Notes under the pieces: generated by a model
What the model saw: the letters and a program-made list of their open reading frames with translations, nothing else
Database searches by the model: none
Told to the model about the DNA's origin: nothing
Part shown: one piece after another, positions 1 through 64,000 of the stretch
Layout: every line of letters starts with the position of its first letter
Position numbering within the stretch: the stretch's first letter is position 1
DNA from: Synechococcus sp. JA-3-3Ab
Lineage (GTDB): Bacteria > Cyanobacteriota > Cyanobacteriia > Thermostichales > Thermostichaceae
Direction: 5' to 3'
DNA: 64,000 nucleotides
Assembly: GCF_000013205.1 (NCBI RefSeq)
Contig: NC_007775.1
Location: forward strand, 1,856,501 to 1,920,500
Translations under genes and position numbers: made by a program

Positions 1-1111
1 CGAGGGCAGCTACCAGGTGGTGGATCCAGAAGGGGTTCTCTGTCTCCAAGCTCCTCCTACGGCTGACCCTGCCATTGGGCAAAAGCTGCGCTCGCAGCGG
101 ATCCCCTTGGCCGAGACCTTTGTGGCCCAGATTCCGCAGGGATCCGTGCACGTGGGCCACTATCCCCGCCACCTCTACGCCAGCTTTGCCAGCGCCGTGC
201 TTACCCGTAGGGGTGAGTTGCTGGCCGATGTCTCCCCCAGCTTGCCGCCGCCGGAGTTTCTCGACTGGGACTGGAAGCCGGCTCACCTAGAACACCACCC
301 CGTTTTGGACTTGCCCCACCTGCCGCCGCCAATTCCGCTGGATGGCCCTGTCGCCCTCTTGCCCCTGGGGGCAGTCAACTACTTCCATTGGATGGTGGAC
401 ATCCTGCCCGCCCTCGATCTCCTACGCCGCGCCGGCTTCCTCGAAAAAGACCTTCCCATCTTGCTCCACGGCTACCAGGGCAAGCCCTTCCAAGTGCAGA
501 GCTTAGCTGCCCTGGGGATCCCCACAGAACGCCTTCTAAGCTTCGAGCAGGTGGGGGGATCCCATCTGCAAGCGCAGAACCTCATTGTGCCCTCGCTGGC
601 TGGGCCGGTGGGGTGTCTAACCCCCAGGGGCTGGAAGGTGCTGCAGCAACTGGTTCCTCTGGGGCAGGCGGCGGATCCCTTGTTGCCGCGGCGGGTTTAC
701 ATTAGCCGTCGTGCTGCACGCTGGCGGCGGGTCATCAACGAGGCGGAGGTGCTGGAGGCCTTGCGCCCCTGGGGCTTTGTGCCTGTGCAACTGGAAGTCC
801 TTTCCCTAGCCGAACAGATAGCCTTGATGCAAAAAGCAGAGGCAGTCATGGGGATCCACGGGGCGGGCCTGACCAACCTTGCCTTTTGTCAGCCTGGCAC
901 GGTTGCCATCGAGATCTTCCCCAGCAACGCCGTGCTCCCCTACTTCTGGAGCCTTGCCCAGGTGGTGGGGCTCAACTACTTTCCCCTAGTGGCCCCAACC
1001 TGCGACCCCGCCCTGGTGGCCCTGCTGGCTAGCCCAGAGCTAGACCGGGAGGATGCCTGGGTGCCGGTTCCGGCTCTACTGGCCTTGCTAGAGCAAACAG
1101 GGCTGCAGTAA
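1..1111 (+). CDS. Glycosyltransferase family 61 (DUF563)-like protein, 5' end outside window
   Basis: The reading frame is open from the first bases, so the gene is probably cut at the window edge; the first internal start is a GTG at 17. The C-terminal half carries GT61/DUF563 hallmarks: NYFHWMVDILP near residue 121, then VMGIHGAGLTNLAFCQPGT followed by IEIFP near residues 280-300. Proteins of this family transfer sugars in capsule, exopolysaccharide or glycoprotein synthesis; the donor and acceptor cannot be read from sequence. The TAA stop directly abuts the tRNA-Leu gene on the other strand. GGGATCCC-type octamers are frequent, as in most of the window. The family call is firm, the substrate unknown. 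Confidence 0.8.
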   Translation, partial: EGSYQVVDPEGVLCLQAPPTADPAIGQKLRSQRIPLAETFVAQIPQGSVHVGHYPRHLYASFASAVLTRRGELLADVSPSLPPPEFLDWDWKPAHLEHHPVLDLPHLPPPIPLDGPVALLPLGAVNYFHWMVDILPALDLLRRAGFLEKDLPILLHGYQGKPFQVQSLAALGIPTERLLSFEQVGGSHLQAQNLIVPSLAGPVGCLTPRGWKVLQQLVPLGQAADPLLPRRVYISRRAARWRRVINEAEVLEALRPWGFVPVQLEVLSLAEQIALMQKAEAVMGIHGAGLTNLAFCQPGTVAIEIFPSNAVLPYFWSLAQVVGLNYFPLVAPTCDPALVALLASPELDREDAWVPVPALLALLEQTGLQ

Positions 1112-1195
1112 TGGGATCGGAGGGACTCGAACCCTCACGTTCTTGAGGAACAACGGATTTTAAGTCCGTAGCGTCTACCATTCCGCCACGATCCC
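1112..1195 (-). tRNA. tRNA-Leu (anticodon UAA)
   Basis: Reading the minus strand, GGGATCG at the 5' end pairs with CGATCCC at the 3' end, followed by discriminator A. The anticodon arm is ACGGA-CTTAAAA-TCCGT, giving anticodon TAA. A long variable arm (TGTTCCTCAAGAACG) and the GGTTCGAGTCC T arm complete a class II leucine tRNA of about 84 nt. CCA is not encoded. The anticodon loop is uninterrupted, so the group I intron common in cyanobacterial tRNA-Leu(UAA) is absent. Confidence 0.95.
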
Positions 1196-1238
1196 TGGAG
1201 TAGCCGTACTACTCTACCAAAGGGTTTGCTGTGGGGGA

Positions 1239-3209
1239 CTAGGAGGCTTCTATAGGGAGAGTATGGCATGCCAGCTTCTGGCAGACAGCCTGGCGCAGGA
1301 AATGAGCTAAGGCCGCCACGCAGTCTTGATCCTCAAGAAGCAGGTCGCGCCGCTCTTGGATTTGCTGAGCGATTTGCTGCCGAAATTGGGGATCCGTTCC
1401 CAGTTGTACGGCCAGCTCTTCGTAGCGCTGGAGGTCTGGGGCAATTAGAAGCTCAAGGCCCATTCTTTTGAGGATGGCGTAGGTGTGGCGGCCCCGCAGG
1501 AACCGGCCAGGGCAGGTGACCACCGGCAAGCCGGCAGCAATGGCTTCCAGGGTGGTGATCCCGCCCGACCAGCCGTAGGAGTCCAGCATGACGTCAGCGC
1601 AGCGATTGAGATCCAGGTAGTCTTGGTGGTCCAAGGCGGGCAGGATTCGACAGTGGTCTTCCACCGCAAGACCATAGCTGGAAAAGATGGAGGCAAGCCG
1701 CTGCCAGAAGCGCTGACCAATGGCAGCATTGGGCAAGGCCAGGAAGACAAATTGGGCCCTGGGCACTTGCCGAGCAATAGCTGGAAAAAGGTAGTCGTAT
1801 TGCGGCAGGTACTTGCCCAAATACTGGCAGGTGAGATAGACAACGGCCTCTTGAGGCAGACCAAAGTCCTGGCGGTAACGTCTCTGGGGAGGCAAAACGG
1901 GCTTTTCAAAACAGGTACCCAGGTGGGGCAGCCGGACCAAGGTTTCGCTGTAGTGGGCCTGCCCATTTTCAGGCTCCATGAGGTCGCTGGAGAGAAAGTA
2001 GTCAATGGTCGACAGTCCCGAAGTAACGGGATGAGCCCAGGTGGAGCATTGGACTGGGGCTAGCCGCAGGGACGCCAGCTGCAACATAAGGGGAGAAAGG
2101 CCAATTTCCAGGTACACCAAAACATCCAGCTGATCCTGCAAAATTTGGCGGGCAGCCTCTTCAAAGCCAGTGGGAATGTGGCGAAAGACGTCGGCATGCT
2201 GACGATATTGCTCCGTCAGGAAATCAACTCTGGGATCCAAGTGATAGGCAAACACCTGGAAAGGCCACTTGGAGCTAGCCTTTAAGTACTTCACCCACCC
2301 CAAAGAAAGGCGGCTGTAAGAGCAAGCGCGCATGGAGGCCGAGACAAACCCAACGCGAATGGGATCCCCTGGCCGGGCTTGCCGGGGGAGATACTCCCAA
2401 TCGGGGTAGGAGGCTTTCACAATGCGCTGCACCAACTGAGCGTATTTCTTCTGCAGCTCCAAGTCGTCGTAGCCCTGGTACTGCAGAAGGTGAGGCGTTC
2501 CCCAACTTGACCCTAAAAAGGCAAGCCGCCGCTGCTCTGGGGTGTCTAGAGGCGTCTCCTGAATGAGGCGATCCAGGTGTTCTACAAAGCGCAAGCGAAA
2601 GCGGTGTAGCTCCTGTTCATCCTGATAGATAGCCGGCAAATAGAGGTGGTAAAGCCAGCGGGCTTGCACCAAGTTAGGATCCAAAGTCCATGCCTTTTCC
2701 AGGTGATCCAGAGCCGCGCTGTGTTCCCCTTGCTCGCGATGGGCTATCCCCAGACAAAAATGCACCTCAGCCCAAGGGATCCCTGCTAGTGGATCTGGAT
2801 TTTCTAACAGGGAGCCCAGCAAGGAGATTGCCTCTTCGTGGCGGCCTAGGTTAACAAGAATCTTGCCCGCTTGAAAGGCAGAAAGGTAAGCCTTGGGATT
2901 GAGGCTCAGGCTCTGCCGATGGCAAGATAGAGCCTTTTCCAGTTGCCCCAAGGACTCATAGACAACGCCCAGGTTGTGATGATAGAGGGCTACGTGGGGA
3001 TTGAGCTCAATGGCCTCGGCAATCAAGGCAGCCGCCCATTCCCCCTCCCCCTTGGCCTGGGCCACCGTCCCCAGCAGGTGCAGGGCATCGGGTTGATCGG
3101 GAAACTCCGCCAGAATTTGCGAGTAAATGGCTTCCGCTGTTCGCAAGTCGCCAGCCTGCTGGGCCTGGATCCCGGCTAGAAGCTTCTCTGTAAGGGCGAG
3201 ATCCGACAT
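1239..3209 (-). CDS. TPR-repeat SPINDLY-type O-GlcNAc transferase-like protein (GT41)
   Basis: The N-terminal part (about residues 1-170 from the chosen start) is tetratricopeptide repeats with typical A/Y/P spacing (DALHLLGTVA, ALYHHNLGVVYESLGQLEKA). The rest matches bacterial SPINDLY/GT41 proteins: IRVGFVSASM, FLSSDLMEPENGQAHYSE, LPHLGTCFEKP, then VMLDSYGWSGGITTLEAIAAG near the C-terminus, the nucleotide-sugar pocket segment. It may transfer a sugar to proteins or to a glycan; the acceptor is unknown. The frame stays open upstream to 3488, but those residues are poor in family features, so the ATG at 3209 (MSDLALTEK) is preferred, giving 656 residues. It lies beside another glycosyltransferase on the opposite strand. 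Confidence 0.8.
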   Translation of the reverse strand: MSDLALTEKLLAGIQAQQAGDLRTAEAIYSQILAEFPDQPDALHLLGTVAQAKGEGEWAAALIAEAIELNPHVALYHHNLGVVYESLGQLEKALSCHRQSLSLNPKAYLSAFQAGKILVNLGRHEEAISLLGSLLENPDPLAGIPWAEVHFCLGIAHREQGEHSAALDHLEKAWTLDPNLVQARWLYHLYLPAIYQDEQELHRFRLRFVEHLDRLIQETPLDTPEQRRLAFLGSSWGTPHLLQYQGYDDLELQKKYAQLVQRIVKASYPDWEYLPRQARPGDPIRVGFVSASMRACSYSRLSLGWVKYLKASSKWPFQVFAYHLDPRVDFLTEQYRQHADVFRHIPTGFEEAARQILQDQLDVLVYLEIGLSPLMLQLASLRLAPVQCSTWAHPVTSGLSTIDYFLSSDLMEPENGQAHYSETLVRLPHLGTCFEKPVLPPQRRYRQDFGLPQEAVVYLTCQYLGKYLPQYDYLFPAIARQVPRAQFVFLALPNAAIGQRFWQRLASIFSSYGLAVEDHCRILPALDHQDYLDLNRCADVMLDSYGWSGGITTLEAIAAGLPVVTCPGRFLRGRHTYAILKRMGLELLIAPDLQRYEELAVQLGTDPQFRQQIAQQIQERRDLLLEDQDCVAALAHFLRQAVCQKLACHTLPIEAS

Positions 3210-3520
3210 CGACAGCCACGGAAGCCGGAGAACTTCCCCCACTATAGGCGCTTCAGCTCTATCCAAAACCCTCCTCACCGCCCCCTGAGCCTCATGTTGC
3301 CAAAAACACAAGAAAACGGTATCCGCAGCTCTGCGAGCGATCCACCAAAACCCCAAAAGGCTGATTCTTTCGTCGGATCCCTCGACGCCTTGCGCCACAA
3401 GGCTTTCAGGCCCCAAAGCCCCCTCGCCAAAGCTCTTTTTGCCAACCTTTTTTCGGATCCCTCGCAAATGGGTCTTGCATCCCTTCATCCCTTGCCCTGC
3501 TTGGGTTTAATGGGGGTAGA
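3210..3520. other. Non-coding stretch between SPINDLY gene and CRISPR remnant
   Basis: About 310 bp with no convincing gene. It would hold the promoter of the minus-strand SPINDLY gene and, if the CRISPR remnant is read on the plus strand, the place where a leader should lie. It contains two GGATCCCT-type octamers. It is not AT-rich and I see no clear leader or promoter. Confidence 0.5.
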
Positions 3521-3635
3521 GTTCCCCCTTCGTGGGGATCCCTAGAAATTGGAAACGACCTCCGAAACAACACATCACTGGGCAAAGCCCAGCATGAAAG
3601 TTCCCCCTTCGTGGGGATCCCTAGAAATTGGAAAC
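3521..3635 (+). CRISPR. Minimal CRISPR array: two identical 36-bp repeats, one 43-bp spacer
   Basis: Two identical 36-bp copies lie at 3521-3556 and 3600-3635, running GTTCCCCCTTCGTGGGG...TAGAAATTGGAAAC, separated by a unique 43-bp spacer (3557-3599). Repeat length, spacer length and the terminal ATTGGAAAC (compare the ATTGAAAC handle common in cyanobacterial repeats) fit CRISPR, with the likely direction on the plus strand. The repeat itself contains the GGGATCCC octamer. No cas gene is in the window. A diverged third copy lies at 4711-4746, beyond a BtuF-like gene. With only two intact repeats, a non-CRISPR dispersed repeat is still possible. Confidence 0.7.
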
Positions 3636-3773
3636 AACCGCCAGGTGCTCCCAAACTTCACGCGCCTGTGCAGCAGCCACAATCGGGCAGTGCTGTACGC
3701 GCTAGAAGACTTCGGGCTCGAGTATGACGCCGTCCAGGCCCACAACCCTATCGAAAGCAGCATCAAAGCTTAG
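3636..3773 (+). pseudogene. Unidentified coding remnant directly after the CRISPR repeat
   Basis: The frame running out of the second repeat encodes about 45 residues ending in VLYALEDFGLEYDAVQ and a TAG at 3771-3773. The stretch looks protein-like rather than random, but I recognise no family. Its stop overlaps the TAA of the convergent BtuF-like gene. It may be the 3' tail of a lost gene left by a deletion or by recombination at the repeats. Low confidence. Confidence 0.25.
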
Positions 3774-4591
3774 GCGGAGGATTGGGCCTCCCAGCGGTCA
3801 AAGATCTGCAGCAGCAACTGCACCCCATCGGTCAAGGCAGCCGGACCGGGCTGCAGAATCACCTCTGACGGCAGCTCGTAGACGTGTCCGCTCCAGACCG
3901 CCGGGATAGTCTCCCACCCAGGGCGGCTGTGAAGCCGCTCAGGCTTGAACCTCTTGCCACACCAGGACACCAGGATGATGTCTGGAGCGCGCCGCACGAC
4001 CTCTGCCGGTTCAGCTATAATCCGGCGCCGTGCATCGGGATAGGCACTGAATTCGGAAAAGATGTCTTCAGCTCCACACAAACGAATGAGTTCGCTGATC
4101 CAGCCGATGCCTGTAATCAAGGGGTCGTCCCACTCCTCGAAGTAGACCCGTGGACGGCGGCGCCGTTGCTGTCCACGCTGCATAGCTCGGTGCAATCCCT
4201 CCCGCAAGGAGCGCACATATGCCCGTGCCTGAGCAGCTCGCCCTACCAGTGCCCCAAGGCGCAGGATCATGGAGAGGATCCCCTCAACCGTGCGCTGGTT
4301 GAAGCAGACAACCTCCACCCCCTGGCGAATGAGCTCAGCGCAAATGTTTGCCTGCAGATCCGACCATGCAAGCACAACATCGGGCTGCAGCGCCAAAATC
4401 CGTTCGATGTTGGCATCCAGAAGGGTGGACACCTTCGGCTTCTTCCGCGCCTCCGGCGGACGCACCGTAAATCCAGAAATGCCGACGACGAGATCCCCAG
4501 CCCCCAAGGCGTAGAGCGTCTCTGCCGTCTCCTCCGTCAAGCACACGATGCGCTCTGGCAATCGCGGTCGCGGAACATGTCTGCCAATCAT
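3770..4591 (-). CDS. BtuF-like periplasmic-binding-fold protein, cobalamin/iron-siderophore type, without signal peptide
   Basis: The sequence follows the BtuF/TroA-like fold: ERIVCLTEETAETLYALGAGDLVVGIS, then LLDANIERILALQPDVVLAW and a C-terminal PDIILVSWCG. Such proteins bind vitamin B12 or iron chelates for ABC import. No secretion signal or lipobox is visible, so this one may work in the cytoplasm or belong to the signal-less cobalamin-binding subgroup. The ATG at 4591 is preferred; a TTG at 4630 would add 13 residues. No BtuC or BtuD permease or ATPase genes flank it. It sits alone between CRISPR-like repeats at 3600-3635 and 4711-4746, which suggests capture or rearrangement. Confidence 0.7.
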   Translation of the reverse strand: MIGRHVPRPRLPERIVCLTEETAETLYALGAGDLVVGISGFTVRPPEARKKPKVSTLLDANIERILALQPDVVLAWSDLQANICAELIRQGVEVVCFNQRTVEGILSMILRLGALVGRAAQARAYVRSLREGLHRAMQRGQQRRRRPRVYFEEWDDPLITGIGWISELIRLCGAEDIFSEFSAYPDARRRIIAEPAEVVRRAPDIILVSWCGKRFKPERLHSRPGWETIPAVWSGHVYELPSEVILQPGPAALTDGVQLLLQIFDRWEAQSSA

Positions 4592-4710
4592 CGGGATTTC
4601 TTCGAGCGAGTCTACGAACTGGTTTGCCAAATGGGCGCTCTAGGCTGCCCGCTTCGATGCCTCACCCCGACGCTCATGCAAGAGCTCTCGCAGTGGGAAG
4701 GGGTTCAATG

Positions 4711-4746
4711 CAAGACGACTGCGGGGGGTTCCTAGAAATTGGAGAC
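4711..4746 (+). repeat. Degenerate third copy of the CRISPR-like repeat
   Basis: The last 23 bases, GGGGGTTCCTAGAAATTGG then AGAC, match the 3' portion of the 36-bp repeat at 20 positions by eye; the 5' portion is lost. It is in the same orientation as the two intact repeats and ends four bases before the crtH stop codon. A diverged terminal repeat is common at the leader-distal end of arrays. Confidence 0.6.
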
Positions 4747-4750
4747 AGCT

Positions 4751-6310
4751 TTAGGAGAAGTCCGCCGCTACCCGGTGGGCGCAGGCAAACCCAGAGAAAG
4801 CGACAGCGTTGAGTCCCTGGCCGGGGAAGGTGCTATCCCCCACGCAGTAGAGGTTGGGGATGGCGGTGCGGTTGAAGGGCATGCCCAAGAGTCCCCAGGG
4901 AGTGCCGCGAGGGATGGGGCCGTAGGTGCCGTCGACGCGGCCCAAGAAGCGGCGGTGGGTGCGGGGGGTGCCCACTTCCTGCAGTTCAATGTGGGATCCC
5001 AGACCAGGCCAGAGGGCCTCCAGGCGGCGGATGAGACGCTCGGCTGCCGCTTGTTTTTGCTGCCGGTACTGCTCTGGGCTCAAGCCCTGCCAAGTCTGCA
5101 TCCAACTGGGGGTAAAGGCGTGGACAATGTGGCGGCCTGGTGGGGCCAGCTCCGGATCCAAAAGGGTGGGGATGGAGACGAAGATCGTGCCCTGCTCCGC
5201 CTCCAGGTCTTGCCAATCTTCTAGAAGAATGTGGTGGCAGTAGCGCTCGCCGGCCAGAGGCTCGGCCCGCACCCCCAAGTGCAGGCTTAAGAAACTGGGG
5301 GACTGTTGATAACGGCTTTGCCAGCGCCGCTCCGCTGCCGGAAAGGGTCCTGGCCAGAGGCGGCCAAAGGTATCCCAGCGGGTGGCATTGGAGATGATCT
5401 TGCGCGCAAAGAGCTTTTCCCCCGTGGAGAGCTCGACGCCCACGGCCCGGCCCCGTTCTGCCAAAATCCGCCGCACCGACGCTCGGTAGCGGATTTGCCC
5501 CCCGCAGGTCTCTAGCCCCTGGGCCAGCTTTTGAGCAATCTGCCCCACCCCTCCCTTGGGGTAGTTGACGCCACCGTAGTGGCGGTCGCAGAACACCATG
5601 CCGGCGTTGATCATGGGCGTGCGCTCCGCCGGCACCACCGACCAGCAGTAGCACTCCATATCCACAAAGCGCAGCAGCGCCGGATGGCGGAGGTGGCGCC
5701 GCGCCACCTGGCCCACATTGGCCGGCAAATAGCGGGCCAAAGTCAGGCAGGCGCGGGGGTTGCCGACAAAAGAGCGCCAGAGATAGCCCCACTCCTCCAA
5801 AGAGAGCAGCTCCATGGCGTTGAGGCTGTTGAAGATAGGCCAGAAGCTGTCGTAGAAACGGCGGATGCCGCCCGCTTCCTGAGGGAAATAGCTAGCTAGC
5901 TCCTGCAAAAACTCCTCGTAGTTCCGGTGTACGCGCGGGCTGAGCCCCTGGGGCAGGTGGTAGGCAATCTGCACCGGGTCGGGGATGGAGTCCAAAGACT
6001 GGCCCACGGCAGCCAAGGCGCGGGTAAGCAGGTTGGTGGTGCCCTGCCTGCCCAGGCCAAAGATCATGGAAGCCCCGACGTCGAAGCGGTAGATCCCGTT
6101 GCCGTTGGGATCCGGGCGCTCAAAGTAGCCGGCGCTGCCACCAGGGATGAGGTATTTTTCCAGCACCAACACCCGGTAGCCCTTGGCCGCCAACTGGGTG
6201 GCCGCCACCAGGCCGCCAATCCCAGCGCCAATGACAATGACATCCCAAACAGAAGGGGGGGAAGCAGGAGGTGCCGTAGCTTGAGGTCGAGAAAACAGCG
6301 TTTGGGTCAA
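4751..6310 (-). CDS. crtH: Carotenoid (prolycopene) cis-trans isomerase CrtISO/CrtH
   Basis: A 519-residue FAD-dependent enzyme. [20 protein letters not shown] (about 22-41) is the dinucleotide-binding motif, followed by [16 protein letters not shown]. The C-terminal [22 protein letters not shown] is the FAD/CrtI-family signature. Length and the EC(Y/F)[18 protein letters not shown] region fit cyanobacterial CrtH, which converts tetra-cis-lycopene to all-trans-lycopene at the thylakoid membrane, as opposed to bacterial CrtI desaturase. It stands alone, with a CRISPR-like repeat just downstream and potB-potA upstream on the same strand. Confidence 0.9.
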
Positions 6311-6397
6311 GGGATCCCTCTAGCGCAACGCCAGTATCCTCAACCTACCAAAGCTTCAGGCAGCATCCGCCATCCAATCCCAGCCGTTTGCAGCGAC

Positions 6398-7345
6398 TTA
6401 GATCAGATCTTCCAGGCCGCGGCTGCCGACGTAGCGGCTATAGGCGTAGATTAGCCCCAGGCTCAGCCCGGTAACCAGAAAGCTGAGGGCCGCTCCAAAA
6501 GGGTAGTCCAGGCTGGCGCCAAACTGCATCTGGATGACATTGCCAATCAACAAGGTTTTGCTGCCCCCCAACAAATCGGGCACCACAAACATGCCCAGCG
6601 CCGGAATTGCCACCAGGATCAGGCCCGCCGCCAGCCCCGGCAGCGTCTGGGGCAAAAGCACCCACAGGAAAACCTGCCAGCCGTTGGCGTAGAGATCCCT
6701 GGCTGCCTCTGCCAGGCGCCAGTCGATGCGCTCTATGGCCGTGTAGAGGGGCAGGACCATGTAGGGCAAGAAGGTGTAGACCATGCCCAGGTACACCGCC
6801 AGCCAACTGGGGTAGAGAGCTGTCTGGGGCGGGATCCAGCCCAGCCAGGCCGCCAGCCGTGCCGGCCACCCCTCCGGAGCCAGCACCACCATCCAGGCAT
6901 AGGTGCGGATCACCAAGTTGGTCCAGAAGGGCACCACCACCAGCGTCAGCAACAGATCCCGCTGTCGGGGCGGGTGGGCGGCAATGAAGAAAGCCAGGGG
7001 ATAGGCCAGGAGCACACAGAAGAAGGTGGTGACGGCCGCCACCAGCAGGCTGCGGCCCAAGATCTGCCAGTAGATGGGCGTCCAGCCCAGGGGGCTATAG
7101 CCGAGAATGCGCAGGTAGTTGGCCAACGTCAGGGGCAGGCCCACCTGGCCAAACTGGCCGCTGCTGAGAAAGCTGCAAACCAGCAGCAACAGCCCCGGCA
7201 GCACCAAAAACGTTACCACCCAGAGCACCCCCGGCCCGGCAAAGATGAGGCTGCGCAGCAGCTCCTGCCAAGGGGCGAGCAGCTCCCCTGAGCGCACCTG
7301 GAAACGCTGGATCCCTGGCTCTGCCGCTGCTGGCCGCTTCAGCAT
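6398..7345 (-). CDS. PotB-like ABC transporter permease (spermidine/putrescine family)
   Basis: A 315-residue membrane protein with about six hydrophobic segments. The EAA-type loop (ERIDWRLAEAARDLYANGWQ...LPQTLPGLAAG) identifies an ABC importer inner-membrane permease of the polyamine PotB/HisM type. It would pair with the ATPase encoded directly upstream. The ATG at 7345 overlaps the 3' end of that ATPase gene by seven bases, so the two are translationally coupled. A second permease (potC) and a binding protein (potD) are not in the window, so either they lie elsewhere or the transporter works differently. The substrate could be polyamine or another small cation. Confidence 0.8.
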   Translation of the reverse strand: MLKRPAAAEPGIQRFQVRSGELLAPWQELLRSLIFAGPGVLWVVTFLVLPGLLLLVCSFLSSGQFGQVGLPLTLANYLRILGYSPLGWTPIYWQILGRSLLVAAVTTFFCVLLAYPLAFFIAAHPPRQRDLLLTLVVVPFWTNLVIRTYAWMVVLAPEGWPARLAAWLGWIPPQTALYPSWLAVYLGMVYTFLPYMVLPLYTAIERIDWRLAEAARDLYANGWQVFLWVLLPQTLPGLAAGLILVAIPALGMFVVPDLLGGSKTLLIGNVIQMQFGASLDYPFGAALSFLVTGLSLGLIYAYSRYVGSRGLEDLI

Positions 7346-8463
7346 GGAGCCTCCTGTCGCCGGGGATCCGGCTGCAAGTGCACCAAGTTCTTGGGAGGGA
7401 GATGAGCCACTAGGGCCTCCCCGATGGCAAAATCCTGATCCTCGATGTCGGCGTTGAGGGTGAGGGCCTTGAGCTGCTGGCCGCTGGCCGTTTGCAAGAG
7501 GTACTGGTTTTCTGCCCCGGTGTAGATGAGGTTTTTTACCCACACCGGCACCTGGTTGGGCAGCAGATCCCAGCCGCTGCGGGAAAGCTGAATCTTTTCC
7601 GGGCGGATGGCCAACTGCACCGGCTCCAGGCTGGGTGGGATCCCGGGCACCTTGAGCTTGCCCAGGGGCGTATCGACGCAATCGGTGCCACAGGCGATCC
7701 CCTCGATGAGGTTGCTGGCCCCCAAAAAGTCCGCCACAAAGGCTGTTGCCGGCCGCTCGTACACCTCGTCGATGAGGCCAACCTGCTCGATGCGCCCGGC
7801 CCGCATCACCGCCACCCGGTCGCTGGTAACCAAGGCCTCCTCCTGGTCGTGGGTAACAAAGATAAACGTCATGCCCAGGCGGCGCTGGAGCTCGCACAAC
7901 TGCACCTGAAGCTGCTTGCGCAACTTGGCATCCAGAGCCGAGAGCGGCTCATCCAACAGCAGCACCTCCGGCTCGTTGACCAAGGCGCGGGCCAGGGCCA
8001 CCCGCTGCTGCTGCCCGCCGGAGAGCTCCTGCGGCTTGCGCTTGGCCAGATCCCCAATCTCCACCAATTCCAAAGCGGCGGCCACCCGCTTGCGCAGCGC
8101 CTCCCCTCGCACCCCCCGCATGCGCAGGCCAAAGGCGACGTTCTCTTCCACGGTCATAAAGGGAAAGAGGGCATAGCTCTGGAACACGGTGTTGACGTTG
8201 CGCTTGTGGGCAGGCAGATGGCCCACCGGCTGCCCCCGGATCACCACCTCTCCGCCATCGGCAACCTCCAGGCCAGCGATGATGCGCAGCAGGGTGGTCT
8301 TGCCGCAGCCGGAAGGGCCCAAAAGGCCAAAAAACTCGCCCCGCCGAATCTGCAAGTCAATGCCGTCGAGGGCCACAAAATCGCCAAAGCGCTTGCGGAG
8401 CCCCTTGAGCTCCACATCCCAGTCGGGATCCCTGGAAGTGCCGGCAATGACTCCTGCCACCAC
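7339..8463 (-). CDS. PotA-like ABC transporter ATP-binding protein
   Basis: An ABC ATPase of the polyamine/sulfate/maltose (CUT/PotA) class. It has Walker A GPSGCGKTT, Q-loop NTVFQSYALFPFMTVEENVAFGL (shown in part), signature LSGGQQQRVALARAL, Walker B LLLDEPLSALD and switch histidine VTHDQEEAL. A C-terminal TOBE-like regulatory region follows (LAIRPEKIQLS onward). A GTG at 8463 is preferred because AGGG lies nine bases upstream; a TTG at 8472 is possible. It should energise the overlapping PotB-like permease at the cytoplasmic face. The exact substrate is not shown by sequence. Confidence 0.85.
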   Translation of the reverse strand: MVAGVIAGTSRDPDWDVELKGLRKRFGDFVALDGIDLQIRRGEFFGLLGPSGCGKTTLLRIIAGLEVADGGEVVIRGQPVGHLPAHKRNVNTVFQSYALFPFMTVEENVAFGLRMRGVRGEALRKRVAAALELVEIGDLAKRKPQELSGGQQQRVALARALVNEPEVLLLDEPLSALDAKLRKQLQVQLCELQRRLGMTFIFVTHDQEEALVTSDRVAVMRAGRIEQVGLIDEVYERPATAFVADFLGASNLIEGIACGTDCVDTPLGKLKVPGIPPSLEPVQLAIRPEKIQLSRSGWDLLPNQVPVWVKNLIYTGAENQYLLQTASGQQLKALTLNADIEDQDFAIGEALVAHLPPKNLVHLQPDPRRQEAPC

Positions 8464-8539
8464 AGTTAGCAACCCTGCAATACTCTCTAACTCAGTATGC
8501 AGGTTTGGAGAGCGATTGGGGTCACCGAGATCCCGGCGG

Positions 8540-9406
8540 CTATAGCCATTCCGCCTCAGGCGTTTCCTCTAGTGGCTCCGCTTCCGGCCAAACCCAGTCC
8601 GTCAGGTTCTGGGAAGGGATCCCTGGCGGCATGAGCCCGTGGCAACGGGCGCAAAACAGGCAACTGGCACAGCGTTCGCCGTAGGGGAGGGCGGGAAAGG
8701 CCTGCGCCTCCAGTTGCCGCAGGCGGCCTAGGGTGGCTTTGAGGTGGGCCAGATCCCGCTCGTAGGCGGCGGCGCTGTAGCGCAACTGAAAAGGCTGCTG
8801 CGGGTGCTGCACATACCAAAAGGTAAGCTGCACCTGCTCCGGCTCAAAAGGGCCTGCCAGGGGCAGTTGAGCGGCCACCCCGCAGAGCAACAGCGGGTAA
8901 AGGCGCACCTGCCAGTCCTGGGCCAACTGTTCGTCGGGGGGGCGCTGCCGCTCCGTCTTCCAATCGACAATGTGCAGGGATCCCGGCGCAATCACCAGCC
9001 GATCCAGGCGAGCCATCAGCTTAAACCCCTCAATCCGTTGCCAGAGGGGCAGTTCCGCCAACACCCGCCCCTGCGGCTGGGCATGGGGACTGGCCAAGAA
9101 CACCTGCCACCACTGGCGTACTGTCTCCTCCAAGGCCGACAAGCGCGGCTCCACCTGGAGCCCGCGGCTGTACGATTCCACCAGGCGGTGAAACTGGCGT
9201 CCCCGCTGCTGCTCCGCTTCGTGCTCAAAGGCATCCGCTGCCGGCCAAATCAGCCGCTCCAGGTACACGTAGCAAAACAAGCGGGGGCAGTAGTCCAACA
9301 GCGCCAGAGCCGAAGCTGAGAGGTTGACCTGCTCAAGCGTCAACCTCAGCGGGGAAAAAGCAGCAGGGATCCCAGGCATGGACCAAGAAGAGGAGTTCAT
9401 GGCCAT
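8540..9406 (-). CDS. PD-(D/E)XK (RecB/Cas4-like) nuclease with cysteine cluster
   Basis: A 288-residue protein with RecB-nuclease landmarks: GRQFHRLVE (His73), RLDRL (Asp135), IVDWKTE (Asp148, Lys150) and QVRLYPLLL. Cys40 near the N-terminus and a C-terminal CASCLFCARC cluster (Cys246, 249, 252, 255) resemble the iron-sulfur staple of AddB, Cas4 and Dna2. The gene stands alone: no cas1/cas2 or addA/recB is next to it, so a DNA repair or end-processing role is likelier than CRISPR adaptation. The ATG at 9406 is followed by another ATG at 9400. The fold call is good, the role unknown. Confidence 0.75.
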   Translation of the reverse strand: MAMNSSSWSMPGIPAAFSPLRLTLEQVNLSASALALLDYCPRLFCYVYLERLIWPAADAFEHEAEQQRGRQFHRLVESYSRGLQVEPRLSALEETVRQWWQVFLASPHAQPQGRVLAELPLWQRIEGFKLMARLDRLVIAPGSLHIVDWKTERQRPPDEQLAQDWQVRLYPLLLCGVAAQLPLAGPFEPEQVQLTFWYVQHPQQPFQLRYSAAAYERDLAHLKATLGRLRQLEAQAFPALPYGERCASCLFCARCHGLMPPGIPSQNLTDWVWPEAEPLEETPEAEWL

Positions 9407-9556
9407 TCTAGTGCCGCTAGGACTGGAGAATGGCTTCTAGAGCCGCGCGCGGATCTAGACAAGATAAAATTAAGCTCAGGCTCGTGCTAGAGGTCTTGGT
9501 TTTTTGCCGCTAGTGTCTGAGCGTCTGCAAACTGTTTCGAGAGCGAGGAAAAGGTC

Positions 9557-10105
9557 GTGGAGCTAGCTGAGATCGAGGAGTTAATGAGCAAAGCGGTGCA
9601 GGCCACCCAGCGTTCCTTCAACACGGTGCGCACCGGGCGGGCTAACGCCAGCCTGCTGGATCGCGTTCAGGTGGAGTACTACGGCGTTCCCACTCCCCTG
9701 AAGGCGCTAGCCAGCATCACCACTCCAGATGCCAGCACTCTCTTGATCCAGCCTTTTGATCCCTCGACCCTGGCAGCAATTGAGCGGGCCATCGTCGCCT
9801 CCGACCTGGGCCTAACCCCCAGCAACGATGGCAAGGTGGTGCGCCTCAATATCCCTCCTCTAACCGAAGAGCGGCGCAAGGAGCTGAGCAAACAGGTGGC
9901 CAAGCTGGCCGAAGAGGGCCGGGTTTCCATTCGCAACATCCGCCGCGACGCCATCGACTCGGTGCGCAAGCGGGAGAAAAACGGCGAGATCTCCGAAGAC
10001 GAGTCCAAAAGCTTGCAAGAAGAAATCCAGAAATTGACCGACCGCTATATCAAGAAGATCGACGATCTGCTGGCGGAGAAAGAAAAAGAACTGACCACGC
10101 TTTAG
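9557..10105 (+). CDS. frr: Ribosome recycling factor
   Basis: At 182 residues it matches RRF over its whole length: the [19 protein letters not shown] signature, [21 protein letters not shown], and C-terminal helices rich in Lys and Glu. RRF splits post-termination ribosomes with EF-G in the cytoplasm. The start is GTG at 9557, with GAGGA seven bases upstream. The usual partner pyrH is not upstream here; the neighbouring nuclease gene is divergent. Confidence 0.97.
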
Positions 10106-10200
10106 GGCTTTGTCCTTGAGCACGCCCGCCAACTGTTTTTGGCCCGCTGCAGCCAAGCAGCAGCTCCCTCCCCGGGGCTGGGATCCCGGCCTAGGCCAGC

Positions 10201-12912
10201 ATGGACCTCATCTTGTGTCATCAGTCAGCAGATTTCGACACCCTAGGGGCGGCAGTGGGGGCAGCCCGACTCTACCCTAGCGCCCGCATTGCCTTGACTG
10301 GCGGATCCCTGCCGGGAGTGCAGGAGTTCTTGGCCCTCTACCGGGACGAGTTTCCCCTCATCGAGCTGCGTTCGGTGGATCCCCGCCAGGTCCAGCGCTG
10401 GATCCTGGTGGATTGTTACGACCCGGATCGCCTCGGTAAGGCTGCTGCCTGGCTGAGCGTTCCTGGGGCGAAGATCGAGATTTTCGACCACCACCTGCCG
10501 GCCACCCCGCTGGAAGAGCTGTGGCCGCAGCAGCAGGTCAGCGCTCACATTGAGGCGGTGGGCTCCACCTGTACCCTCCTGGTGGAGCGGCTGCAGGGGG
10601 CCGGGATCCGCCTCAGCCCTTTCGAGCGGCTGGCGCTGGCCTTGGGCCTCCACATGGACACGGGATCCCTGACCTTCCCGGAGACCACCGCCCGCGATGC
10701 CGCCGCCCTCACCTGGCTGATGCGTCAGGGAGTCAACCTGGTGGTGCTGCGGCGCTTTTTGGGCGATGGCCTCACCCCCCCGATGCAGGAACTGCTCAGC
10801 CAGGGACTGGCCCAGATGCAGGTGGAGGCGGTGGGGGAGTACCGCTTGGGAACGTGGCTGCTGGAGCTGCCGGAGTTTGTGCCCGGCTTGGCCGGCCTGG
10901 TGATGCGGCTAATGGATCTGACAGGGGTGGACGTGCTGCTCTTGGTGGCACGACAGGGGGAGCGGCTTAGCCTCATCGGGCGGGCGCGGCAGGAGTTTGC
11001 CCAACTGGGCCGAGTGATGGCCCGCTACGGTGGCGGCGGCCACGACTGTGCGGCAGCCGCTACCCTAAAAGCTTCTCCAGACCAGCCCCTGCCCGATCCC
11101 GCCCAGGTGCTGAGCGACCTCAGCCAGGCGGTTAAAGAGCGGATCCCGCCGCCTGTGACGGCCAAGGATTTGATGTCCTCGCCGGTGCGCACCATCCGAC
11201 CGGAGGTTACTATCCAGGAGGCGCAGCGGGTGCTGCTGCGCTATGGCCACTCCGGCCTGGTGGTGGTGGATGGCCAGGGCCGCCTGGTGGGAGTGATCTC
11301 GCGGCGAGATATCGACATTGCCCTGCACCACGGCTTTGGCCATGCCCCCGTCAAGGGCTACATGACTACCGACGTCAAGACCCTCTCCCCCGACACGCCC
11401 CTGGCGGAGATCCAGCGGCTGATGGTGCAGTGGGACATTGGCCGTCTGCCAGTGCTCCAGGATGGCCAGTTGGTGGGGATCGTTACCCGCACCGATGTGT
11501 TGCGACACCTGCACCAGCTGCCGGCCCTCTCACCCCAGTTGGCTTCTCCTGCTCTCTCTTGTCCTTTGGATCTCACCTTTGCCGCTCTCTCGCCGCAGCA
11601 CCGCCGGCTGCTAGAGGAAGCTGCCCGAATTGCCGATGAAAAGGGTCTGCGGCTGTATCTGGTGGGGGGGGCGGTGCGGGATCTGCTGCTGCACCGGTGG
11701 GGACGGCAGCCCTCCTCTTGCCTGGAACGGCTGGATTTGGATTTGGTGGTGGATGGGCCTTACCCCTCGACCCCCCAAGGGACGGATCCGCCGGGCTGGG
11801 GGTTGATCCTGGGAAAAGCCCTCAAGCAGCACTTCCCGGAGGCACGCCTGGAGATCCACGGCAAGTTTCAGACGGCAGCCCTGATCTGGCCAGGGGGCTT
11901 TTGTGTGGATATTGCCAGCGCCCGCACCGAGTTTTACCCCTACCCGGCCTCGCCCCCTGAAGTGGCCATGGGATCCATCCATCAGGATCTCTACCGGCGG
12001 GATTTTTCCATCAATGCGCTGGCTTTGCGCCTCAACGGCCCGCAGCGGGGGCAGTTGCTGGACTTTTTCGGCGGGCAAGCGGATCTGCAAAAGGGGATCA
12101 TCCGCGCCCTCCACCCCAACAGCTTCATCGAGGATCCCACCCGCATCTACCGGGCCGTCCGCTTTGCCGTGCACCTGGGCTTTGCCCTGGATCCGACCAC
12201 CGAAGAATGGATTCGCACGGCTGTAGCCAGCGGCCTCCACGATGCCGTTGGCGGGGAGCGCCTCAAGCAGGAGCTGGCCTACATCCTCCGCTCCCGCGAC
12301 TGGCCCTTGGCTTTTGAGCGGCTGGCGGCATGGGGAGCCCTGCGCTGCATTCACCCCGCTTTGACCTGGGATCCCTCCCTGTACCGGCGGCTGCAGCGGG
12401 TGGGCCGCTGGGCCTATCACTTCCGCCGCCGCTACCCCGAGCTGGGATCCCAGGAGATCTGGCAACTGCGCCTGGAAGCCTTGCTCTTGCCCCTGCCCCA
12501 GGCACCCCAGGTAGCCAGCCAGCTCCACCTCACCCAAGCGGGCATCGAACGCCTCAGCCATTTCTCCCACTACCAAGCCCTCTTGGCCCAACTGGAGACC
12601 GGATCCCTGTCTCCGGCTCAGGTAGTACGGCTGCTGCAGGGGCTGCGCATCCCGGCGGTGATCCTGTTGGCAGGGCTGGCCGCCAAGCCAGCGCGGCGGC
12701 TGCTCTGGCGCTACTTGCAGGAGTGGCATTGGGTGAAGCCACCCCTCAACGGGCACGATTTGCGTTGCCTGGGCTACAAGCCGGGCCCTCTTTTTCAGGA
12801 GATCTTGGAGCGCCTGCGCTGCCTCACCCTCAACGGCGAGCTTACCACTCGCGCTGAGGCAGAAGCCTGGCTGCGGAAACACTTCCCCTTGCTGCAATCT
12901 CAGCCAAAGTAG
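10201..12912 (+). CDS. DHH phosphoesterase / CBS pair / class II tRNA nucleotidyltransferase fusion (A-adding or poly(A) polymerase type)
   Basis: A 903-residue fusion. Residues 1-310 form a DHH/DHHA1 phosphoesterase (HQSADFDTLGAA at 7-18, FDHHLP at 96-101, GGGGHDCAAAAT near 277). Residues about 320-440 are two CBS domains (LMSSPVRTIRPEVTIQEA, YMTTDVKTLSPDTPLAEI). From about 470 there is a PcnB/Cca nucleotidyltransferase (LYLVGGAVRDLLL, LDLDLVVDGPYP, RRDFSINALAL, EDPTRIYRAVRFA). This architecture is known in cyanobacteria and some other bacteria and is linked to the A-adding half of split CCA synthesis. Whether it also polyadenylates RNA cannot be told. CBS domains suggest adenylate sensing, by inference. 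Confidence 0.88.
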   Translation: MDLILCHQSADFDTLGAAVGAARLYPSARIALTGGSLPGVQEFLALYRDEFPLIELRSVDPRQVQRWILVDCYDPDRLGKAAAWLSVPGAKIEIFDHHLPATPLEELWPQQQVSAHIEAVGSTCTLLVERLQGAGIRLSPFERLALALGLHMDTGSLTFPETTARDAAALTWLMRQGVNLVVLRRFLGDGLTPPMQELLSQGLAQMQVEAVGEYRLGTWLLELPEFVPGLAGLVMRLMDLTGVDVLLLVARQGERLSLIGRARQEFAQLGRVMARYGGGGHDCAAAATLKASPDQPLPDPAQVLSDLSQAVKERIPPPVTAKDLMSSPVRTIRPEVTIQEAQRVLLRYGHSGLVVVDGQGRLVGVISRRDIDIALHHGFGHAPVKGYMTTDVKTLSPDTPLAEIQRLMVQWDIGRLPVLQDGQLVGIVTRTDVLRHLHQLPALSPQLASPALSCPLDLTFAALSPQHRRLLEEAARIADEKGLRLYLVGGAVRDLLLHRWGRQPSSCLERLDLDLVVDGPYPSTPQGTDPPGWGLILGKALKQHFPEARLEIHGKFQTAALIWPGGFCVDIASARTEFYPYPASPPEVAMGSIHQDLYRRDFSINALALRLNGPQRGQLLDFFGGQADLQKGIIRALHPNSFIEDPTRIYRAVRFAVHLGFALDPTTEEWIRTAVASGLHDAVGGERLKQELAYILRSRDWPLAFERLAAWGALRCIHPALTWDPSLYRRLQRVGRWAYHFRRRYPELGSQEIWQLRLEALLLPLPQAPQVASQLHLTQAGIERLSHFSHYQALLAQLETGSLSPAQVVRLLQGLRIPAVILLAGLAAKPARRLLWRYLQEWHWVKPPLNGHDLRCLGYKPGPLFQEILERLRCLTLNGELTTRAEAEAWLRKHFPLLQSQPK

Positions 12913-13001
12913 CCAAAAGAGTAGAGGGGTTGCCCATTTCTGGTAGGACGATCCCATTGCCAGATCGCTAGCCTGAGAGAAGGTTGTCTTGGAGGGATCC
13001 A

Positions 13002-13937
13002 ATGCGGGTATTGAAACCTCGCTCTGCTGTCGAGGCAATCCCGTCGGTGGGCCCCATCCCCCCCCAGCGGCGGAGTTGCCGCGTGGCCAAGCCGGTTGCC
13101 TTTGCTCTGCTGGCCATCCTTGCCGCCGGGATGGGATCCCCTGCCCAGGCCCAAGACCTGGTTCGGCTGCTGATCCACGGCCTGCAATGGCTGCAGGTGA
13201 GCCAGTTAAACGACGCCCAAGAGGTGAGCTTGGGCCGCCAGATCGACCAGCAACTGAAAGCCCGCGGACAGATTCGCGTCAGTTCAAATTTCTATTGGGT
13301 GGAGCGGGTGAACCGCATCGGCCAGCGGGTGGCCGCCCACAGCGAACGCCCTAACTTGCCCTATACCTTTCAGGTGGTGGAGGATCCAGACATCAACGCC
13401 TTTGCCACGATGGGTGGTTTTGTTTACATCACCACTGGCGCCCTGGAAGCTGCCGACAACGACGACCAAATTGCTGCTGTCTTGGGCCACGAAATCGCCC
13501 ATATCAGCGAACGTCACGGCCTCCAGCAACTGCAGCAGGCTGCCGCCGCCCGCTTCGGCGCCCAATTGCTGGGACTCGATGACAACACCTTGGCCGCCCT
13601 AGCCCTGGAGCTGGGACTGCGCCGACCGCAAAGCCGCGAAAACGAGTTTGTTGCCGACGAAAAAGGTTTGTGGGCCGCCTATCGCGCTGGCTTCGATCCC
13701 AGGGGCATGTCGCAATTTTTGGCCAAGTTGCAATCCCGTCCATCCCTGCCGGACTTCTTGCGTACCCATCCCCCTGTCGCGGAGCGCATCGCCCGCCTCA
13801 ACCAGCTTATCGCCGAGCACAGCATGGTCAGCCCTGCTGCCTATGGCTCCGGCGGCCCCACTTGGCCTTCGCAATCTCTCCCCCAAACCCAGCGCACCGA
13901 AGTTGAGATTCTGCCGGTGCTGCCGGTTTTGCCCTGA
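13002..13937 (+). CDS. Exported M48-family zinc metalloprotease
   Basis: An N-terminal signal sequence (hydrophobic VAFALLAILAAG, cleavage likely after SPAQA) precedes a peptidase M48 domain. The HEIAH zinc motif lies at residues 163-167 and the third ligand in ENEFVADEKG. INAFATMGGFVYITTGAL is typical of BepA/LoiP-like M48C proteases, which process or quality-control envelope proteins. The ATG at 13002 has GGAGGG six bases upstream, which decides the start over a TTG at 12984. The protein would act in the periplasm. It has 311 residues and lies downstream of the nucleotidyltransferase gene. Confidence 0.88.
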   Translation: MRVLKPRSAVEAIPSVGPIPPQRRSCRVAKPVAFALLAILAAGMGSPAQAQDLVRLLIHGLQWLQVSQLNDAQEVSLGRQIDQQLKARGQIRVSSNFYWVERVNRIGQRVAAHSERPNLPYTFQVVEDPDINAFATMGGFVYITTGALEAADNDDQIAAVLGHEIAHISERHGLQQLQQAAAARFGAQLLGLDDNTLAALALELGLRRPQSRENEFVADEKGLWAAYRAGFDPRGMSQFLAKLQSRPSLPDFLRTHPPVAERIARLNQLIAEHSMVSPAAYGSGGPTWPSQSLPQTQRTEVEILPVLPVLP

Positions 13938-14408
13938 GTAGGCCGCTGGGATCCGTTTTCCCCGTAGGGTGCAGGTTCGCATCTGGGGGGAACGCTTCGC
14001 ACCGCTGGCGCGAGCAGTAGGCGAGGGTAGCCTTGTAAGCTGAGAAAGGGTTTCCTACCTGCCCCGCTGCGCGGTTCACTTGCAGTGGGCCGTAGGACTG
14101 GGCAAGCCAGGAGGCATGGGAAGAACATCAAGCAACAGAACGTGCCACACAAAAGGATAGCTTGGTAGCCCCGCACTTGAGTGCAGGGCGGAAAAGCTCG
14201 CTAGCCACTTTAGTCGCTTACCCATGATGGGGGTCGTTGATATAGTTTCATAGCTCAAACAACCTCTTCCTGACTTCTCCTACCAAGACCTTTTTCCTTC
14301 TCTTTGGCCAAAAAATAAGATAAACAACCGCTAGCCCCACAGCATGGTTGTAGTGATTGTACCGTTGACTTTCCTCTCGCACTATCGCTTGCCCATGTTA
14401 GACTGCGG
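13938..14408. other. Intergenic stretch before the TnpB remnant; no gene seen
   Basis: About 470 bp without a believable gene. Around 14172-14192 a short hairpin (CCCCGCACT-TG-AGTGCAGGG, one mismatch) can form. The 3' part becomes AT-richer before the tnpB fragment and may include the left end of that element, but I cannot fix a boundary. No RNase P, tmRNA or tRNA signature was seen. Confidence 0.4.
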
Positions 14409-14771
14409 TTGTCATGCCGCTTGCCAACAATGATGGAGTACGGCTGTCAGCAGGTTCGAGTCAGGAACAGAGAGCTAGTCCCCCTATTAGAGTACTTGTG
14501 TCAACAGTCTAATAAGGTGTACAACTGTGCTTTGTACTATGCGAGACAAGTCTATTTCAAAACGAAGCGATGGGCAAGCTATGGTGAGCTTTGTGCTGAG
14601 ATGGCGAGAACCCAAAACAAGCACTTCATCGCAATGTATGTCTCCGCCGCACAACAGACCTGTAAGTCTGTAGCTGAGGCACTCAGTAGCTTTAAGAAAA
14701 AGCTGAGGCTCTCCTGGCAAGAAGGAATGAGTTTAAGACCAAACCTGCCGCGGCCTTCAGGAACTGTCTAG
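14409..14771 (+). pseudogene. Truncated IS200/IS605-type TnpB (OrfB) N-terminal fragment
   Basis: About 110 residues match only the N-terminal domain of IS605-type TnpB: LLEYLCQQSNKVYNCALYYA, RWASYGELCAEMARTQNKHF, AAQQTCKSVAEALSSFKKK. The RuvC nuclease core and zinc finger, some 250 residues, are missing. The reading frame ends at a TAG at 14769-14771 and a right-end-like hairpin follows within about 55 bases. It is therefore an internally deleted element with no active nuclease. No TnpA (Y1 transposase) is nearby. Translation may begin at the ATG pair at 14430/14433. Confidence 0.75.
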
Positions 14772-14848
14772 AGGCGCTTTGACAACGCCGTTACGGGTTC
14801 TTTTGTGGACTGCGTAAGAATCCCCCGCCTTTAGGCGCTGGGAGTGTC
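14409..14848 (+). mobile_element. Decayed IS605-family element with right-end hairpin
   Basis: The tnpB fragment is followed by GAATCCCCCGCCTTTAGGCG then CTGGGAGTGTCA, a form typical of IS200/IS605 right ends. The core stem is CGCC-TTTA-GGCG (14826-14837), extended by CCC/GGG around a two-base bulge. The right boundary is near 14848, at the start of aroB. The left boundary is not identified. Confidence 0.55.
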
Positions 14849-14849
14849 A

Positions 14850-16061
14850 ATGGATCCCATCTCTTCAACAGCAGCACCTATGGATCCCTGTCTGATCCCC
14901 GTCAAGCTTCCCCACGGCTCCTACGACATTCTCATCCAGTCCCCCGAAGGCTCCGGCGGCCACAGCCTTATCCAGTTGGGATCCCAACTGCAAGCCAGGG
15001 GACTTTCGGGCAAGGCGCTGGTGGTGAGCCACCCCGGCATTGCCAAGCATTTTGGCGAAAAGTTGATGCAAGGGTTGCAACAAGCGGGGTTTGCTGCCCG
15101 TCTTTTTCTGTTGCCCGCCGGCGAGCGCTACAAAACCCTGCGCTCGGTGGCCAAGATCTACGATGCTGCCTTGAGCTTTGGCCTGGAGCGCTCTTCCACC
15201 CTCGTGGCCCTGGGAGGGGGGGTCATTGGGGATATGGTGGGGTTTGCCGCCGCCACTTGGCTGCGCGGGATCCCGTTTGTCCAGGTGCCCACTTCGCTTT
15301 TGGCCATGGTGGATGCGGCCATCGGCGGCAAGACCGGCGTCAACCATCCTGGCGGGAAAAACCTCATCGGCGCCTTCTACCAGCCGCGCCTGGTGTGGAT
15401 CGACCCAACGCTGTTGCAGACCCTGCCCCGGCGGGAATTTACCTCGGCCCTGGCGGAAGTCATCAAATACGGCGTCATCCAGGCTGCCGACCTATTTGAG
15501 TTTTTGCAAGACCGGCCCAGGCTGAGGCGCTACGCCGATTTTGCCCCTGCGGATCTGCACTATCTGCTGCGGCGCTGTGCCGAGTGCAAAGCCTGGGTGG
15601 TGCAACAGGACGAGCGGGAAGGGGGCCTGCGGGCCATCTTGAACTACGGCCATACCCTCGGCCATGCCCTGGAAACCGTTACCGGCTACCGCCGCTACCT
15701 GCACGGGGAGGCGGTGGCCATTGGCATGGTGGCTGCGGGAGAGATCGCCCGTCGCCTGGGGTGGTGGAGCGCGGCTGAGGCCGAGCGGCAGCGACGCCTT
15801 ATCGAAAGGGCAGGGCTGCCCAGCCACTGGCCCGCCGGGATCCCTTGGGAGGCGGTGCTGCAGGCGCTGCAGGCGGACAAAAAAGTCAAGCAAGGGCGGA
15901 TCCGCTTCGTTCTGCCCCGCCGCATCGGCCAAGCGGAGCTGACCGATCAAGTCGAGCTGGCAGAGGTGCAGGCTGCTTTGGCCTCGATTACAGCAACCTC
16001 TGGAACCCTAGAATTAGGAAAACCTAAGGACAAGAAAGCATGGCACGGCAACAACGGGTAG
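14850..16061 (+). CDS. aroB: 3-dehydroquinate synthase
   Basis: This enzyme converts DAHP to 3-dehydroquinate, the second step of the shikimate pathway, using NAD and a divalent metal. Diagnostic segments are VALGGGVIGDMVGFAAATWL, FVQVPTSLLAMVDAAIGGKT, GVNHPGGKNLIGAFYQP and metal ligands in ILNYGHTLGHALE and YLHGEAVAIGM. The ATG at 14850 has GGAG five bases upstream, which lies inside the IS605 right end; GTG 14844 or ATG 14880 are alternatives. The 3' end overlaps asd by 22 bases, so the C-terminal 15 or so residues are an extension beyond the usual family end. It likely forms an operon with asd. Confidence 0.95.
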   Translation: MDPISSTAAPMDPCLIPVKLPHGSYDILIQSPEGSGGHSLIQLGSQLQARGLSGKALVVSHPGIAKHFGEKLMQGLQQAGFAARLFLLPAGERYKTLRSVAKIYDAALSFGLERSSTLVALGGGVIGDMVGFAAATWLRGIPFVQVPTSLLAMVDAAIGGKTGVNHPGGKNLIGAFYQPRLVWIDPTLLQTLPRREFTSALAEVIKYGVIQAADLFEFLQDRPRLRRYADFAPADLHYLLRRCAECKAWVVQQDEREGGLRAILNYGHTLGHALETVTGYRRYLHGEAVAIGMVAAGEIARRLGWWSAAEAERQRRLIERAGLPSHWPAGIPWEAVLQALQADKKVKQGRIRFVLPRRIGQAELTDQVELAEVQAALASITATSGTLELGKPKDKKAWHGNNG

Positions 16062-17047
16062 CCATCCTAGGGGCCACAGGAGCCGTAGGAGTGGAGCTGC
16101 TGAAGCTGCTGGAAGAGCGCCGCTTTCCGGTGGCAGAGCTGAAGCTGTTGGCCTCGCCCCGCTCGGCGGGCACCTACTTGACCTTCAAGGGAGAACGGAT
16201 CCCGGTGGAACCAGTTTCAGAAGCGGCCTTCCGGGGCCTGGATCTGGTGCTGGCCTCTGCCGGAGCCGGTGTCTCCAAAACCTGGGCCAGAACCATCGTC
16301 GAGGCGGGGGCGGTGCTGATTGACAACTCCAGCGCCTTTCGCCTGGATCCCAATGTTCCGCTGGTGGTGCCGGAGGTCAACCCCCAGGAAGCCTTCCGTC
16401 ACCAAGGGATCATTGCCAATCCCAACTGCACCACCATCCTAATGTGCGTGGCCATCTACCCCCTGCATCGCCACATCCCCCTGCGCCGCGTGGTGGCCGC
16501 CACCTATCAATCGGCCAGCGGGGCCGGGGCCCGCGCCATGGTGGAGCTAGAGGAGCAAACCCGCGCCTACCTCCAGGGGCAGCCGTTGCAGCCCCAGGTG
16601 TTCCCTTACTCCATTGCCTTCAACCTCTTCCTCCACAACAGCCCCCTGCAAGAAAACGGCTACTGTCAGGAAGAGATGAAGATGGTCAACGAATCCCGCA
16701 AGATTATGGGATCCCCCCACCTGCGGCTGACGGCTACCTGTGTGCGGGTGCCGGTGCTACGTACCCACGCCGAGGCCCTCAACCTGGAGTTTGAACAGCC
16801 CTTCCCGGTGGAGCAAGCTCGGCAAATCCTGGCCCAGGCCCCTGGGGTGGTGCTCATTGAAGATTGGCAGCAGAACCGCTTTCCCATGCCCATCGACGTG
16901 GCCGGCAGGGATGAAGTGGCGGTGGGCCGCATCCGCCAGGACATCTCCGAGCCCAAGGCCCTGGAGCTGTGGCTATGCGGGGATCAAATCCGCAAAGGTG
17001 CGGCCCTCAACGCCCTTCAAATTGCCGAGCTGCTTTTGAAGGACTAA
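16040..17047 (+). CDS. asd: Aspartate-semialdehyde dehydrogenase
   Basis: A 335-residue NADPH-dependent enzyme making aspartate semialdehyde for lysine/diaminopimelate, threonine and methionine. The N-terminal VAILGATGAVGVELLKLL binds NADP; NPNCTT places the catalytic cysteine at about residue 130. SASGAGARAMVELEEQT and RTHAEALNLEFE are family-typical. The gene starts inside the end of aroB (22-base overlap), implying translational coupling; in many cyanobacteria asd is followed by dapA, which is absent here. The next gene on the other strand is a broken lipoprotein gene. Confidence 0.96.
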   Translation: MARQQRVAILGATGAVGVELLKLLEERRFPVAELKLLASPRSAGTYLTFKGERIPVEPVSEAAFRGLDLVLASAGAGVSKTWARTIVEAGAVLIDNSSAFRLDPNVPLVVPEVNPQEAFRHQGIIANPNCTTILMCVAIYPLHRHIPLRRVVAATYQSASGAGARAMVELEEQTRAYLQGQPLQPQVFPYSIAFNLFLHNSPLQENGYCQEEMKMVNESRKIMGSPHLRLTATCVRVPVLRTHAEALNLEFEQPFPVEQARQILAQAPGVVLIEDWQQNRFPMPIDVAGRDEVAVGRIRQDISEPKALELWLCGDQIRKGAALNALQIAELLLKD

Positions 17048-17066
17048 CCATCATCTGCCCTGCTCT

Positions 17067-17330
17067 TCAGCCTTCGGGCATTTGGTTGTCTTCGTCTTCT
17101 TCTTCATCGTCATCGCCCGGCTCTTCATCGTCATCGCCCGGCTGACCACCATCGCCCGGCTCATCTTCGACCGGCCCTTCATCGCCCGGCTAACCACCAT
17201 CGCCCGGCGGAGGCAGCGTAGGTGTCGGAGGCGTCACTGTCGTCCCACCGCTTCCGCCGCAGCCGGTCAGTCCTAGACAGGCCGCCCCTAGACTCAAAGC
17301 CAAAAGGTTTGTAACTGCTTTTTTCTGCAT
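17067..17330 (-). pseudogene. Small acidic-repeat lipoprotein gene with in-frame TAG at codon 47
   Basis: From the ATG at 17330 (AGGAG ten bases upstream) the frame encodes a lipoprotein signal MQKKAVTNLLALSLGAACLG (shown in part) with lipobox LTGC (Cys24). A Gly/Thr/Pro linker follows and then repeats of the PGDGG / PGDDDEE type. Codon 47 is TAG at 17190-17192. It follows GGT GGT and precedes CCG GGC GAT, exactly where the next repeat unit has CAG, so a CAG-to-TAG change is the simplest reading. Beyond it the frame continues 40 codons to TGA at 17067, ending in a Glu/Asp-rich tail. Either a 46-residue product is made or the gene is dead. The function is unknown; an exposed acidic, metal-binding lipoprotein is a guess. 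Confidence 0.65.
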
Positions 17331-17580
17331 CGCTTTTTCACTCCTCATCATCAGACTTGACTTTAGTTTTCTTTAGTTTTTGTCGACCCGCCTTACTAAA
17401 GTATAGCCATAGCCTGGTCAAATTGCTGCTTAGGATGCTTCTGCGCCCACGCAATCTACCACTGTTGGGAATAAACCTTGCCTCAGATGGCAAGCTCCAA
17501 CTGGGGAATAGAGCCTTCAGACTTGCTCTTGTGTACCTTGCTTGTAAGCACAAAATCTGGCAACAGAAGCTAATTTTTAG

Positions 17581-17769
17581 AACCTCGCGTATGCCGCTTG
17601 GGCCAGCAATGTTCACACAGTGTTCGTAGACGGGATCCCGATCACCGAGGTCGGTCAAAGTACCCGCATCTCAGAGGTCGAAGCGTTGGCAGCCATTCAG
17701 GCTCAAACGGAAGATCTACTGCGCTGTCGAGAGCCTTTCAAAGCAACCCTAACTCCGGTGGTGGGCTAG
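17581..17769 (+). pseudogene. 3' remnant of an amidohydrolase/chlorohydrolase-type gene
   Basis: The frame from 17581 to the TAG at 17767-17769 encodes NLAYAAWASNVHTVFVDGIP followed by an Ile/Thr-rich helix. NL-YAA-S-V-TV-VDG is the standard ending of metal-dependent amidohydrolases such as guanine deaminase and chlorohydrolases. The frame is stopped directly upstream (TAG at 17578-17580) and no metal-site region is present in the roughly 230 bp before it. It is thus a 62-codon tail of a lost gene. Confidence 0.55.
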
Positions 17770-17897
17770 CCATAGCAGGGGATCTGCCATTCCGGTTGGC
17801 CACAAACCGCACACAATGTCGCAAAAGGAGGAGAATTGAAAAGCATTCGGCCTTTGTGGAGATTGGCTTGTGCATCCAATTGGGACATCCAATTGGG

Positions 17898-18656
17898 ATG
17901 GGATCCCTGGCTAGCTTTATCGCCGGCTTGGCGACGGGGCTGGGGGCTTTGCCGGCGCTGTTTCTTCCCTCGCTCTCGGAGAGGGTGCAAGGGATCCTGC
18001 TGGGGTTTGGGGGTGGGGTGATGTTGGCCGCCACCTCGTTTTCACTGGTGGTGCCGGGCACCGAGGCGGCGCTGGCGCTGGGATATTCCCAGTTCGGGGC
18101 GGCCGTGGTGATGGTGGCGGGCCTGTTGTTGGGGGCGATCTTTCTGGAGAGTGCCCACCAGCTTTTTCCCCACGAGCACTTTTTCAAAGGGGCTGAAGGG
18201 GAGAACCGCGCCCACCTAAAGCGGATCTGGCTCTTCATCATTGCCATTGCCCTGCACAACTTCCCGGAAGGCCTGGCGGTGGGGGTGGGATTTGCCACCG
18301 GCCAAGTCGGCGATGGGTTGGCGCTGGCCCTGGGGATCGGCCTGCAGAACATGCCGGAAGGGCTGGTGGTGGCCTTGTCGCTGGCCAGCCAGGGGTATTC
18401 GCGGCTGTTTGCTTTTGCCATTGCCCTGCTGACCGGGCTGGTAGAGCCCATCGGCGGCATCGTGGGAGCGACGGTGGTCACTTTGGCTCAGCCGCTGCTG
18501 CCCTGGGGCATGGCCTTTGCCGCTGGTGCGATGTTGTTTGTGATCTCGGATGAGATCATCCCCGAGTCGCACCGGCAGGGGTTGGAGCGGGAGGGCACCT
18601 TTGGCGTTCTCAGTGGGTTTGTGGTGATGCTGCTGCTGGATATTGCCCTGGGTTAA
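17898..18656 (+). CDS. ZIP-family metal transporter (ZupT/GufA-like)
   Basis: A 252-residue protein with about eight membrane segments. The ZIP signature helices carry the metal-binding residues: ALHNFPEGLAVGVGFATG (TM4) and LQNMPEGLVVALSLA (TM5). A cytoplasmic His-containing loop (LFPHEHFF) precedes them. ZIP proteins move zinc, iron or other divalent cations into the cytoplasm. The ATG at 17898 starts the family-like region; the frame is open further upstream but without similarity. A strong AGGAGG at 17826-17831 precedes a TTG in a different frame, so the start is not certain. Confidence 0.85.
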   Translation: MGSLASFIAGLATGLGALPALFLPSLSERVQGILLGFGGGVMLAATSFSLVVPGTEAALALGYSQFGAAVVMVAGLLLGAIFLESAHQLFPHEHFFKGAEGENRAHLKRIWLFIIAIALHNFPEGLAVGVGFATGQVGDGLALALGIGLQNMPEGLVVALSLASQGYSRLFAFAIALLTGLVEPIGGIVGATVVTLAQPLLPWGMAFAAGAMLFVISDEIIPESHRQGLEREGTFGVLSGFVVMLLLDIALG

Positions 18657-18685
18657 AAAGGGATCCCGTCCTGAGGTGAGGTTTT

Positions 18686-19468
18686 ATGCTGAGCAACGAG
18701 CCTTTTCTGTGGCGGGGAAGAGGGGATCATGCTTGCCTGCTGCTGCACGGGTTGGGGGGTGGCGTCTACGAGTTGCAGTGGCTGGCGGAGCGGCTGTTGG
18801 CAGCCGGCCTGACGGTGCAGGGGTTTAACTATCCCGGCCACGACCGCCCGGCACCCCGCATGCCCCCTTCCCGCTGGACGGAGTGGTACGGGCGGGTTTT
18901 GGAACATTACCTGGCGCTGCAGCAGGAGTACCCGCGCCTTTCGCTGGTGGGGTTTTCCACCGGCTGCCTGTTGGCGCTGCACCTGGCCTTTGCCCACCCT
19001 GTCCACAAATTGGTCCTGCTGGCGCCGTTTTTTGCCATTCGCCACCGCTGGTACTATCTCTTTCGCCCGGAGCAGTACCTCAACAGCCTGGGCTGGCTCT
19101 TGGAAGAGGTTCCCCGCTTTCGCCTGCCGATTCGGGATGGCGATGTCCGCGCGTTGGCAGAAAGAGTGGCCTATTTGCGCAGCTTCAATCTAACGGCGGT
19201 GCGCAGCGCCCTTGAGCTCATCGAGCGGGTCAGGGGGGAAGTAGCCAGCATCCAAGTTCCCACCCTCATCCTGCAGCCGCGCCAAGATACAGTGGTGGAT
19301 CCCGACCAGGCGGCGTGGCTCTACCGGGAGCTGGGATCCGCCGAGAAGACCCTGCATTGGCTGGAGCGCTCCGACCACGTTCTCACCTTGGACTGCGAGC
19401 GGGAGACGGTGTTTGCCCAGGTTTGCGCCTTCCTCAACCAGGATCCTTCTGCGCCCGGATCAGCGTAA
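18686..19468 (+). CDS. Alpha/beta hydrolase (carboxylesterase / monoacylglycerol lipase-like)
   Basis: A 260-residue serine hydrolase. LLLHGLGGGVYELQWLAERL is the oxyanion-hole region, GFSTG holds the nucleophile Ser91, QPRQDTVVDP carries Asp201 and RSDHVLTLD carries His231. Spacing matches Est30-type thermophilic carboxylesterases. The substrate is unknown. No signal peptide is seen, so it is cytoplasmic. It starts 29 bases after the ZIP gene and its 3' end overlaps the convergent DUF3598 gene by 35 bases. Confidence 0.85.
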   Translation: MLSNEPFLWRGRGDHACLLLHGLGGGVYELQWLAERLLAAGLTVQGFNYPGHDRPAPRMPPSRWTEWYGRVLEHYLALQQEYPRLSLVGFSTGCLLALHLAFAHPVHKLVLLAPFFAIRHRWYYLFRPEQYLNSLGWLLEEVPRFRLPIRDGDVRALAERVAYLRSFNLTAVRSALELIERVRGEVASIQVPTLILQPRQDTVVDPDQAAWLYRELGSAEKTLHWLERSDHVLTLDCERETVFAQVCAFLNQDPSAPGSA

Positions 19469-20207
19469 CCCCTTGCCAAGCACCGCGGGCATCGTAGTCC
19501 CGGATCAAACGCAAGAGACAATGGCAGTCTTCCGACTGCGGAAACCAGCTCAGGCTCACCGAAAAGCTGCGATCCCGGTGGGCGGTAGGGATGGGCAAGG
19601 GATCCGGCCCGCCCATCCACAGCCCCCCCGGCAAGGGATCCCAAGGGCTGGCCCACTCTGAGAGATCTACATGAGTTTCGCTGAGCAAGCTATCGGCAGC
19701 AGAAAAGCTCTGGGCGATCCCCCGCCATCTCCCCTGGAGGCAGGCTCTCAGCTGCTCTCTGCTCAGGGGTGAACAGTCTGCAACGGGATCCAAAGCTTGG
19801 CCGCGCCGCTCCAGGATCGCGGTTACCTCTACCAGACGACCTTGGGCATCCCACTGTTGCACCAGCCGCGCCTTGCGCTCTCCCCAAAGAAAGCCCTGCT
19901 CGACGGCAAAATCGCCAAACGGTGCCAGCTGCAGCCGCCCGTTGGAAAAGGAGCCATCGGGGAAAAAGCGCAAGCCGGGCGAGAAATCTTGATAGACCCA
20001 GCTCTGGCGGCTTGTTGGGGTAGGGGATCCCTCTAGGGGGTAGTAGGCATTGGTTTGGCGGATTGCGTCCCGATCCAAAGCCTCAAAGGTGATGAGGCTG
20101 CGCTTTTGGCCCACCAGCTCCCAGCCGTGGGCGGTGGGTCGATACTCGGAAAAGAGCCCGTGCCATTCTCCCAGGTGCAGGGCCAGGCATTCTCTCTGGG
20201 TTGTCAT
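19434..20207 (-). CDS. DUF3598-family protein (lipocalin-like fold expected)
   Basis: A protein of about 257 residues resembling a cyanobacterial/plastid family of unknown function. The LGEWHGLFSEY start, SWVYQDFSPGLRFFPDGSFS and AVEQGFLWGERKARLVQQWD are the kind of conserved, aromatic-rich strands seen in DUF3598/allene-oxide-cyclase-like lipocalin folds. The ATG at 20207 (MTTQREC) is preferred over an upstream start at 20240. No catalytic residues can be named. It ends inside the neighbouring hydrolase gene. Confidence 0.65.
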   Translation of the reverse strand: MTTQRECLALHLGEWHGLFSEYRPTAHGWELVGQKRSLITFEALDRDAIRQTNAYYPLEGSPTPTSRQSWVYQDFSPGLRFFPDGSFSNGRLQLAPFGDFAVEQGFLWGERKARLVQQWDAQGRLVEVTAILERRGQALDPVADCSPLSREQLRACLQGRWRGIAQSFSAADSLLSETHVDLSEWASPWDPLPGGLWMGGPDPLPIPTAHRDRSFSVSLSWFPQSEDCHCLLRLIRDYDARGAWQGVTLIRAQKDPG

Positions 20208-20257
20208 GAAGCACTGTGAAGTAACATTAGGGAGACGCAACGCGGAAGACAGAGCCG

Positions 20258-20620
20258 ATGGGGAGGAAGTTCCGAGGTGGCATTTTACTGGTTTTGGGGT
20301 TTATGCTCTCGCCCTTTTCCTGGTGGAACGATTTGTTCTTCAACCTACCCATTGCCTATGGATTTGGCTACCTCTGCAGCTTGTGGCAGCCCCAGTGGCT
20401 TTTGGGAGGAACCCTTGCCGGGTACTGGCTTTCCAACTTGATTGGCCTTCTCCTGATGCAGTTTGGCGCTACTGATGTGGTTGAGCAAGGGGATAAACCC
20501 CGCAACCTAAAGCGCGATCTCGTTATTAGTTTGGCTTCTTCTACTGCCTACACTTTGGCGATCCTCGGGCTGGTGCAGCTTCACCTTGTCGATATCGGCG
20601 CCCTCTTCCCCACTTCTTAA
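20258..20620 (+). CDS. Small conserved membrane protein, unknown function
   Basis: 120 residues with about three hydrophobic segments (GGILLVLGFMLSPF, LPIAYGFGYLCSL, LAGYWLSNLIGLLLMQF) and a further one near the C-terminus. No known motif is seen. The stop codon lies four bases before the ATG of the disrupted CadD-type gene, so they probably share a transcript and perhaps a task in cation efflux (inference from position only). Confidence 0.6.
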   Translation: MGRKFRGGILLVLGFMLSPFSWWNDLFFNLPIAYGFGYLCSLWQPQWLLGGTLAGYWLSNLIGLLLMQFGATDVVEQGDKPRNLKRDLVISLASSTAYTLAILGLVQLHLVDIGALFPTS

Positions 20621-20624
20621 GCTC

Positions 20625-21281
20625 ATGCCCCTCCCTCTTTTCTGGACAACGCTGGCGGAAGGGATCCTCGCCTTTATTGCCACCCACATTGACGACTTTT
20701 TTGTGCTGGTTGTGTTGTTTGCCCAGGTGCAGATCCAACCTACTTGGAAGGGCTGGCAGGTTTAGCTGGGGGGCTACTTGGGCTTGGCAGGATTGATCTT
20801 GATCAGCCTTTTGGGGTACTTGGGGGGCCTGGTGCTGCCGCCATCTGCCATTGGCCTGCTGGGACTGATCCCGCTGGCGGTGGGCGGCTGGAAATTGTGG
20901 CGATCTGAAGCGGAAGAAGCCCTGTCGAAAGAGCTGGAAAAACTGCAAGATCGACCACCCGCAAAGACTGGGCTGCTCTTTTTGCCCTCGCCAGCTCTGC
21001 TGTCCATGCTCCTCACCTTTGCCAATGGCGGGGATAACATCAGCTTGTACGTTCCTTTGTTTGCCGGCAGCACCCCTCTCCAGTTGGCTCTCTTTTCTAT
21101 AATTTTCTTTTTGATGAAAGGGCTGTGGTTTGCCATGGCTCAAAGGCTGACGGTGCAACCGGAAGTGGCCAAGATCTTGGCTGAACAGGGAGAGCGCTGG
21201 GTACCCTGGATTTTGATGAGATTAGGGGTGTGGATCCTGTTCAAAAACGAAACTTGGCGATGGCTGCTCGGGATCCCGTAG
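20625..21281 (+). pseudogene. CadD-type cadmium/cation resistance transporter with in-frame TAG at codon 47
   Basis: The frame from ATG 20625 encodes a CadD-family (PF03596-like) membrane protein: FIATHIDDFFVLVVLFAQ at the N-terminus, LGGYLGLAGLILISLLGYLG and LTFANGGDNISLYVPLFAG further on. At codon 47 (20763-20765) a TAG interrupts the frame between GWQV and LGGYLG. The remaining 171 codons continue in frame to TAG at 21281 with no other lesion. This may be a recent nonsense mutation, a sequencing error, a read-through site, or a gene restarted at a TTG such as 20778. Intact, it would export Cd or related cations. Confidence 0.7.
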
Positions 21282-21565
21282 CGGGCGGAGTCCCTTCGAG
21301 TTTCAGTCGTTGTGCCGCTCTGAAGCCGGATCCTAGTTCAGATCTTCGTGGCGGTGTTCCCGTTCCCGCCAATCAAATAGCGGCGTTCTTCCGCGCTTGT
21401 GGGGGACTGATTGAGTTGTGCAATTAGTTGTGCAATTAAGCGACGTAAAGTAGCCGTGCCCTAACCATAAACTGACGCAAAATAATCAACGAGAATCCAT
21501 CAAGGACTGGTGAGGACAGTTCAAGATCAGAACCATCCAATCATCAAAAAATGGGGTAGGCCAAA

Positions 21566-22504
21566 TTAACTTATCAAAGGATCGTCAAAAGATCCCAGAA
21601 TGCGCACTTCTGGCTCTAGGAATATCGACCATCGTTGATAAACCTTTTCTTGGGCCAAGCAAATCAGACGGTAGATGTCGTTGGCGCTGGCCTGACCACA
21701 ATTGAGGATGAAGTTTGCATGGCGCTCGGAGATCTGGGCCCCGCCAATCCGGTAGCCCTTCAGACCGACCTGCTCAATTAGCCAGCCGGCAGGATGGGTT
21801 TCGGGGTTGCGAAAGACGCTGCCACAACTGGGCAGATGATAGGGCTGAGAGCTCAGGCGCTGGTTGAGGTGGCGCTGGGTTTGTCGCTGCACCTGAGCCG
21901 GATCCCGGCCTGGGAGTAACTGCAGCGTTGCCCCCGTCACCGTCCAAGGAGAGTCCTGTAGCCGCGAGCGGCGGTAGCCAAATTGCAGATCGACCGGTTC
22001 TAAGCGGCAGGGCTCCTGCTCTTCATCCAAAATCTGCACTTCCACCAACACGTCCGACATGGCGCGCCCGTGGGCGCCGGCATTCATCACCACCGCTCCC
22101 CCCAGCGTGCCCGGGATCCCGATGGCCCACTCCAAGCCACTCCAGCCCCGCTTGGCGGCTGCCCGCGCCAGGTTAACCAAAGGTTCTCCGGCAGCGGCCC
22201 AGATCCTCCCCCCCTCCAACAGTTGCATCCCGCGCAAACGCCGGGTGTGGATCACCAGCCCCGGCAGGCCGGCATCGCTGATGAGCAGGTTGCTGCCCGC
22301 CCCCAACAGTGTAACCGGGATCCCTTGCGCCCGCGCCCAGGCCAAACATTGCTGCAGCTCCAGATTGTTGTGCGGCTCGCAATACCACTCCGCTTTGCCG
22401 CCCACGCGAAAGGTGGTCAGAGGGGCCAAGGGGATCCCCGCTTGAATCCGTCCAGAGAGTCGGGCAACGCTTGAGGCATTGGGCACGCAGGGAGCTGTAG
22501 TCAT
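21566..22504 (-). CDS. murB: UDP-N-acetylenolpyruvoylglucosamine reductase
   Basis: A 312-residue FAD enzyme that reduces UDP-GlcNAc-enolpyruvate to UDP-MurNAc in cytoplasmic peptidoglycan synthesis. TTFRVGGKAEWYCEP and VTLLGAGSNLLISDAGLPG bind FAD, and GIPGTLGGAVVMNAGAHG is the substrate loop. SCGSVFRNPE contains the catalytic Ser, and the C-terminal LEPEVRILG holds the catalytic Glu. This is the type I form. Its ATG overlaps the murC stop (ATGA, four bases), giving a coupled murC-murB pair. Confidence 0.96.
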   Translation of the reverse strand: MTTAPCVPNASSVARLSGRIQAGIPLAPLTTFRVGGKAEWYCEPHNNLELQQCLAWARAQGIPVTLLGAGSNLLISDAGLPGLVIHTRRLRGMQLLEGGRIWAAAGEPLVNLARAAAKRGWSGLEWAIGIPGTLGGAVVMNAGAHGRAMSDVLVEVQILDEEQEPCRLEPVDLQFGYRRSRLQDSPWTVTGATLQLLPGRDPAQVQRQTQRHLNQRLSSQPYHLPSCGSVFRNPETHPAGWLIEQVGLKGYRIGGAQISERHANFILNCGQASANDIYRLICLAQEKVYQRWSIFLEPEVRILGSFDDPLIS

Positions 22505-24033
22505 GATGCCAATACCTCAGAAGCCCCCATCTCCCTGATCCCATCCTCCGCTTGCCCCGGCAATTTCCCTTCAAAGTTTGCCAGAGGCTGCTCCCCCAGC
22601 CGAGCCGCATAGGCCCGCATCGTAGCGGCTATCTGTTGATTGAGATCGCCTGCGCCCAAAAAAATTGCCAGATCTCCAGGTTGCAAGATAGACGGCAACA
22701 CCTGCGGCAATTGCGGCAAAGAAGACACATAACGTACATGGGGATGGTGCTCCGCCACCGACACGGCCAGCCGCAAGCTGTCGGAGCCCTCAGGCGCTGC
22801 TTCTCCCGCCCCATAAGTGGGCACGATCACCACCACCTGCGCATCCGCAAAGCAGCAAGCAAAGTCCTGGAACAACTTGGCCAAGCGGCTGTGGCGATGG
22901 GGCTGGAACACCGCCACCACCCGCCGCTGCTGCAGCCGTGCCGCCCGCAGCGTAGCCCGAATCTCGCTGGGATGATGGGCATAGTCGTCGATAAAGGTGA
23001 CCCCACCCACCTCGCCTTTGACTTCAAATCGCCGCTGCACCCCTCGAAACTCGGCCAGAGCCGAGGCAATCACCGCAAACTCCAAGCCCAACTGTCGCCC
23101 CACGGCAACCGCCGCCAGGGCATTGCTGAGGTTATGGGATCCCAGCACCTGCAGGCGGAGCTGGCCGAGGAGGGATCCCCTTTCCCAGATCTCGGCAGAG
23201 GTGCAATCGGCAGTGTAGAGGATCTGACGGGCCTGGTACTGGGCTTGGGGATGGCCGGCCAGGCTGTAGCCGATGTCCACCTTGAGGTGGGTGGCCACGT
23301 TGGGGCAGTCCAGACAGGCCACCAGGGTTTGGCTCTGCTGCCCATACTGCTGAAAGGCCCGGATCACCTGCTCCAGATTGGCGTAGTGATCCGGGTGGTC
23401 TAGCTCAATGTTGGTGATCACGCCAATTTGGGGATAGAGCCGCACCAGGGATCCATCCGACTCGTCCACCTCGGCTACCAGGTATTCCCCCTGGCCTAGA
23501 CGGGCATTGCCATCCCAGGCGTCCATCTCCCCGCCGATGATCAAGGTGGGATCCCAGCCCGCCGCCAGTAACATGTAGCCAATCATGCTGCTAGTAGTGG
23601 TCTTGCCGTGGGTGCCCGCCACCCCAATGCTGGGACGATGGTTAAACAGGGCAGCCAGCAAATCGGCTCGATGCCAAACCTTTAGTCCCTTGTCCAGCGC
23701 CGCCGCTAATTCCGGGTTGGTGGGGCGAATGGCGCTGGAGTAGACCACCTGGGGATCCCCGGCCAAACCCTCCAGAGTGTGCCCCTGAATAAAGCGCACC
23801 CCCAAGGCTTCCAGGCGACGGGTGCGGCCATTGGCGGCAATATCCGACCCTGAAACCCGAAACCCCTGCTTGGCCAAAATGTAAGCCAGAGCCGACATCC
23901 CCACCCCGCCGATCCCGACAAAATGATAAGCCGGAAGTAGCGGGTTCAACGGATCCAAATTTTTCGCAGGCGGAGATGGAGAACGAGCTGGCGCCGGCGC
24001 AACGGCATCTTTCCCCCCAACTGTTTCCACCAT
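22501..24033 (-). CDS. murC: UDP-N-acetylmuramate-L-alanine ligase
   Basis: A Mur ligase adding L-Ala to UDP-MurNAc with ATP. YHFVGIGGVGMSALAYILA near residue 36 is the Rossmann motif specific to MurC, GVAGTHGKTTTSSMIGYML the P-loop, EVDESDGSLV and NIELDHPDHY the central region, and FIDDYAHHPSEIRATL the C-terminal domain start. It has 510 residues, slightly long at both ends; the N-terminal 30 residues are a low-complexity Pro/Ala/Ser lead. The C-terminal 25 residues encoded near 22510-22580 are also variable. It is upstream of murB in the same unit. Confidence 0.96.
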   Translation of the reverse strand: MVETVGGKDAVAPAPARSPSPPAKNLDPLNPLLPAYHFVGIGGVGMSALAYILAKQGFRVSGSDIAANGRTRRLEALGVRFIQGHTLEGLAGDPQVVYSSAIRPTNPELAAALDKGLKVWHRADLLAALFNHRPSIGVAGTHGKTTTSSMIGYMLLAAGWDPTLIIGGEMDAWDGNARLGQGEYLVAEVDESDGSLVRLYPQIGVITNIELDHPDHYANLEQVIRAFQQYGQQSQTLVACLDCPNVATHLKVDIGYSLAGHPQAQYQARQILYTADCTSAEIWERGSLLGQLRLQVLGSHNLSNALAAVAVGRQLGLEFAVIASALAEFRGVQRRFEVKGEVGGVTFIDDYAHHPSEIRATLRAARLQQRRVVAVFQPHRHSRLAKLFQDFACCFADAQVVVIVPTYGAGEAAPEGSDSLRLAVSVAEHHPHVRYVSSLPQLPQVLPSILQPGDLAIFLGAGDLNQQIAATMRAYAARLGEQPLANFEGKLPGQAEDGIREMGASEVLAS

Positions 24034-24297
24034 CGCAACTCCACCTCACTCCTCGCACCACACCTAGAAATCGGCACCTGCAGAAAGGCCCCGGACACGG
24101 CAGATCATATCAGGAATCCCTTGGGTTAGGTAGCCGACGAAGGTCGACAACCGAAGACAAGCCGGAGAAAAACGAATACCCGAAAAATAAACACATGAGA
24201 AAAACCTGGACATCCTTGCCCCATAAACTTTACACTTATTAAAAAATTGCAACTGTAACGACCGACCTCAACCGCAAAACTCAACGAGTAGGGAACG

Positions 24298-25443
24298 ATG
24301 AATCAGCGGCTACTCTGGTCTATTGCGGGAGCTGGATTGCTGGCCGGAACTGGGCTGGCCTGGCTGGGCCTGAGCCAGCAGGCGGCCACCCAATCCGTAT
24401 CAGAGAATGCAACGGAGGAGACGCGGCTACCTCCCCGCGTTGGCGCCCTGGGTCGCCTGGAGCCGGAAGGAGAGGTGGTGCGGGTGGCCGGCCCTCCGGG
24501 AGAGCGACTGGGAGAGCTGCTAGTGGCCGAAGGGGAGCGGGTGAGGGCGGGGCAAGTGTTGGCACGTCTGGAAAGCTATCGAGAGCGCCTGGCCGAGCGG
24601 GAGTATGCTGCTGCCCAACTCCAAGAAGCCCGCGCCCGGCTGGAGGCCGAGACCCGCTTTGGCCAAGCTCAAGTGGAAGAGGCGCGCACCCGCCTCAGCC
24701 GCCTAGACGAACCGCAACAGATGCAGATCCGATCCCAGGAAGCGGTGGTGGAGCGCCTTCGGGCGGAGCTGGCCGATGCCGAGGCCAACCTGGCTCGCTT
24801 CCAGGCCCTGTGGCAGGAGGGGGCTATCTCCCAGCAGGAGCTAGACCAGAAAGCTCTGCTGGTGCGGCAACGGCAGGAGGACTTGCGGGCTGCCGAGGCC
24901 ACTCTGGATCAACTGCGCCTGGCCCGCGAGCGGGATCTGCGCAACGCCCAAGCCCAGGTGCAAGCTGCTGAAGCGGGGCTGAGGCGGGCGCAAGCGCAAG
25001 TGCAACTGGGATCCCTGGCCCGCAACCTGGAGCTGGCGGAGGCCCGTCTGGAGCGCACCCTCATCCGCGCCCCCCGGGCCGGCCAGGTGCTCAAGATCCG
25101 CACGCGGCCTGGGGAAGTTATCGCTGCCGACACAGGGATCCTCGAGCTGGGCAACACCGACCAGATGATGGTGGTGGCGGAGGTCTACGAAACCGACATC
25201 CTGCGGGTGCGGCCCGGACAACGGGCCACCATCAGCAACCGCGCGCTGCCAGAAACGCTGCAGGGCCGGGTGGAGCGGGTGGGCCTGCAGATCGGCAAAA
25301 AAGACGTGCTCAACACCGACCCCGCCGCCGATGTGGATGCCCGCGTGGTGGAGGTGTACATCCGCCTGGATCCGGAAAGCAGCGCCCGCGTGGCCGGCCT
25401 GACCAACCTGCAGGTGGATGTGGCCATCGAGGTCGAGGGGTAG
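24298..25443 (+). CDS. DevB-like membrane fusion protein of an ABC exporter
   Basis: A 381-residue HlyD-family adaptor: one N-terminal membrane anchor (residues 5-26), a lipoyl-like half (VGALGRLEPEGEVVRVAGP), a long alpha-helical hairpin (about 95-240) rich in Ala, Gln, Arg and Glu, and the second lipoyl half with LIRAPRAGQVLKIRTRPGE. The LEPEGEV segment is the DevB subfamily hallmark. It would bridge the inner-membrane DevC/DevA exporter to a TolC-like outer-membrane channel. It begins the devB-devC-devA unit. The AT-rich 60 bases before the ATG probably carry the promoter, but no clear -10/-35 pair is seen. Confidence 0.88.
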   Translation: MNQRLLWSIAGAGLLAGTGLAWLGLSQQAATQSVSENATEETRLPPRVGALGRLEPEGEVVRVAGPPGERLGELLVAEGERVRAGQVLARLESYRERLAEREYAAAQLQEARARLEAETRFGQAQVEEARTRLSRLDEPQQMQIRSQEAVVERLRAELADAEANLARFQALWQEGAISQQELDQKALLVRQRQEDLRAAEATLDQLRLARERDLRNAQAQVQAAEAGLRRAQAQVQLGSLARNLELAEARLERTLIRAPRAGQVLKIRTRPGEVIAADTGILELGNTDQMMVVAEVYETDILRVRPGQRATISNRALPETLQGRVERVGLQIGKKDVLNTDPAADVDARVVEVYIRLDPESSARVAGLTNLQVDVAIEVEG

Positions 25444-25452
25444 GAGGGGGGA

Positions 25453-26637
25453 ATGTCCGGCCTGTTCAGCGTAGCGTTTATCGGGCGGCGCATCCCCTTG
25501 GCCTGGCTGCAGTTGACGCGGGAGAAGATCCGCCTGCTGGTGGCCCTGGCGGGCATTGCCTTTGCTTGCATCTTGATGTTCATGCAGTTGGGCTTCCAAG
25601 ACAGTCTGCTGGAAAGCGCCATCCGCTTCCACGTCGCCCTCAAAGGGGAGATCTTCCTGGTCAGCCCCCAGTCCAACGCCCTCATTGCCATGAACACCTT
25701 TTCCCAGCGGCGGCTCTACCAGGCGTTGGGCTTTGAGGGGGTACGGGCCATCTCGCCCGTCTATGTGGGCTTTGCCCTCTGGAAAAACCCCCAGACCCGC
25801 CGCACCCGCAGCATCTTTGTGGTGGGGGTGGATCCCTCTGCCGACCTGCTGGAGTTGCCGGAGCTGACCCCCGACAAGTTGGAGGAGATCAAGAAAGCAG
25901 ACGTGGTGCTCTTCGACCGCCGCTCCCGCAGCGAGTTTGGCCCCATCCCGGAGTGGTTTGAGGCCGGTCGAGAAGTTTTTACTGAAGTAGGCAACCGCCG
26001 CGTCCAGGTGGGGGGCCTGTTCAAGATGGGGGCCACCTTTGGCGCCGATGGCACCATCCTCACCAGCGACCTCAACTTCCTGCGCATCTTTCCTCAGCGG
26101 GAGCGCGGCCTGGTGGATATCGGCGTAGTGCAGCTGCAGCCGGGAGTGGATCCCCAGCCGTTGGTGCAGCAGATGCGGGCCTTGCTGCCGGAAGATGTGC
26201 GGGTGCTGTCGCGGGCAGAGTTTATCGATATGGAGCAAAGCTACTGGGAGGAGGGCACGGCCATCGGCTTTATTTTCGGCCTGGGGGTGGCCATGGGCTT
26301 CATCGTCGGCATTGTGATTGTCTATCAGATCCTCTACACCGATGTATCCGATCACCTGGCGGAATATGCCACCCTCAAGGCCATGGGCTACACGGATACT
26401 TACCTGTTGGGGGTGGTGTTTCAAGAAGCTATTTTGCTGGCCGGCTTGGGGTATATTCCAGCTTTTGCCCTGGCAGTTTTGCTCTACGATTTGACGGCCA
26501 ATGCTACGTTGCTGCCGATCGCCATGACCTTCAACCGGGCGGTGTTGGTGCTGCTGCTGGCAGTGAGCATGTGCTTTATCTCGGGGGCCATTGCCGTGCG
26601 GCGGCTGCGGGCAGCCGATCCCGCCGACATTTTCTAA
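25453..26637 (+). CDS. DevC-like ABC exporter permease
   Basis: A 394-residue protein with one N-terminal membrane span (about 25-50, LLVALAGIAFACILMFMQLG), a large periplasmic domain, and three C-terminal spans (FIFGLGVAMGFIVGIVIVYQ, EAILLAGLGYIPAFALAVLL, AVLVLLLAVSMCFISGAIAV). This is the FtsX/MacB-like topology of DevC. It starts nine bases after devB. In filamentous cyanobacteria DevBCA exports heterocyst glycolipids; unicellular homologues export other envelope lipids or toxic compounds, so the substrate is open. Confidence 0.88.
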   Translation: MSGLFSVAFIGRRIPLAWLQLTREKIRLLVALAGIAFACILMFMQLGFQDSLLESAIRFHVALKGEIFLVSPQSNALIAMNTFSQRRLYQALGFEGVRAISPVYVGFALWKNPQTRRTRSIFVVGVDPSADLLELPELTPDKLEEIKKADVVLFDRRSRSEFGPIPEWFEAGREVFTEVGNRRVQVGGLFKMGATFGADGTILTSDLNFLRIFPQRERGLVDIGVVQLQPGVDPQPLVQQMRALLPEDVRVLSRAEFIDMEQSYWEEGTAIGFIFGLGVAMGFIVGIVIVYQILYTDVSDHLAEYATLKAMGYTDTYLLGVVFQEAILLAGLGYIPAFALAVLLYDLTANATLLPIAMTFNRAVLVLLLAVSMCFISGAIAVRRLRAADPADIF

Positions 26638-26815
26638 GTTTTGGCAAGAATGGAGGAGGCAGATGGATTGTTGAATAGCTTGATCAACTGCCCAAAGACT
26701 TCTGGGATCCCTTCAATAGGCTTCTGGATGGTTCAATCGCGGCGGTTCCGATGATGGCCCAAGCGGTTACTGAATTGAATTGTCAACCCAAGTTGTTTGA
26801 GATTTTGAGCTCCCT

Positions 26816-27553
26816 ATGCTGCCTTCCCTTCTCGATCAAGCTGCCCTCGCTTCCACCCAACATGCCGTTGAGCCGGTGGTCAAAGCCGAAGGGGTGAACC
26901 ACTACTTTGGCGAGGGATCCCTGCGCAAGCAAGTGCTTTTTGACATCAACTTCGTTTTGCAGCCGGGGGAGATCGTGTTGTTGACCGGCCCCTCTGGCTC
27001 CGGCAAGACCACGCTGCTCACGCTCCTGGGAGCTTTGCGCTCGGTGCAAGAGGGCAGCCTGCGGGTGTTGGGGCAGGAGCTGCGGGGCGCTAAGCCCAAC
27101 ACCCTCATCCAGATCCGCCGCCAGGTGGGGTACATCTTCCAGGCCCACAACCTGCTGCGCTCCCTGACGGCGGCCCAAAATGTGCGCATGGCCCTGGAGC
27201 TGCACAACGGCCTTTCTCCTCAACAGGTGCAGCAGCAGGCAGAAGCGATGCTGGCGGCGGTGGGTTTGGGGGATCGCGTCCACTACTACCCGGAGCAGCT
27301 TTCGGGAGGGCAGAAGCAGCGGGTAGCCATCGCGCGGGCCCTGGTCAGCCACCCCAAGTTGGTGCTGGCCGACGAGCCGACCGCAGCCCTGGACAGCAAG
27401 TCGGGCCGCGAGGTGGTGACCCTGATGGAGAAGTTGGCGCGAGAGCAGGGCTGCACCATCCTCATGGTGACCCACGACAACCGCATCCTCGACATTGCCG
27501 ACCGGGTGTTGCACATGGAGGATGGCCGCCTGGAGAGCCAGGTTGTTGCCTAG
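26816..27553 (+). CDS. DevA-like ABC exporter ATP-binding protein
   Basis: A 245-residue MacB/LolD-class ATPase: Walker A GPSGSGKTTLL, IFQAHNLLRSLTAAQNVRMAL, signature LSGGQKQRVAIARALV, Walker B LVLADEPTAALD and MVTHDNRILDIADRVLHMED. It powers the DevB-DevC exporter. It follows devC after a 178-bp gap, larger than usual within such units, containing one weak 34-codon frame I do not support as a gene. Its TAG overlaps the last codons of the convergent fcl gene by four bases. Confidence 0.9.
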   Translation: MLPSLLDQAALASTQHAVEPVVKAEGVNHYFGEGSLRKQVLFDINFVLQPGEIVLLTGPSGSGKTTLLTLLGALRSVQEGSLRVLGQELRGAKPNTLIQIRRQVGYIFQAHNLLRSLTAAQNVRMALELHNGLSPQQVQQQAEAMLAAVGLGDRVHYYPEQLSGGQKQRVAIARALVSHPKLVLADEPTAALDSKSGREVVTLMEKLAREQGCTILMVTHDNRILDIADRVLHMEDGRLESQVVA

Positions 27554-28518
27554 TTTGCCGGGGCGTGGCGGCGGTACCACTCGATGGTGCGCTGCAGCCC
27601 CTCCCGCAGGCTCACCTTGGCCACAAAACCTATCCTCTCGCGGGCTTTGGAGACGTCCAAGCAGCGGCGCGGCTGGCCGTTGGGCCTGTCGGTTTGCCAG
27701 CGGATCTCGCCCCGAAACTCCATCAGCTCGCAGATGAGGGCGATGAGATCCCGAATGGAGATCTCCTCGCCGGTGCCCAAATTGAGTGGCTCAGGGCTGT
27801 TGTAGAGCTGGGTGGCCAGGAGAATTCCCCGAGCCGCATCTTCGGCGTAGAAAAACTCGCGGGTGGGGCTGCCATCTCCCCACACCTCGACGTAGTTCTG
27901 GCCCCGCTGCTGGGCTTCATGCACCTTGCGGATCAAGGCCGGGATCACGTGGGAGCTTTCCGGATCGAAGTTGTCCATGGGGCCGTAGAGGTTTACCGGC
28001 AGGAGGTAGATGCCGTTGAAGCCGTACTGCTGCCGGTAGGCCTGCAGTTGCACCAGCAGGGCTTTCTTGGCGATGCCGTAGGGGGCGTTGGTCTCCTCCG
28101 GGTAGCCGTTCCAGAGATCTTCTTCCTTGAAGGGGACGGGGGTGAACTTGGGATAGGCGCAGATGGTGCCCACGCAGACAAACTTCTCCACCCCCGCCAG
28201 GTAGGCGGCGTGGATGAGCTGGGATCCCATGATCAGGTTGTCGTAGAAGAGCTCCGCCGGCTTGGCCTGGTTGAGGCCGATGCCGCCCACATGGGCCGCC
28301 AAATGGATGACGACATCTTGTCCCTGCACCACCTCTTGGCAGACCTCCCAGCGGCGCAGGTCGTGGGTGCGGGAGCGTGGGATCCGCACCTGCTCCGGCT
28401 TGACCCCCAGGAGTTGCAACTGCTGCAGGACGTGTTTGCCCAAAAAGCCGCTCCCTCCGGTAAGCAAGATGCGCTTTTGGCTGAGATCGATGGCACTGGA
28501 CAAGCTGTTGGGCGTCAT
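27550..28518 (-). CDS. fcl: GDP-L-fucose synthase
   Basis: A short-chain dehydrogenase of 322 residues that makes GDP-L-fucose from GDP-4-keto-6-deoxymannose by epimerisation and reduction. ILLTGGSGFLGKHVLQQL binds NADP(H). VGTICAYP and NAPYGIAKKALLVQ contain the Ser/Tyr/Lys catalytic set, and PVNLYGPMDNFDPESSHVIP is diagnostic of the Fcl/WcaG group. The product feeds polysaccharide or glycolipid synthesis. GDP-mannose dehydratase (gmd), its usual partner, is not in the window. Confidence 0.92.
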   Translation of the reverse strand: MTPNSLSSAIDLSQKRILLTGGSGFLGKHVLQQLQLLGVKPEQVRIPRSRTHDLRRWEVCQEVVQGQDVVIHLAAHVGGIGLNQAKPAELFYDNLIMGSQLIHAAYLAGVEKFVCVGTICAYPKFTPVPFKEEDLWNGYPEETNAPYGIAKKALLVQLQAYRQQYGFNGIYLLPVNLYGPMDNFDPESSHVIPALIRKVHEAQQRGQNYVEVWGDGSPTREFFYAEDAARGILLATQLYNSPEPLNLGTGEEISIRDLIALICELMEFRGEIRWQTDRPNGQPRRCLDVSKARERIGFVAKVSLREGLQRTIEWYRRHAPAN

Positions 28519-28568
28519 GGCTGGCGCGGAAAATCCCCGGCTTTCATTATGGGGTAAGGCGGCAGCTT

Positions 28569-31220
28569 CTAACTGCCCAAGCCTGAAGACAGCTCTGCCT
28601 GTAGCCGCTCCTGGGCCACCTGCAGGGCTTGGGCCAGTTTCTCTGGCTGTTTGCCGCCGGCCTGGGCCAGGTTGGGCCGCCCACCGCCACCGCCGCCTGT
28701 CAGCTTGGCGATCTCGCCGATAAAGGAGCCCGCTTTGAGACCAAGTTTCTGCACCGCCGGGCTAAAAGCCGCAACCAGGCTGACCTTGCCAGCTTCCGGC
28801 ACCGATCCCAGCACCACTGCCCCTTCTCCCAGTTTGTGGAGCAGATGTTCGGCAGCAGTTTTCAGCGCCTCGGGGGGAGTGGATCCCAGTTCCGCCGCCA
28901 AGATCTGCAGATTGCCAACAGCTACAGCCTGGGGCAGGAGCCGCTCTGCCTGCAGCAAGGCCAATTGGCTGCGCGCCTCCTCGAGCGCCCTCTGGGCGGC
29001 CTTCAGCTCCGCCTGCAAAGCCGCCACCCGCTCCGGGATCTCCTGGGGCTTGGCCTTGAATTGGGCGCTCAGCTCCCGCACGACGCTATCCCGCTCGTTT
29101 AGGTATTCCAGCACCGCCGGCCCAGCTACCGCCTCGATGCGGCGGATCCCGGCCGCTACGCCACTCTCGGAGATGATCTTGAACAGGCCGATCTCGGCAG
29201 TGTTGCTGACGTGGGTGCCGCCACAGAGCTCCATTGACACCCCCGGAAAGTCAACCACCCGTACCTCGGCCCCGTATTTTTCCCCAAACATGGCGATTGC
29301 CCCTCTGGCTTTGGCCTCGGCCAGGGGCATGATGGAGACTTGCGCAGGATGGGCCTCGGCAATCCAGGTGTTGACCAGATCCTCAACCTGCTGCAGCTCT
29401 TCGGGGGTGAGGGGACGCGAGAGGGTAAAGTCGAAACGCAGCCGGTCAAAAGCCACTAGAGATCCCGCCTGGCTAATAGAGGGATCGACAACCTTTTTCA
29501 GGGCTGCCTGCAGCAGGTGGGTGGCTGTGTGGTGGGCCTGGGCGCGCCGCCGGCAGGCCAGGTCAATCTGGGCCTGCACCGGATCCCCCACCCGCAGGAT
29601 CCCCCGTTCTACCCAGCCAAAGTGGACAAACAGATCCCCCCGCTTCTGCACATCCTCCACCCGCACCAACACTCCGTCGCCGGCCAGGTAGCCGCGATCC
29701 CCGATTTGGCCCCCGGACTCCGCATAAAAAGGCGTGCGATCCAAAACCACCTGCACCGACTGCCCGGCCTCTACCTGGGGCACCGACTTCCCTTCCACCA
29801 GCAGGGCCTCCACCACGCCGCGGGCAGAAGACTGGCTGTAGCCCAAAAACTCCGTCTCGATTAAAAACTCGGCCAGCTCGTCCAGGGATCCCTGGGCCGT
29901 GACGTCGAGGGTTTGGTGGGCGGCGCGGGCCCGCTGCCGCTGTTTTTCCATCTCTTGCTCGAAGCCCTGCACATCCACGCTAAAGCCGCGCTCCTGGGCA
30001 ATTTCCTGGGTCAGCTCCAACGGGAAGCCGTAGGTGTCGAAGAGCTTGAAGGCGTCGGCACCCGAGATCTGCTTGGGCGCGCCACTGGCCGTGACGTTGG
30101 CAAACAGATCAAACAGCAGCCGTTCCCCCCGCTCCAGGGTCTTGAGAAACTGCTCCTCTTCCCGCTGCAGCTCGGCCTTGATCACCGCCTCCCGCTCCCG
30201 CACCTCCGGATAGGCGGCCTCCGCCAACTGGATGGCCGTCTCCACCACCGGCAGGGTAAAGGGCTCGCCGATCCCCAAGAGGCGCCCGTGGCGCACCATC
30301 CGCCGGATCAGCCGCCGCAGCACATAGCCCCGGTCCACGTTGGAGGGGATCACCCCATCGGCAATGAGATGCATCACCGCCCGCGCGTGATCCCCAATTA
30401 CCTTGAGGGAGACTTTCTGCTCGGGGCTGGCCTGGAAGTAGTCCACCCGGGCAATCTCGGCCGCCTTCTGCACAATAGGGAAGATCAAATCGGTCTCATA
30501 GTTGTTGGGGACTCCCTGCAGCACCTGAGCCAGCCGCTCCAGTCCCAGGCCGGTGTCGATGTTTTGCCTGGCCAAGGGAGTGAGGCGGCCCTCGCTGTCC
30601 CGGTTCAGCTCCATGAACACCAGGTTGTAGATCTCCAAAAAGCGAGAGTCGTCCCCTAGGTCGATCTGCTCATCCCCCAGCTCCGGCTTGAAGTCGTAGT
30701 AGATCTCCGAGCAAGGGCCACAGGGGCCGGTGGGGCCGGCAGCCCAGAAGTTGTCCTCCTCCCCCATGCGCCGGATGCGGTGGGGTGGGATCCCGATCGC
30801 ATCGCGCCAGAGGGCAAAGGCCTCCTCATCTTCTCGAAAGACGCTCACCACCAGGCGCTCCGGCGGCAGGCCAAACACCTCTGTCACCAGCTCCCAGGCC
30901 CAGGTGATGGCTTCTTTTTTGAAGTAGTCGCCAAAGCTGAAGTTGCCCAGCATCTCAAAAAACGTGTGGTGGCGGGCCGTCCGTCCCACGTTCTCGATGT
31001 CGTTGGTGCGCACGCATTTCTGGGCAGTCGTGACCCGTGGGTACTGTGGATCCTGATGGCCGAGGAAAATCGGCTTGAAGGGCAGCATGCCGGCGATGGT
31101 CAGCAGCACCGTCGGATCCTCCGGCACCAAGGAGGCGCTGGGCAATACCTGATGGCCCCGCTGGGCGTAGAAATCCAGAAAAGCCTGCCGGATGGCGGCA
31201 CCGGAGAAGGATGGAGACAT
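28569..31220 (-). CDS. alaS: Alanyl-tRNA synthetase
   Basis: The protein has about 883 residues, full length for the family. Class II catalytic core at the N-terminus ([67 protein letters not shown]), editing domain with [12 protein letters not shown] and [13 protein letters not shown] zinc ligands, and a C-terminal DHHA1-like domain with [17 protein letters not shown]. The ATG at 31220 is used; a TTG lies two codons upstream. The leader region holds a perfect eight-base-pair hairpin at 31305-31326. Confidence 0.98.
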
Positions 31221-31304
31221 GGCCAAGGCAAAGGGTAACTGTATTGATCAATTCTAGGTTTTTTGGCTCTGGGGCAGTTGAACTCCCGCTCTCGGATGGG
31301 GCCA

Positions 31305-31326
31305 GTGTCGCTCCCCAAAGCGACAC
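31305..31326 (-). promoter_or_regulatory. Perfect inverted repeat in the alaS / kinase divergent region
   Basis: GTGTCGCT and AGCGACAC flank a six-base loop, 79 bases before the alaS ATG and about 180 bases before the kinase gene. No T-run follows on either strand, so it is not a classical terminator. It may be an operator or a leader RNA hairpin. The function is inferred from position only. Confidence 0.35.
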
Positions 31327-31506
31327 AATCTAAGCGATTTCTCTGATTGAGCCCAAGTGGGCAAACGCTAGGATCAGCCTGTTCGAGGCGGATGCGCAAG
31401 ATTTTTCTCTCCTTGGTCTAGGCTAGATGTATCTCTGGCAACTTGCTTGCCCGCCCATCGGCCCCGTCTCGGTTACCTAGACGTCAGCCGGTAGCGCTTG
31501 AATGAT

Positions 31507-33180
31507 ATGCCCAACTGCTACTGCCTCAATCCGGACTGTCTGCGGCCGGAAAATCCCCCGGCTGCCTCCACCTGTGCCTTCTGCGGGCAGCCGCTGCTGC
31601 TGCGCAATCGCTATCGCGCCTTCAAGCGTCTGGGGCAGGGGGGATTTGGCGCCACCTTCTTGGCCCGCGATGAGGACATGCCCTCCAAGCCCTGGCGGGT
31701 GATCAAGCAGTTGCGCCCGGCTGAAAATTCGCCCCAACTGGCCAGGCTGGCGGAGGAACTGTTTAACCGCGAGGCCGAGGTGTTGGAGCGCCTGGGGGAG
31801 CACTCGCAAATCCCCAAGCTCTACGCCCACTTCCAAGAAGGCGGCAAATTCTACTTGGTGCAGGAGTTTATTGAGGGGATCACGCTTGCCCAGGAGATGC
31901 GGCGCAACGGGCCTTTTTCCGAAGAACAGGCTCGGCAGGTGATGCAGGAGGTGCTGCTCATCCTCAGCTATGTCCACAGCCACAACACCGTCCACCGCGA
32001 CATCAAGCCGGCCAACCTGATTCGCCGCAAAGAAGATGGCCGCCTGGTGCTAATCGACTTTGGGGCGGTGAAGCAGCTTGGGCCAGGCCACACGTTGTCG
32101 GAGGAGGGAACGGCCATTCGCTCCCTGGGCTTTTCTCCGCCGGAGCAGATGGCCGGCCAGGCGGTAGGCCCCGCCAGCGATCTCTACGCGCTGGCCGCCA
32201 CCTGCCTCAACTTGATGACCCTGGAGTCGCCGGCCAAGTTTTACGACCACAACACGGGCCAATGGGATTGGTCGGATCGCCTGCAGCTCAGCCCCGAGTT
32301 CGACGCCATTTTGCGCCGCATGCTGCACCCGGTTATCAGCCAGCGCTTTGCCACGGCTACCGAGGCGTTGCGGGCTCTGCAAGGGATCCCGGTGCAGGAG
32401 GGCCCGCCTTCCTCGCCGGTCATCTTGCCCCCTTCTCCCTTGACTGCCGGCTCCAGCCCGTTGCTGATCTCCGACCATTGGACCAGACGCCGTTCAACCT
32501 CTCCCCCCCCTGCCCGAACAGATGGGTTCTCGCCTACGCCGCTCCCTCGGCCCGGCGCGGGAGACATGCTGCCCCTGGGATCGGTTCCCACCGGCTGGGG
32601 GAGCACCACCGGTTTTACCCAACTGGGCCAAGCCAGCCGCATCACCGGCGGCGGGCAGATCAAGCCAGCCACCCCGCCGCGCATCCCGTCTTTGGCGGGG
32701 GCGGATCTGCGGGGCAAGTCTTTTGCCAACCAGAACTTAGCCGGTTACGACTTGCGCTGCGCCGACCTGCGGGGGGCCGATTTTTCGGGGGCCAACCTGC
32801 AGGGAGCCGATCTGCGCGGGATCCGCTTCAACACACCGCAACCCCGCTGGCTGCGCTTTTTGAGCCGGCTCCTCGGCTCGGCCAAAACCTTGGGCGAGAT
32901 CCTAGCAGGCCTGGGAGGGCTCTTGGGAGCCGGGAGCCTGGCGTTTTTGCTCGTCCATCTCGCCACGCGCAATGTGGTTTATGCCTTGGGGGCGGCTGGG
33001 ATGGCTTTGGTGGTAGCCGGGTCGGTGCTCTGGTCTGCAGGCGGCAGAACTTCCCTGCCACGCCAAGCCGAAGAAAAGGGCAAGCGCTTCACCAGCTTTT
33101 ACAAAGCGGATCTGCGAGGGGCACAGATGGATAGGAAGCTGCGGGAGTTCGCCCGCCGCCAGGGTGCCATCTTGAGCTAG
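31507..33180 (+). CDS. SpkB-like serine/threonine protein kinase with zinc ribbon and pentapeptide repeats
   Basis: The N-terminus has a Cys motif (CYCLNPDC...CAFCG, residues 4-27), then a Hanks-type kinase: P-loop GQGGFGATFLA, catalytic Lys in RVIKQL, HRDIKPANL and IDFGAVKQL, with SPPEQMAGQAVGPASDLYAL as the activation/APE region. A Pro/Ser-rich linker leads to pentapeptide repeats (LAGYDLRCADLRGADFSGAN and on). Two hydrophobic spans follow (LAGLGGLLGAGSLAFLLVHL, VYALGAAGMALVVAGSVLW) and a short last pentapeptide piece. This matches the cyanobacterial SpkB layout, linked to stress and motility signalling. The ATG at 31507 begins directly before the Cys motif; a TTG lies three codons earlier. 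Confidence 0.88.
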   Translation: MPNCYCLNPDCLRPENPPAASTCAFCGQPLLLRNRYRAFKRLGQGGFGATFLARDEDMPSKPWRVIKQLRPAENSPQLARLAEELFNREAEVLERLGEHSQIPKLYAHFQEGGKFYLVQEFIEGITLAQEMRRNGPFSEEQARQVMQEVLLILSYVHSHNTVHRDIKPANLIRRKEDGRLVLIDFGAVKQLGPGHTLSEEGTAIRSLGFSPPEQMAGQAVGPASDLYALAATCLNLMTLESPAKFYDHNTGQWDWSDRLQLSPEFDAILRRMLHPVISQRFATATEALRALQGIPVQEGPPSSPVILPPSPLTAGSSPLLISDHWTRRRSTSPPPARTDGFSPTPLPRPGAGDMLPLGSVPTGWGSTTGFTQLGQASRITGGGQIKPATPPRIPSLAGADLRGKSFANQNLAGYDLRCADLRGADFSGANLQGADLRGIRFNTPQPRWLRFLSRLLGSAKTLGEILAGLGGLLGAGSLAFLLVHLATRNVVYALGAAGMALVVAGSVLWSAGGRTSLPRQAEEKGKRFTSFYKADLRGAQMDRKLREFARRQGAILS

Positions 33181-33198
33181 AGCAGATCCGTTCCCGCC

Positions 33199-33690
33199 TT
33201 AGGCTATGGGAGGAAGGCCTCTGCGGAGGGCCTGGCTCACCTGCTCCGCCAGAGGTCGGCAGGCCACGGCTTTCCCTTGCCGCCGATCCCCTGCCTGGTC
33301 GTAAAAGACGATGCCTTCGGCGCGGGAAAGGCCCAGGGCCAAAAACAGCAGCTCCAAAACCCCAAAGGAGGTGGCCTCTAAGTCCGGCGCTTGCTGCCGA
33401 AGTTCCGCCAGCGTGGCTTGGGCATCTTCCAGGTGGCCAAAGGCCGGGATCCACAGATGGCCGGGGGGCTCGGGTTCTGGGGGGGAGTCCGCCCCGGCGG
33501 AGCTTTCCACCACCCGCACCGTCAGCCAGCCACCATCGGGGTAGCGCAAGGTGGTGTACTGCAGGTGATCCAGGTGTTGGGCCACCTGGGTGAGCACCTC
33601 CGCCACCTGCTGCATCGCCGCTGTCGGGATCCCGTTCTGCGGGGCCTCCTCTACCAGCGTTGCTGCCTGGGCCGCCAGACTAGATACCAT
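33199..33690 (-). CDS. Conserved hypothetical protein
   Basis: A 163-residue soluble protein from the ATG at 33690 (MVSSLAAQAATLVEEAP). It contains a central beta-rich part (LQYTTLRYPDGGWLTVRVVE) and an Ala/Leu-rich helical part (GVLELLFLALGLSRAEGIVF). No catalytic motif or membrane span is clear. It is convergent with the kinase gene (18 bases between them) and starts about 50 bases from tRNA-Asp. I do not recognise the family. Confidence 0.6.
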   Translation of the reverse strand: MVSSLAAQAATLVEEAPQNGIPTAAMQQVAEVLTQVAQHLDHLQYTTLRYPDGGWLTVRVVESSAGADSPPEPEPPGHLWIPAFGHLEDAQATLAELRQQAPDLEATSFGVLELLFLALGLSRAEGIVFYDQAGDRRQGKAVACRPLAEQVSQALRRGLPPIA

Positions 33691-33739
33691 GATTGACAAC
33701 CATCCTCATCTAAGTTCAGAATAGGTATTCGCAGCTCCT

Positions 33740-33813
33740 GGGGCTGTAGTTCAATTGGTTAGAGCACCGCCCTGTCACGGCGGAAGTTGCGGGTTCGAGC
33801 CCCGTCAGCCCCG
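33740..33813 (+). tRNA. tRNA-Asp (anticodon GUC)
   Basis: 74 nt. GGGGCTG pairs with CAGCCCC, followed by discriminator G. The D arm is AGTTCAATTGGTTAGAGC, the anticodon arm CCGCC-CTGTCAC-GGCGG with anticodon GTC, and the T arm has GGGTTCGAGCCCC. CCA is not encoded. Confidence 0.97.
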
Positions 33814-33896
33814 TACCTGTTAGGAACACTGTAGCCTACATCGGCAAGCGGGTCAGCCCTGCTATTATAGGTACCTTGCTCCGTTAGGGTAGGGAG

Positions 33897-34958
33897 ATGT
33901 GTGCCTTGCGGTATCTGCGCCCGGATTTGCTTCACCTCAAGCCCTATGATGCCGTGCCGCCCCAAGCTGCCGACAAGTTGGATGCAAACGAGTTTCCCTG
34001 GGATTGGCCGGTGGGCTTCAAGCAGAAACTCTCCCTCCTCTGGGAAAAAGGGATCCCCAGCAACCGCTACCCCGATGCTCATCACCAGGGCCTCAAGCAG
34101 GCCATCGCCGCCTATGCCGGGGCAGATCCGGCCCAGATTAGCCTGGGCAACGGTTCCGACGAGCTAATCCGCTCCCTGCTCATCGCCACCTGTGTGGGCG
34201 AGCGGGGCAGCGTTTTGGTTGCAGAGCCCACCTTTTCCATGTACGCCATCCTAGCCCAGAGCCTGGGGATCCCGGTGGTGCGGGTGCCCCGCCATCCCGA
34301 GACGTTTGCTCTGGATCTGGGGCGGTGTCAACAGGCCGTAGCGGAGCAGCGGGTGCGGGTGGTGTGCTTGGTAGATCCCAATTCGCCCACCGGCAATGGC
34401 CTGAGCACCGCTGAGTGGGAGTGGGTTGAAGGGTTGCCCGCCGAGATTTTGGTGATCCTCGATGAGGCCTATTTTGAGTTCAGCCAGCACACGGCCCTGC
34501 CCAAGCTGGCGGAGCACCCCAACTGGGTTATCTTGCGCACCTTCTCCAAAGCCTTTCGCCTGGCAGCTCACCGGGTGGGCTATGCCATCGGCCATCCGCA
34601 GCTTATCCAGGTGCTGGACTCCATCCGCCTGCCCTACAATCTCTCGGCCATCTCCCAGTGGGCCGTTCAGATCGCCCTGGAACATGCCGAGGAGTTTTTG
34701 GCCGACCTACCCCTCATCCGTCAGGAACGAGATGCCCTCTACCAAGCCCTGCAGGAACTGCCGGGGGTGCGGGTGTGGCCCAGCCAGGCCAATTTTCTCT
34801 ACTTCCGGGTGGCAGGATGGGATCCCCAGGATCTGCAGCGGGCCTGGCAAGAGCTGGGAACTTGTGTGCGCTGTACCGGCGGCGGGCTGCGCCTAACGGT
34901 GGGCACCCCTGAAGAAAACCAACGCGCCCTGGAGCGGCTGCGGCAGATCTTGCGGTAG
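33897..34958 (+). CDS. hisC: Histidinol-phosphate aminotransferase
   Basis: A 353-residue class I/II PLP aminotransferase. KLDANEFPWDWP and ISLGNGSDELIRSL open the fold, LVDPNSPTGNGLS and ILDEAYFEFS hold the conserved Asn and Asp, RTFSKAFRLAAHRVGYAIG contains the PLP lysine, and the C-terminal RCTGGGLRLTVGTPEENQ the substrate Arg. The residues fit HisC, acting in histidine synthesis. The ATG at 33897 is directly preceded by GGGAG with almost no spacer, so a TTG at 33906, eight bases or so further, may be the true start. Confidence 0.92.
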   Translation: MCALRYLRPDLLHLKPYDAVPPQAADKLDANEFPWDWPVGFKQKLSLLWEKGIPSNRYPDAHHQGLKQAIAAYAGADPAQISLGNGSDELIRSLLIATCVGERGSVLVAEPTFSMYAILAQSLGIPVVRVPRHPETFALDLGRCQQAVAEQRVRVVCLVDPNSPTGNGLSTAEWEWVEGLPAEILVILDEAYFEFSQHTALPKLAEHPNWVILRTFSKAFRLAAHRVGYAIGHPQLIQVLDSIRLPYNLSAISQWAVQIALEHAEEFLADLPLIRQERDALYQALQELPGVRVWPSQANFLYFRVAGWDPQDLQRAWQELGTCVRCTGGGLRLTVGTPEENQRALERLRQILR

Positions 34959-34981
34959 TTGGCTCTACTTCCAACTCCTTC

Positions 34982-37900
34982 TCAACCTGGGCCGAGCAAT
35001 CGCTGAATCAGGCTATGAACTTGCTGGAGCTGCCTCTCGTTGAGCCGCTTCAGTTCCTCGCGGATTGCCACTTGCAGTCTCTGAGCTTCAGTTTGCTCCC
35101 GCTGCAGCAGCCAACTTTGAACAGGGCTGGGGTGCTCCACGAAGTCATGTGGCCAGGGATCCCATTCCTCCAGCTCGGGCTCTGCCTGGGGCAGTTGCTC
35201 ACGCCAGCGCTCTTGAGCGCGGCTAAACTCCTCCGCCAAAAGATCGGTCGGTCGTCCCTCCGCCTGCAGAGAATCTCTGTACTTCTTGTGAACCAAAAGC
35301 CAGCGCTGCCGAATCTGAGAGCGTTGCCATCTTGGGATTCTACCGATTCTGTTTTCAGCAAAGCGCTCATAAAACCTGAGCGCATCTCGGTAGCAGCCCA
35401 GTCGCTCGTAGGCTAGGCCCACCTCCAGCGGCTGCAGCCACCAAGCGTGCTCCCCGCGCACACTGCTTACCACTTCCTGCAGAAAATCCCGCAGTCCAGG
35501 GAGCTTCCACCTCAGCTCATCCCAGTTGGTTTCCATGTCTCGAGCCATGCTGGCCACCAACTCGTAGTCATGTCCGCGCTGCCACGCCTGTGGGTGGGCC
35601 TGAACCACTTCCCAAAGCCTGCACCACTCGCGGCGCCGGATCAGGATTCGCAGCAGCAGCGGCCACTCTTTCAAGCGCTCCAGGCTGAGAATGACGTCGT
35701 TGATGTACTCCTCCCACTCGCCCGCGAGGGGACGTCCCGCCTCCTGCCATTTGCTGACCACTGCTGCGTCCTGCCGGTCTTTGGATAGCCACCTCACCTG
35801 GCCAGGCGGCTTCTCCAATTGGATCTTGGCTCGGTAGTAGCGGGAATGCTCCGTTTGGCCACCTTGATCCCAAATGGCAACTGCCTCCTCAAGTTTTTGT
35901 TGCTGGAAATAACAGATGCCGAGAATCTTGTGATATTGCCCTGCGAACGGCTGCCGCTGGCCAAGAAAGGCCAAACGCTCCCTCAAAGCCTCAAGAGTCT
36001 CTTGCCAAAAAAGTTCACGATCCTCCGGCTTAGGACAAAAAGTCCCTAGGTTATCGAAAACTTCCTCCAGCTCCGCCAAAAACTTCTCCACACAAACCTT
36101 CCAAGTCAGATCCGAATGCTTCGGGCTGACCTCAACGCTCAACCAATCTCGCACTCGAACTATCTGTCGAAAGCGCTCCATGGACTTGGCAGAGCTGCTT
36201 TGGGTTACCACCATCAAATCCACCAGAGGACCGTAGTTAGGGATCTCGGAGCACCTGGCAAAGTGAGTAGAACGATGCTGCTGCAACTCTGACCAAGCTT
36301 TTGCCTTCCAAAAGCACTCCCAGGCTTCTCGGATGAGATTTCTATTGGGTAGGGCGGATCTTTCCAAGCTTAAAAACTGACGGCCTGCAGAAACGTAATC
36401 CCTCTGCAGCTTGAGGATCCAAGCTTGGCATTCCTGTTCTAATTTCTGGTTGCCTGCCTGCCGAGCAAAGGCGCGCGCATCTTCCAAGAGCTCAGGATTT
36501 CCCTCCTCTACCCCTTGCCTAAGAAACCCAAGAGCCAAGTCCAGCACATCCTGTAAGTTTTTATCCGTCCAGTATTGGATGCCAGTGCCTTGAGCGAAGC
36601 CGGCCAGTACAGGCGGATGCGTTTGCCATTGGGATCGATCGGGCTGCAAATGAGAGTGATTGAGCCAAAAGTCAATCTCCAAGGCAGGATCCCAGAATTC
36701 CCGCCAGCCGGCTGCAGTATCCACAACAGCTAAGGCTTCGATGGGGCGGGTAATACCAACGTATAGCTGGTTGAGAAAATAATGTAGTTGCAGGGATACC
36801 TTCTCTGCAGCTTCTTGAGCGTAGTGGTTAAGCCTTCGGCTAAAGTTTTGTCGATAGCAGTCGCCAAACTTGTAGAGAATGATCTTTTTGAACTCCATGC
36901 CCTTGACAGCGGTAACAGTCTGCAGCAGCGCCGGCTTGAGATTTTGCTCCAGCTCTTCGGCAAAAACCCTCTGGAGGTCGGGATCTTGGCGCACGTAGTC
37001 CAGCTCCTCTCCTATAGAACAAGGCAGGATGCAAACTGTACCCGTGCTGTTCCTGAGCATACTCCTCAGCTCATGTTGAGTTAAGTTCTTGTCTTGGCCA
37101 TCCAGTACAAACTTTTGAGCTGGCCTCCCCGGTTCCTGAAAACGCCAAGGCTGCTGTGGGCAAATCCCCCGATCATTGCTAAGAACTCGCCGCCACAAGT
37201 TGATAAGGTTGCTAAAACAAGTAATCTGAGGGCTACAGCGGTAATTATTTTTTAACTCCCGGGGACTTGGAATCTCGAGAGAATGGCCGGGCAACAAGTA
37301 AGCATGGATATGCTCGTAGAGATACCTCCTCAGGGCACCCCAACGAAATCCTGTAGGATTGATAGTTTGCAGAGGATCCCCAGCAAAAGCATAAGGTAAA
37401 CGCTCGATAGCCCAATCCAACTTATATTTTCCCCAGGGGGACAAGCAGAAAACAATATTCAGTTCAAGCTGGGTAAAGTCTTGAACCTCATCACAGAAAA
37501 TGACTGGGTGAATTGATCTAAGAAAACCATTCTGTAACACATCCCTAGCCAAATCTTGATCGTCCCAGTAGCTTCCGTAGGTAGTTCGTTCTTGATAACC
37601 CGGCCAAACTTGCTCGTATATTCGATCAAAGACTTCTACATTTACAGTGCGGTCGGCTTGAGGCAATTCCCGATAGCAATCTGGATCCAAGTAGTCGCTT
37701 ACTCCATAGCCCTTGATCAGAGTACGAATCGTATGCCAAGCTAATTCTACATCACTGCGGCCGCGGTACCAGCTCCGGAATCGATAAAAATTGACATATC
37801 GCTCCGGTTGATAGCGTTCTTGTCTCTCTGGTGGAAGGCAGCTTAACAGGTAGTCCTGGAAGGTGCTAAAGAAAGCTTGACATCGCTCAATTTCCCCTTC

Positions 37901-39109
37901 TGAGAAGTCACTGCCTCTCTCTCGGTAACGATGGTTGACCCGCAAAATTGTACTTACCTTGCTGCGGGCTTGCTGTACTAGACTCGGGCTATAGGTTAAA
38001 AAGAGAGGACGGTACTGAAAGCTTCCTTTGCTTGAATCCTTCAGGTAATGGCTGCAGTAATCAGCAAAACGGTAATACAACATCAGAGATTTGCCGCTCC
38101 CAGCTCGCCCGTTGATTAGTAGAGGCATAGAGGTGCTTTGGAGAATTTCTTCTTCCTCCATCGACAAAGCTAAGTTCCCCTCTGTAGTCTCCTGGATTTC
38201 CAGCCAGACGTTTTCATCTGCAACCATGGAGTCGGGGTAGGCGCGGCGGGCATATCGCTTCCAAATCTCTAAAGATTGTGGGTGTTGGAGAATATCCGGC
38301 TGATCGGCCCCCCTCCCAAATAGGCAAGTTCGGCGCCCCAGGTCAAACCGCTCTCTCTGCTCCGGAGCGTGGTCGTAAACTCCAATTAAAAATGGAGATA
38401 AGACTTTTTCCTGCTCACATACCTGCACCAGGCTGATAGCCAGATGTATCGAGCCTTCCCGCCAGCACCTAACCTCAGTTTCTGGATAAAACAGTGGTAG
38501 TTTCCAGTAGAGATTCCCTTTCTCATCGCCAATGATGAATTGCTCTACCGCCCGATACACTTGGCGCCGCTGTTCTAGAGAAAGGGCTTGCACTTGCCGA
38601 ACCCATTCCCCGCTTTCCAACACAAGCCGCTCCTGGCGGTTGGGAGTATTTAAAAACTGTGTCCAATCGTACAGTTCGTTGGGCGGAGGGAGGAGCTGGT
38701 TTTGCCGCGCTTCTTCTTGTTCATTTTCCGCTTGCCTTTGTGCCAGCCATGCCTGTAGCTGATCGTCAGACACCCAGTTCCTCACCCGCTCTTGATAGCT
38801 GGGATCCTGCCGCCGCTCCAGGAACTCTCGGTACTCGTGGCTGCCTCTCCCCCAAAGGCCAAACAAGACCAAAACCGGCACCTCTCCCAGATAGCGCAGA
38901 TCAGCCACCAAGCGAACGTTGCGCCGGAGGTTGCGTTTCCAGTAGGGGTAGCGAACGTCGAACAACCGGCTTAAAAGGGTGCGATCCCCCTGCTCCAGCC
39001 GTTCTATCAGCTCCTCAAGGTTGTATGGCGCTCCTGCCTCCAAAACTTCTTCTGGGCAATACACGTACATGGGATCCCACTGCTCAAGCTGTCCTGGTTT
39101 GAAGGCCAT
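34982..39109 (-). CDS. Giant UvrD-like SF1 helicase with unknown N-terminal domain and helical-repeat tail
   Basis: A 1375-residue protein. Residues about 330-800 carry SF1A helicase motifs: Walker A INGRAGSGKSLMLYYRF (near 330), motif II VIFCDEVQDFTQLE (near 538), motif III AFAGDPLQTINPTGF (near 575), motif IV LKNNYRCSPQI (near 622), motif V TAVKGMEFKKIIL (near 735) and motif VI YVGITRPIEALAVVD (near 785). The first ~110 residues (RNVRLVADLRYLGEVPVLVL then Y-REFLE) faintly recall a RelE/ParE toxin fold. Residues 820-1375 look like TPR-type helical repeats (KILGICYFQQQKLEEAVAIW, ERLGCYRDALRFYERFAENR). The middle is AT-richer and poor in GGGATCCC, suggesting transfer. The role is unknown; TRANK1-like helicases or a phage-defence function are possible. 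Confidence 0.75.
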   Translation of the reverse strand: MAFKPGQLEQWDPMYVYCPEEVLEAGAPYNLEELIERLEQGDRTLLSRLFDVRYPYWKRNLRRNVRLVADLRYLGEVPVLVLFGLWGRGSHEYREFLERRQDPSYQERVRNWVSDDQLQAWLAQRQAENEQEEARQNQLLPPPNELYDWTQFLNTPNRQERLVLESGEWVRQVQALSLEQRRQVYRAVEQFIIGDEKGNLYWKLPLFYPETEVRCWREGSIHLAISLVQVCEQEKVLSPFLIGVYDHAPEQRERFDLGRRTCLFGRGADQPDILQHPQSLEIWKRYARRAYPDSMVADENVWLEIQETTEGNLALSMEEEEILQSTSMPLLINGRAGSGKSLMLYYRFADYCSHYLKDSSKGSFQYRPLFLTYSPSLVQQARSKVSTILRVNHRYRERGSDFSEGEIERCQAFFSTFQDYLLSCLPPERQERYQPERYVNFYRFRSWYRGRSDVELAWHTIRTLIKGYGVSDYLDPDCYRELPQADRTVNVEVFDRIYEQVWPGYQERTTYGSYWDDQDLARDVLQNGFLRSIHPVIFCDEVQDFTQLELNIVFCLSPWGKYKLDWAIERLPYAFAGDPLQTINPTGFRWGALRRYLYEHIHAYLLPGHSLEIPSPRELKNNYRCSPQITCFSNLINLWRRVLSNDRGICPQQPWRFQEPGRPAQKFVLDGQDKNLTQHELRSMLRNSTGTVCILPCSIGEELDYVRQDPDLQRVFAEELEQNLKPALLQTVTAVKGMEFKKIILYKFGDCYRQNFSRRLNHYAQEAAEKVSLQLHYFLNQLYVGITRPIEALAVVDTAAGWREFWDPALEIDFWLNHSHLQPDRSQWQTHPPVLAGFAQGTGIQYWTDKNLQDVLDLALGFLRQGVEEGNPELLEDARAFARQAGNQKLEQECQAWILKLQRDYVSAGRQFLSLERSALPNRNLIREAWECFWKAKAWSELQQHRSTHFARCSEIPNYGPLVDLMVVTQSSSAKSMERFRQIVRVRDWLSVEVSPKHSDLTWKVCVEKFLAELEEVFDNLGTFCPKPEDRELFWQETLEALRERLAFLGQRQPFAGQYHKILGICYFQQQKLEEAVAIWDQGGQTEHSRYYRAKIQLEKPPGQVRWLSKDRQDAAVVSKWQEAGRPLAGEWEEYINDVILSLERLKEWPLLLRILIRRREWCRLWEVVQAHPQAWQRGHDYELVASMARDMETNWDELRWKLPGLRDFLQEVVSSVRGEHAWWLQPLEVGLAYERLGCYRDALRFYERFAENRIGRIPRWQRSQIRQRWLLVHKKYRDSLQAEGRPTDLLAEEFSRAQERWREQLPQAEPELEEWDPWPHDFVEHPSPVQSWLLQREQTEAQRLQVAIREELKRLNERQLQQVHSLIQRLLGPG

Positions 39110-39613
39110 CTTAGAGGCGGCCTGCCTTGTCTGTCAGGTCTCTCTCAAAACTTGCTACCAAACTGAGAGACTAACCAAACAACTTCAATTGAAGCTAGAG
39201 TTAGACTTTTAAGCTTTGATAAACTGTGCTGAACTGTTAGAGAATCCAGGCTGTTACCGCGCGGCCCTAACGCCGATGCCTCTGTCAAGCTGTCTGGCGG
39301 CAGCATTCTCAGCAGAAGCCGATCGAACCGGCAGAGAAAAGGTTGCGACAGGGATCCCGCTGGCTCTAGATGAGGTTGTCCAAAGTGAACTTTGGAGAAA
39401 GGTGATGGGATCCTCCCCTAGCTGGATCGGTTTGCCCTCCCTGCTGGCAACAGCGGTCTTGGATCATTGAAGCAGAACGGGGTTTGGATCCCATCTCGTC
39501 TCAATACAGCTTTTTCCGACGTGGGGGGAGTTCTGTAGAACGGTGGGATCCGGTTGTTACCCCTGTTGACCCGTTTTTCAAGAATTGTCCACCCTACTAC
39601 CCAAGGAGCGGCT
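39110..39613. other. Intergenic stretch between helicase and hsp20; no gene supported
   Basis: About 500 bp. An open frame of 84 codons exists (39216-39470) but shows no protein-like pattern. The left part is AT-rich and would hold the helicase promoter; the right part, with several GGGATCC-type octamers, should hold the hsp20 promoter. No CIRCE-like inverted repeat was seen. Confidence 0.45.
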
Positions 39614-40087
39614 ATGCAATTGGTTTACTTCACCCCCATCCTCGATGTGCGCGTGCAGCAAAGCACCCTTGACTTCCCGAGGCAGCAGAGCTCTGGAGAG
39701 CACCCTCGCACTTTCTTCCCCACGCCATTACAGGTTTGGGAGAGCGGCGAAGCCTACATCGTCCAGTTGTGGGCGCCGGGGGCCAATCGGGAACGCTTCC
39801 ACATCGAGGCCACAGCCCAGCAGCTCTCCATCAGCGGTGAGATCCAGCTTCAAGGCCCTGAAGGTGCTGAATTACGCTACCAAGAGGTGGAGCCTCAGCC
39901 TTTTCAACGCACCCTCAAGCTAGCCAAAAGCATTCAGCCGGAAAAAGTCTCGGCCATCTACCGGGATGGCATTCTCACCCTCACCCTGCCCAAGGCCGAT
40001 GCCGTGCGGGCGGTCAAAGTTCAGATAGGAACCTCAACTTCCGCAGCTGAGCCGGAAACTTTAACGGTGGAAAGCCAGCCTGCCTAG
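39614..40087 (+). CDS. hspA: Small heat shock protein (Hsp20 / alpha-crystallin)
   Basis: A 157-residue ATP-independent holdase chaperone. The alpha-crystallin domain runs from about residue 35 to 135: VWESGEAYIVQLWAPGANRE, LSISGEIQLQG, FQRTLKLAKSIQPEKVSAIY, then the typical RDGILTLTLPKA strand. A short Ala/Ser/Glu tail follows and a clear IXI-type motif is not obvious. The ATG at 39614 has AAGGAG six bases upstream, which decides it over an earlier in-frame start at 39554. In cyanobacteria HspA protects phycobilisomes and membranes under heat. Confidence 0.9.
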   Translation: MQLVYFTPILDVRVQQSTLDFPRQQSSGEHPRTFFPTPLQVWESGEAYIVQLWAPGANRERFHIEATAQQLSISGEIQLQGPEGAELRYQEVEPQPFQRTLKLAKSIQPEKVSAIYRDGILTLTLPKADAVRAVKVQIGTSTSAAEPETLTVESQPA

Positions 40088-40088
40088 T

Positions 40089-40128
40089 CTCCCTTCTCCC
40101 CAAGCGAGAGGGGGCAGGGGGGAGGGAG
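40089..40128. terminator. Possible hairpin between convergent hsp20 and SAM hydrolase genes
   Basis: CTCCC plus TTCTCCC on the left can pair with GGGGGGA plus GGGAG on the right, including wobble pairs. It lies in the 46-bp space between two convergent genes. No T-run follows, so this is a weak candidate for a bidirectional terminator. Confidence 0.3.
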
Positions 40129-40133
40129 TTCGG

Positions 40134-40916
40134 CTAGCTATCCCACTGCACGCGCACCTCGTCCCCTACTTTGAAATCCAAGGTGCGGCTGGCGTTGCCC
40201 CGGTTTTGCGCGATCTCCACCCAGCCGGAGCTGCCCACCAGGGCAAGCAGCTCGCCCTCGCTTCCCTCGGCAAAGGTGGCGGCGGAGCGGATGGTGATCC
40301 CCTTGATCCAGGCCCTCCAGTTGCGGCCCTCTACCCAGTTGCCAGGGAGAGTGGTGATGCCGTTGCCGAAGCGGTCGATGGACTGGATCACGCCGCGGCC
40401 GCCGTCGGGTTCTGCCTGAGGTGGCGGCCAGTCCCAGCGAACCAGCTCGGCCACATCCAAGGGATCCCCCAACTCTGCCAAGGGGATCCCGTTGGCCAGG
40501 TGGGCGGCCACGGGGGCAAAAATATCCCGCCCGTGAAAGGTACGGCTGGGGGAGGGGGTGCGCCAATAGCGGGGTCGGTTGAGTTCCACAGCAGCTAGAG
40601 GTGGGGATTGCTCCAGAACGCCGCTGAAGAGGCCATTGTCAGGGCCGACCAAATAGCCTCCTTGGGTTTGGATGGCCACCGCCCTTCGGCTGCTCCCCAC
40701 CCCTGGATCTACCACCGCTAGGTGAATGGTTTCAGAAGGTAAATGGGGATAGGCCGTCATCAAGGCAAAACGGGCCGCTGCCACGTCCTGAGGCGGGATT
40801 TCGTGGCTAAGGTCGATAAACTGAACCTGGGGCGCGATCCCCCAAATCACCCCCTTCAGAATGCCCACGTAGGGATCCTGAAGACCAAAATCAGTGAGTA
40901 GGCTAATGACCTTCAT
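40134..40916 (-). CDS. SAM hydroxide adenosyltransferase (DUF62, SAM hydrolase family)
   Basis: 260 residues matching the fluorinase/DUF62 superfamily: ISLLTDFGLQDPYVGILKGV at the start, IDLSHEIPPQDV, VVDPGVGSSRRAVAI, VGPDNGLFSGVL and the diagnostic TFHGRDIFAPVAAHLANG. DUF62 enzymes hydrolyse S-adenosylmethionine to adenosine and methionine using an Asp-Arg-His-activated water or hydroxide. The physiological purpose is unclear. No halogen-site features specific to fluorinases are evident. It lies just outside the IS607 element. Confidence 0.88.
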   Translation of the reverse strand: MKVISLLTDFGLQDPYVGILKGVIWGIAPQVQFIDLSHEIPPQDVAAARFALMTAYPHLPSETIHLAVVDPGVGSSRRAVAIQTQGGYLVGPDNGLFSGVLEQSPPLAAVELNRPRYWRTPSPSRTFHGRDIFAPVAAHLANGIPLAELGDPLDVAELVRWDWPPPQAEPDGGRGVIQSIDRFGNGITTLPGNWVEGRNWRAWIKGITIRSAATFAEGSEGELLALVGSSGWVEIAQNRGNASRTLDFKVGDEVRVQWDS

Positions 40917-40959
40917 TGGCGAGCTAAGCAGCGCTTGCCAGCCCTCTGGGAACTTTTAG

Positions 40960-41130
40960 CTGATACATTTACGCTGAACACTGCTGAGCATTACTGCTCA
41001 GCGGTGAAGCGATAGCATTCTGTCCGTTTCCGTTGTCACTACGCGATGCTGACGCGACCGCGCTACTCGGACGGAGTCCAAACAGAAAGGCGGTATCCCG
41101 CAAAGCCCTGAGCATAACACCCAGGGCGCC
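40960..41130 (-). ncRNA. Candidate TnpB guide (omega) RNA at element 3' end
   Basis: By analogy with known TnpB systems, the guide RNA overlaps the tnpB 3' end and the element right end. Here a perfect eight-base-pair hairpin (40983-41002, GCTGAGCA-loop-TGCTCAGC on the minus strand) lies just before the end, and the second copy (58402-58421) keeps it with one compensatory pair change. The 5' limit given is approximate. Confidence 0.4.
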
Positions 41131-42216
41131 TTGCCAATCTCGTGGTAGCCTATGGTTGCACTTTGGGCATCTAAACACCTTTGCGCCACCCAACTTGGTG
41201 TGGATGTGCCCGCACTTGGTACAGGTTTTGCTGGTGTACGCTTCCGATACTTCCACGACAACCACGTTTTTCTTCTTGGCTTGAAACTTCAGGAGCTGCT
41301 TGAACCGGTAGTGCGCCCAGGTGAGCATCGCCCTTGCTGTCTTGCTACCAAACTTCCTCCCTGCCTTGGCAACCATCTTGGCTGACTCGAAAGTGGGGAG
41401 GAATATCAATCGGTAGTTATCCGTCAGGAACGCCGCTACCTTGCGATGGCACTCGTCCACCAAGTTCCTGATTCTCTCCCGCAGACGAAACGCCGCTTGC
41501 CGCATTCGCCTACGCTTGGGTCTCGGTGCTTTACTCAGCCTAGATTGCAGATCGTCTAGGTGGTAGCACAGCCGAACGATCCTGCCAAAGTCTCCCTTGG
41601 CGATATCTACAAAGCCCGCCCCATCAAACCCTGTAAGGAAGCTTCTTACTCCAGGATCAAGTGCGATCACCCCCTTTGCTAACGAACACTGCTCGTTCAC
41701 GGGCTCAGGAAAGATGGCATACCATCTGTCTTTCACCCGCATTAGCTCAGTTCCACGTGCCCATTCTCTGGGCATCTCCTCGGATGCACGAAACGCCAAG
41801 CCTCGGGTGAGTTTCGGATACCACGTCCCATTGCGAAAGTTGCCGGCGTTGAATTGCAGCGTATGCGACCTGTCCCGCACACTGCGAAACCTCGCGTCTT
41901 TGCTTCGGCGAAACGCCAACCACGCCTCGACGACCGCGTTCTGCTTGATGTGGCAGGGGGCGTCCTTCACCCACTCGGGCAGGTCGGAGCGCAGGATGAT
42001 GTCCCGCAGCTTTCTGGCCGTTTTTAGGGCACCATGCTGGCGCTGATAGGCAATCGCTTGGTTGTAGCAGTACCGGCACGCCGCTTGCCACCGCTTCCAA
42101 ACTTTAGCCAGCGCTGGCTCCGGATAAATCCGTATCTTTCTCGATTGCAGCCCGGTATTTTCTGAGTCCGTAGAGCCGACTGCTGAAGCAGTGCAGGATG
42201 GTGAGGATATCCTCAA
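40969..42216 (-). CDS. tnpB: TnpB RNA-guided nuclease of IS607 element
   Basis: About 415 residues. The RuvC-like core is present: ALDPGVRSFLTGFD (first Asp), FLPTFESAKMVAKAG (Glu), and RLPRDWQGALGV (last Asp). The zinc finger is CTKCGHIHTKL...FRCPKCNHR. The N-terminal half starts RIYPEPALAKVWKRWQAACR. TnpB cuts DNA next to a transposon-specific motif under guide RNA direction, preserving the element. The start is unclear: no ATG or GTG precedes the conserved region closely; a TTG at 42216, inside the 3' part of tnpA, is offered. The C-terminus contains a 21-bp segment found again at ruvC. Confidence 0.85.
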   Translation of the reverse strand: MRISSPSCTASAVGSTDSENTGLQSRKIRIYPEPALAKVWKRWQAACRYCYNQAIAYQRQHGALKTARKLRDIILRSDLPEWVKDAPCHIKQNAVVEAWLAFRRSKDARFRSVRDRSHTLQFNAGNFRNGTWYPKLTRGLAFRASEEMPREWARGTELMRVKDRWYAIFPEPVNEQCSLAKGVIALDPGVRSFLTGFDGAGFVDIAKGDFGRIVRLCYHLDDLQSRLSKAPRPKRRRMRQAAFRLRERIRNLVDECHRKVAAFLTDNYRLIFLPTFESAKMVAKAGRKFGSKTARAMLTWAHYRFKQLLKFQAKKKNVVVVEVSEAYTSKTCTKCGHIHTKLGGAKVFRCPKCNHRLPRDWQGALGVMLRALRDTAFLFGLRPSSAVASASRSDNGNGQNAIASPLSSNAQQCSA

Positions 42217-42697
42217 CCAGTTCCTGCTGGGGAGAGAGGTGATCGTCATCGAGAACCAAGACTTCGCACCCGTATTGACGGCAGTACCACTCAACGAACT
42301 CAAATCCAAACCGGCAGAGTCGATCCCGGTGAGCGACCACAATTGTTCCGATATCTCCTGCACGGACTCGTTCCAATAAGGCAAGGAACTTTGGTCTTTT
42401 GAAGTCGAGACCGCCGCCAACCTCTCCGACCACTTCGGCTCCAGGATAGAGGTTAACCAGTCTTGCAATCTGTCTCTCCAAGTCTGACTTTTGCCCTCGA
42501 CTGCTGACTCGGGCGTACAAAACGACTCGTTTGGCTTTCTTTGGCGTTCTGATGTAGCTGTCGAGGTCATACCTTCTTGCCCTACCAGATGGAGTACGTA
42601 TTGCTTTGATCCAGCCCTTCTGTTCCCATCGCCTCAAGGTGTGGAGACACACCCCAAAATAATCCGCCGCTTCTCTCGGTTTTACATACCTAGCCAT
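42104..42697 (-). CDS. tnpA: IS607-family serine recombinase TnpA
   Basis: 197 residues. A MerR-like helix-turn-helix at the N-terminus (VKPREAADYFGVCLHTLRRW) is followed by the small serine recombinase domain: LYARVSSRGQKSDLERQ with the catalytic serine, GGLDFKRPKFLALLERV and VAHRDRLCRFGFEFVEWYC. This is the IS607 transposase type, which joins ends through a circular intermediate with little target specificity. The ATG at 42697 is clear. Its 3' end overlaps tnpB by roughly 110 bases, as is common in these elements. Confidence 0.92.
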   Translation of the reverse strand: MARYVKPREAADYFGVCLHTLRRWEQKGWIKAIRTPSGRARRYDLDSYIRTPKKAKRVVLYARVSSRGQKSDLERQIARLVNLYPGAEVVGEVGGGLDFKRPKFLALLERVRAGDIGTIVVAHRDRLCRFGFEFVEWYCRQYGCEVLVLDDDHLSPQQELVEDILTILHCFSSRLYGLRKYRAAIEKDTDLSGASAG

Positions 42698-42790
42698 ACC
42701 AAGCAGCCATACTGAACATACTGTACATTATTTTCAGTATAGTCCAGCATATCATTGACTAGAGTCATGCTCTCCTACGGCAGGTGGTTT

Positions 42791-43546
42791 TTACGGGGAA
42801 GAGGAGTCTTTTGCCAGTTCCGGCTGCAGCGGCTGGGGATCGGCAATGTTGGGCAGCTCCAGACAGTAGCCCGCCCCGTAGACAGTTTTGATGTACTGGG
42901 GGTGGCGCGGATCCGGCTCCAGCTTGGTGCGCAGATGGCGGATGTGGACGCGAATGGTCTCGATGTCGTCGTCGGGCTCGTAGCCCCACACTTCCTGCAG
43001 GATTTCGCTGGGGGAGACTGTCTGGCCGTGCCGCTGCATCAGGCAGTGGAGCAGGTCAAACTCCAGGTGGGTGAGCTTAATGGTTTTGCCAAACCACACC
43101 GCCTCGAAGCGCTCTGGCACCAGGGTGAGGGGGCCATAGGTGAGGATCTCGCCGTGTTTGGCCGTCTGGGGAATGCGATCGGCACGTCGCAGCAGGGCCC
43201 GCACCCGCACCAGCAGCTCCTGCACCTCAAAGGGTTTGGTCAGGTAGTCGTCGGCGCCAGCGTTGAAGCCTTCAATCTTGTCTTGGGTTTGGCCGAGGGC
43301 GGTGAGCATCAGGATCGGGATCTCGCTGGTGCGCTCCTCCCGCCGCAAGCGCTGGCAAACCGTCAGGCCGTCCACCTGGGGCAGCATCAGGTCGAGAATG
43401 ATGAGATCCGGAAGAACCTGCAGAGCCAGTGCTTGTCCGCGTACCCCATCGGTGGCCTTCACGACCTCATAGCCCGCCAACTCCAGATTGATACGCAGAA
43501 TATCCAGAATTGAAGGGTCGTCCTCAATGATGAGTATGCGAGCCAT
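42791..43546 (-). CDS. rpaA: OmpR-type response regulator, RpaA orthologue
   Basis: 251 residues. Receiver domain with acidic pocket (IIEDD) and phospho-Asp52 ([12 protein letters not shown]), then a winged-helix domain. The stretches [58 protein letters not shown] and [14 protein letters not shown] match RpaA rather than RpaB. RpaA is phosphorylated by SasA and converts KaiABC timing into genome-wide transcription. It stands alone, with the IS607 end only about 18 bases past its stop codon, so the element nearly disrupted it. Confidence 0.9.
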
Positions 43547-43693
43547 AGCCGGTTGCAGCCCAAACTGCGGATAAAACGTTTTGTTAAATCAGCTAACAAG
43601 AGTCCAAAGCTTTACGACTCAAAGTTTACTTAATTCTAGCCTCATTGCAAATCTGGCCGGGAGGCGGGTGGGCGCGGCTCCAGGGGAGACCCT

Positions 43694-45472
43694 TCATCCG
43701 GCTTGGCGGGCACGCTTTTTCGGATCCCCTTTGGGAATGGCGGCGATGAGGCGGCGGGTATAGTCCTGCTGCGGGTTCCGGTAGATCTGAGCGGCAGGGC
43801 CAATTTCTTCGATGCGGCCTCGGTTCATGACCAGAATGCGGTCGCTCATGAACTTGACCACGCTCAGGTCGTGGGAGATGAACAGATAGGTCAGTCCCAG
43901 CTCCTCCTGCAGATCCTTGAGCAAGTTCAGCACCTGGGCCTGTACGGAGACATCCAGGGAAGACACTGCCTCGTCGCAGACGAGCAGGCGCGGCTCCGAA
44001 GCCAGGGCGCGGGCGATGCAAATCCGCTGCCGCTGCCCGCCGGAAAACTGGTGGGGCAGACGATCCAGCGCCTCGGGATCCAACCCGACTCGTTCAAACA
44101 GGCGTTGGGCTCGTGCTCGCCGCTCGGCGGCGTTTCTCCCCATCCCGTGCAGCACCATCGGCTCCATGACGCTGGCTCCCACACTCATGCGCGGATCCAA
44201 AGAGGCTGCCGGATCCTGAAAGATAAGCTGGATCTCGCGGCGCAAGCGGCGCAGGCGCCGAGGCGGCAGGCGGAGCCAGTCTTCTCCGTCGTAGATTACC
44301 TGGCCGGAACTGGCGCGGATTAGACGCAACAGGGTTCGCCCCAGGGTGGTTTTGCCGCAGCCGGACTCGCCCACCACCCCCAGGGTTTCGCCTGGATACA
44401 GGTCGAAGCTGATCCCGTCCACAGCTCGGATCTCGCCCACCTGGCGGCCCAATGGCCCGCGACGGACGGCATAGTGGGTGCGCAACTCCCGCACCTGCAA
44501 CAGAGGGGGCTGGCTGCATATCTGGCGCAGCCGTTCTTCCTCTTCGGCGGCTGGGATCTCCAGTTGCTGCCACCGCTCCTCGAGGGATCCCCCCTTTTCC
44601 TGGAAATCCTGGACGGTGGGCAGCCGCCGCAACCGCCGCTCCAACGGTGGGCGACAGGCCAGCAGGCCGCGGGTGTAGGGGTGCTGGGGATCCCAAAAGA
44701 TCTGTTTCACCGATCCTTGTTCCACGGCTTGGCCCCGGCACATCACCACCACCTGATCCGCCAATTCCGCCACCAAATTGAGGTCGTGGGTGATGAAGAG
44801 GATCGCCATCTGTCGCTGCTGCTGCAGATCCCGGAGCAGGCGCAAGATCTCGGCTTGCACCGTTACATCCAAGGCGGTAGTCGGCTCATCAGCAATCAAC
44901 AGCTTGGGGTTAGAGGCGATGGCACAGGCGATGGCCGCCCGCTGGATCTGGCCGCCGGAGAGCTGATGGGGATAGCGCTCCAGCATCTGGGGAGAAAGCT
45001 GCACTTCCTCAAACAGGCGGATGGCTTGGGCGCGGAGCTCCGCTGGGGGGAGGGAGGTGTGGGCCCTCAGGGTTTCCCGCAACTGCTGGCCACAGGTGTA
45101 GAGGGGGTTGAGGGCGGTGCTCGGCTCTTGGAAGATCATGGCGATCTGGGAGCCGCGGTAGCGCCGCCGTTGCCGGGGATCCAGCCGCAGCCAGTCCACT
45201 GTTCCCTGGGGGCCCTGGAAGAGAATGGTGCCTTCCACCCGAGCGGAGCTGGGCAGCAAGTCCATCAGCGTCAGGGCGGTTATGGTCTTGCCGGATCCGG
45301 ATTCCCCCACTAAGCCCAGGACTTGTCCGGCCCCCAGTTGAAAGGACAGCCCATCCACCACCGGGGATCCCAAGCATTCTGCCTGGCTGCCGGCAGTGCG
45401 GCTGGGCAAGAAAACCCGCAACCCCTGAACAGTCAGAAGGGCAGAAGTGACAACCGGAGCGACATCGGCCAT
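43694..45472 (-). CDS. Fused double ATP-binding protein of an oligopeptide/dipeptide ABC importer
   Basis: 592 residues with two complete DppD/DppF-like nucleotide-binding domains. The first (about 10-270) has [20 protein letters not shown], signature [16 protein letters not shown] and Walker [13 protein letters not shown]. The second (about 325-585) has [36 protein letters not shown] and [12 protein letters not shown]. The [13 protein letters not shown] segment after the first is the peptide-transporter C-terminal domain. This fused form is like YejF/GsiA. The permeases and binding protein are not adjacent, so its partners are encoded elsewhere. Confidence 0.9.
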
Positions 45473-45622
45473 GGCTGAGGGCGGCGATCGAGGAATTGGC
45501 AGGATTATAGACCACCGCTCCAGCTTCCCTTCTTTCCCCGCTGGGGTAGCTCCAGGACTTCGGCAGCGTCGCTGAGGGAGTCTGGGTCTCAGCTACAAAC
45601 TCAGCTCAGGATTGCCAAAACC

Positions 45623-46963
45623 TTAGCGGGCGGGCCGGAAGATCCCAAAGCAGGAGGTGTAGCCGTGCAAAAAGGTGGATCCCCCCACCGGGCCGATCTC
45701 GCCGTTGCAAAAAAAGCCCCCCAGGGGTAGCTCTCCCAGCAATTCCCGAAACCGTTGCGAGTCAAAGTTGGGGGTACCGTACAGCCCCTTGCCTCGTCCC
45801 AGGCAGGAGAACATCAGCGCCCCACAGGGATCCGGCTTGGGTTGAGAGGAGCGTTCTGCGGGGTAGCTTTGCTGTAGGTTGCGCTCGGCACAATAGCGGC
45901 TGAGGGCCCACCGCAGATCTTCCGCCGAAGTCTGGGCATCGCGCAGATGAAACTGCACCGTCTGGCCGGGGCGCACCCGATCCCCGATGGCGATCGCCCC
46001 CACCCGTGGATCGATGCCCAGGATCACGCGAATGAGAAAATCTCCCGACGTCGGCTCGGATTTGAACTCGTCCATCAGCAGGCCGATGAAGAGAGCTTGG
46101 CGGGCCAAGCGTTGATCCGATGGGCTGAGCCGTTCGGCCAAATCCTGTAAGACCGCCAAAGGAGGACGCCCCTCCAAGCTGAGGATCACATTCCCCTCCG
46201 CTTCGGTGACGCGCAAGGGATCCCCAATCGGGCGACATCCCTGAGCCACCACCGCATCTAGCACCACGTTGCCGGAGAGGGCCAGCCCCACCGTGCCTTC
46301 CCGATACAGCTCCCGCCGGGGTGTGGGGGTACGCGCATCCAGCAAAAACAGAGCATTGCCGCGAGGGCCGCGGCCGCCACTGGCCAATCCCCCTACCTTG
46401 ACCGCCCCCGGATAGGCAAAATCCAGCCCTTGCAACAGCTCAGAGATTCGAGAGGAAAATCCATCCGCCAAGAGCAGAAAATGGGGCTTGCTCTGCGGCA
46501 AAACTCCAACCAAGTCTATCCAGGCCGAAGGAGGTGCATCCAAGTCGGGCAATTGGTTTCCCCGCAAATAAAAAGGGTGCAAGGCCACATCCGGCAGCAC
46601 CGCCAAAGACAGCGACAGGGCCGGCCCCTCCTCAATTTCATGCCCCCCACCCACGATCCCGCCGCCGGAGCAGCCGATCAAAACGTCCACCTCCAACAGC
46701 TCCGACAACAGGGGCAGCACGCGAATGTACTCGCTGGCAAAGGCCGCCGACACAAACAGGATCCCCAAGTTGGGCCGCAGCGGCTGAGAGGGGACGTACC
46801 CGGTGAGCAGCCCCGGCAGGCTGCCGGATCCCACCGCCTGCACCTGTCGCGTCAGGGCGCTCTTCAGTTGGGCTACCTGGAGCTTAGCCTTAGCTTCCTC
46901 CACCACCTGCCGCAGAGCCGCTTCCAGAGAAGGGAGCTGGGAGAGCGCGTTCACCCACTGCAT
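45623..46963 (-). CDS. FIST-domain protein (FIST N + FIST C)
   Basis: 446 residues. LGILFVSAAFASEYIRVLPL, VLIGCSGGGIVGGGHEIEEG and PGAVKVGGLASGGRGPRGNA are typical of the FIST N domain. The C-terminal half with GALMFSCLGRGKGLYG and LPLGGFFCNGEIGPVGGSTF fits FIST C. FIST proteins are proposed small-ligand sensors, often linked to signal transduction. No output domain is attached here. It is cytoplasmic by appearance and stands alone between the ABC ATPase and the M23 peptidase on the same strand. Confidence 0.88.
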   Translation of the reverse strand: MQWVNALSQLPSLEAALRQVVEEAKAKLQVAQLKSALTRQVQAVGSGSLPGLLTGYVPSQPLRPNLGILFVSAAFASEYIRVLPLLSELLEVDVLIGCSGGGIVGGGHEIEEGPALSLSLAVLPDVALHPFYLRGNQLPDLDAPPSAWIDLVGVLPQSKPHFLLLADGFSSRISELLQGLDFAYPGAVKVGGLASGGRGPRGNALFLLDARTPTPRRELYREGTVGLALSGNVVLDAVVAQGCRPIGDPLRVTEAEGNVILSLEGRPPLAVLQDLAERLSPSDQRLARQALFIGLLMDEFKSEPTSGDFLIRVILGIDPRVGAIAIGDRVRPGQTVQFHLRDAQTSAEDLRWALSRYCAERNLQQSYPAERSSQPKPDPCGALMFSCLGRGKGLYGTPNFDSQRFRELLGELPLGGFFCNGEIGPVGGSTFLHGYTSCFGIFRPAR

Positions 46964-47056
46964 CGGCGTGTTCCTACGGTCTGGAGTTTGCTTTTTTAGG
47001 CTAGCAATTTATGCCCGGGACTGGCTGTTCTGCGCAGCCTCTTGTTTGAAACGTGT

Positions 47057-48712
47057 TTAGGGCAGATAGGGCCGCGGATCCACAGGCGCGCCCCCGCCGG
47101 GGCGGACTTCAAAGTGCAAGTGTGGCCCTGTGCTGCGGCCCGTATTGCCCCGGCTCATGATTACCTGGCCCTGCTGCACATACTGGCCCTTGGACACATA
47201 GATCCGGTGACCGTGGGCGTAGCGGGTAACGATCCCGTTGGGATGGCGAATATCGACGCGATTGCCGTAGCCATCCCCGGCATTGCCGGCAAAAATGACC
47301 TCCCCCTCCTGAACGGCTACAATGGGGGATCCCACCGGGCCGGGAATATCGACCCCCGCATGGAAGCGACCGCGACGGTAGCCAAAGCCGGAGGTGATTT
47401 GCCCCGCAACCGGCCAGATGAAGCCACTGCTGCGGGCCGGAGGAAGAGCTGGAGGAGGAGCTGCCGGCGCTGGCCGAGCTTGGGATTGGCTCCGGGCTCG
47501 TCGCCCGGGGGCCGGCGGGGCGGGCTGCGTGCCAGGCGCCGGAATTGTCAGGCGTTGGCCAATGCGTAGCCAGTGGGGATTGCGCAAGTGGTTAGCCTGG
47601 ATGATCGACCGCTGCGTCACCCCATAGCGAGCGGCAATCCGCTCGATGGTGTCGCCAGCTCCCACCGTGTGGACCAGCGAGCCACCGGCCAAGAGGGCCT
47701 GTCGTTCTTGCTGCATCTGCTGGGCCTGGCGTTGCTGCTCGGCCTGTAATCGAGCTTGTTCCTGGGCTTCCTCTTCCTGGCGGCGGCGTTCTTCTGCCTC
47801 GCGGCGGGCGAGCATCTCGTTCTCGCGCCGGATCAGCTCGCCCACATCGCCGGGGATGAGCAGTCGTTGGCCAATGCGCAGATACTCAGGCCGATCCAGG
47901 GGAGTTGCCTCGATGATCCGCTGCTGCGGAACCCGGTAGCGGTTGGCAATGTCTTCCAGTGTATCTCCCGGCTTGACGCTGTAGATCAATCCCGGCTGGC
48001 TGGGGATCAGCAGCTTCTGCCCTGGCCGCAGCGGCGTACTGGCTTGAATGCCGTTGGAGACAGTGATGGCGGCGGCATCGAGCTGGTACATCTGGGTCAG
48101 ATGCCAGAGGGTTTCCCCCGGCTGCACCTCATGCTCGAGAATGCCTCGGGGCCCTTCCCCAGTCGGGATCTGGCCCGCCTCGAAGGCTTGCCGCAGTTGG
48201 GCTTTTTTTTGCTCGTAGTTCTGCTGCAGGGCGCCGGACAGCGTGTGCACCGAGGGCGGAATCGGCTCCGCTAGCCGGGATCCCCAAGGGTGACGAGAAA
48301 GCTGGCGTTGATGCAGCGTGGCCACCCCCGCCAAGCCCAGCATGAGCAAGAGGCCGGTGGCCCACCTCGGGTAGCCCCGTCGCGCCGGAGCCAAGGTCGA
48401 GGGATCTGGATTTTCTAGCTCGGCTGGCTCATCGGAGGGGGCCGGCCCCGACTCTTCCAGGGCATCGGCGTGGGGATCGGCCTCCAGCTTCAGGAGCCAC
48501 ACCAGGCCCGTTAAGCTGAGAGAAAGGGCTAAGCCAGCCCACCGGAGTCTTGACGGGGCAGACAGAAGTGCCGGCTCTCCCCCCTCGGCAGCCCGCTCCT
48601 GAGCGGTCGGGATCCCTGCCGGATCCTTGGGCGGAGAAAGGGTGCTCACGGCAGCGCTATGGATGTCCAGCTCCCTCCCCTGGGCATCTGAGAACGTCAA
48701 TCTTTGGGGCAT
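47057..48712 (-). CDS. LysM / M23 peptidoglycan endopeptidase
   Basis: About 551 residues. Two hydrophobic spans near the N-terminus (about 57-75 and 120-133) anchor it. Three LysM repeats follow: HEVQPGETLWHLTQMYQLD, YSVKPGDTLEDIANRYRVP and HTVGAGDTIERIAARYGVT; a Gln/Glu-rich coiled coil lies between the second and third. The C-terminal M23 domain has HAGVDIPGPVGSPIVAVQEG and HLHFEVRPGG, the zinc and catalytic residues. It should bind and cut peptide cross-links in the wall. ATG at 48712 is used; a GTG at 48718 is possible. Confidence 0.9.
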   Translation of the reverse strand: MPQRLTFSDAQGRELDIHSAAVSTLSPPKDPAGIPTAQERAAEGGEPALLSAPSRLRWAGLALSLSLTGLVWLLKLEADPHADALEESGPAPSDEPAELENPDPSTLAPARRGYPRWATGLLLMLGLAGVATLHQRQLSRHPWGSRLAEPIPPSVHTLSGALQQNYEQKKAQLRQAFEAGQIPTGEGPRGILEHEVQPGETLWHLTQMYQLDAAAITVSNGIQASTPLRPGQKLLIPSQPGLIYSVKPGDTLEDIANRYRVPQQRIIEATPLDRPEYLRIGQRLLIPGDVGELIRRENEMLARREAEERRRQEEEAQEQARLQAEQQRQAQQMQQERQALLAGGSLVHTVGAGDTIERIAARYGVTQRSIIQANHLRNPHWLRIGQRLTIPAPGTQPAPPAPGRRARSQSQARPAPAAPPPALPPARSSGFIWPVAGQITSGFGYRRGRFHAGVDIPGPVGSPIVAVQEGEVIFAGNAGDGYGNRVDIRHPNGIVTRYAHGHRIYVSKGQYVQQGQVIMSRGNTGRSTGPHLHFEVRPGGGAPVDPRPYLP

Positions 48713-48718
48713 CCTCAC

Positions 48719-49048
48719 ACCAACAGGCTGACACTAGAGTGAAAGAGAAGATGTCAAAATTGAGGCCAGCGGCCCCTTGCTGCAAGCTCCACCGAGGCCG
48801 GTGAAGCCCAAGCGCAGTTCGATAATGAATACGTTGGTTCGCACTCAGGTTAGAGTACCGTAGTTAATAAATCTAGACAAGTCTTTGCAGGTAACTTCAG
48901 CTAAAATGCTTGTCCCACAATGATTTCAGCCTTCGGCCTGTTGAGATTTTGTCGAGCCTTATCCGATGTAGAACAGAGTGTGCCACCGTGCCGATCTGGA
49001 AGCTAAAGCCTGCTTTGCTGTAGCTGAAACTACAAACCAGGATTCTCC
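48719..49048. other. Divergent intergenic region between M23 peptidase and cysS
   Basis: 330 bp, AT-rich in the middle (around 48860-48890, TTAATAAATCTAGAC). It should contain the promoters of both divergent genes, but I could not pick a convincing -35/-10 pair. No RNA gene or repeat was recognised. Confidence 0.45.
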
Positions 49049-50569
49049 ATGACTTTGGTTGTCTACAACACCTTGACTCGCCGTAAGGAAGTGTTTCAAC
49101 CCTTCGGTGGCTCTGAGTCCATTTCTGCCGACGAGGCGGCGGGCGGGGAGAAGCCGCTGGTGCGGATGTACGTCTGCGGCGTCACGGTTTACGACCTCTG
49201 CCATCTCGGCCACGCGCGCACCTATGTGGTGTGGGATATGGTGCGTCGTTACCTGGAGTGCCGCGGCTACCGGGTGAAGTATGTGCAGAACTTTACCGAC
49301 GTGGACGACAAGATCCTCAAGCGGGCCTTAGAGCGGGGCGAGTCGATGCAGGCGGTGGCGGAACGCTTCATCGCCGAGTATTTCCAAGATATGGATCGCC
49401 TCAACATCAAGCGGGCCGATCTCTACCCCAGGGCAACCCGATCGCTGCGGGCCATGTTCGAGCTGATCCAATCGCTGGAGCTCAAGGGCTTTGCCTACCG
49501 GGTACGGGATCCCCTCGCCCCTCAGGGGGAGACTCCTGCTTACGATGTCTACTATGCCGTCCGTAAGTTCCCGGATTACGGCCAGCTCTCCGGTCGCAAG
49601 CTGGAGGAGCTGGAGGCAGGGGCCAGCGGCCGGGTGGGAGAAGAGGGCGCTGGCAAACGGGATCCCTTTGACTTTGCCCTTTGGAAGGCGGCCCCCCCTT
49701 CCGAGCCGGGGTTTGAGTCCCCTTGGGGTTGGGGGCGACCGGGCTGGCACATCGAGTGTTCGGCCATGGTGCGAGAGACTCTGGGGGATCACATCGACAT
49801 TCACGCTGGTGGGGCAGACCTCATTTTTCCCCACCACGAGAACGAGCTGGCCCAATCCGAGCCAATTACCGGCAAGCCGCTGGCCAAGTACTGGCTGCAC
49901 AACGGCTTTGTCAACGTCAACGGCCAGAAGATGTCCAAATCTTTGGGCAACTTCACCACCCTACGACAGGCCCTTGCCCTCTATCACCCCATGGCCCTGC
50001 GGCTGTTCCTGCTGCAGACCCATTACCGCAGCCCGATTGACCTCACTGAAGCAGCAATGGAGGCGGCCAGCCACGGCTGGGAGACTCTCCAAAAAGGGAT
50101 CCACTGCGCCCAGCAGTTTGGCCAAGGGGGATCCCCCGATTCCGAGGCGATGAGGGCTTTCCAGACGGCCATGGACGACGACTTCGGCACCCCTGGGGCG
50201 CTGGCTCTTGCCTTTGAGCTGGCCAAGGAACTGATCCGCGAGCACAACCTCTTGACCCACCAGGGCCACACCCACCTGCAGCCGCACTTGCTGAGGCAGA
50301 AGGGCGCCGCCCTGCTGGAGATCTTGGCCACGCTGGGCTTCTGCTGGCCCCAGCCTGCCCAGGGATCCGAGAAAGCTGCCGCCAACGGGGAACTGGCCAA
50401 GCTTCCACCCCTTGAAGACGCGCGGATTGAAGAGCTGGTGGCCCAACGCACGGCGGCCCGCAAGGCGAAAAACTTTGCCGAAGCCGATCGCATTCGGGAG
50501 CAGTTAAAGGCTCTGGGGATCACCCTTATCGACCAAAAAGACGGCACCACCCGTTGGCTGCGGCAGTAG
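49049..50569 (+). CDS. cysS: Cysteinyl-tRNA synthetase
   Basis: 506 residues, class I synthetase. [20 protein letters not shown] contains the zinc Cys and the HIGH-type motif [31 protein letters not shown] and the QKMSKSLGN loop complete the catalytic site, and the C-terminal anticodon region has [19 protein letters not shown]. It charges tRNA-Cys in the cytoplasm. The protein has an insertion of about 30 residues (around 185-220, [13 protein letters not shown]) relative to short homologues, as seen in several cyanobacteria. Confidence 0.97.
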
Positions 50570-50592
50570 GCAGGCGGGGTTGGGATTGCCCA

Positions 50593-52122
50593 TCACGCAG
50601 GGATCCCCGAGCTGGAAACGGCCTTTCGGTAAAACTCAGCCATTTCGGCAAACCACTCGGCCCGCGAGGGATCCCAGGTGTAGAACATGTGGCCGCCGCG
50701 GTAGTGGCGCAGGGTGAGGTTGGCCTTGAGGCGGGGATCCAGCTTCATCAAATCCACCAGGTGGTTGGAGGCAAAGTAAGGGGTGACCAGGTCGTAGAAG
50801 CCGTGGTGAATGCTCACCCGCATGTGGGGGTTGAGGGCCATGCTGCTGCGCAGCTCGTCCATGGCGCCGATGAACCCTTGCTTGAGCTCCCCCTTGGGGG
50901 CGAAGCGCCAGGACTTGAACACCTCTAGGTTCAGGAGGTGATAGGTCAGCTCCGTGTCCACCTGCAGGGTCTCCCGCAGGTGGCTGTTGATGGCGGCAGT
51001 AAACAGGCGATCTACCCCATCTAAGGTGGGATCGGATCCCTCGAAGGTAGGCCGATCCGGAAAGGGATCCACGGTGGTTACAGAGGCGTCGTAGAGCCCC
51101 AGCACCAGCCGCTGGGAGCGCAACAGCTCGCGGGCAAAGCTGGCCGGGTCGATCCGCCCCCCCTTGTGGGCCACATACTCCGGCGAGAGTCCGATCCCTG
51201 CCGCCATCTCCGCGTAGATGGCCTGCCGCTCCGCTTCTGGCATCGCCTCTCCCATGGCCAAGAGGGGCAACAGCCGCTGGCGGGCAAAGCCTTCTGCTTT
51301 GGGCAGCAGGATCTGCAAATCCTCCCCCCAGCCACACCGCCCATGATAGGCTGCTGTGGCGACATAGGAGGGGAAAAGCATTGCCCAGGTGCTGAGGTTG
51401 TAATCGGTGGTCTCCAGCAGCCCGAACTCGATGGCCGGCGAGATGAGAATAGCCCCCGACAGGCCCACGCCAAACTTGGCTTGCAGCTCCTTGGCCAGCC
51501 GCGCCACCCGAAAGCCCCCGTAGCTCTCGCCGGCAATGAAAATGGGAGAGAGCCAGCGCTTGTAGCGCGAGAGGAAGCCCTGGATAAACTCGCCCAAGGA
51601 TTGCAAATCCCGCTCCACGTCCCAAAAGGGAGCCTCCTTGGGGGGCTCGTCTTCCTTTTCCTCCGCCTGGGTGGGCTTGGCCGCCGGATCGGATTTTTCC
51701 TGAGAACTTTTGGCGTCTTGAGACTCCTTGGGCAGGGCGCGGCTGAACCCCGTCCCCACCGGATCGACAAAGACCAAATCAGAAAACAGCAGCCAACTTT
51801 CGCCGTTATCCACCAGTTGCACTGGCGAGGGCGGCAAGCTGCCGTTGGGCCCAAAGCGGAGGCGTCTCGGCCCCAGGGATCCCATGTGCAAATAGGCAGA
51901 GGCCGCCCCCGGCCCGCCGTTGAAGACGAAGGTGAGAGGCCGCTGTCGGGAGTCAACCTCCTGCCTCAGATAGGCGACGTGGAAGATCTCGGCTACCGGC
52001 TTTTCCCGCCGGAAGAGGGTCTGCCAGCCGGCCACCGCCCTGTAGGGGAAGGACTTTCCCCCGGCGTTGAACGTGTGCTCCGTGGTGTGCAGGACAGGAG
52101 TGGACTTGGATTCTGCAGGCAT
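50593..52122 (-). CDS. Peptidase S10 family serine carboxypeptidase-like protein
   Basis: 509 residues. LTFVFNGGPGAASAYLHMG is the S10 oxyanion region, VDPVGTGFSRA follows, GESYGGFRVARLAKEL holds the catalytic serine, and GGHMFYTWDPSR holds the histidine near the C-terminus. Residues about 135-165 are a charged Lys/Glu/Pro insert (SQEKSDPAAKPTQAEEKEDE), variable in nature. No signal peptide is seen, which is unusual because many S10 enzymes are secreted. The substrate is unknown. It converges with cysS, with about 20 bases between stops. Confidence 0.87.
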   Translation of the reverse strand: MPAESKSTPVLHTTEHTFNAGGKSFPYRAVAGWQTLFRREKPVAEIFHVAYLRQEVDSRQRPLTFVFNGGPGAASAYLHMGSLGPRRLRFGPNGSLPPSPVQLVDNGESWLLFSDLVFVDPVGTGFSRALPKESQDAKSSQEKSDPAAKPTQAEEKEDEPPKEAPFWDVERDLQSLGEFIQGFLSRYKRWLSPIFIAGESYGGFRVARLAKELQAKFGVGLSGAILISPAIEFGLLETTDYNLSTWAMLFPSYVATAAYHGRCGWGEDLQILLPKAEGFARQRLLPLLAMGEAMPEAERQAIYAEMAAGIGLSPEYVAHKGGRIDPASFARELLRSQRLVLGLYDASVTTVDPFPDRPTFEGSDPTLDGVDRLFTAAINSHLRETLQVDTELTYHLLNLEVFKSWRFAPKGELKQGFIGAMDELRSSMALNPHMRVSIHHGFYDLVTPYFASNHLVDLMKLDPRLKANLTLRHYRGGHMFYTWDPSRAEWFAEMAEFYRKAVSSSGIPA

Positions 52123-52206
52123 AGAGACACGGGATCCACAACTTGCTGATCCAGTGAATCACAAGTTGCCGGATCTCCACCCCTGCCTTGGAACAGAAGC
52201 CGGGGA

Positions 52207-52800
52207 TTACAGGGTGAGCGGCGCTTCCAAAGTCAGATTAAACGACTGGCCGGGGCGCAGCACCACCACCTGGGGAGCGGTTACATTGCCCACCACCACG
52301 CCAGCCACTGCCCCGCCTAGAACATTGCCCGCCGAGACGCCGCCGCTGATGGCTCCCAAAAGGGTGCCTGCGACTGCCCCGATGGCTGCATCCTGGGCGA
52401 TGGCCTCAGCCGAATACTGGCGGGGATCCTTCTCGTCGTGGAGGATGCCGGAAGAGGCCTGCAGGCTATAGGTGCGACCGCCGAGGACGATGGAGGTGGC
52501 AACAAAGCGGGATCCGCCCGGTGCCGGTTCCATTTGCCCAAAAACGCGGCTGCCCGCCGGGATCACCAAACGCCCCTGGTTGTCGAAAATGTTTTGCGTG
52601 ACGGCCACCTCCAGCGGGTAGATGGTGTCGGGGTAAAAGTATTGCGGCCCTTCGCTGCTGAGGCTGCCGACGGGAATAATCGTCCCCTGCTCAAGGCGGT
52701 AGGCACCCAATTGGAAAAGCGGCTGGGCCTCTCCTGGCAAGGGGGCCAGCAGAGGGATCCCTGCCAAACCGATCGCGGCTGCTGCTAAGATAGCTTTCAT
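52207..52800 (-). CDS. Exported protein with VirB10/TrbI-like motif and glycine zipper
   Basis: 197 residues with an N-terminal signal (MKAILAAAAIGLAGIPLLAP, cleavage near GEAQ). The middle part, LVIPAGSRVFGQMEPAPGG then RFVATSIVLGG, resembles the conserved core of TrbI/VirB10 and related cyanobacterial exported proteins. A Gly/Ala-rich stretch (AIGAVAGTLLGAISGGVSAG) forms a glycine zipper that could insert in a membrane. No other conjugation genes are near, so a type IV secretion role is unlikely. The function is unknown. Confidence 0.6.
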   Translation of the reverse strand: MKAILAAAAIGLAGIPLLAPLPGEAQPLFQLGAYRLEQGTIIPVGSLSSEGPQYFYPDTIYPLEVAVTQNIFDNQGRLVIPAGSRVFGQMEPAPGGSRFVATSIVLGGRTYSLQASSGILHDEKDPRQYSAEAIAQDAAIGAVAGTLLGAISGGVSAGNVLGGAVAGVVVGNVTAPQVVVLRPGQSFNLTLEAPLTL

Positions 52801-52996
52801 CCAGAAGTCTCCAATTCTCCGAAGTTCTGCACGTGCCCGCGGCCTTTTCGGGCCGAGGTTTGTCCTTTTGCGGTTTTCTCTACACTTCCAGGTTACCCAA
52901 TCCCAGTTCCGGTTTCCTTTCCGACTCGAGTAGCTTGGTTTTCAACTTTGGGCAGTTTTGAGCGGCCTAGGTGGCCAGTGAGTTTTTCAGACAGGC

Positions 52997-54040
52997 TCAA
53001 AAGTGCTGGAAGGCCTGCTGGCGGCTGAGGATTTGCCCGTCCTGCAACCGCACCGTCCCCTGCGGATCCCAGCCGGTTACTTCCCCAATCCAGGCGGCTC
53101 CTGGCAACTTTTCCAACAGATGCTTGGCCACCGACACCTCGGCACTGAGAAGCAGCTCAAAGTCTTCGCCCCCATAAAGCGCCCACTCCAAAGCTTGGGC
53201 CGGGAACGCCTGGCGCAAAGCCACCGAAATCGGGATCCGCTCCGCCGCGATCCGCGCCGCTACCCCACTGCTCTGGCACACCTGCACCAGGGCGTCCGCC
53301 AAGCCATCGCTGGTGTCCATGCCGGCCAGGCGCAGAGGACCGGGGAGCGCTTCCAAAAGGGACAGAACATCCAAGCGCGGGCGCGGGTATTGGTGGGCTC
53401 TGATCAACTGCTGCCGCTGTGCTGCCGTGGCTGAGGATCCCTGTTCGGGATGGAGCAGCAGCTCCAGGCCGGCCCGCGCGTCGCCGTGGGGCCCTGTGAC
53501 CACCAGCCAATCGCCCGGCTGAGCCCGTCTGCGCTCAATCGCCCGCCCCGGCTGCACCGATCCCAGGGCCGTGATCGCCACAAACCGCTGCGGCGACCGA
53601 CACAGATCCCCCCCCACCAATTCTGCTCCCCAACGGGCACAGCAGGCCCGCATCCCTTCGTAGAGCTCCTCTACCCAAGCCACCGGCGTGGATCCCGGCA
53701 GGCCCAAGCCCACCACCAACGCCCGCGGACGGGATCCCATCGCTGCCAGATCCGAGAGATTGGCCGCCACCGCCCGCCAGCCCACCGCGTGGGCCGGGGT
53801 TGTCACGTCGCTAAAGTGAACCCCCTCCACCAAGACATCGGTGCTCACCACCAACTGCCCCTCAGGAGCGGGCAACACCGCCCCGTCGTCTCCCACCACC
53901 TGGGCAGGACAGTAGCGCTGCACGATCTGCAACAGCCCCGCCTCGCCGATGGCCGAGATGGGCGTGGGAGAAGAGCTGCTCTTGGGTTGAGGGAAAAAGT
54001 CGGGAAGATCGCTGAACAAAGGAGCCCCTGGCGGATGCAC
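52997..54040 (-). CDS. thiL: Thiamine-monophosphate kinase
   Basis: 347 residues. Makes thiamine diphosphate from the monophosphate with ATP. VVGDDGAVLPAPEGQLVVST (Asp/metal site), VDVLVEGVHF-like STDVLVEGVHFSDVTTP, NLSDLAAMGSRPRALVVGLG, GGDLCRSP and GMDTSDGLADALVQVCQSSG are the AIR-synthase-superfamily motifs of ThiL; ALYGGEDFELLL is near the C-terminus. GTG at 54040 is taken as the start; the first 25 residues are variable. It lies 62 bases after kaiC on the same strand and may be read through from the clock operon. Confidence 0.94.
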   Translation of the reverse strand: MHPPGAPLFSDLPDFFPQPKSSSSPTPISAIGEAGLLQIVQRYCPAQVVGDDGAVLPAPEGQLVVSTDVLVEGVHFSDVTTPAHAVGWRAVAANLSDLAAMGSRPRALVVGLGLPGSTPVAWVEELYEGMRACCARWGAELVGGDLCRSPQRFVAITALGSVQPGRAIERRRAQPGDWLVVTGPHGDARAGLELLLHPEQGSSATAAQRQQLIRAHQYPRPRLDVLSLLEALPGPLRLAGMDTSDGLADALVQVCQSSGVAARIAAERIPISVALRQAFPAQALEWALYGGEDFELLLSAEVSVAKHLLEKLPGAAWIGEVTGWDPQGTVRLQDGQILSRQQAFQHF

Positions 54041-54102
54041 GCAGCCAAAAACCTATGGTTGCAAAATGTTAGGGGCAGTTGGCGCCGGTCAAGCCCAAGC
54101 CC

Positions 54103-55707
54103 CTACTCGTCCAAAGATTGGACATTTTGCACAATTCGAGAGAGCTCGTTCTTCTCATCCACATTGATGCGGGTCGGGGATCCGCTGATAATCCGCTCGT
54201 AGCCGCGGAAGGAATCGCGAATTTGAATCCCCGAATCCGAGATGAGGTACTCGCGGATGCCCTTGTCATGCCAGGATCCCCGCATTTTAAAGACGTTGAG
54301 CGCCCGTGCCATCTCGCCGCGAATCTCCACATACTGCAGCAGAATGATTGTGTCGGTGATGGTGGAGATGTGCGACTCGGTAATGGAATGGGATCCCATG
54401 AATTGATCGGTGGTGTTGGTGAAAAAGCCGGTGATCTCCTCCTGCTTGGCCAGGCCGGTTACGCCGATAACAAACTGTCGAAAAGCATTTTGGCTCACAC
54501 CCCGCGCCAGCGCCGACAGCGAGTCGATGGCCATGCGGGAGGGCTTGAAGGCCATCATCTCGGTTTTGATCTTCTGCAGGTGGTCTTCCAGGCCGGCGGA
54601 CTCGGGGTAGGCGCAGATGATCTTAAGGAGGCCTTGCCGCTCAAACTCCTCAAAGTCGATGCCCCAGGAAGAGGCATTGCGGGCAAGCTGGGCCCGCGAC
54701 TCTTCGTAGGCAAAGAGAATGCAGCGCTCCCCATTTAGGCAGCCTCGCTCGAGGAACTTGCTCACCAGCGAGGTCTTGCCTGTGCCGGTGGCGCCGGTAG
54801 CCAAGATAATCGAGTCTTTGAAAAAGCCACCGCCGCACATCTCGTCCAGCTTCTCGATGCCGGAAGAGACGCGCACGTTGGAAGAGCGCTGCGTCAGTTG
54901 CATCGCTCCCAGCGGGAAGATGTTGATCCCCTCGTTGGTGATGGTGAAGGGATATTCCCCCTTCATGTGGGTGGTGCCCCGCAGCTTCAGGATCTCGATG
55001 GTACGCCGCCGCTTCTCCCCCTCCAGGATGTTGCGCAGGATCACCACGTTGTCGGAGACGAACTCCTCCACCCCATAGCGGGCGATGGGGCCGTACTCCT
55101 CAGTGCGCTCGGTGGTCATGACCGTGGTGACGTTGGCCTGCTTGAGGCGGGCTGTCAGGCGAAACAGCTCCCGCCGCACCACGCCCGCCGGCTCATACTG
55201 CTGAAAGATGGCCGTTACCGAGTCGATGGCCACCCGCTTGGCTTTGTATTTGCGAATGGCATATTGGATGCGCTCGATGAGGGCCGACAAATCGAAATTG
55301 CCGCTTACCTCGTAGCCCTCCGGATCCGGCGAAGCATCCAGAATAAAGAGCTGCCCCTTGTCGATGAGGGCCTGCAGATCCCAGCCGAAGCTGGCGGCGT
55401 TGCGAATGATGTCGGCAGGGGTCTCCTCAAAAGTAACAAAGATCCCTGGCTCCTGGTACTTGACAATGCCGTTGTAGAGAAACTGCAGGGCAAACAGAGT
55501 TTTGCCGGTGCCGGAGGTACCGCTGACCAAGGTGGTGCGGCCCAGGGGCAGCCCGCCGTGGCTGATGTCTTCAAAACCCTCGATACCCGTCTGTTTTTTC
55601 GGGATCCCCCGCGGCTCGGGCCCGCCCAGGAAGTAGGTCGATGGGATCCCCTCCGCGGCGTTACCTTGCAGCTTTTCTGACTCAGAAGGTTCCAATGGTT
55701 GGTTCAT
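54103..55707 (-). CDS. kaiC: Circadian clock ATPase/autokinase KaiC
   Basis: 534 residues with two RecA-like domains. CI: GTSGTGKTLFALQFLYNG and catalytic Glu pair in VTFEETPAD. CII: GATGTGKTSLVSKF, FAYEESRAQL, and the phosphorylation site SITESHISTITDTIILLQYV with Ser448 and Thr449 (S431/T432 in S. elongatus), Thr443 equivalent to T426. The C-terminal tail ends in a variable Asp/Glu/Ser sequence that in homologues binds KaiA. The N-terminus is about 17 residues longer than in S. elongatus; two GIP triplets there are encoded by GGGATCCC-type octamers. It is 25 bases downstream of kaiB. Confidence 0.98.
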   Translation of the reverse strand: MNQPLEPSESEKLQGNAAEGIPSTYFLGGPEPRGIPKKQTGIEGFEDISHGGLPLGRTTLVSGTSGTGKTLFALQFLYNGIVKYQEPGIFVTFEETPADIIRNAASFGWDLQALIDKGQLFILDASPDPEGYEVSGNFDLSALIERIQYAIRKYKAKRVAIDSVTAIFQQYEPAGVVRRELFRLTARLKQANVTTVMTTERTEEYGPIARYGVEEFVSDNVVILRNILEGEKRRRTIEILKLRGTTHMKGEYPFTITNEGINIFPLGAMQLTQRSSNVRVSSGIEKLDEMCGGGFFKDSIILATGATGTGKTSLVSKFLERGCLNGERCILFAYEESRAQLARNASSWGIDFEEFERQGLLKIICAYPESAGLEDHLQKIKTEMMAFKPSRMAIDSLSALARGVSQNAFRQFVIGVTGLAKQEEITGFFTNTTDQFMGSHSITESHISTITDTIILLQYVEIRGEMARALNVFKMRGSWHDKGIREYLISDSGIQIRDSFRGYERIISGSPTRINVDEKNELSRIVQNVQSLDE

Positions 55708-55732
55708 GCCCCTCTCTCCCCTAAAACCTGTC

Positions 55733-56035
55733 CTAAGCCTCTTCGTCCAATTCTTCGTAGAGCAGATCTAGGCCGATGAGCACCTTCTCTCGGTTGGACA
55801 GATCGCCGATAATCTTCCGCACCGGCGGCGGCAGGATTTTGGCCAGGGTCGGTGTTGCCAGGATCTTATCTTCCTCTGCCAGTTGCGGATTTTTCAAGAC
55901 GTCGATGACTTTCAGGCTGTACACGCCGCGGAACTCTTTTTCCAGAATGTCTTGCAAGGTGCTGAGGGCGCGCAGAGAATTGGGGGTATTGCCCGCCACG
56001 TAGAGCTTGAGGACATAGGCTTTGCGAGTGGACAT
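55733..56035 (-). CDS. kaiB: Circadian clock fold-switching protein KaiB
   Basis: 100 residues of normal length: [58 protein letters not shown] and an acidic C-terminus (YEELDEEA). KaiB binds the KaiC CI ring in its thioredoxin-like fold and captures KaiA, and also acts on SasA and CikA. Its ATG comes three bases after the kaiA stop codon, so translation is probably coupled and there is no space for a separate kaiBC promoter next to it. Confidence 0.98.
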
Positions 56036-56038
56036 AAC

Positions 56039-57127
56039 CTAGGGATCCCTTGGGGCAGATTTGGGAATGGAGCGGCGGTACATTTCGCTCAGGTGGGCCA
56101 TCACGTCGATGAGAGTGAGGCGGTAATCCAGCAGGATCTCTTCGCTGCGACCCTCCAGTTTTAGTTGTTTGGCAAAATCCTCCATTAGGTTCATGTGCAG
56201 CTCCAACAGTTGGGCGGCGCCGATGTCGGCAAAAAAGGCAAGGGCCACCAGCTCGTCGATGCGGGCATTGACGGTCTCAGGAGATTGAAAATACTCCAGG
56301 ACAATAGCCTGGTAAAGGTTACGCAGCCGCCGCATGAGGGCCTGCTGCTCGTCGGGGGGCAGGTGGCGGTAGAACAGCTCCGGCTCCCGATGGTAGTACA
56401 CGCCGGCGTAGCCAAGGCGTTCCCGCAGCTTTTCCGCCAGCCGCCGCTGCTGCTGGTGCGTGTAGAGCAGGTAGGGCTGATCCTTGGGGTGAGGGTTTGC
56501 TGCAGGCAGGCTGCAGGTGGGGGAAATCTGGAGAAACAGGGCAATGGCTCGGTTGATCAGCAGCTCCAAGGGAGAAGCAGAAGGAGTGGCCTGGGATCCC
56601 TTTGGCGGCAACAGCTCTGACGGCGAGACGAGGCGAACCAGAGTGGCGTTGTGGTAGAAAAACCGCTCCCGCTTGAGCAGAGCTCTCGCCCCCGGAGGAA
56701 CAGGGGGGGAGGACGCTTCGCCGGAGCGGCTGGCGCCGCCTTCCGGTTTGAGCTCTTCCGACACAATGGCCACCACTGTCGGCAGCAACAGTCCCTGCTT
56801 GCAAAGCTGACAGCCCAACGCCTCCAGCTTGTCCAGCCGCGTCGCTTCCACCAGCAGCACCAGGCAGTCCGGATGGTTTTCCTCCCCTCGCAGAGCCTCC
56901 AGAAAGGCTTCCGGATCCTGGAAGACCTCAGCCACAAAGCGTTCTGGCGACAACAAAGCCTCTGCCGCCAGCGGCTCTCCAGCAGGCGGCTCCCAGTCGA
57001 GCAAAAGGCTGATGTGCAGTGGGTGGGTGTCGGGCTTCAATAAGGATAGAAAACGATAAGAACCGCCTTCGATCTTAAATCTTCTTAAACCTGACCGGAA
57101 TCTGCCTTGGCCTTCAGAGTCAGCCAA
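56039..57127 (-). CDS. kaiA: Circadian clock protein KaiA (long form)
   Basis: Up to 362 residues, against 284 in S. elongatus. The C-terminal KaiC-stimulating domain is well conserved: RLAEKLRERLGYAGVYYHRE, ALAFFADIGAAQLLELHMNL, MEDFAKQLKLEGRSEEILLD, YRLTLIDVMAHLSEMYRRSI. The N-terminal pseudo-receiver part is highly diverged, with a Gly/Ser/Pro-rich insert (EGGASRSGEASSPPVPPG). The frame opens with TTG at 57127 and has no ATG or GTG before the conserved part; a TTG at 57040 is another option, giving 333 residues. It is first in the kaiABC unit; the promoter should lie between 57128 and 57191, shared with the divergent nucleoside hydrolase. Confidence 0.93.
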   Translation of the reverse strand: MADSEGQGRFRSGLRRFKIEGGSYRFLSLLKPDTHPLHISLLLDWEPPAGEPLAAEALLSPERFVAEVFQDPEAFLEALRGEENHPDCLVLLVEATRLDKLEALGCQLCKQGLLLPTVVAIVSEELKPEGGASRSGEASSPPVPPGARALLKRERFFYHNATLVRLVSPSELLPPKGSQATPSASPLELLINRAIALFLQISPTCSLPAANPHPKDQPYLLYTHQQQRRLAEKLRERLGYAGVYYHREPELFYRHLPPDEQQALMRRLRNLYQAIVLEYFQSPETVNARIDELVALAFFADIGAAQLLELHMNLMEDFAKQLKLEGRSEEILLDYRLTLIDVMAHLSEMYRRSIPKSAPRDP

Positions 57128-57191
57128 GGGAGACTCAAAGAGAGCGTGCCATTGCCGCCTACACTAGGGGTGAAAGGCCTCTGGGAGCCCT

Positions 57192-58124
57192 ATGGTGCCC
57201 CTGATCATCGATTGCGACCCCGGCCAAGACGACGCGGTGGCCCTGCTCCTGGCGATGGCTTCGCCGGAGCTAGAGGTGCTGGGCATTACCACGGTGGCCG
57301 GCAATGTCTCTGTGGAAAAAACCAGCCGCAACGCCCGGCAGATCTGCGAGCTGGCCGGCTGCCCGCAGATGGCAGTCTATGCCGGCTGTCCCCGCCCGCT
57401 GTTGCGCCCGCTGCAGACTGCCGAAGAGGTGCACGGCAAAAGCGGGATCGACGGGGCCAACTTGCCGGAGCCCCAGATGCCGCTGGGATCCCTGCACGCC
57501 GTGCAGTACCTGATCGAGACCTTGATGGCGGCGCAGGAGCCGGTTACCCTGGCGCTGCTGGGCCCGATGACCAACTTGGCAGTAGCCCTGGTGCAGCAGC
57601 CCCGCATCGTGGAGCGCATCCGACGTCTGGTGTTCATGGGGGGATCTGCCTTTGAGGGAAACACCACCCCGGCCGCCGAGTTCAACATCTTCACCGATCC
57701 CCATGCTGCTCAGATCGTGCTCAGCGCCGGGATCCCCGAGGTGGTGATGCTGGGCCTGAACGTTACCCAGCAAGTCCTCAGTACGCCGGAGCGGATCGAG
57801 CGGATCCGCGCCCTCGGCACGCGGGTAGGCCAGACGGTGGCCGACATGCTCGCCTTCTACGGCAAGTTCGACATCCGGCGCTACGGCCTGCCGGGGGGGC
57901 CGCTGCACGATCCCTGTGTAGTCGCCTACCTGCTGCAGCCGCAGTTGTTCGAGCTCAAGCCCTGCTACGTGGAGGTGGAGACGGCTAGCCCCCTTAATCT
58001 GGGCCGGACGGTGGTGGATCGCTGGGGGCTGAGTGGCCGCCCCGCCAATGTGCAGGTAGCTTTTGGGGTGGATGCCGAGGAGTTTTACCGCCTGCTCACC
58101 GAGCGCTTAGGCCGCTATCGGTAG
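57192..58124 (+). CDS. Inosine/uridine-preferring nucleoside hydrolase
   Basis: 310 residues. IIDCDPGQDDAVALLLAM carries the DxDxxxDD calcium-binding motif, LLGPMTNLAVALVQQP and FMGGSAFEGNTTPAAEFNIF are family segments, and HDPCVVAYLLQP holds the last Asp and His. The enzyme splits ribonucleosides into base and ribose for salvage. It is transcribed away from kaiA with a 64-bp gap, so regulation by shared upstream sequence is possible. The 3' flank has an IS607-derived remnant starting 15 bases after the stop. Confidence 0.92.
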   Translation: MVPLIIDCDPGQDDAVALLLAMASPELEVLGITTVAGNVSVEKTSRNARQICELAGCPQMAVYAGCPRPLLRPLQTAEEVHGKSGIDGANLPEPQMPLGSLHAVQYLIETLMAAQEPVTLALLGPMTNLAVALVQQPRIVERIRRLVFMGGSAFEGNTTPAAEFNIFTDPHAAQIVLSAGIPEVVMLGLNVTQQVLSTPERIERIRALGTRVGQTVADMLAFYGKFDIRRYGLPGGPLHDPCVVAYLLQPQLFELKPCYVEVETASPLNLGRTVVDRWGLSGRPANVQVAFGVDAEEFYRLLTERLGRYR

Positions 58125-58138
58125 TCGAGGTCGTCAAG

Positions 58139-58444
58139 GAGCATGACTCTAGTCAATAATAAGCTCAACTATACTGAAAATAATGTATAATATGTTCAGT
58201 ACGGATTACTACCAGTTGATCTTTCTGTTTACTTTCGAGTCTGCCAACATGGTAGCCAAAGCAAAGCAGAAAATTGGTAGTAAGACGACACGGAAACTGC
58301 GCTTTGGGTATTCTACTCAAAGCTTTGCGGGATACCGCCATTCTGTTTGGACTCCGTCCCGCTAACGCGAATGGAAACAAGCAGAATGCTATCGCTGCAT
58401 AGTTGAACAGTGATGTTCAGCAGTGTTCAGCGTAAATGTATCAG
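58139..58444 (+). mobile_element. 306-bp internally deleted relative of the IS607 element (MITE-like)
   Basis: The left end (GAGCATGACTCTAGTCAAT and on to TATGTTCAGTA) and right end (AGCAGTGTTCAGCGTAAATG then TATCAG) match the ends of the complete element at 40960-42773. Inside are shards of tnpB: LIFLFTFESANMVAKAK and a region like GYRHSVWTPSR. tnpA is missing. Sequence differences show it is not a recent copy. The right end runs into pgsA and appears to supply its ATG. Confidence 0.8.
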
Positions 58445-59023
58445 GTCGAGGTGAACCCTACCAGCCCAGTCCTAGTTCCCAAGCCGGCGTGGCTCAACCT
58501 GCCCACCGCCATCACCTTGCTGCGCCTTGGAGGGATCCCTTTGATTCTGCTGGGGCTGGGCCTGGGATCCCCGCTGGGGCAAGGGCTGGCTTTCTGGGCG
58601 TTTTTGCTGGCGGCGGCAACTGATTGGCTGGACGGCCACTTGGCCCGCCGCTATGGGCTGGTGACCGATGTGGGCAAGGTTCTGGATCCCCTGGTGGACA
58701 AGCTGCTGGTGCTGGCCCCGCTGCTGAGCCTGCTGGAGCTGGGGCGGATCCCCGCTTGGGGAGTGTTTTTGTTGGTGGGGCGAGAGCTGGCCATCGCCGG
58801 CTGGCGGGCCAACCAAAGCCAAATCCGCGGCGCCAATCTCTGGGGCAAAGCCAAGACGGTCGCCCAAATCCTGGCCATCGCCCTGCTGATCCTGAACTGG
58901 CCTATCGGGATCCCCTGTTTTTGGGTGGCGGTGGCCCTCACTCTGATCTCGGGGTTGACCTATTTGTACACCGACCATGCCACGCCGGACGCCTCTGCCG
59001 GCAAGGAGAGACCCCCTGCCTGA
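58436..59023 (+). CDS. pgsA: CDP-diacylglycerol-glycerol-3-phosphate 3-phosphatidyltransferase
   Basis: 195 residues with several membrane spans. The CDP-alcohol phosphotransferase motif D-x2-D-G-x2-A-R-x8-G-x3-D-x3-D is complete: [12 protein letters not shown] (about 63-74) then [14 protein letters not shown]. It makes phosphatidylglycerol phosphate, the precursor of PG, essential in photosynthetic membranes. The first ATG (58436) lies inside the IS remnant end, encoding MYQ; a GTG at 58451 outside the element is an alternative. ruvC starts inside its 3' end. Confidence 0.92.
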
Positions 59024-59558
59024 TCGCGTCAGCGGGACGGAGTCCTCTCGCGCTACTCGGACGGAGTCCTCAGACCCCACCCCTGAGCAGCGTATCCTCG
59101 GCCTCGACCCGGGGTTGGGGACGGTGGGTTTTGGCTGCATCCTGGCAGGTGCCGGCGGACTTCGCTCCCTGGACTACGGAGTCATCAGCACCCCTGGGGA
59201 GCAATCAATCCCGGAACGGCTGCAAACCCTCTACGAGGATCTAAAGGAGCTGCTGCGCCAGTTTCAGCCCCATCAGGTGGGGTTGGAAAAGCTCTTCTTC
59301 TACAAAATGGGCAACACCATCCCCATCGCCCAGGCGCGGGGGGTGATCCTACTCGTCCTGGCCCAGTATCATCTGGTGCCGGTGGAGTTCACCCCTGCCC
59401 AGGTGAAGCAAAGCCTGACGGGCTACGGGCGCGCTGACAAACAGGCCGTGCAAGCCGCCGTGGCCCGCGAGCTCAATCTGCCCAGCCTGCCCCGCCCCGA
59501 CGATGCTGCCGATGCCCTGGCCATCGCCATCACCCTTTGGCACCACCGCTTTGCTTAG
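58977..59558 (+). CDS. ruvC: Holliday junction resolvase RuvC with repeat-derived N-terminal extension
   Basis: Up to 193 residues. From residue 38 the match is clear: [20 protein letters not shown] (first Asp), [20 protein letters not shown] (Glu), [19 protein letters not shown] and [13 protein letters not shown] with the final Asp residues. RuvC cleaves Holliday junctions with RuvAB. The frame opens at ATG 58977 inside pgsA. The region coding for [13 protein letters not shown] is a 24-base imperfect tandem repeat, so the first ~37 residues are an acquired extension with no closer ATG, GTG or TTG. Confidence 0.93.
59023..59070. repeat. Two tandem 24-bp repeats at the pgsA/ruvC junction
   Basis: Unit 1 is 59023-59046 and unit 2 is 59047-59070; both end in GGACGGAGTCCT. 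Unit 2 shares 21 identical bases with 41059-41079 in the tnpB tail, and unit 1 matches the reverse complement of 58349-58370 in the IS remnant with one mismatch. It is thus a dispersed repeat, placed right after the pgsA stop and inside the ruvC frame. Confidence 0.75.
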
Positions 59559-59624
59559 GAATCGGTCGGTGTGGCTCCGTCGAGATCGCTAAACTAGACT
59601 CAGTAGCGCAAAAAGCAAAGCCTT

Positions 59625-60272
59625 ATGCCTTCCTCTTCTGTGGACGTACGTGAGCTACCCCTGTTTCCCCTGCCAGAGGTGGTGTTGTTTCCGGGCCGCC
59701 CCCTGCCGCTGCACATTTTCGAGTACCGCTATCGCATGATGATCAACACCATCCTGGAGACGGATCGCCGTTTCGGGGTGCTGATGTTCGATCCCCAGAC
59801 GGGATCCCCGGTGCGGGTGGGCTGTTGTGCCGAGGTGTTGCAGGTACAGCGGTTGCCGGATGACCGCATGGACATTTTGACCTTGGGGCAGCAGCGCTTC
59901 CGGGTGTTGAACTACGTGCGGGAAAAGCCCTTCCGGGTGGGGCTGGTAGAGTGGATTGAGGATGAGCCGACCACTGCGGATTTGCAGGGCTTGGTGCAGC
60001 AGGTTTCCACCCTACTTCAGGATGTGGTGCGCCTCTCCGGCAAGCTAATGGAGCGGGAGACGGAGCTGCCGGAGCGACTGCCCACTACCCCGATAGAGTT
60101 ATCCTACTGGGTTGCCAGCCACTTTCACGGGGCTCCCCGGGAGCAGCAAGCGCTGCTGGAAATGGTCAGCACCGAAAATCGCCTGCGGCGGGAAGCCGAG
60201 ATCCTCGAGTCCACCCGCAAGCACTTGGCCGCCCGCACTGCCCTCAAGGATTTGTTCTCCGAAATCTCCTAA
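59625..60272 (+). CDS. LON N-terminal (substrate-binding) domain protein
   Basis: 215 residues. RELPLFPLPEVVLFPGRPLP, LHIFEYRYRMMINTILE and FGVLMFD are the LON-N signature; a helical tail (ENRLRREAEILESTRKHLAA) follows. No AAA ATPase or Ser-Lys protease domain is attached, so it is the stand-alone form known in cyanobacteria. It may bind unfolded protein or act as an adaptor; the function is not established. The ATG is at 59625, 66 bases after ruvC on the same strand. Confidence 0.88.
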   Translation: MPSSSVDVRELPLFPLPEVVLFPGRPLPLHIFEYRYRMMINTILETDRRFGVLMFDPQTGSPVRVGCCAEVLQVQRLPDDRMDILTLGQQRFRVLNYVREKPFRVGLVEWIEDEPTTADLQGLVQQVSTLLQDVVRLSGKLMERETELPERLPTTPIELSYWVASHFHGAPREQQALLEMVSTENRLRREAEILESTRKHLAARTALKDLFSEIS

Positions 60273-60401
60273 AATTTCTTGGGATCGCTTGAAAGACGCA
60301 GGCCACGGGGGAGTTGTCAGCCGTTCTGGCGCTCGCGTTGCCACCCGTCTCAACGGCGGCTGCAAAAGCCGGCTGAGGTTCAGTGATTGTCCAGGGATCC
60401 G

Positions 60402-61133
60402 ATGTCCTACCCTCGCCGTTATCTGCGCTTTGCCTCCCGGGTTCTGGGCCGAGAAATGGAGATGCTCCACTTTGGGCATCGCGGCTACCCGCTCATCTGC
60501 CTGCCCACCAGCAATGGGCGTTTTTTCGATCTGGAAGATCGCGGCATTATCGCCAGCCTCGGCCATCACTTGGAGCAGGGCTATTTGCAGGCCTTTTGCG
60601 TGGAAACCCTCGATTGGGAGACCTTGTTCAACCGCGAGCTGGACGTGCCCCAGCGGCGGGATCGCTGGCTGTTGTTGGAGCAACACTGGGTAGAAGAGCT
60701 GATCCCCTACGCCAAAGCAGAAGCGCAAAATGACTTTCTGGTGGTGGCAGGCTTCTCTCTGGGGGCCACCCACGCCGTCAACCTCACCTGCCGGCACCCT
60801 GGCCTGGTGCGCCGTTGTCTGGCGCTGGGGGGGCCCTACGATGTGGCGGCCCTCGGCTCCGTCACCGGCTGGGATCCCCAACAGGCGGAACAGGAGCTGT
60901 ATTTCATCAACCCCTTGGCCTACCTGTCCAACATGAGCCGACAACTCTGGGATCAGCTGGGCGGGCGCAACACCGAGCTAAAACTGCTCACCGCCCACCG
61001 CGACCACTGCCTCAACGACAATCTGCGCCTGGCAGAAGTCCTCCGCCGCAACGACATCCCCCATCACCTGGAGGTATGGGAAGGGGATCACGACTGGCCC
61101 ACCTGGCAAGCGCAAATCCGCGCCTTCGCCTAG
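60402..61133 (+). CDS. Esterase-fold alpha/beta hydrolase
   Basis: About 243 residues. LICLPTSNGRFFDLEDRGII is the oxyanion-side loop, VAGFSLGATHAVNLTCRHPG carries the nucleophile serine, LLTAHRDHCLNDN and WEGDHDWPTW the likely acid and histidine. It is like PHB depolymerase/esterase D-type hydrolases lacking a lid. AGGG with a five-base spacer precedes the ATG at 60402, decisive over a TTG at 60387. The next gene, an ATP-grasp ligase, starts 45 bases after its stop, so the two probably share a transcript. The substrate is unknown. Confidence 0.8.
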   Translation: MSYPRRYLRFASRVLGREMEMLHFGHRGYPLICLPTSNGRFFDLEDRGIIASLGHHLEQGYLQAFCVETLDWETLFNRELDVPQRRDRWLLLEQHWVEELIPYAKAEAQNDFLVVAGFSLGATHAVNLTCRHPGLVRRCLALGGPYDVAALGSVTGWDPQQAEQELYFINPLAYLSNMSRQLWDQLGGRNTELKLLTAHRDHCLNDNLRLAEVLRRNDIPHHLEVWEGDHDWPTWQAQIRAFA

Positions 61134-61178
61134 GATCCCTTGCAGAGGAGTCAGAGAGCTTTTGATGAGAGAGCCTGG

Positions 61179-62237
61179 ATGATCGAAGACTACTGGGTTG
61201 GCAGCCTGCACTTCAGCGAGCCTTTTGGGGACGACACCCTGGCCCGTCTCAACGCCCTTCCCCCCATTCAAGCCCGCAACGGCCAAGCCTACAAGATCCG
61301 GGCGGAACATGTCACCATTCACGAGGTGAACCTGGATTACCGCACCAAGTACCGCCTCATCCTAGACCGCTTCAGCTACCTTTACCCCCAGGCCATCGGC
61401 CTGTTCATGGGCTTTGCCTTCAGGGGGGTGTACATCATCAACAACCCCTTCAGCTTTTACTACTACCTGCGCAACAAAGATGCCGCCTACATGGTGGTCA
61501 AAGAGCTGGGGATCTCCATCCCCAAGACTTACATTCTGCCCCCCAAGGAGGCCCCAGCTTTGAAAGCCGAAGATTTTAAGTATCACAAGTTCTTCGATTG
61601 GCAGGGGATGGCAGAAGATCTCGGCTGGCCAATCGTGATCAAGCCGGCAGAGGGACGGGAGGCCATCGGAGTCGAAATCGCCTACAACATGGAGCAGCTT
61701 CTCTACTTTTACGACCGCTCCGGATCCCAGGTGATGATGCTCCAGGAGAAGGTTAAAAGTCCTTATCCCTGGCAGATTCGCGCTCTCTGTATTGGCCGAA
61801 AGATCATCCCAATTAAATACATCTTTCGCAAGTTCGATGCCAGCGAATATCTGTTCGATCCAGAGTTTCTCACGCCGGAGATGGGCAAAAAAGTTATCGA
61901 CACCTGCCGGATCATCAATCGGGCGTTGGGCTATGAAATGAACTCGGTGGAGCTGTTTATCGACGAACAAGGGGAGCTACAGGCCATTGACTTTAACAAT
62001 CCGGTGCCCGATGGCCGCCTCAAGGCTTTGGGAGAAATTTTTTACAACGATTACCAGCAGGCCCTTTGCGATTTGGTCGTAGATATTGTGCGGGAACAGC
62101 GTCCTTTCGACTTCTTGCCCCCAGACGTCAACCGCTTTGCCCAGATCGCCCGGCGAGCCGACCTCACCCGTGAGCAGAAGTTTCAGATGGCTCTCGAGCT
62201 GGCCAACCGCTACTACGAGCCCAGGGATCCCGAATAA
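61179..62237 (+). CDS. ATP-grasp ligase, unknown substrate
   Basis: About 352 residues with an ATP-grasp fold: LGWPIVIKPAEGREAIGVEI (nucleotide-binding Lys), MMLQEKVKSPYPWQIRALCI and the metal site in MNSVELFIDEQGELQAIDFN. The N-terminal region with AEHVTIHEVNLDYRTKYRLI does not point to a named family. Such enzymes join an acyl phosphate to an amine or thiol. ATG 61179 is chosen; a TTG at 61140 would add 13 residues. The neighbouring esterase and acyltransferase genes suggest a small pathway making or tailoring an amide. Confidence 0.75.
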   Translation: MIEDYWVGSLHFSEPFGDDTLARLNALPPIQARNGQAYKIRAEHVTIHEVNLDYRTKYRLILDRFSYLYPQAIGLFMGFAFRGVYIINNPFSFYYYLRNKDAAYMVVKELGISIPKTYILPPKEAPALKAEDFKYHKFFDWQGMAEDLGWPIVIKPAEGREAIGVEIAYNMEQLLYFYDRSGSQVMMLQEKVKSPYPWQIRALCIGRKIIPIKYIFRKFDASEYLFDPEFLTPEMGKKVIDTCRIINRALGYEMNSVELFIDEQGELQAIDFNNPVPDGRLKALGEIFYNDYQQALCDLVVDIVREQRPFDFLPPDVNRFAQIARRADLTREQKFQMALELANRYYEPRDPE

Positions 62238-62413
62238 AATAACTTAACAAAAGCACGGTCTAGCGCTGGGAAAGCTTTGGGCTGGGCAAAGAGCAGTTGC
62301 CTGGCTTTCGTCTATGGGACCCTTGAGGCGCAGGGATTCCATCCTAGGTTGAGCTTAGAGGGGGGATCCCCTCCCAGCCGCAGCAGGGCAAGTTGGTCTA
62401 TCCGGACAGGCAA

Positions 62414-63601
62414 ATGTCAACCGGTTTGAAATTGCGCTGGTGCCACGATATTCGCGGGATCCCAGCATCTGCCTGGCAAGCGCTGCAGACGGAGCGCACC
62501 TCTCCTTTTTTGGAGTACGAGTGGCTGCACAGCCTAGAAGCCTCCGGCTGTGCCAGCCGCAACACGGGGTGGTTGCCCTGTCACCTGTTGGTGGAGTCGG
62601 ATGGGCAACTCATCGCCGCTGCCCCCTTGTATTTGAAAAGCCATAGCCAGGGCGAATTTGTCTTCGACCAAGAGTGGGCTGCGGTTGCCAACCAACTGGG
62701 AGAACGCTACTACCCCAAGCTGATCGGCATGGCCCCTTTTACGCCGGCCACCGGCTATCGCATTCTCGTCCATCCCGACTACTCGGAAGCAGAGGTGTGG
62801 CCGTCGATGCTGGCTGCTATCGATCGCTTCTGCCAGGACAATGATATTTCGCTGTTCAGCCTGCTCTATGTGGACTTAGACTGGCGGGCCCAACTGGAGG
62901 CCGATGGATTGACTCCCCGAATTACCCACAACTACCAGTGGCACAATCCCGGCTATCGCTCTTACGAAGACTTTTTGAGCCAGTTCAACGCCAACCAGCG
63001 GCGCAACATCAAGCGAGAGCGGGCCGCCATGGAAAAAAGCGGCATAGAACTCAAGATCTACACCGGAGAGGAGATCACGCCGCGCCTTCTCTCTCTCATG
63101 TACGACTTTTACAGCAACACCTGCGCCCAATTTTGGAACTGGAGCAAATATCTCAACCGCCGCTTTTTCGAATCTCTCTATCCCAACTACCGGCAGCGGC
63201 TGGTGCTGGTGGCCGGGGAACGAAATACAGAAATTGTGGGGATGTCTTTTTGCGTCCGCAAAGGGGATCGCCTCTTTGGGCGCTACTGGGGCTGCCGAGA
63301 AGAGGTGAAGTTCTTGCACTTTAATGTGTGCTACTACGAGCCGATTGCCCTAGCCATCCGCGAAGGGATCCGCAACTTTGATCCCGGAGCTGGAGGATCC
63401 CACAAGATTCGGCGGGGATTTCCAGCCACTCCCGTGTATAGCTACCACCGTTTCTACCGCCCCAGGCTAAAGCAGGTGCTAATCCCCTATCTGAATCGCG
63501 TCAACCCTCTCATGTTGGCTGAGCTGGAGAGGGTAAATCAAAACGAGGTTCCCTTTCGAGAAGATATTCTACCCTCTCTGTCTACTCTTACGCGAGGTTA
63601 A
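62414..63601 (+). CDS. Acyl-CoA N-acyltransferase-fold protein (DUF482 / peptidogalycan biosynthesis-like)
   Basis: About 395 residues. PFLEYEWLHSLEASGCASRN, HLLVESDGQLIAAAPLYLKS and FNANQRRNIKRERAAMEKSG match the DUF482/COG3146 group, a double GNAT (FemAB-like) fold. CREEVKFLHFNVCYYEPIAL and DPGAGGSHKIRRGFPATPVY are the typical C-terminal blocks. Its reaction is unknown; amide transfer to a cell-wall or lipid acceptor is often suggested. It follows the ATP-grasp gene after 177 bp. The ATG at 62414 is preferred to a TTG at 62393. Confidence 0.82.
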   Translation: MSTGLKLRWCHDIRGIPASAWQALQTERTSPFLEYEWLHSLEASGCASRNTGWLPCHLLVESDGQLIAAAPLYLKSHSQGEFVFDQEWAAVANQLGERYYPKLIGMAPFTPATGYRILVHPDYSEAEVWPSMLAAIDRFCQDNDISLFSLLYVDLDWRAQLEADGLTPRITHNYQWHNPGYRSYEDFLSQFNANQRRNIKRERAAMEKSGIELKIYTGEEITPRLLSLMYDFYSNTCAQFWNWSKYLNRRFFESLYPNYRQRLVLVAGERNTEIVGMSFCVRKGDRLFGRYWGCREEVKFLHFNVCYYEPIALAIREGIRNFDPGAGGSHKIRRGFPATPVYSYHRFYRPRLKQVLIPYLNRVNPLMLAELERVNQNEVPFREDILPSLSTLTRG

Positions 63602-63606
63602 ATGAA

Positions 63607-64000
63607 CTACCACTGGATAAGCTTTTTCTGAACGGCTGCCATACACATGGCAACGCGAGCGTTGATCTCATCTTCAGAGCCAAAGATATCCAGTTTCTCT
63701 TTGAGCCTTTGAATACAGTTTTGTACGGTTTTTTTGCTCGTGTGAATGCGGTCGGCGATGGCCTGGTCGGTGAGGGCCTCTTTGCAGAGCAGGTTCAAGA
63801 CCTCGATTTCCCGCTCCGTCAGCTTTGTTAAGCCGCGCAACTCTCGCGGCATGCGCAATTCCCCATTGAGGGCACTTTTGGCTCCTTCCAAGAAGACACT
63901 GCGCCGCTCCATTTTGTTGACGGCGGCAAATCCGCCCTGGTGCTTGCTGATTAGGCCCACCAGGGGAGTTAGCAGCAGCGGCTCGCTGGAATAAACCATC
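63607..64000 (-). CDS. LuxR-type HTH regulator, 5' end probably outside window
   Basis: 130 residues are visible. The C-terminal LuxR/NarL helix-turn-helix is clear: LTEREIEVLNLLCKEALTDQ, AIADRIHTSKKTVQNCIQRL. The N-terminal part (MVYSSEPLLLTPLVGLISKH) reads like the inside of a sensor or receiver domain, and the ATG at 63999 is the second-last base of the window, so the gene most likely continues beyond it. Converges with the acyltransferase gene with five bases between stops. Confidence 0.8.
   Translation of the reverse strand, partial: MVYSSEPLLLTPLVGLISKHQGGFAAVNKMERRSVFLEGAKSALNGELRMPRELRGLTKLTEREIEVLNLLCKEALTDQAIADRIHTSKKTVQNCIQRLKEKLDIFGSEDEINARVAMCMAAVQKKLIQW

What the first reader, a model, noticed from the sequence alone, without database searches (positions are those of the whole stretch)
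3521..4746. BtuF-like gene sits between CRISPR repeats of one locus
Two perfect 36-bp repeats lie on one side of a stand-alone BtuF-like gene and a third, degenerate copy in the same orientation lies on the other side, 1.08 kb away. Normal spacers are 30-45 bp, so a whole gene (plus an unidentified coding tail at 3636-3773) occupies a spacer position. The gene has no transporter partners and no signal peptide. This may be a collapsed array into which a gene was inserted, or recombination between arrays that left cargo. No cas genes are nearby.
Basis: partly seen in the sequence, partly recalled or inferred. Interest (0 to 1): 0.72.

Follow-up and report, generated by a model that had tools for sequence, protein, structure and literature searches.

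The report
Foreign gene lodged in decayed CRISPR array
A known, shrunken CRISPR array of a hot-spring cyanobacterium has been broken open by a 1-kb piece of chromosome from an unrelated bacterium carrying one intact B12-binding-like gene, which looks like a chance gene-transfer event rather than a new kind of system.

Summary
The repeats are real. They are CRISPR-IIC of Synechococcus OS-A (JA-3-3Ab): a conserved leader (3293-3520), two perfect 36-nt repeats, spacers of 43 and 37 nt, then about 1.05 kb of other DNA, then the last ~23 nt of a third repeat. The genome has four more arrays of this repeat, one beside a type III-B (Cmr) cas operon. Heidelberg et al. 2009 described the array; I found no mention of the insert in its text. 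The insert is 88% identical, without gaps over 960 bp, to a chromosomal stretch of a Bacteroidota MAG. There the BtuF-like gene sits between an alkyltransferase-like (atl/ogt) gene and thiamine diphosphokinase (tpk), an order kept in two relatives of that MAG. So a random foreign fragment lodged in a collapsing array. Two congeners have crtH next to the glycosyltransferase gene with no array and no btuF. A second array of the same genome (IIA) carries a 1,146-bp interval with an oxygenase gene, and cas1 beside it has an in-frame stop. The likeliest route is end joining of transferred DNA; integration by Cas1-Cas2 is unlikely but not excluded.

The parts
3293..3520 (+). CRISPR leader, about 228 bp, shared by the type-II-repeat arrays of OS-A and OS-B'; carries an 8-bp tandem duplication (CATCCCTT) near the first repeat
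   Evidence: Alignment to 8 other leaders, 77-87% identity, homology starts at ~3287-3305
3521..3556 (+). CRISPR repeat 1 (36 nt; one-base variant CGTGGGG of the genome consensus CGGGGGG)
3557..3599 (+). spacer 1, 43 nt
   Evidence: no exact core match in IMG/VR, no self match
3600..3635 (+). CRISPR repeat 2 (identical to repeat 1)
3636..3672 (+). probable spacer 2, 37 nt up to the point where donor homology begins
   Evidence: No homology to donor; length in the normal 33-48 range; no exact core match in IMG/VR
3673..4723 (.). foreign fragment, ~1.05 kb, from a Bacteroidota chromosome
   Evidence: 3673-4632 aligns without gaps at 88% to L065 5958-4999; rest aligns around two deletions of ~76 and ~60 bp
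   Evidence: tblastn 77% over residues 3-37; translation with stop
3770..4630 (-). intact cytosolic BtuF-like (Peripla_BP_2) gene, 286 aa; true start may be the ATG at 4591
   Evidence: PF01497; 88% protein identity to L065; nearest solved structures are B12-binding proteins
4547..4723 (+). remnant of an alkyltransferase-like (ogt/atl, PF01035 DNA_binding_1) gene with two internal deletions, truncated
   Evidence: Donor gene identified as PF01035/TIGR00589; remnant alignment
4724..4746 (+). 3' remnant of the last CRISPR repeat
   Evidence: GGGGGTTCCTAGAAATTGGAGAC, 3 mismatches to the repeat
4751..6310 (-). crtH carotenoid isomerase (native flank; stop codon ends 4 nt from the repeat remnant)
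   Evidence: TIGR02730 848 bits; 82-87% in all five congeners
1239..3209 (-). TPR / glycosyltransferase family 41 gene (native flank); the longer ORF to 3488 only reads the leader
   Evidence: Pfam; adjacent to crtH in G003 and G005; likely start at 3209

Best explanation
This is CRISPR-IIC of Synechococcus OS-A, an orphan array that can be served only in trans, by the type III-B (Cmr) genes at array IIA. A leader-plus-array unit moved into the crtH-glycosyltransferase junction (shown by comparison with congeners; how it moved is unknown). The array later shrank, and a ~1.05-kb fragment of a Bacteroidota chromosome was joined into it, between spacer 2 and the 3' half of the last repeat. The joining was most likely done by end joining of incoming DNA at a break in the array (inferred), with loss of the first part of that repeat and perhaps of further units. 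The fragment carries one complete gene, a stand-alone cytosolic protein of the BtuF fold, and broken ends of its two donor neighbours. The gene is a bystander that may be expressed or simply has not decayed yet. The two leader-proximal repeats can still give crRNAs (inferred).
For: Same repeat in five arrays, coordinates matching Table 1 of PMC2612747. Shared leader. Cmr2/3/4/6, Cas1 and Cas2 beside IIA. Insert is 88% identical without gaps over 960 bp to L065. Order atl-btuF-tpk conserved in L172 and L173, so transfer ran from Bacteroidota to Synechococcus. Tree puts the protein with L065 (99/95) inside that clade and away from the BtuF-like proteins of its own genus. No comparable gene in the five congeners, best 23-24% identity. 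crtH followed by the glycosyltransferase gene, no array, in G003 and G005. Both donor neighbours truncated. Right junction inside a repeat; donor ...GCG and the repeat's CG allow a 2-bp overlap.
Against: The true donor from the same spring is not in hand; L065 is a 12%-diverged relative, so junctions are inferred. Route of entry and time of array shrinkage are not shown. The left junction falls where a spacer would end, which a purely random break would not predict. A second array of the same genome also holds a ~1.1-kb gene-bearing interval, which hints at something less random. Low dN/dS (0.26 on the window branch) could mean the gene is used, but that branch includes time in the donor lineage.
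Confidence: 0.8

Rival explanations
1. The CRISPR adaptation machinery (Cas1-Cas2) itself integrated a very long fragment as an abnormal spacer, and the 3' repeat later decayed.
For: The fragment begins where a 37-nt spacer ends; a second array (IIA) has a 1,146-bp gene-bearing interval bounded exactly by two full repeats.
Against: Other intervals in the arrays checked in three genomes are 33-48 nt apart from one of 69; the fragment is not leader-proximal, abuts a spacer rather than a repeat, and the downstream repeat lacks its 5' part; cas1 at IIA has an in-frame stop and cas1 at IA is interrupted (PMC2612747).
Confidence: 0.06
2. The insert is a mobile gene cassette or element that targets CRISPR arrays or carries the BtuF-like gene as cargo.
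For: Two gene-bearing inserts of similar size in one genome.
Against: No second copy in the genome, no DNA match in phages and no relative in viral contigs, only weak partial matches in plasmids; no transposase or integrase; ends cut through donor genes; the two inserts share no sequence.
Confidence: 0.04
3. The BtuF-like gene has been recruited and is kept under selection in the cyanobacterium, for instance in cobalamin or haem handling (compatible with the best explanation of how it arrived).
For: Complete ORF between two decayed neighbours; syn/nonsyn changes 22/17 on the window branch, ratio 0.26.
Against: The branch includes donor-lineage time; ratio not clearly different from the donor branch (21/9); the region upstream of the gene is altered by a ~76-bp deletion; no expression data.
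Confidence: 0.3

Closest known systems
CRISPR-IIC of Synechococcus OS-A (JA-3-3Ab), Heidelberg et al. 2009, PMC2612747
   Same: Same locus: two repeats at 1860020-1860135, same repeat sequence
   Different: The paper's text lists two repeats only; it does not mention the degenerate third repeat, the foreign fragment or its donor. Its Figure 3 and supplements could not be read here, so the gene itself may be drawn there
Type III-B (Cmr) CRISPR-Cas at array IIA of the same genome
   Same: Same repeat family and leader family
   Different: IIC is an orphan array ~700 kb away, with a leader closer to three OS-B' arrays (84-87%) than to IIA (80%)
Stand-alone 'cobalamin-binding proteins' (PF01497, BtuF-like) of Gammaproteobacteria and Bacteroidota
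   Same: 53-90% protein identity; matches start at residue ~25 in most
   Different: Only in OS-A among the genomes of its genus searched

Membership tests
CRISPR array (type III-B-linked 36-nt repeat) | Identical direct repeats with short unique spacers | tested here: met
   Two perfect repeats, spacers of 43 and (probably) 37 nt
CRISPR array (type III-B-linked 36-nt repeat) | Conserved leader upstream of the first repeat | tested here: met
   3293-3520, 77-87% to 8 other leaders
CRISPR array (type III-B-linked 36-nt repeat) | cas operon in the genome associated with the same repeat | tested here: met
   Cmr2/3/4/6, Cas1, Cas2 next to array IIA; cas1 there has a stop
CRISPR array (type III-B-linked 36-nt repeat) | crRNA production from 3521-3635 | not testable with these tools
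   Needs small RNA data
BtuF (vitamin B12 ABC transporter substrate-binding protein) | Peripla_BP_2 fold | tested here: met
   PF01497 147 bits; nearest solved structures BtuF
BtuF (vitamin B12 ABC transporter substrate-binding protein) | Above NCBIfam BtuF equivalog cut-off | tested here: not met
   PRK03379 81 bits against a cut-off of 234
BtuF (vitamin B12 ABC transporter substrate-binding protein) | Signal peptide and adjacent BtuCD | tested here: not met
   No N-terminal hydrophobic stretch (read by eye, no signal-peptide program run); immediate neighbours are atl and tpk remnants and crtH
Integrated mobile element | Integrase/transposase, terminal repeats or target-site duplication | tested here: not met
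   None seen in 3636-4746; single copy

The most novel reading that the evidence does not exclude
CRISPR arrays of this lineage act as preferred entry points for kilobase-sized foreign DNA (by an aberrant Cas1-Cas2 reaction or by breaks made at the repeats), so that whole genes end up in spacer positions; two of five arrays in OS-A would be examples.
Probability: 0.07. Interest if true: 0.75.

Novelty: new member of a known kind. Interest (0 to 1): 0.33.

Why it matters
It gives a resolved case of DNA from another phylum entering a dominant hot-spring cyanobacterium, with a near donor and with the host site as it looks in congeners without the array. It also warns that CRISPR spacer positions can hold kilobase inserts that array finders split or drop: CRISPRdb gives the IIA array two separate IDs (PMC2612747 Table 1), and IIC is listed as only two repeats. 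If the coincidence of two gene-bearing arrays in one genome held up in more strains, it would point to arrays as fragile or receptive sites for incoming DNA.

Tried and rejected
Mobile element or phage origin: no relative in viral contigs and no DNA match in phages, only weak (22-32%) protein matches to ordinary BtuF-type genes in records of the phage collection, weak partial matches in plasmids. Protospacers of spacers 1 and 2: no exact core match in IMG/VR. A coding ORF in the leader: the frame is not kept among leaders. Phage origin of the IIA insert: no phage hits; its protein is nearest to other cyanobacteria, up to 59%, and DNA matches are weak. Domestication of btuF: not decided by dN/dS because the branch includes donor time. 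Literature searches for genes inside CRISPR arrays gave nothing on point.

Full report
The locus. The window lies at 1856501-1920500 of a 2,932,766-bp genome. The repeat positions agree with Table 1 of Heidelberg et al. 2009 (PMC2612747), so the genome is Synechococcus OS-A (JA-3-3Ab) and the array is their CRISPR-IIC. The repeat occurs in five arrays: 6, 2 plus the remnant (here), 2, 16 and 11 copies found with up to two mismatches in a 16-nt core. It is not a dispersed repeat. The copies here carry a one-base variant (CGTGGGG instead of CGGGGGG).

It is a genuine array with a leader. Positions 3293-3520 align with the leaders of the other four OS-A arrays and four OS-B' arrays, and homology starts near 3293 in most pairs. 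The IIC leader is closer to three orphan arrays of OS-B' (84-87%) than to those of OS-A (77-80%). The cas operon next to array IIA is type III-B: Cmr2, Cmr3, Cmr4, Cmr6, Cas1 and Cas2 (Cmr3 and Cmr6 are below their NCBIfam cut-offs).

What sits between the repeats. Window 3673-4632 aligns to L065 (a Bacteroidota MAG, isolate JZ-1; a hot-spring source is my guess from the name) without a gap over 960 bp at 88%. The alignment then continues around two deletions of about 76 and 60 bp until about 4723. In L065 the order is an alkyltransferase-like gene (PF01035, ogt/atl), the BtuF-like gene and thiamine diphosphokinase. The same order is kept in two members of the same class, L172 and L173. The direction of transfer is therefore from Bacteroidota to Synechococcus. 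In the window the kinase is cut and has a stop, atl is deleted and cut, and only btuF is whole. A tree places the protein with L065 (support 99/95); the other BtuF-like proteins of the genus are 23-24% identical.

Junctions. Left: repeat 2, then 37 nt without donor homology (a normal spacer length), then donor DNA. Right: donor DNA up to about 4723, then the last 23 nt of a repeat (3 mismatches), then 4 nt, then the crtH stop codon. I see no terminal repeat and no target duplication; a 2-bp overlap (CG) is possible at the right junction.

Site without the array. In G003 and G005, crtH is followed directly by the TPR-glycosyltransferase gene, without array or btuF. Homology of the glycosyltransferase side reaches window 3239. 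So an array unit first entered this junction and the foreign fragment entered the array later. Heidelberg et al. report a metagenome clone with 11 repeats at this site, consistent with collapse in the isolate; growth in the other cells is equally possible.

A second case. Array IIA of the same genome has 1,146 bp between two full repeats, with a 299-aa 2OG-Fe(II) oxygenase gene (PF13640) and G+C of 51% against 60% for the window. OS-B' has no such interval in IIA. Over the arrays checked in three genomes, 150 intervals are ordinary (33-48 nt, one of 69) and two exceed 1 kb, both in OS-A. The two inserts share no sequence. I do not know how the second arose. Cas1 at IIA has an in-frame TAA where OS-B' has glutamine, and cas1 at IA is interrupted (PMC2612747; split hits), so adaptation may be impaired in this isolate.

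Mechanism. Shown: array, leader, foreign origin, truncated neighbours, site without array. Inferred: uptake of free DNA and end joining at a break in the array; expression of btuF; crRNA production.

Verdict. A real and well-resolved gene transfer into a known, decaying CRISPR array. The pieces are ordinary; their coincidence, twice in one genome, is the only unusual point.

Noticed in passing
L034:9626-10771 (genome 2558125-2559270): A 1,146-bp interval with an intact 2OG-Fe(II) oxygenase gene, bounded by two full repeats, inside array IIA next to the type III-B cas operon; absent from OS-B' array IIA.
   Followed up: partly
L034:11486-12475 (genome ~2560 kb): cas1 of the type III-B locus has an in-frame TAA at codon 104 where OS-B' has glutamine.
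   Followed up: partly
L034 leader and L159 leader: The IIA leaders of OS-A and OS-B' are nearly identical (99-100%) although the two genomes average 86% (PMC2612747): recent exchange or strong constraint.
   Followed up: no
L161 (G004 2292764-2292779): An isolated 16-nt 3' half of the repeat with unrelated sequence upstream in OS-B', similar to the repeat remnant at window 4724-4746.
   Followed up: no
window 3210-3488: The longest ORF of the glycosyltransferase gene reads antisense through the CRISPR leader; its start is probably at 3209, so the first 93 residues would be an annotation artefact.
   Followed up: partly
window 3578-3592: Spacer 1 contains a perfect inverted repeat CTGGGC-AAA-GCCCAG; one near copy lies at 12175-12189.
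   Followed up: no
L033, just upstream of the first repeat of array IIE: The leader of array IIE lacks about 70-80 bp next to the first repeat compared with the other leaders.
   Followed up: no
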